Source: Bdellovibrio sp. (lineage in GTDB: Bacteria; Myxococcota; SpSt-1050). From it: a stretch of DNA of 18,217 nucleotides. The notes under the pieces are model-generated. The model searched no databases. It saw only the letters and a list, made by a program, of their open reading frames with translations, and was not told the origin of the DNA. The translations under genes were made by a program, and so were the position numbers. Position 1 is the stretch's first letter; the number at the start of each line of letters is the position of its first letter. This document shows positions 1 to 18,217 of the stretch, piece by piece. The stretch lies in assembly GCA_020725805.1 (NCBI GenBank), contig DYEF01000083.1, positions 1 to 18,217 on the forward strand, given 5' to 3'.

Positions 1-60
1 AATATGGAGGACAACCCACCTTTCATAAATACAGGTATCTTTTTGAAATGGGTGTTTTAA
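1..60 (+). CDS. Partial 3' end of a probable outer-membrane beta-barrel protein
   Basis: The frame starting at base 1 is open and ends in TAA at 58-60. It encodes a tail ending NTGIFLKWVF. A final Phe preceded by alternating hydrophobic and aromatic residues (W at -3, L at -5) is the classic C-terminal signature of Gram-negative outer-membrane barrels that the BAM complex recognises. Only about 19 residues are visible, so no family can be named. It could instead be a chance open stretch, because the ATG at 4-6 has no visible upstream context. The call is inference from the C-terminal pattern only. Confidence 0.35.
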   Translation, partial: NMEDNPPFINTGIFLKWVF

Positions 61-120
61 CCTCTTGATTTAATGTGATATTTTGCCGTAGGTGCCGGGT
101 AGAATTGAGCGGATTATATC

Positions 121-142
121 AATGACTAACTAATGACTAATT
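121..142. repeat. Two tandem copies of an 11-base unit
   Basis: The unit AATGACTAACT is followed directly by AATGACTAATT, with one mismatch. It lies in the AT-rich gap between the left-edge partial gene and the 3' end of the diguanylate cyclase gene. No function is evident, and two copies this short may be chance. Confidence 0.5.
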
Positions 143-206
143 ACTATTTTTGTTTGTTCTTACTAATTGACAGGCCTTACTTATTTCAGTTTGTGGTAAA
201 TTTTAC

Positions 207-1487
207 TCACTTTGAGTAATAGGAATACGATTTTCCTCCCCGCGTTTTGCTTTTGTACATAGCTATGTCAGCCTTTCTTATAAGTGTGTCTGCTTCGTTT
301 CCATCCTCCGGGAAGAGGCTTATGCCCAGACTCGGTGCGATTTCTACAATACTTCCTTCAATATTATATGGGTGGGAAATCTCTTCGATTATCCTTTCTG
401 CAATTTCTTCTATGTCTCTTATATTTTTGAGGTCCGAAAGGGCTATAATAAATTCATCTCCTCCCATTCTTGCAACAGTATCGATCTTTCTGATTACATT
501 GCGTATTCTTACCGAGACCTCCCTGAGCACCATATCACCGGCATTATGACCCAGTGAATCGTTGACATTCTTGAATTTGTCCAGATCCATCATAATTACT
601 GCCAGAAAGGTTCCGTTTCTGACGGAGCGGTTGATCTCCATATTGATTCTGTCTAAAAAGAGGAGTCTGTTCGGAAGTTCTGTCAGTACGTCGTGATATG
701 CCAGAAACCTTATCTTTTCCTCGTCGCTTTTACGTTGGGTGATGTCCCTTAATATTGTCAGAACGTACTTCGTACTACCTGAAAATTCTCTGTATGTGCA
801 ACCGCCTTCGGCTATTATCTGTCTTCCGTCCGGTGTGATAAGTGTAAATTCGGAGTGGCTTATTTTTATGCCTTTCATTATTGAATCGAAGATTATATAT
901 ACCTGCTCGCGTGAATTAGTACTGAGAAAGTCAAAGAAATTATATTTTCTTACATTTGTTTCGGTGATTCTCATAGTATCGAGAAATGACCTGTTCGCAT
1001 AAATGATTTTACCGTCTGTCTCCATACTGATAATAAAATCGTTGGCATTCTCGAGGATATCCTTGAATTTCTCCCTTGACTCCTCAATCTCCTTTTTCGC
1101 AATTTCCAGTTCTTTTGTTGCTTTTTTCTCTTCGGTGATATCAAGTATTACAGCAAGGACCCCCTGAGCTTCTCCTTTTTCATCTTTTACCATGGTTTTT
1201 CTGATCGCAAAATAGCGGTCTGTATTACGGCTGTAATGCTCGTAATATATTTCGAAACCGCTTTCAAGGACCTGTCTATCCTCTTTAATAATCTTATTTG
1301 CCTGTTCCGAAGGATAGATATCGGTATCCTTCTTCCCTATTATATTTTCCCTGCTCAGGCCCTTGTACTGAATGAATCTGTCATTTACCCACCTGTAGAC
1401 AAGATTTACATCCTTGAAATAGACCTGTGCCGGTATCCCGTTTATTATGTATTCAAGATAATTCTGGGACAACAAACCGTTGTTCAT
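207..1487 (-). CDS. PAS-PAS-GGDEF diguanylate cyclase
   Basis: Predicted cytoplasmic sensor enzyme that makes cyclic di-GMP from two GTP. There is no signal peptide or membrane helix. PAS domain 1 spans about residues 8-115 and PAS domain 2 about 137-253, joined by a charged helical linker (about 115-140) with coiled-coil character. The GGDEF domain fills about 260-426. The catalytic GGDEF signature is intact at 342-346. An RKID sequence (RxxD) five residues upstream matches the inhibitory I-site, so product feedback inhibition is expected. No EAL domain follows. The start is supported by AAGGAG seven bases before the ATG. The gene follows the DMT transporter on the same strand after 63 bases and may be co-transcribed. 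The PAS ligands cannot be told from the sequence. Cyclic di-GMP commonly controls type IV pili, so a link to the pilus operon 5 kb away is plausible but not shown. Confidence 0.93.
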   Translation of the reverse strand: MNNGLLSQNYLEYIINGIPAQVYFKDVNLVYRWVNDRFIQYKGLSRENIIGKKDTDIYPSEQANKIIKEDRQVLESGFEIYYEHYSRNTDRYFAIRKTMVKDEKGEAQGVLAVILDITEEKKATKELEIAKKEIEESREKFKDILENANDFIISMETDGKIIYANRSFLDTMRITETNVRKYNFFDFLSTNSREQVYIIFDSIMKGIKISHSEFTLITPDGRQIIAEGGCTYREFSGSTKYVLTILRDITQRKSDEEKIRFLAYHDVLTELPNRLLFLDRINMEINRSVRNGTFLAVIMMDLDKFKNVNDSLGHNAGDMVLREVSVRIRNVIRKIDTVARMGGDEFIIALSDLKNIRDIEEIAERIIEEISHPYNIEGSIVEIAPSLGISLFPEDGNEADTLIRKADIAMYKSKTRGGKSYSYYSK

Positions 1488-1550
1488 TCAAATACTCCTT
1501 CGGTTACTTTTCAGTCAGATATTAGTTTATTTGGATTAAAAAGACAAGAA

Positions 1551-2438
1551 CTATTTTAGCCATATCAGAACAGTCACACCTGTCAGGGCAGTAATTGTAC
1601 CCAGAACCGAACGTAAGGTTATTCTGTCTCCGAACACGAATATGGAAAACGGAATTATGGTTACGGGAGTCAGGGAGAGTAATGTCTGAGCGATTCCCGA
1701 ATGTGTGTATCTTATCGCATTCATAGAGAGAATAACACCCAGAAAAGGGCCAAAGAATGCTCCGAAAAATGAATACAGATATACGATTCTGCCTTTTTTG
1801 TTGATATATTCCGGCAGATTCTTCCTGAAAATGAGATAGAAGAGAGAGAACGAGAAAGATGCACTCATCATCCTGAGATAGGTTGATTCAACGGCATCGA
1901 GTCCTCCGATTCCGAATTTTGATATGGTAAGTCCTATTCCCTGAAGAAGAGAAGCCAGAATTGCGAGCGATATTCCCTTAAAAGAGTATGATTTTTTGTC
2001 GCTGTTTTCGTTTTTGCCGGTAATGACTATTACGATGCCTGCAATAACGATTACCATTCCGAGAAATGCCCCGCGGGATATTATGTCCTTCAGAATAATC
2101 CATTCTGAAAGTGCCGCAGCAGGAGGAGCGAGTGTAAAGAAGAGCATTGTAATTCTGACACCTAAGTATTTCAATGCACCAAAATAGCATAAATCCCCTA
2201 ATACCAGTCCTAATATGCCCGAGGTACTGAGCCAGAGGATGTTATCAAAGGTCGCATTGACGGGAAAGACGCTTCCTTTTGTAGAAAGAAGGAGTACGAG
2301 CAGGAAGATAAAGGCGAGATTTAATCTTATGAAATTCAGTCTGTAAGGGCCTATATTTGTGACAGCGAGGGTAAAGAAGGTTGCACCCGTTGCCCATATT
2401 ACACTCGCCAGTAATGCAGATATCTCTCCGGTATACAT
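1551..2438 (-). CDS. DMT superfamily (EamA) transporter, ten predicted membrane helices
   Basis: Inner-membrane permease of the drug/metabolite transporter superfamily. The 295 residues match the usual length for two tandem EamA repeats of five helices each. Repeat 1 is about residues 5-140 and ends in a very hydrophobic helix (GMVIVIAGIVIVITG). Repeat 2 runs about 150-295 and ends with VLGTITALTGVTVLIWLK, a typical EamA closing helix. The linker between the repeats is short and charged (KNENSDKKS). Substrates in this family range from amino acids and nucleobases to drugs, and none can be assigned here. The ATG at 2438 has no good Shine-Dalgarno sequence, but the protein enters its first helix at once, as is usual for the family, so the start is probably right. 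It precedes the diguanylate cyclase gene on the same strand. Confidence 0.9.
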   Translation of the reverse strand: MYTGEISALLASVIWATGATFFTLAVTNIGPYRLNFIRLNLAFIFLLVLLLSTKGSVFPVNATFDNILWLSTSGILGLVLGDLCYFGALKYLGVRITMLFFTLAPPAAALSEWIILKDIISRGAFLGMVIVIAGIVIVITGKNENSDKKSYSFKGISLAILASLLQGIGLTISKFGIGGLDAVESTYLRMMSASFSFSLFYLIFRKNLPEYINKKGRIVYLYSFFGAFFGPFLGVILSMNAIRYTHSGIAQTLLSLTPVTIIPFSIFVFGDRITLRSVLGTITALTGVTVLIWLK

Positions 2439-2606
2439 AGTCAGATAAGCGGTGTATTCTATATTTGATGATTAGGCAACATATTTGTAAAGCAGATCTG
2501 AAATTATTATGTTCTGGGCGAACCGGGACTGTAACAGGGCATATGCAGGCAGTTATCGGTATGATTTGTTCAGGTAAGTCAGAAAATCGCCGGTTGAATT
2601 TTCCGA

Positions 2607-2635
2607 TTGAGTTTGAGTAAAAATGATCGTATCAT
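2607..2635 (+). promoter_or_regulatory. Candidate sigma70-type promoter for the glycoside hydrolase gene
   Basis: TTGAGT (2607-2612) and TATCAT (2630-2635) are separated by exactly 17 bases, about 24 bases before the ATG at 2660. The -10 element lies inside an interrupted palindrome, ATGAT-CGT-ATCAT (2623-2635), which could be a repressor site. The ribosome binding region AGGTGAGGTG follows immediately. This is a pattern match only. The rest of the 221-base gap (2439-2659) shows no coding sequence and no clear promoter for the divergent transporter. Confidence 0.35.
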
Positions 2636-2659
2636 CTGCTCTATCAGGTGAGGTGAAAA

Positions 2660-4960
2660 ATGAAAAGATTATCTAGTATTTTTGTATTACCTGTTATTTT
2701 CTTCTCATTCATTCTGACCGGTGCACAGGGGGATAATTCACTCGGTATAAATACACACATTCTTCATAACGATGTATATGATGCCGTTGCTGCGGCGGGT
2801 ATCCCGTGGGTAAGAATTGATGTCAACTGGTTCGATGTCGAGCCTCAGCAGGGTAAATTCAACTGGAGCGAAATCGACAGGGTTGTGAGCAAGGCATTAT
2901 CACTCAATCTTAAGGTCTTTGCCACATTTGCCTATACTCCCCAGTGGGCGTCATCCGGCAACAATGACGGAAAATCGTATGGAAATGATGTGCCGAAACC
3001 GGGGCTTTATGAGAAGGCTCTTGCGGAGGCCGTCAGGAGATACAGGGGGAAGATATCTCATTGGGGACTCTGGAACGAGGTGAATCTGGGCGGCTTCTGG
3101 GAAGGGACTGCCGACCAGTATGTGGACCTGATAGTAGTGCCGGGTTATACTGCTATCAAGAATAATTGTCCGGAGTGTTATTCACTCGGTCCCGAACTTG
3201 CAAATGTCGGGGATGTGCTGAATGATTTTTACAATACAATCTTCTCGAGGGCCAAAGATAAACTGGATATAATTACTCACCATATTTATCAGACATTTCC
3301 TGAGCTTGACCCTTGGGCCGGATATACCTCGGATTCTTTTTTCAATGCGCTCGAGAAGAAAAGGACTTTTTCGACCCGTATGGCGCTTTATGAGGCGCTT
3401 GCAAAATATGGTATTACAAACAAGGAAGTATGGATAACAGAGACCGGTTACAGATGCAAGCCGCCTGCGGATTCTTCCGAGATGAATAACCAGAGACTGT
3501 ACTACGAACTCGTGCTTAAAGCCCAGATTGAACGCGTGTGGTGGACAAATACATTTTTCTATGAAATCTACGACTGCGGGACGGATATACCGGACTGCGA
3601 TATTGATGGTTATGGGATTTTGAGAAGGACAGCACCTGCCGATAATACTTATCAGGACAATTTTCTGTTCAAGCCGGCATATTATTATCTGAAGGACTTT
3701 ATGGACAAACACCCTGAATTTAAGGGAGGAACCCAGATTGATGCGGGGTATGATATACCTTATTCGGATATAAATAGTAAGGATGCAATCACTACCGATG
3801 CAGGGACTTCTGACAGAAAGGTTGTGAAGGCAGTAAGGACATACAGTCCGCCTGTGATTGACGGAGACCTGAAAGACTTCTTTTTAAATCAACCTGCAGT
3901 ACTTGCAACGAAGGATTATGTGAGGCTCACATCTGACAGCAGCGGAGATAATGATATCAGCGGCAGGTTTTATTTTATGTGGGATGAGAACAATCTCTAT
4001 GTTGCTGCGGTAATTAAAGATGCGAATTTTAATAGTGAGACTGCCGAAAATATCTGGAAGGGAGACTCGGTTCAGATGGCATTCGACTCTGATTTCGACA
4101 GGACAGAGATGACCTATGATTCTGACGGTGACTATGAGATAGGGTTTGCGCTCGTGAATAATTCGGTGGTTTCATACAGGTGGGTGGCTCCGATAACCGC
4201 CCCGTCTCTTAAGATGGTCGCAGATTATAAAAAGTCCGGTGATACTCTGACATACGAAGTGTCGATACCGTTTAGTAATCTGTCGCCATTGAAACCGGTT
4301 ATCGGTAAGGTGGCAGGGTTAAGCTTCCTGATAAATGATAACGACGGAAACGGCAGAGAGGGATTTGTCCAGTTTACGGAAGGTATAGGACAGGGGAAGA
4401 ATCCTTCGGCATTTGCTGAATTGATTCTTACAGGGGGTATTTGTGAGACGGAAAAGGAGTGCGGCAACAAGTCTGATTGTGCAGGTGTATCGCCGAATTG
4501 CAATTGTACCGGTGACTGGACCTGCAACGGAAGAGGTATGTGCGAGTGGGTCTGCGCTTCCTCTGATGCAGGTATGACGGATACTTTCGGGGACATTATA
4601 TCAGCAGATATCTCTTATTCCGACAACTCTTCCCCCGATGATATTCAGGATGTAAGCTCTGCCGATACCCCTGTTGAAAAGGATACCTATTCCGAACTTT
4701 CTGAAGATACTGCTACTGCCGATACAGTAATATACAAAGAGTGCTCAAACGGGGTCTGTATAGAATCAGGATTAGGGTATTGTCCGGACTCAGATTTTCC
4801 TGTAAAAACGGATACTCTCTGTATGACGACCAGTAATAAAGAGGGCTTCTGCTGTATCGCAGGCGGTTCAGATGCTATGATTATCCCGAAAGATGCCGGA
4901 GCTGATGTGCAGAGTCCGGAAGAATCCTCCTCAGGTTGCGGCTGTAATCTTATCAACTGA
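2660..4960 (+). CDS. Secreted clan GH-A-like glycoside hydrolase with CBM9-like module and Cys-rich C-terminus
   Basis: Predicted exported polysaccharide-active enzyme. An N-terminal signal peptide (about residues 1-24, MKRLSSIFVLPVIFFSFILTG) is followed by a (beta/alpha)8-type domain to about residue 355. This domain shows the clan GH-A landmarks: WNE (W138-N139-E140, presumed acid/base) and WITETGY (E261, presumed nucleophile). The style is closest to GH39/GH5-like proteins, but I cannot fix the family or substrate. Residues about 392-592 look like a CBM9/DOMON-type carbohydrate-binding domain (PPVIDGDLKDF, MWDENNLYVAA, IWKGDSVQMAFD). A module with about nine cysteines begins at C595, followed by an Asp/Ser/Thr-rich linker (about 640-695), another Cys-containing segment and the C-terminal tail SSSGCGCNLIN. 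The GCGC tail recalls MYXO-CTERM-type sorting signals, but the hydrophobic helix and Arg cluster are absent. The start is supported by AGGTGAGGTG just upstream. The YkvA gene follows 21 bases later. Confidence 0.87.
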   Translation: MKRLSSIFVLPVIFFSFILTGAQGDNSLGINTHILHNDVYDAVAAAGIPWVRIDVNWFDVEPQQGKFNWSEIDRVVSKALSLNLKVFATFAYTPQWASSGNNDGKSYGNDVPKPGLYEKALAEAVRRYRGKISHWGLWNEVNLGGFWEGTADQYVDLIVVPGYTAIKNNCPECYSLGPELANVGDVLNDFYNTIFSRAKDKLDIITHHIYQTFPELDPWAGYTSDSFFNALEKKRTFSTRMALYEALAKYGITNKEVWITETGYRCKPPADSSEMNNQRLYYELVLKAQIERVWWTNTFFYEIYDCGTDIPDCDIDGYGILRRTAPADNTYQDNFLFKPAYYYLKDFMDKHPEFKGGTQIDAGYDIPYSDINSKDAITTDAGTSDRKVVKAVRTYSPPVIDGDLKDFFLNQPAVLATKDYVRLTSDSSGDNDISGRFYFMWDENNLYVAAVIKDANFNSETAENIWKGDSVQMAFDSDFDRTEMTYDSDGDYEIGFALVNNSVVSYRWVAPITAPSLKMVADYKKSGDTLTYEVSIPFSNLSPLKPVIGKVAGLSFLINDNDGNGREGFVQFTEGIGQGKNPSAFAELILTGGICETEKECGNKSDCAGVSPNCNCTGDWTCNGRGMCEWVCASSDAGMTDTFGDIISADISYSDNSSPDDIQDVSSADTPVEKDTYSELSEDTATADTVIYKECSNGVCIESGLGYCPDSDFPVKTDTLCMTTSNKEGFCCIAGGSDAMIIPKDAGADVQSPEESSSGCGCNLIN

Positions 4961-4981
4961 TTTTTGTTAAGTTGTGAAGAT

Positions 4982-5308
4982 ATGACAAAGAACAGATTTT
5001 CTGAGAAGAGCTTCTGGAATAAGATTGCTAAATATGGCAAAGCGGCCGGCAGAGAGGTTATTGAGAAGGTTTTGTGGCTCTATTATGCGATGAAGAGAGA
5101 GGATTGTCCCGCGTGGGCAAGGGCGGTTATTATAGGAGCAATCGCATATTTTATCCTGCCTTCTGATGCGGTTCCGGATGTGCTCCCGGGTATTGGATTT
5201 ACCGATGACCTCGGTGTACTTCTTGCGGCAATAAAGACAGTTGCCGCTTTTGTTGATGATGATGTAAAGAGACAGGCAGAAGAGAGTATTCCTGACTGGA
5301 TGAAGTAA
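4982..5308 (+). CDS. YkvA family (DUF1232) small membrane protein
   Basis: This 108-residue protein carries the DUF1232 hallmark YFILPSDAVPDVLPGIGFTDD, in which a hydrophobic segment precedes the conserved Pro-Asp pairs and the final DD. One or two membrane segments are likely (about residues 46-90), with charged ends. The molecular role of the family is not established. A TTG at 4964 in the same frame would add six residues, but the ATG at 4982 is preferred because GTGAAG lies just upstream and the protein then begins MTKNRF. The gene follows the glycoside hydrolase closely and may be co-transcribed with it, although the two proteins have no obvious functional link. Confidence 0.85.
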   Translation: MTKNRFSEKSFWNKIAKYGKAAGREVIEKVLWLYYAMKREDCPAWARAVIIGAIAYFILPSDAVPDVLPGIGFTDDLGVLLAAIKTVAAFVDDDVKRQAEESIPDWMK

Positions 5309-5311
5309 GTC

Positions 5312-6490
5312 TTAGGTACAGTTTTTGATAAAGTTGTTTATTCTGTCAATTGCCTCCGAGATGACCTCTTCCCTGTGTACCAGTGCCATTCTGATGTATC
5401 CCTTTCCGTTTTCCCCGAACGCTGTCCCGGGAAGGACTACGACCCCGGTATTCAGCACGAGACTGCGGACGAACTCCTCTTCATCCCTGATGAATTCAGG
5501 GAGTTTTGCAAAAATATAGAAAGTCGCTTTTGGTCTGTTTATCTTCCATCCGCAGCGATTGAGTTTCTCAACCACTATATCTCTCCGCCTCCTGTAAGTC
5601 TCAACGGTCGATTTGACATAATTCTGTACTTCTTCGGATTTTAAAGCATACGCCCCGAGTCTCTGGAATGGCTTGAATACTCCGAAGTCAATATTTGATT
5701 TCACGTCGGAGAGAATCCTGATAATCTCCCTCTTTCCTGCAAAGAAGCCGAGCCTTATTCCGGGTAGATTGTAGGTCTTTGAGAAGGAGTGAAGTTCTAC
5801 GGCGATATCCTTTGCCCCTTCTATCTCGAATATACTTGGTGGTCTGTATCCGTCGAATGCAATCTCACAGTAGGTGTTGTCATAGATGACGATTATATTG
5901 TGCTGTTTTGCAAAACGGACAATCTCACTCAATCCATCCTTCTCTATGGTTGCAGCAAGCGGGTTGGAAGGGTAATTCACAATGATCGCCTTTGATTTTT
6001 TCAATACTTCTTTTGGTATTCTCCCAAAGTCAATCTGAAAATTATTTTTCTCCTCGAGAGGATAACCAAAGCCTCTCGCAGATGCAAAGGCGGGGAGATA
6101 GCCATAGAGCGGATAGCCCGGGTCCGGATATAGCAGAATCTCGTCGGTATTCAGGAGTGCAACCGGCAAATTTGTCAGACCTTCCTGAGCACCGATTGTG
6201 TGAATGATTTCGGTCTCGGGGTCAATTGTTACATTGAACCTTCTTTTGTACCAGTTTGAAATTTCAATGTGGAGTTCTTTTTCAGAGAACGGATAGCCGT
6301 ATAAAGAGGTGTCTTTTACCAGTTCTGATAACATATTGACAAGTACAGGTGCGGGTTTCTGGTCGGGACAGCCAATCCCGAGATTGATGATATCTCTCCC
6401 CTTTGATTTTGCCTCCGATATAAAAAGATTAAGTCTCTTCCAGATACCTTCTTTCTGACCACTGAATTTGTCTGATGGTTTGATATCCAT
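5312..6490 (-). CDS. PLP-dependent class I/II aminotransferase, LL-diaminopimelate aminotransferase-like
   Basis: Cytoplasmic fold-type I pyridoxal-phosphate enzyme that moves an amino group between an amino acid and a 2-oxo acid. Landmarks are LGIGCPDQKPAP near the N-terminus, YGYPFSEKELH, IGAQEGL (cofactor phosphate loop), the YPSNP segment, DNTYCEIAFDG (Asp to the pyridine nitrogen, Tyr to O3'), HSFSKTYNLPG with the Schiff-base lysine K238, and GYIRMALVH, whose Arg binds the substrate carboxylate. The overall pattern is closest to the LL-diaminopimelate/alanine aminotransferase group, but substrate specificity cannot be read safely. The usual NPxGA reads NPLAA here, a mild departure. The ATG at 6490 is chosen over an in-frame ATG at 6538 because GGGAGGCGGGAGGC lies just before it, giving 392 residues, normal for the family. 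It converges on the YkvA gene with three bases between stop codons. Confidence 0.9.
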   Translation of the reverse strand: MDIKPSDKFSGQKEGIWKRLNLFISEAKSKGRDIINLGIGCPDQKPAPVLVNMLSELVKDTSLYGYPFSEKELHIEISNWYKRRFNVTIDPETEIIHTIGAQEGLTNLPVALLNTDEILLYPDPGYPLYGYLPAFASARGFGYPLEEKNNFQIDFGRIPKEVLKKSKAIIVNYPSNPLAATIEKDGLSEIVRFAKQHNIIVIYDNTYCEIAFDGYRPPSIFEIEGAKDIAVELHSFSKTYNLPGIRLGFFAGKREIIRILSDVKSNIDFGVFKPFQRLGAYALKSEEVQNYVKSTVETYRRRRDIVVEKLNRCGWKINRPKATFYIFAKLPEFIRDEEEFVRSLVLNTGVVVLPGTAFGENGKGYIRMALVHREEVISEAIDRINNFIKNCT

Positions 6491-6966
6491 ATTTTGCCTC
6501 CCGCCTCCCTGAATTAACACCTTAAACAGAATTTTCAACCAAATAGTAGCAGATGATTGAATCTCTATCCCGCTTTTCTCAAAATCGGTTCTCTTGCGGC
6601 TCTGGGGGTATTTTGCTATTTTGAGCAGGATTATGTAAGTGCATTCGAACTGACGGTAAGTGACCTGGCCGTTGTACCCGGTTACAGGTGGTAATCAATC
6701 CTGAGTATCTGGTACTGAACCTGAAGGTTGAAAGGGCAACCAGCTGTGCAAATATTTGCGTAGTGCTCTGCAAAGTTTGTTGTAAGTCTAATATTAAGCA
6801 ACCCTTATACCTGGCACCTTTGGGTTTAATATGTTGATTTTATTGGTAAAATTTGAAACAACGACAAAGGCATCCACAAGGTTTAATCTGGTATGATTCT
6901 TGAATACCATATTATCGTAGTATTGTTATTGGCTATGTCTTTAACTATTTAGCTACGGAGAAGGCG
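6491..6966. other. Divergent intergenic region between the aminotransferase gene and the pilus operon
   Basis: These 476 bases must hold the promoters of the leftward aminotransferase gene and the rightward minor-pilin operon. I see no convincing -35/-10 pair. The segment TGGCACCTTTGGGTT near 6820 resembles half of a sigma54 site (TGGCAC) but lacks the TTGC box. Short open stretches in several frames have no ribosome binding site and no recognisable domain. The last 12 bases before the first pilin ATG contain CGGAGAAGGCG, a usable ribosome binding site. No hairpin followed by a T-run is visible. Confidence 0.6.
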
Positions 6967-7716
6967 ATGAACAAAAAAGGTTTTACACTTCTTGAGATGA
7001 TGATAGTGGTCGCTATGTTTGCAATACTTGCAGCAATCTCCGTTTCGGCGCTTACCCCGACTGTCAATTCTATTGATGCCAAATCCTATACGCAGGAGAT
7101 AGCGAGGCTTCTGAAACTTTGCCGCACAAGGGCGATTGCCAATACAGTGGACCATCTTTTTGTAATGAACCTCGATGATGCAAATACCTACAATACGCAG
7201 GACGGCGGAATTGTTCCCAATGGTATCTCTCTCTACAGCGGTGATGGGTTTTCGCTCTCACCGACAAGGGCGAATACTGCTGTAAGATGGGGGAATGAAA
7301 GTGCCCCTGATCCGGCCGGGATGAAAGGACCGTTCAATAATCTGGGTCCGAGGCTTGCCTTTATACAGGGACTTTCCGGGAGGTTCAGGACAGAGGCGGT
7401 GGGAGAGATTTACGTAGATATTTACTCCCTCGAACCCTGCCCCAACAATATCTGTCCAGCCGTTCCTTCCCAGAAGAATACGGTGGAGGCGATCAGATGC
7501 AGGCCTGACGGGACTATGTCTGTTTACAACGGGACGGCAAGTGAATTCAGAGGCAGGTACAGAATCTACGTCGGAACCAATAAAGGAATGACAGGCAATT
7601 ATGAGATTACGAACACAGGTGCTCTCAACAACGTGGAAGACCAGTATATGGTTGACATAATAACATTTACAGGCAAGGTGAGGCTATGTATAGGATGGTC
7701 AGCAAATTGCCAGTAG
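6967..7716 (+). CDS. Prepilin, FimT/GspH-like minor pilin
   Basis: Minor pilin or pseudopilin of a type IV pilus. The 249-residue product has a short basic leader MNKKG, a prepilin peptidase site between G5 and F6, and a mature N-terminus FTLLEMMIVVAMFAILAA with the conserved Glu at mature position 5, which is needed for subunit registration. The hydrophobic helix runs to about residue 30 and is followed by a soluble domain with six cysteines (KLCRT, EPCPNNIC, IRCRPD, RLCIGWSANC). The FimT/GspH assignment rests on its first place before PilV-, PilW-, PilX- and PilY1-like genes and on its compact GspH-like C-terminal domain. GGAG lies six bases before the ATG. It overlaps the next gene by 31 bases. 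Processing would be by a PilD-type peptidase encoded elsewhere. Confidence 0.88.
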   Translation: MNKKGFTLLEMMIVVAMFAILAAISVSALTPTVNSIDAKSYTQEIARLLKLCRTRAIANTVDHLFVMNLDDANTYNTQDGGIVPNGISLYSGDGFSLSPTRANTAVRWGNESAPDPAGMKGPFNNLGPRLAFIQGLSGRFRTEAVGEIYVDIYSLEPCPNNICPAVPSQKNTVEAIRCRPDGTMSVYNGTASEFRGRYRIYVGTNKGMTGNYEITNTGALNNVEDQYMVDIITFTGKVRLCIGWSANCQ

Positions 7717-8273
7717 TTAACAATCAGAGCGGCTTTTCTCTGATTGAACTGCTTGTAGCGGGTGCTATACTGACGGTCGTACTTACTATAGGAATCTTCC
7801 CGATGTTTACTACCGCTACCTTTCTGAATACGGTCTCCAGCCAGAAGACCATTGCCACCAATCTGGCTATGGATACACTGGAAAATTTCTATCAGATCTA
7901 TCAGGGTGTGAGCTGGAATGCAATACCTGTCCAGGACGGAAATGTAGGCGGTTCTGTAAATAATCCCTGTCCGGATAATCCGGCTCCCTGTCCTCCTGCT
8001 GACCCGGGTGATAGTGGTACGAATCCGCTTCACCAGCACACAGTAACGATAAATGGTGTGGAGTATGTCCGTGTCTGGAGAGTCGACCGCAATGTCCCTG
8101 TTCAGGACGTTCACAGAGTCTCTGTATGTGTCTACTGGAGGCCATGGCAGAATGTCAAGACAGCTGATGAGGTTGGTGAGGGTTCTGCGAGTGTAGCTGC
8201 CTGCCAGAAGGTAGGGGCAAGTAAGTTTGTCTATTGCAATCTCGGAGACGGACTGAGAGGGAGGTGTCAGTAA
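7686..8273 (+). CDS. Prepilin, PilV-like minor pilin
   Basis: Second prepilin of the operon, 195 residues. A 16-residue leader ends NNQSG, with predicted cleavage G16/F17 and a mature start FSLIELLVAGAILTVV containing Glu at position 5. The hydrophobic segment extends to about residue 45. The soluble part has six cysteines and a Pro-rich stretch (NPCPDNPAPCPPADP), with a Tyr/Val-rich beta region after it (VEYVRVWRVD). The order fimT-pilV-pilW-pilX-pilY1 is the standard type IVa minor-pilin layout and supports the PilV call. The start at 7686 is preceded by AAGGTGAGG. A second ATG at 7695 is possible and would shorten the leader by three residues. The gene starts inside the preceding one and ends in TAATG, sharing one base with the next start, so translational coupling is likely. 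Confidence 0.87.
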   Translation: MYRMVSKLPVVNNQSGFSLIELLVAGAILTVVLTIGIFPMFTTATFLNTVSSQKTIATNLAMDTLENFYQIYQGVSWNAIPVQDGNVGGSVNNPCPDNPAPCPPADPGDSGTNPLHQHTVTINGVEYVRVWRVDRNVPVQDVHRVSVCVYWRPWQNVKTADEVGEGSASVAACQKVGASKFVYCNLGDGLRGRCQ

Positions 8274-9583
8274 TGCTAAGAGCAGGTTCCAGAGAAAGCG
8301 GTTTTACGCTGATTGAAGTCCTGGTTTCTACAGGTATTCTTGCTATCTTTCTCGTCTCTGTGGCCGGTGCATATCTTGCACAGGAGAGGACTATGAAGAT
8401 GGAGGAGGAGATAGCGGATATGCAGCAGAACGGGCGTATAGCGGCTGATTACATAGAGGCGGCGTTGAGAAACGCCGGCTCCGGCATTACAGGCGGGCAG
8501 AGGGCTACGAGAACGAGCGCAATCGAGATGGGAATCAGAGTGCCGGATGTGATCCTCGGTCTTCCCAGCAGCAACCAGTATTATATGACAAAAGGTGTCT
8601 TCGGTGTAAATGATGTCGCTGTAAACAATCTGATTACGCAACCCGCTTTTATCCCGAGCAGTGAACACCCTGCCAATCCTACAGTAAGCGATGTTCTTAC
8701 AGTTATTTACGGAGGATTGCCCTTTGTCAGGCTGGCGGCAAAGGCAGGAAAGGTAATTGCCAATCAGTACTTTCAGTTTACATATTGTGCAAGTGAAGGA
8801 AATATCTTCCAGAACGGGGACCTTATTATTGTCTCCAATATGAGGAATTCGGCACTGTACAGGATAACAGTTGCTCCGCAACTCTCGGGGTCGACCTCGC
8901 CTTTCTGCAAAGGACAGTTTTATATATTGCAATGTCAGCTTAGTGAACCTAACAGAATCAATAACGTCAATACTAAATACAGACACAGGGATGACCCATC
9001 TTCAATATTTCAGTATCACGAAGGTCAGGGTATTGTATTCAAAGGTTATATTACACAGTTCAGGATGATAAATCCTGCGGTAGATACTGCTTACTGGAAT
9101 GCTGCTGACCCGAGACCGGTTCTTATGGTGGACAATTTCCTTCCCCAGACTGCCAATCCGCTCCAGTTTGAACCTGCTGTTCCTCTTGTGGAAAACATAG
9201 GTACATTACAGCTGAGTTTTGGATTCTGGGTACCTACCGGAGCGAATAATGTGCCCGACAATACTGTCAAGCCCAATCCGAACCATTCAAACAAAATTCT
9301 TGTAGATGATTTCAACTTTACAACGGTTGATTCAGCTTCGAATATAAGGCTCGTTCAGTACAGCATACTCGCAAAATCCGAAAAGTCTGATTATCAGAAG
9401 GAAGGACCTGCCGGAGGTACCGGGATTTCGGGTATTTCCGAATCAACAGTACTGGCAAGCGGGTCAAAAATCGGAAGTTATACACTTAGTGACAAGAGAC
9501 CGGGTTACAGATGGAGGCTTTATCAGGCCATAAAAGGTCTTAAGAATACCTATGGTCTGAAGGATGATTACAACGATAAATAA
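8273..9583 (+). CDS. Prepilin, PilW-like minor pilin
   Basis: Third prepilin, 436 residues. The leader MLRAGSRESG is cleaved after G10, and the mature N-terminus FTLIEVLVSTGILAIFLVS has Glu at position 5. A heptad-like helix follows (EEEIADMQQNGRIAADYIEAALRNAG), which is characteristic of PilW proteins. The large beta-rich C-terminal region contains three cysteines and ends with a charged tail. PilW forms the minor-pilin priming and tip complex with PilV, PilX, FimT and PilY1. The frame continues upstream to an ATG at 8234, but the ATG at 8273 is preferred. It has GGGAGGTG seven bases upstream, overlaps the previous stop as TAATG, and gives a leader of normal length. The length is in the upper range for PilW but not abnormal. 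Confidence 0.88.
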   Translation: MLRAGSRESGFTLIEVLVSTGILAIFLVSVAGAYLAQERTMKMEEEIADMQQNGRIAADYIEAALRNAGSGITGGQRATRTSAIEMGIRVPDVILGLPSSNQYYMTKGVFGVNDVAVNNLITQPAFIPSSEHPANPTVSDVLTVIYGGLPFVRLAAKAGKVIANQYFQFTYCASEGNIFQNGDLIIVSNMRNSALYRITVAPQLSGSTSPFCKGQFYILQCQLSEPNRINNVNTKYRHRDDPSSIFQYHEGQGIVFKGYITQFRMINPAVDTAYWNAADPRPVLMVDNFLPQTANPLQFEPAVPLVENIGTLQLSFGFWVPTGANNVPDNTVKPNPNHSNKILVDDFNFTTVDSASNIRLVQYSILAKSEKSDYQKEGPAGGTGISGISESTVLASGSKIGSYTLSDKRPGYRWRLYQAIKGLKNTYGLKDDYNDK

Positions 9584-9593
9584 GGAGTAAGCC

Positions 9594-10208
9594 ATGCTTA
9601 CAGGAAATAAAAAAGGTATTGCGATGTTTGTGGTGCTCCTGATGGTCTTTTCCCTTACGGCACTTGCTTATATGTCCCTTTACACTTCTACTATAGAGAA
9701 GGATATTGAGCGTGCATACAGGGTAAAGAGACTTGCCGCAATGGCCTCAGAGGCGGGTGTTCACGCTGTCATAAGACAACTGATTAATACCCAGATGCCT
9801 GTCACGATTCCCATTCCCTATAATGTTGTTAATGGTACTGCTCCCGGCCAGAATCAGATGCATCCCGTTATCGGACTTTGTCAGGTAGTCGCAATGAATT
9901 GTCTTGATCCGGCAGTCAACCCCAACAATGCCACGTTAAATGAGATGTGCTGTTTCAGAACAGGTCCGATGGCAAATTACGCTACAGGGATGCCTTTTTA
10001 TTATAGCAATCCGATGGACCCGACCCAGAATGCCTTTACAAGAGTTATGCAGGACAGGGATATACAGATCCCGGGGAGCGATAATAAATGGGTTCATAAA
10101 GTATTTTTCTTCTTTGTAACAGGTGCTGGTCCCAGCAGGTCTTTCTCAGAATCTATAGTCTATTACAAATACGGCCCTGTTCAGACAGGGACCAGTAATT
10201 ATATGTAG
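9594..10208 (+). CDS. PilX-like minor pilin
   Basis: The 204-residue product starts MLTGNKKGIAMFVVLLMVFSL, a short basic leader before a hydrophobic helix, then SLYTSTIEKDIERAYRVKRLAAMASEAG. The alternating charged/Ala helix with SEAG is typical of the PilX_N family. The residue at position 5 after the presumed cleavage (G8/I9) is Val, not Glu. The same departure is known for the T2SS tip pseudopilin GspK and suggests a terminal position in the fibre. Four cysteines lie in the middle of the soluble part (GLC, NC, CC). AAGGAG is six bases before the ATG. It lies 10 bases after pilW and 10 bases before the PilY1-like gene, so it belongs to one transcript. Confidence 0.85.
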   Translation: MLTGNKKGIAMFVVLLMVFSLTALAYMSLYTSTIEKDIERAYRVKRLAAMASEAGVHAVIRQLINTQMPVTIPIPYNVVNGTAPGQNQMHPVIGLCQVVAMNCLDPAVNPNNATLNEMCCFRTGPMANYATGMPFYYSNPMDPTQNAFTRVMQDRDIQIPGSDNKWVHKVFFFFVTGAGPSRSFSESIVYYKYGPVQTGTSNYM

Positions 10209-10218
10209 GAGGTGCCCG

Positions 10219-13200
10219 ATGAGACTTAAGCTTGTTTTTATTATGTGTGTATTCGGGCTCCTGATTCTGTCTGATACCCTTTATGCCGGCCCCGGAATGG
10301 AAGATATATATACCCTTCAGGCACCTGCAAAACCGAATGTAATGGTCTTTCTGCCTGACAGCAAGACTATGATGGACTGGGCATATCCAAGAAATCTTTA
10401 CGTTGATTGCACAGGTGCTTCAGGTTGTCCGGCCGGCTGTTTAAGCAATTGTCCGAGGAGATACTTCGGACTTGCAACGGGAAATGTAAATTTTACCAGT
10501 GCAAACTGTAACAGTACCTTTTTTACAACCACATATAAATTATTCCCTGAGACAGCTGCATCGCAACTGACATTTACCAATACAGGTACAGGCTGCACAG
10601 TAGGAGTTACAGCCGCATTTTATCCCGGTTATGTATCAAGGACACTTGCATACAAAAATTACACAGCAGATGAGTTTAATTACTATTTCTCTACATACTA
10701 CGCTGCGCTCCTTGCAATCCTAGCCCGTAATTCCGCAAATGCCCAGATCGGTTACCTGAGGCCTGATATGTTTGGAAATGATTACAGGTATGGTCTCGCC
10801 ACTTTCAATCACAGACTACCTATTACAAATGACGGGCACGGAGGCAGCATAAGGCAATATATTACCAGTAGTGACCTTGACCCCAATTTCACAGTAACAG
10901 CAATTGAGAATATGTTTCTGACCAGTGCAAATTTCAACAGACTGCCGAAAGGGTGGTTTCCGATTGCAGAGACAATGGCAGAAATAGGTATGTATTTCGT
11001 GGGTGCCGCTCCTATTTTCAGTCCGGATGTTGCTACATATACCACTCCATGGGGCAACGGTATAAAATCCAATCTGAATTATGACCTGACCAATCAGTCA
11101 TATCTGGGGAATAAGGCATTTATCCTTGCATTTATCACCCAGCATCCTTCACAGGACCAGCATTCGGTACTGAGTACAATAGGTGACTATGATGGCGACG
11201 GTCAGGAACCGGCTGTGATTTTCCCGAATAACGGGACGCACTATTTTGACGATCTGGCACTCTTTGCGGCCCGGTTTGATACTATCCCCGACGGTGACAA
11301 CGTTTACAGCCAGAACCCGAATCCGTATCCTCAAACCTACTGGGGAGGAAGATGTCCGTATCTTCCCACAGCGCACCAGACCAACTGCAGAAGGCAGAAT
11401 GTCTCGACCGATGTGATTATTATCGGTGATAAGGATGCCCAGGTCTATGAAATGGGCGGCCAGTACGGAATGGGTAAGACATACAAGACACTATCTCCCG
11501 TAAACGCAGATGATACATTCGGATATGACTGCCAGAGTTCTACAAACCCCGAGTGCTTAAGAGGAGTTGCAAGGGCAGTTCACCACTATTTCAACAGTCT
11601 GTGGAGCAGAAATGTGGATATAAACGAAACATACTGGCTTGCCTCGCCTGTCCTTGATGTAGACCCGTTTGAACCGTGGGATTGTAATGCCAACCGTTAC
11701 ATAGCACCGTTTTTTACACCGACTACGACCACTTTATTTGAAGGACATGTAGTTGCATACAGCTTCGGTGACCAGAATGTATGTCCTCTTCCCGTTGTCC
11801 CCGTAAATGTGGTTTTTGCAGAAGGAAGACACCTCAATTCAAAGAGCGGTATCTGGGATGCCGGAGTCAGCATTGGTTCGTGGGTAAACGGAAATCCGAT
11901 GACATCGAGAAATATTTATACAAGCAAGGGAGCAAACCTTTACAAACTCGACAATGCAGCGATTACAGCAACAGATCTGGGACTTCTGTATAACGGCGCA
12001 GATGAAAGAGGTCAGGTCCTTGAGACAATTTTTAAGGGTATAAAGACTTACTGGGACGGAGGTACAAGGTTGTTGTCGTGGGTGATGGGAGATGTCAGGA
12101 ATGACCCGGTTTTGGTAGGAAGACCCAATCTGTTCTATTCGGATATCAGTGTTGCAAACCTGAGTACAGGCCAGCAGGTAACAGACCCGGCTTATGCCAA
12201 CTTCGTAGCAGGCAATTTCTGCCGTCCTAAAATAATGTATTTTGGCGCAAATGACGGACAGCTGCACGCAGTCTATGTCGCCCAGACCTCCGGTTGTCAG
12301 GTAAACAATATAAACGGAGATATTATTGCTCCGGGAACTTACGTAACCGATGCAAATTCCGGAGGTGAGATGTGGTCTTTTGTCCCGAACGCGGTATTGT
12401 CCCAGCTGAGAGAGATTGTCCCTTCATGGGCACAGGGGAAGAAGTACTTTTCGTGGGATACCGGTGTGCCGTATAACAGCCTTGTGGCAAACTGGGACGG
12501 AGGTAAATATATTAATTCGGATGTCCTTTACAGAAGATATTTTGTCGATGCGACTCCTCAGGTTTCGGATGTATGGATATACAGTAATACCAACGATACA
12601 ACAAAAGACTGTCCGTGGCCGTATACCTACGCATCCTGTGAATGGAAGACCTATCTGGTCTCGGGTCTCGGGCTCGGCGGAAAATCTGTCTTTGCTCTGG
12701 ATGTTACTACGATTGATCTGGCCAATATGAAGCCTGTTCTGTTTGTAGGTGAATTCAATTATGCCAACCCGGATGGTGCAGGTACCAGCAAATACCTTGG
12801 TTTCACTACCTCGACTCCCGCGATCGGCAAGGTTAAGATTTGTACAGATGTGGGTAACTGTGACAGCGGCGCATCACAGAGAGAGAGGTGGGTTGCGATC
12901 TTTGGTGCAGGCTACGCGCCGGAGAGCGATCCGACTGCTGAATCCGGTGGTATGCCGACTTATGACACCAGCAATAATCAGTTTGCAGGAAGAGGACTGA
13001 TTGTTCTCGACCTCAAGACTATGCAGAAACTGTGGGAATACGGATTTGATTCCTCTGCAACTGATGACAGGAGGTTTATGAGATATGCCCTTGCCTCTCA
13101 GGTGAAGGCCTACGACAAGAACGGTGACGGATATATCGAAACTGTCTATACAGGTGACCTCGGAGGGCAGGTCTGGAGATTCGACCTTTCGCAGTTCGGG

Positions 13201-14118
13201 GCGATTTCGGGAGGTTATGTCAGAACCTGCGGCGGGGCTGTTTCGAATAATTGCTGGAAAGGCGACAGACTCTTTGCAGCGCCGGCAGTTGCTGCCAAAA
13301 ACGGTAAAAAGGCGTGTTCCAAAAAGCAGTGTGTAAACTGCTCCGGTTGCGGAGGCTCTCTTGCCTGCGGACAGAGACTTGGAAAACTCAGATGTGCCAC
13401 AAACTGCAGCTGTTGTTCCTCTGCCTATGGTGCCGATAAGGAATGGCAGTCTTTCTGGGCTCCGCCATCTGTTGCCATCAACAGCTTCGAACAGGTGTAT
13501 CTCTTTATTGGTGCGGGTGATAAGTCTAACGTTCTTTATAAGGACAATGAAAAAATTATGAAATTCTACGGAATTAGGGATGTTATTGAGGATGACCCGA
13601 CGGCCACTACATTGACAGAGGGGGACCTCAACAGGGTAAATAATCCTGCAACAGCCGCCTATGACCCGCAGGGCTGGTATTTCGAGATGAATGCGGGTGA
13701 AAAAGTTATAACTGCGCCGATTGCATTTAGTTTCAATGTGTTTATTACGACATTCTTGCCCCGCGACGAAATTGTAGGGACAGACTGGGACAAGGCTTTT
13801 ATTGAAAGGGCATATGTCGGTGATACCAAACTCAGAGTTGTTGATTTCTCTACCGGAGGACTCAATCAGATTACCACCGATAATGCGAGGGCAAATCTGC
13901 TTTGGAGCGGTTTGCAGGTCGGAAGAGGGTTGCCGTCCAAGCCGCAGGTTGTAACCAGAAAGCCGGGCACCGGAGCAGGACAGGATCAGGGCTCAGTAGA
14001 GCTGATGATTCAGACTTCAACAGGTCAGTATATCAGAGGTACAGGAGCAGATTTCGGTCTGCCCACAGGAACCGCAGGGATGATGGTCGGAAGAATAATC
14101 TTCTGGCTTGAGAGATAA
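10219..14118 (+). CDS. PilY1-like type IV pilus tip adhesin/assembly protein
   Basis: Large secreted protein (1299 residues) of the PilC/PilY1 family, expected at the pilus tip or outer membrane for pilus priming, adhesion and surface sensing. A signal peptide (residues 1-24, ending TLYAG) is followed by a vWA-like region (about 38-480). The C-terminal PilC beta-propeller (about 670-1250) shows family signatures: GANDGQLHAVY, WSFVPNAV, YFVDATPQVSD, LVSGLGLGGKSVFALDV and YTGDLGGQVWRFDLS. An EF-hand-like calcium loop, DKNGDGYIE, lies at 966-974; DYDGDGQEP is a second similar loop in the N-terminal half. Two oddities: the usual MIDAS motif DxSxS reads D47-S-K-T-M, and the TPxAE motif reads FPIAE (F247). 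Also, nine cysteines cluster at 1033-1066 between propeller segments. AGGAGG lies six bases before the ATG. It is the last large gene of the pilin operon. Confidence 0.92.
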   Translation: MRLKLVFIMCVFGLLILSDTLYAGPGMEDIYTLQAPAKPNVMVFLPDSKTMMDWAYPRNLYVDCTGASGCPAGCLSNCPRRYFGLATGNVNFTSANCNSTFFTTTYKLFPETAASQLTFTNTGTGCTVGVTAAFYPGYVSRTLAYKNYTADEFNYYFSTYYAALLAILARNSANAQIGYLRPDMFGNDYRYGLATFNHRLPITNDGHGGSIRQYITSSDLDPNFTVTAIENMFLTSANFNRLPKGWFPIAETMAEIGMYFVGAAPIFSPDVATYTTPWGNGIKSNLNYDLTNQSYLGNKAFILAFITQHPSQDQHSVLSTIGDYDGDGQEPAVIFPNNGTHYFDDLALFAARFDTIPDGDNVYSQNPNPYPQTYWGGRCPYLPTAHQTNCRRQNVSTDVIIIGDKDAQVYEMGGQYGMGKTYKTLSPVNADDTFGYDCQSSTNPECLRGVARAVHHYFNSLWSRNVDINETYWLASPVLDVDPFEPWDCNANRYIAPFFTPTTTTLFEGHVVAYSFGDQNVCPLPVVPVNVVFAEGRHLNSKSGIWDAGVSIGSWVNGNPMTSRNIYTSKGANLYKLDNAAITATDLGLLYNGADERGQVLETIFKGIKTYWDGGTRLLSWVMGDVRNDPVLVGRPNLFYSDISVANLSTGQQVTDPAYANFVAGNFCRPKIMYFGANDGQLHAVYVAQTSGCQVNNINGDIIAPGTYVTDANSGGEMWSFVPNAVLSQLREIVPSWAQGKKYFSWDTGVPYNSLVANWDGGKYINSDVLYRRYFVDATPQVSDVWIYSNTNDTTKDCPWPYTYASCEWKTYLVSGLGLGGKSVFALDVTTIDLANMKPVLFVGEFNYANPDGAGTSKYLGFTTSTPAIGKVKICTDVGNCDSGASQRERWVAIFGAGYAPESDPTAESGGMPTYDTSNNQFAGRGLIVLDLKTMQKLWEYGFDSSATDDRRFMRYALASQVKAYDKNGDGYIETVYTGDLGGQVWRFDLSQFGAISGGYVRTCGGAVSNNCWKGDRLFAAPAVAAKNGKKACSKKQCVNCSGCGGSLACGQRLGKLRCATNCSCCSSAYGADKEWQSFWAPPSVAINSFEQVYLFIGAGDKSNVLYKDNEKIMKFYGIRDVIEDDPTATTLTEGDLNRVNNPATAAYDPQGWYFEMNAGEKVITAPIAFSFNVFITTFLPRDEIVGTDWDKAFIERAYVGDTKLRVVDFSTGGLNQITTDNARANLLWSGLQVGRGLPSKPQVVTRKPGTGAGQDQGSVELMIQTSTGQYIRGTGADFGLPTGTAGMMVGRIIFWLER

Positions 14119-14138
14119 ACATAATAAGGAGGTTAGTT

Positions 14139-14189
14139 ATGAACTGGAGACCAAATCCAAGACCCAAGGGCATAAAACCCAAGAAGTAG
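14139..14189 (+). CDS. 16-residue Pro/Lys/Arg-rich microprotein ORF
   Basis: The frame encodes MNWRPNPRPKGIKPKK, then TAG. AAGGAGG precedes the ATG with a six-base spacer, as good a ribosome binding site as any in the operon. It begins 20 bases after the PilY1 stop, and the operon terminator starts 11 bases after its own stop, so it lies at the 3' end of the pilus transcript. The product would be strongly cationic (seven Lys/Arg, no acid) with four prolines and no hydrophobic segment. I recognise no family. Possible roles are a leader peptide, a small partner of the pilus machinery, a proline-rich peptide acting on ribosomes or membranes, or a fortuitous translated ORF. Translation signals are seen directly; function is unknown. 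Confidence 0.5.
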   Translation: MNWRPNPRPKGIKPKK

Positions 14190-14200
14190 TCAAAAGAAAA

Positions 14201-14243
14201 GGGGTAATATAGCTTTTATATTTCCCCTCTTTCTTCTTTTTTC
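14201..14243 (+). terminator. Intrinsic terminator of the minor-pilin/PilY1 operon
   Basis: GGGG (14201-14204) and AATATA (14206-14211) pair with TATATT (14217-14222) and CCCC (14224-14227), with one T-T mismatch and a five-base loop. The T-rich run TCTTTCTTCTTTTTTC follows. This is a textbook hairpin plus U-tract on the plus strand. Confidence 0.85.
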
Positions 14244-14251
14244 AGCAAAAA

Positions 14252-15304
14252 GTGAAAAAACTGAGGTTTTATTGTGTTAATTTTATTTTATTAATTATCA
14301 CGATAGTTATTTCGTTATTTGTTATCGAGATTCTTTTCAGGGCATTTATCAAAGAAGTAACGATTGGTTCTCCTGTTTATTTCCCTTCGAAGGAGTCTGA
14401 TTACTATGGTTTGCCTTTCGAGCTGCTTCCAAACGGTGAAAAATGTAAAAACTGTGATTTTTATTTTAATAAACTCGGTCTTCGAAACTATGAAGTGGAT
14501 GTGCCAAAACCCGGAAATATCTTCAGAATAGTCGTGCTCGGTGATTCCCACGTTTTTGGTGGTGTGCTATATTCGGATACAATCCCTCAGCAGCTTCAGA
14601 GACTTCTAAATGATGATTCCGATTTGAGGTCATTTCTTAAAAAAGATTTTGAGGTTATCAATGCAGGAATTCTGACATTTAATCTTAGAAGCATATATTA
14701 CCTTTATCATCATAAAATCAGACAGCTGAATCCTGATCTGGTATTGTATATATTTCATACCAATGACCTTGAAGAGAGTATTTATAAACCTGTAATTAAC
14801 AATGACGGGCAAACTATATTTATCGGATTTCCGTCTCAGAAATATGCAGGAGATTCTATCGGTATATTTTCAGAAAAGGTCGATAAATTTCTTCTGAGGA
14901 ATTCTGTATTCTACAGATATATATGTTTCGTATCTGAATCCCTGAGGAATAAAGATAATGGTTCTTCGTTCGAGGTGATTCATTCCCATCAGCTTGGATT
15001 TCTGGAAAGGCTGTATAGTGAAACTAAAGAAGATAAATCTTTATTTGCTGTATCTGCCCTGTTGAAACTGAATGCAATGAGTTCCTGCAATCCGGATGAT
15101 TTTGAAAAAGAGGTTATGAAACTTTTTACAAACAGAGTATTCAGATTGAATATACCTATGATTGATATCTCAGATACATTATGCGGAATCCCTGTTGAGA
15201 AGCTTGACAGGGGAGATCACGCACATTTTTCCGGTTATGCAAATTCTATTATTTCGAAGCGACTCTATAGCGGGATAAAAAATCTTCTTATTTCAAATGA
15301 CTGA
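14252..15304 (+). CDS. Membrane-anchored SGNH/GDSL-type hydrolase
   Basis: Predicted esterase or acyl-transfer enzyme of the SGNH superfamily, anchored by an N-terminal helix (about residues 7-30) with the catalytic domain outside the cytoplasm. Signature blocks are GDSH (G97-D98-S99-H100, nucleophile S99), an ND pair at N171-D172 in HTNDLEES (block III-like), and D322-H-A-H325 (block V, catalytic Asp and His). Such proteins often act on acyl groups of polysaccharides or envelope polymers; the substrate here is unknown. The GTG at 14252 is the only start available before an upstream in-frame stop at 14210. It has no visible Shine-Dalgarno sequence and lies eight bases after the terminator T-run. 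The region is visibly more AT-rich than the pilus operon. Its TGA abuts the stop codon of the convergent gene on the other strand with no gap. Confidence 0.83.
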   Translation: MKKLRFYCVNFILLIITIVISLFVIEILFRAFIKEVTIGSPVYFPSKESDYYGLPFELLPNGEKCKNCDFYFNKLGLRNYEVDVPKPGNIFRIVVLGDSHVFGGVLYSDTIPQQLQRLLNDDSDLRSFLKKDFEVINAGILTFNLRSIYYLYHHKIRQLNPDLVLYIFHTNDLEESIYKPVINNDGQTIFIGFPSQKYAGDSIGIFSEKVDKFLLRNSVFYRYICFVSESLRNKDNGSSFEVIHSHQLGFLERLYSETKEDKSLFAVSALLKLNAMSSCNPDDFEKEVMKLFTNRVFRLNIPMIDISDTLCGIPVEKLDRGDHAHFSGYANSIISKRLYSGIKNLLISND

Positions 15305-16432
15305 TTACTGAATAATCGCTTTTACTATTCCGTTTCCGTATTTTGAACTTTTATATCCCGATTTTCTCCAGATAAAATCGACGAGCAGGGGAATACCCGA
15401 ATTCAGGAATGAGTGATTGCAGAAGACAACCGGTATTTTTGAACTCACAGCCAGCCTGCATAGCCTTTTTATTTCGGGATTATATATCCTGTTTATGTCC
15501 AGCATATCAAGGGCAAATCTGTCTTCCTTTCTGACATCCATATTGAGATATGAAAAGAGGATGCGGGAATCGATAAAGAGTGCATCGCAGTACCTGTGGA
15601 GATTCTTAAACAGAAACTTCTCCCCGAGTCTGTAGAATGCATCAAAGAATATCGAATAGAAATCTTTTCCTCCCTGCGAAACTAGTCCTCTGCCTTCTAC
15701 TACGAATTTTGTTCTGCAGGCAGTGCGGTATCTCAGAAACTGAATCAGAAACTCCGAAATCCTGCCCCAGAAGAGAATCTCCTTTTCTCTTCGGGTAAAG
15801 ATATTGACCATTTTCATTATGTTCGGATTGGATATTACGGTTTCTTCAAGGAACTGCCTGAGATGAGTCTTCCCCTTTCCGGAAATCTTTAGTGCCAGCA
15901 GGTCGAGCGGTCCGTCGATGTCAAAGAGACTGAATTCGTCCCTTTTTATTTCGATGCCGTAAAGGCCGTATCTTTCAATTAAAAATTTCGGGACTGAATT
16001 GTCTGCCCTGATATTGTCTATTGCGGGTCTTTTGATGTCTGTCCTGATGAAAAAATAATCTGCGGAGTAGAGATTGTTTGCGATAATCGAATTTTTTCTG
16101 AGATAACCCAGATATTTTTCCGTCTTTTTCGGAGTCAGAAATACAGATGAACCACTCCCCGTATAGAACAATCTGCAACCGGGATATCTTTTCAGTATCA
16201 GGTTTAATCTGCGACCAAAATCTGGTATCTGTGAGGTGTTCTGAATCTCTATGTCACCTGTATTTTGAATAACTTCAGGATTATTGGTCTGAATAATTAT
16301 CCTGTCGAACAGATTACACCCTTTTACCGTTTTGATAATATCCTTCAGGTTTTCATTCTTTGCCCGCTGAACAATGCCGCTGTAGTGCCTTTCATTTACT
16401 TCTTCAAGGTGATTTATCAGTGCAATATTCAT
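15305..16432 (-). CDS. Uncharacterised protein, possibly with a MobA/CofC-like nucleotidyltransferase N-terminal domain
   Basis: The 375-residue product has no signal peptide or clear membrane helix. The first ~135 residues alternate beta and alpha elements (MNIALINHLEEV, FDRIIIQTN, PDFGRRLNLILKRYPGCRLFYTGSGSSVFLTP) in a way that recalls MobA/CofC-type nucleotidyltransferases, but the usual acidic metal motif is not evident. The second half (FVVEGRGLVSQGGKDFYS, RYCDALFIDSRILFSYL) is a separate conserved-looking segment I cannot name. The frame is open further upstream to 16516, but the ATG at 16432 is chosen because it overlaps the TGA of the radical SAM gene as TGATG, which indicates translational coupling. 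No other ribosome binding site is visible. The shared unit suggests a joint function with the radical SAM enzyme. The nucleotidyltransferase call is tentative inference. Confidence 0.72.
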   Translation of the reverse strand: MNIALINHLEEVNERHYSGIVQRAKNENLKDIIKTVKGCNLFDRIIIQTNNPEVIQNTGDIEIQNTSQIPDFGRRLNLILKRYPGCRLFYTGSGSSVFLTPKKTEKYLGYLRKNSIIANNLYSADYFFIRTDIKRPAIDNIRADNSVPKFLIERYGLYGIEIKRDEFSLFDIDGPLDLLALKISGKGKTHLRQFLEETVISNPNIMKMVNIFTRREKEILFWGRISEFLIQFLRYRTACRTKFVVEGRGLVSQGGKDFYSIFFDAFYRLGEKFLFKNLHRYCDALFIDSRILFSYLNMDVRKEDRFALDMLDINRIYNPEIKRLCRLAVSSKIPVVFCNHSFLNSGIPLLVDFIWRKSGYKSSKYGNGIVKAIIQ

Positions 16433-17994
16433 CACTTTACAGGTTTCAGAATTCCGAAACCGAATCTCCTTATATGGTTTATGTGAATTCCCCGGCATTG
16501 GGAAAAGTAGATACATTTATTGCATCTGAGAGATTTATGGTAATTTCTGTTCAGAAGAAAATCCTCTGCAATATTCGAAAGGACAAAGCCGTTTTCATCG
16601 ATAAAATCCGACCTGAAGAAATAGAAGTGTTCTCTGTAGTGCTCCCTTGAAATACATCTCGGAAGATTGGATATACAGAGATTCTGCTGTTTTATTACTC
16701 TTTTAACCGACTGAATATCGGATATAATTTCGAATTCTGATTTCAGATCGGGTGAATTCGGGAATATCAGTTCGAGACCTTTGCGGTTTTCTGCCTTTCT
16801 GATATTCTCCTGAGTAAGGACAAGTTTTGTCTTGATTCCCCTGAGATTCAGTATATCTGCATTTTCCGATATTACAGTTCTGCACTTGGATTTCTTTATT
16901 GCCTCTTCTGTTCCGTTTAGGTCTTTGATTTTCAGAATGATATTCTTGCAGCTGTCCTCTGTTTCTTCACTGACAAATCCGAGAAGTTCCGGAGATATCA
17001 GGATTGAGGCATTATAGGAGATATGGTCGAATATTTTGTCTCTGACTCTTTTGCTTAATGGCCCTGTTATTTCGATTCGGTCAATCCTCTTTTTCAGGTA
17101 ACGGGTTCTTATCTCTATTAGAAACTCGCAGAACTCCCTTACAAAACAGTCTTCACACCTTTTTATGCTGCGGCATTCCAGAACCCCCAGATTCAGGTAT
17201 TTGCCGAATATTTCAGACCTGCCGTATATCTCGTCCATTATCTTGTGGGGGTCCTGAATATACTCTTCATTCCCTTCAAGGATATTCGGGGGAACCCTGT
17301 TGGTCCAGACTACGATATTATTTTCCTTTGCATATCCGATAGCTTCCTTTAATGCCCTTTTTTCCTCCTTGGGATTTACCTTCAGTATTTCGTAATTTTC
17401 GAGTGAGCGCCCGAAGGGTGTGAGATGCAGCAGGTCAAATTCCGCAATCTTATATCTTGTAAAGAAGAACGCAATAGTATCCCTGAGATGTTTCAGATTC
17501 AGTCTGTTCAGGACAATGTCTATTGAAATCACGATATTGTGTCTTTTCAGATTTTCGATTCCTTTTATTGTCTGCCTGAATGAACCTTTTATATCGGTAA
17601 GTCTGTCAGCAGTCCTTTCGATATGCGAATGAAAGGATATTGTTACTTCATTCAGACCCGACAGGACCGCTCTGCTGGTAAAATCGGGATAGGCAAACAT
17701 CCTGCCGTTTGAGATTATCTGAATCCATCTGAATCCTGACTTTTTTGCAAACTTAATAAGTTCTATTATGTCGGGGTGAATGGTCGGTTCTCCGCCTGAG
17801 AGGATGAGTCTTGTATATCCGGAATCAAAAGCCGATTTTATCTCCTTTTTGAGTGTCTCAGTGCCGATAATTTCTCCGTTCTGCACCTCGGAATCGTGAC
17901 AGAATATACAGTGATTATTGCATCTTTTGGTGGTTCTCAGCCAGAATCTCTTTTCTGTGGCTATCTCTTCCTTGTTGAATATATCGAGCGGCAT
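16432..17994 (-). CDS. Radical SAM protein with additional C-terminal cysteine clusters
   Basis: Predicted iron-sulfur enzyme that cleaves S-adenosylmethionine to start radical chemistry. The core motif CNNHCIFC (CxxxCxxC, residues 25, 29 and 32) is followed by LILSGGEPTIHPDI, the GGE motif that binds SAM, in a partial TIM barrel to about residue 210. Two further cysteine groups occur: CRSIKRCEDCFVREFC (about 260-275) and, at the extreme C-terminus, CNKCIYFSQCRG. Both resemble SPASM/twitch auxiliary cluster segments. The region between them (about 300-480) matches nothing I know. The 520-residue length is long for the family. The frame extends to a TTG at 18033, which would add 13 residues. 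The ATG at 17994 is preferred, though neither start has a strong Shine-Dalgarno sequence. It is the first gene of a two-gene unit. The substrate is unknown; a peptide or small-molecule modification is equally possible. Confidence 0.85.
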   Translation of the reverse strand: MPLDIFNKEEIATEKRFWLRTTKRCNNHCIFCHDSEVQNGEIIGTETLKKEIKSAFDSGYTRLILSGGEPTIHPDIIELIKFAKKSGFRWIQIISNGRMFAYPDFTSRAVLSGLNEVTISFHSHIERTADRLTDIKGSFRQTIKGIENLKRHNIVISIDIVLNRLNLKHLRDTIAFFFTRYKIAEFDLLHLTPFGRSLENYEILKVNPKEEKRALKEAIGYAKENNIVVWTNRVPPNILEGNEEYIQDPHKIMDEIYGRSEIFGKYLNLGVLECRSIKRCEDCFVREFCEFLIEIRTRYLKKRIDRIEITGPLSKRVRDKIFDHISYNASILISPELLGFVSEETEDSCKNIILKIKDLNGTEEAIKKSKCRTVISENADILNLRGIKTKLVLTQENIRKAENRKGLELIFPNSPDLKSEFEIISDIQSVKRVIKQQNLCISNLPRCISREHYREHFYFFRSDFIDENGFVLSNIAEDFLLNRNYHKSLRCNKCIYFSQCRGIHINHIRRFGFGILKPVK

Positions 17995-18094
17995 ACTTCT
18001 GTCAGATATACACCAAAATAATAATTTCTCCAAAAAAATCTTCTTTCGTTTTTTTTCGGGATTGAAGAAAACCTCAATATTTTCTGAATATACC

Positions 18095-18106
18095 CCAAAA
18101 TTTTGG
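18095..18106. promoter_or_regulatory. Perfect 12-base palindrome upstream of the radical SAM gene
   Basis: CCAAAATTTTGG is a perfect inverted repeat, flanked by TACC to the left and TA to the right, about 100 bases upstream of the radical SAM ATG. On the minus strand a TATATT box follows it directly. This fits an operator near a promoter, but no good -35 element is visible. No coding sequence is evident in the rest of 17995-18217. Confidence 0.3.
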
Positions 18107-18217
18107 TATTTTTAGAGTGTATGAGAGCAGGGATTATTGATTTTACTACTATCTAAAAGCAATCTGTCTCTCTAAGCCTCTTGTTTCCTTATGTTTGCAA
18201 GGACTATGTAAACAAAA

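Follow-up and report, generated by a model that had tools for sequence, protein, structure and literature searches.

A new, apparently genus-restricted microprotein of 16 residues encoded after pilY1 and, in a second copy, before a radical SAM gene

The window analyzed here, a stretch of 18,217 nucleotides of Bdellovibrio sp. DNA, carries a new microprotein gene of 16 codons (14139..14189, + strand) that closes a type IV pilus operon and encodes MNWRPNPRPKGIKPKK followed by a stop. The identification is based on the sequence itself, on an orthologue in a sister species and on a paralogue in the same genome. Comparison of the three copies indicates that the microprotein is very probably translated and under purifying selection, and we hold with high confidence that it is a real gene. 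Our preferred interpretation, with a rough probability of 0.62, is that it is a stand-alone, independently translated peptide that acts in trans on an anionic target; trans action as such, whatever the target, appears slightly more probable.

The gene, whose DNA letters are ATGAACTGGAGACCAAATCCAAGACCCAAGGGCATAAAACCCAAGAAGTAG, starts with the ATG at 14139 and ends with the TAG at 14189, as given both by reading the sequence and by the scan. Its start lies 20 bases 3' of the PilY1 stop (14118), and it is preceded by a Shine-Dalgarno sequence AAGGAGG (14126..14132, +) with a gap of six nucleotides to the ATG, again supported by sequence and scan. Since pilY1 and the small gene are in different frames, read-through from PilY1 is ruled out as its source. 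Four bases past its stop begins a terminator-like hairpin with a U-rich run behind it (14194..14235, +; -15.8 kcal/mol, z = -4.0), and none of 200 shuffled sequences folded as stably; a simple terminator scan of the window did not list this hairpin. The initial annotation had described the spacing of the ribosome-binding site, the position between the PilY1 stop and the operon terminator, and a length too small for ordinary gene finders, and our analysis agrees on all of these.

Directly upstream lies pilY1, coding for the 1,299-residue type IV pilus tip adhesin (10219..14118, +; Pfam PF05567, T4P_PilY1, E = 9e-13). It shares its operon with the minor pilin genes (6967..10208, +), three of which match Pfam N_methyl. 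These comprise three minor pilin genes with a prepilin methylation motif (6967-7716, 7686-8273 and 8234-9583, all +) and a gene in the PilX position (9594-10208, +).

The only genome of the same genus that we compared is the metagenome-assembled genome of Deltaproteobacteria bacterium isolate SKW273. A peptide search returned one further strong match, an orthologue in this genome (contig JAOAFA010000010.1, C123 of genome G001, 8296-8343), which encodes MNWRPNPRPKGIRPKK and differs from the window microprotein in one residue (15/16 identical). It lies 3' of pilY1 with a separate AAGGAGG in front of it, and the terminator hairpin behind it occupies the same place as that of the window and has an unrelated sequence. 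That the sister species encodes the same peptide in the same place, behind a ribosome-binding site that belongs to it alone, supports the proposal that a genuine microprotein closes the pilus operon. The PilY1 proteins are 82% identical and the minor pilin genes are in the same order, with 77-86% identity. At the DNA level, 47 of the 51 bases of the small gene are identical in the two species, more than in any 51-nucleotide stretch of the last 600 nucleotides of pilY1 (best 45/51, mean 38.3 over 550 windows). Past the terminator convincing alignment ends, and the next gene in SKW273 is convergent, so that no same-strand operon gene follows. In the window, a 350-residue protein is encoded directly past the terminator (14252-15304, +). 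It contains 'VVLGDSHVFG', which by eye resembles SGNH hydrolases, has no Pfam or NCBIfam match and has no same-strand gene in its place in SKW273.

Searching the window's own genome at the DNA level with a 501-base query around the gene returned one match besides itself, on contig C41 (50317-50368). The alignment is confined to the reading frame (query 240-291) and does not extend beyond it. This paralogue (50321-50368 of C41) encodes MNWRPNPRPKGIRPKK, exactly the amino acid sequence of the SKW273 microprotein. Its ATG is preceded by CGGAGG, and a TTGACA-17-TATATA pair can be seen by eye upstream, although the strict scan did not list it. C41 very probably belongs to the same organism as the window, because codon usage and GC content agree.

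We relied on silent and replacement differences to measure selection on the peptide. The window and C41 copies differ by six silent and one replacement changes (P = 8e-5 to 3e-4), the window and SKW273 copies by three and one (P = 0.016 to 0.03), and the C41 and SKW273 copies by eight and none (0 of 100,000 simulations, P < 1e-5); the comparisons share sequences and hence are not independent, with three sequences from two genomes. Here P is the chance of as few replacements under random substitution at the same number of sites with a transition bias of 1 or 4, and the TAG/TAA difference in the stop codon was entered as silent. The sole replacement among the three copies is Lys13/Arg13, all but one of the nine variable sites fall on third codon positions, and all three copies retain the ribosome-binding site (AAGGAGG or CGGAGG) and the ATG. 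Two checks suggested by the initial annotation, conservation in relatives and the balance of synonymous and non-synonymous changes, therefore both came out in favor of the gene: peptide and ribosome-binding site are kept after pilY1 in SKW273, and the changes are almost only silent. Comparison alone thus gives clear evidence of amino acid selection on a gene as short as 16 residues.

A conserved DNA or RNA element that merely resembles a reading frame, or chance, would account for the fact that the first 26 bases (14139-14164) are nearly invariant in the three copies. This stretch includes the codon of Pro7, which is the rare CCA (8% of the Pro codons in the window). However, the limits of the alignment coincide with those of the reading frame, variation is concentrated at third codon positions, one pair shows a depletion of replacements with P < 1e-5, and there is no Rfam match. 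The bias towards silent changes strongly favors a protein-coding gene over both a nucleic acid element and chance, and we regard these as highly improbable. Because the 5' half is invariant also at most silent sites, an additional constraint at the nucleotide level may be superimposed on that on the amino acids.

The constant position after pilY1 in both species, within an operon that is otherwise conserved, could reflect a dedicated partner of PilY1 or of the pilus tip that acts during pilus assembly. Such a role is quite unlikely, and the alternative of a conserved PilY1 partner raised by the initial annotation has lost ground, because the C41 copy lies far from any pilus gene, within a B12/radical SAM operon, and because the C-terminal region of PilY1 has a single match genome-wide. 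In addition, the microprotein has no signal peptide or export signal and so no obvious route to the exported PilY1, and G002, a genome of the same order, has a pilY1 without the peptide after it. Since the C41 copy immediately precedes a radical SAM gene, the microprotein is not specific to the PilY1 operon.

On C41, the stop codon of the small gene overlaps by one base (TAGTG) the GTG start of a gene for a B12-binding radical SAM protein of 468 residues. There is no in-frame start codon 5' of this GTG, which is the only possible start; ribosomes therefore most likely translate the C41 peptide, and translation of the enzyme is likely coupled to it. Some B12 radical SAM enzymes are peptide C-methylases, and the arrangement would suit a precursor of a ribosomally synthesized and post-translationally modified peptide (RiPP) that is modified by the adjacent enzyme. 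We consider this very unlikely. Against models of RiPP maturation the enzyme stays far below the cut-offs, and it ranks best with the BchE/HpnJ-like group (BchE and HpnJ are its top NCBIfam models, both also far below cut-offs), its neighbors UbiA and polyprenyl synthetase are lipid-like, and 16 residues leave little room for a leader and a core. Moreover, a RiPP precursor does not fit because SKW273 has the peptide and no close counterpart of the enzyme (best 31%). A homologue of the enzyme with 50% identity occurs in G002 without the peptide.

The overlap with the enzyme start on C41 and the position of the pilus-locus copy shortly before a terminator hairpin also recall leader and arrest peptides, such as TnaC-like peptides and uORFs, which are likewise tiny reading frames that lie by a terminator or overlap a start codon. 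In a cis-acting mechanism of this kind, ribosome pausing on the Pro/Lys-rich chain would control the neighboring gene, either through attenuation ahead of the terminator or through coupling to the radical SAM gene. We find this unlikely. What lies downstream differs from copy to copy, with a same-strand gene past the terminator in the window, a convergent gene in SKW273 and the overlapping enzyme start on C41, and this weakens the explanation, including the regulatory peptide considered in the initial annotation. Unlike what is seen in such leaders, the amino acid sequence is constant across all three layouts, and in SKW273 the transcript holds no downstream gene to be regulated. Furthermore, the peptide comes after and not before pilY1 in both species, and no conserved RNA structure covers the gene (z = -0.8 and +1.7).

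Since cis-regulation, a partner of PilY1 only and a modified-peptide precursor do not fit all loci, a trans-acting stand-alone peptide remains. The peptide is encoded by the final cistron of the minor pilin/pilY1 operon and again directly before the C41 radical SAM gene, where ribosomes would gain access to the enzyme gene through termination-reinitiation at the stop codon of the peptide. In both cases it would act on its own as a factor in the cytoplasm, made together with the products of these operons. An anionic partner is suggested because the strongly cationic microprotein contains six Lys or Arg, four Pro, one Trp and no acidic residue. Going by this composition, the basic residues may bind the anionic target while W-x-P-x-P-R-P provides aromatic and proline contacts, and RNA or the ribosome, an acidic protein or a membrane surface would be the likeliest targets. 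The presence of two copies in unrelated neighborhoods of one genome suggests a portable small factor.

In several respects the gene resembles the stand-alone microproteins that conservation or ribosome profiling has revealed in bacteria, which are likewise short, lie in operons with their own Shine-Dalgarno sequence, are missed by gene callers and evolve under purifying selection. The gene described here also shows that a tiny cistron closing an operon can be real and that such cistrons are easily missed. With 16 residues the present one is near the lower limit, it lacks the transmembrane segment of CydX/KdpF-type partners and, in contrast to the known cases, it occurs in two unrelated gene neighborhoods of the same genome.

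Oncocin (type I) and apidaecin (type II) are proline-rich antimicrobial peptides that are also cationic, rich in Pro and Arg, and of similar length, whereas our microprotein is bacterial and has no secretion signal. They presumably share an aromatic-x-P-x-P-R-P core, so that W-x-P-x-P-R-P would resemble these ribosome-binding peptides of insects. By inspection, W3-R-P-N-P-R-P9 fits such a core of the oncocin type, a resemblance over seven residues and not homology. In type II peptides, a penultimate Arg and a hydrophobic last residue are critical (PMC11347161, PMC13233979). The microprotein ends in P-K-K, with Lys-Lys in their place, and does not belong to type II. As far as membership is concerned, the likeness to antimicrobial peptides is superficial, as had been noted at the outset. 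It is a long shot that the peptide enters the exit tunnel of the cell's own ribosomes and tunes translation when particular operons are expressed, an idea modelled on the proline-rich peptides of insects that enter this tunnel, where type I members such as oncocin arrest initiation.

The microprotein appears confined to the genus. We found no further copies among 195 genomes of the phylum, and a search of three genomes that allowed as many as three mismatches found no degenerate extra copies. In G002, no such reading frame follows pilY1 or precedes the radical SAM homologue. A scan for the motif MxWRPNPRP in 84,980 species and in viral contigs, a set that may lack the closest relatives of the window's own genome, returned the full peptide only in SKW273; in the other 35 genome and four viral stretches the likeness ends with the motif, or with a near-motif that the degenerate code admits, and the residues that follow are unlike the peptide. 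Among the papers searched, none contains the string WRPNPRP or the name SKW273, and the text of a survey of PilY1 proteins in myxobacteria from 2026 mentions no small protein, no small reading frame and nothing downstream of pilY1.

Several features of the surroundings of the two loci are worth recording. On the 103-kb contig C41, the B12 radical SAM gene that overlaps the microprotein gene belongs to a set of about ten related ones, as counted from matches to one of them, and between 40000 and 58000 many such genes lie beside UbiA and polyprenyl synthetase genes. No named pathway fits this cluster, which is partly similar to one on contig C105 of G002. In the window, a radical SAM protein of 533 residues with a Fer4_12 match (16432-18033, - strand) adjoins a protein of 403 residues with no Pfam match (15305-16516), and a further gene encodes a protein of 766 residues with a CBM9 domain and a weakly GH10-like N-terminal region (2660-4960, +).
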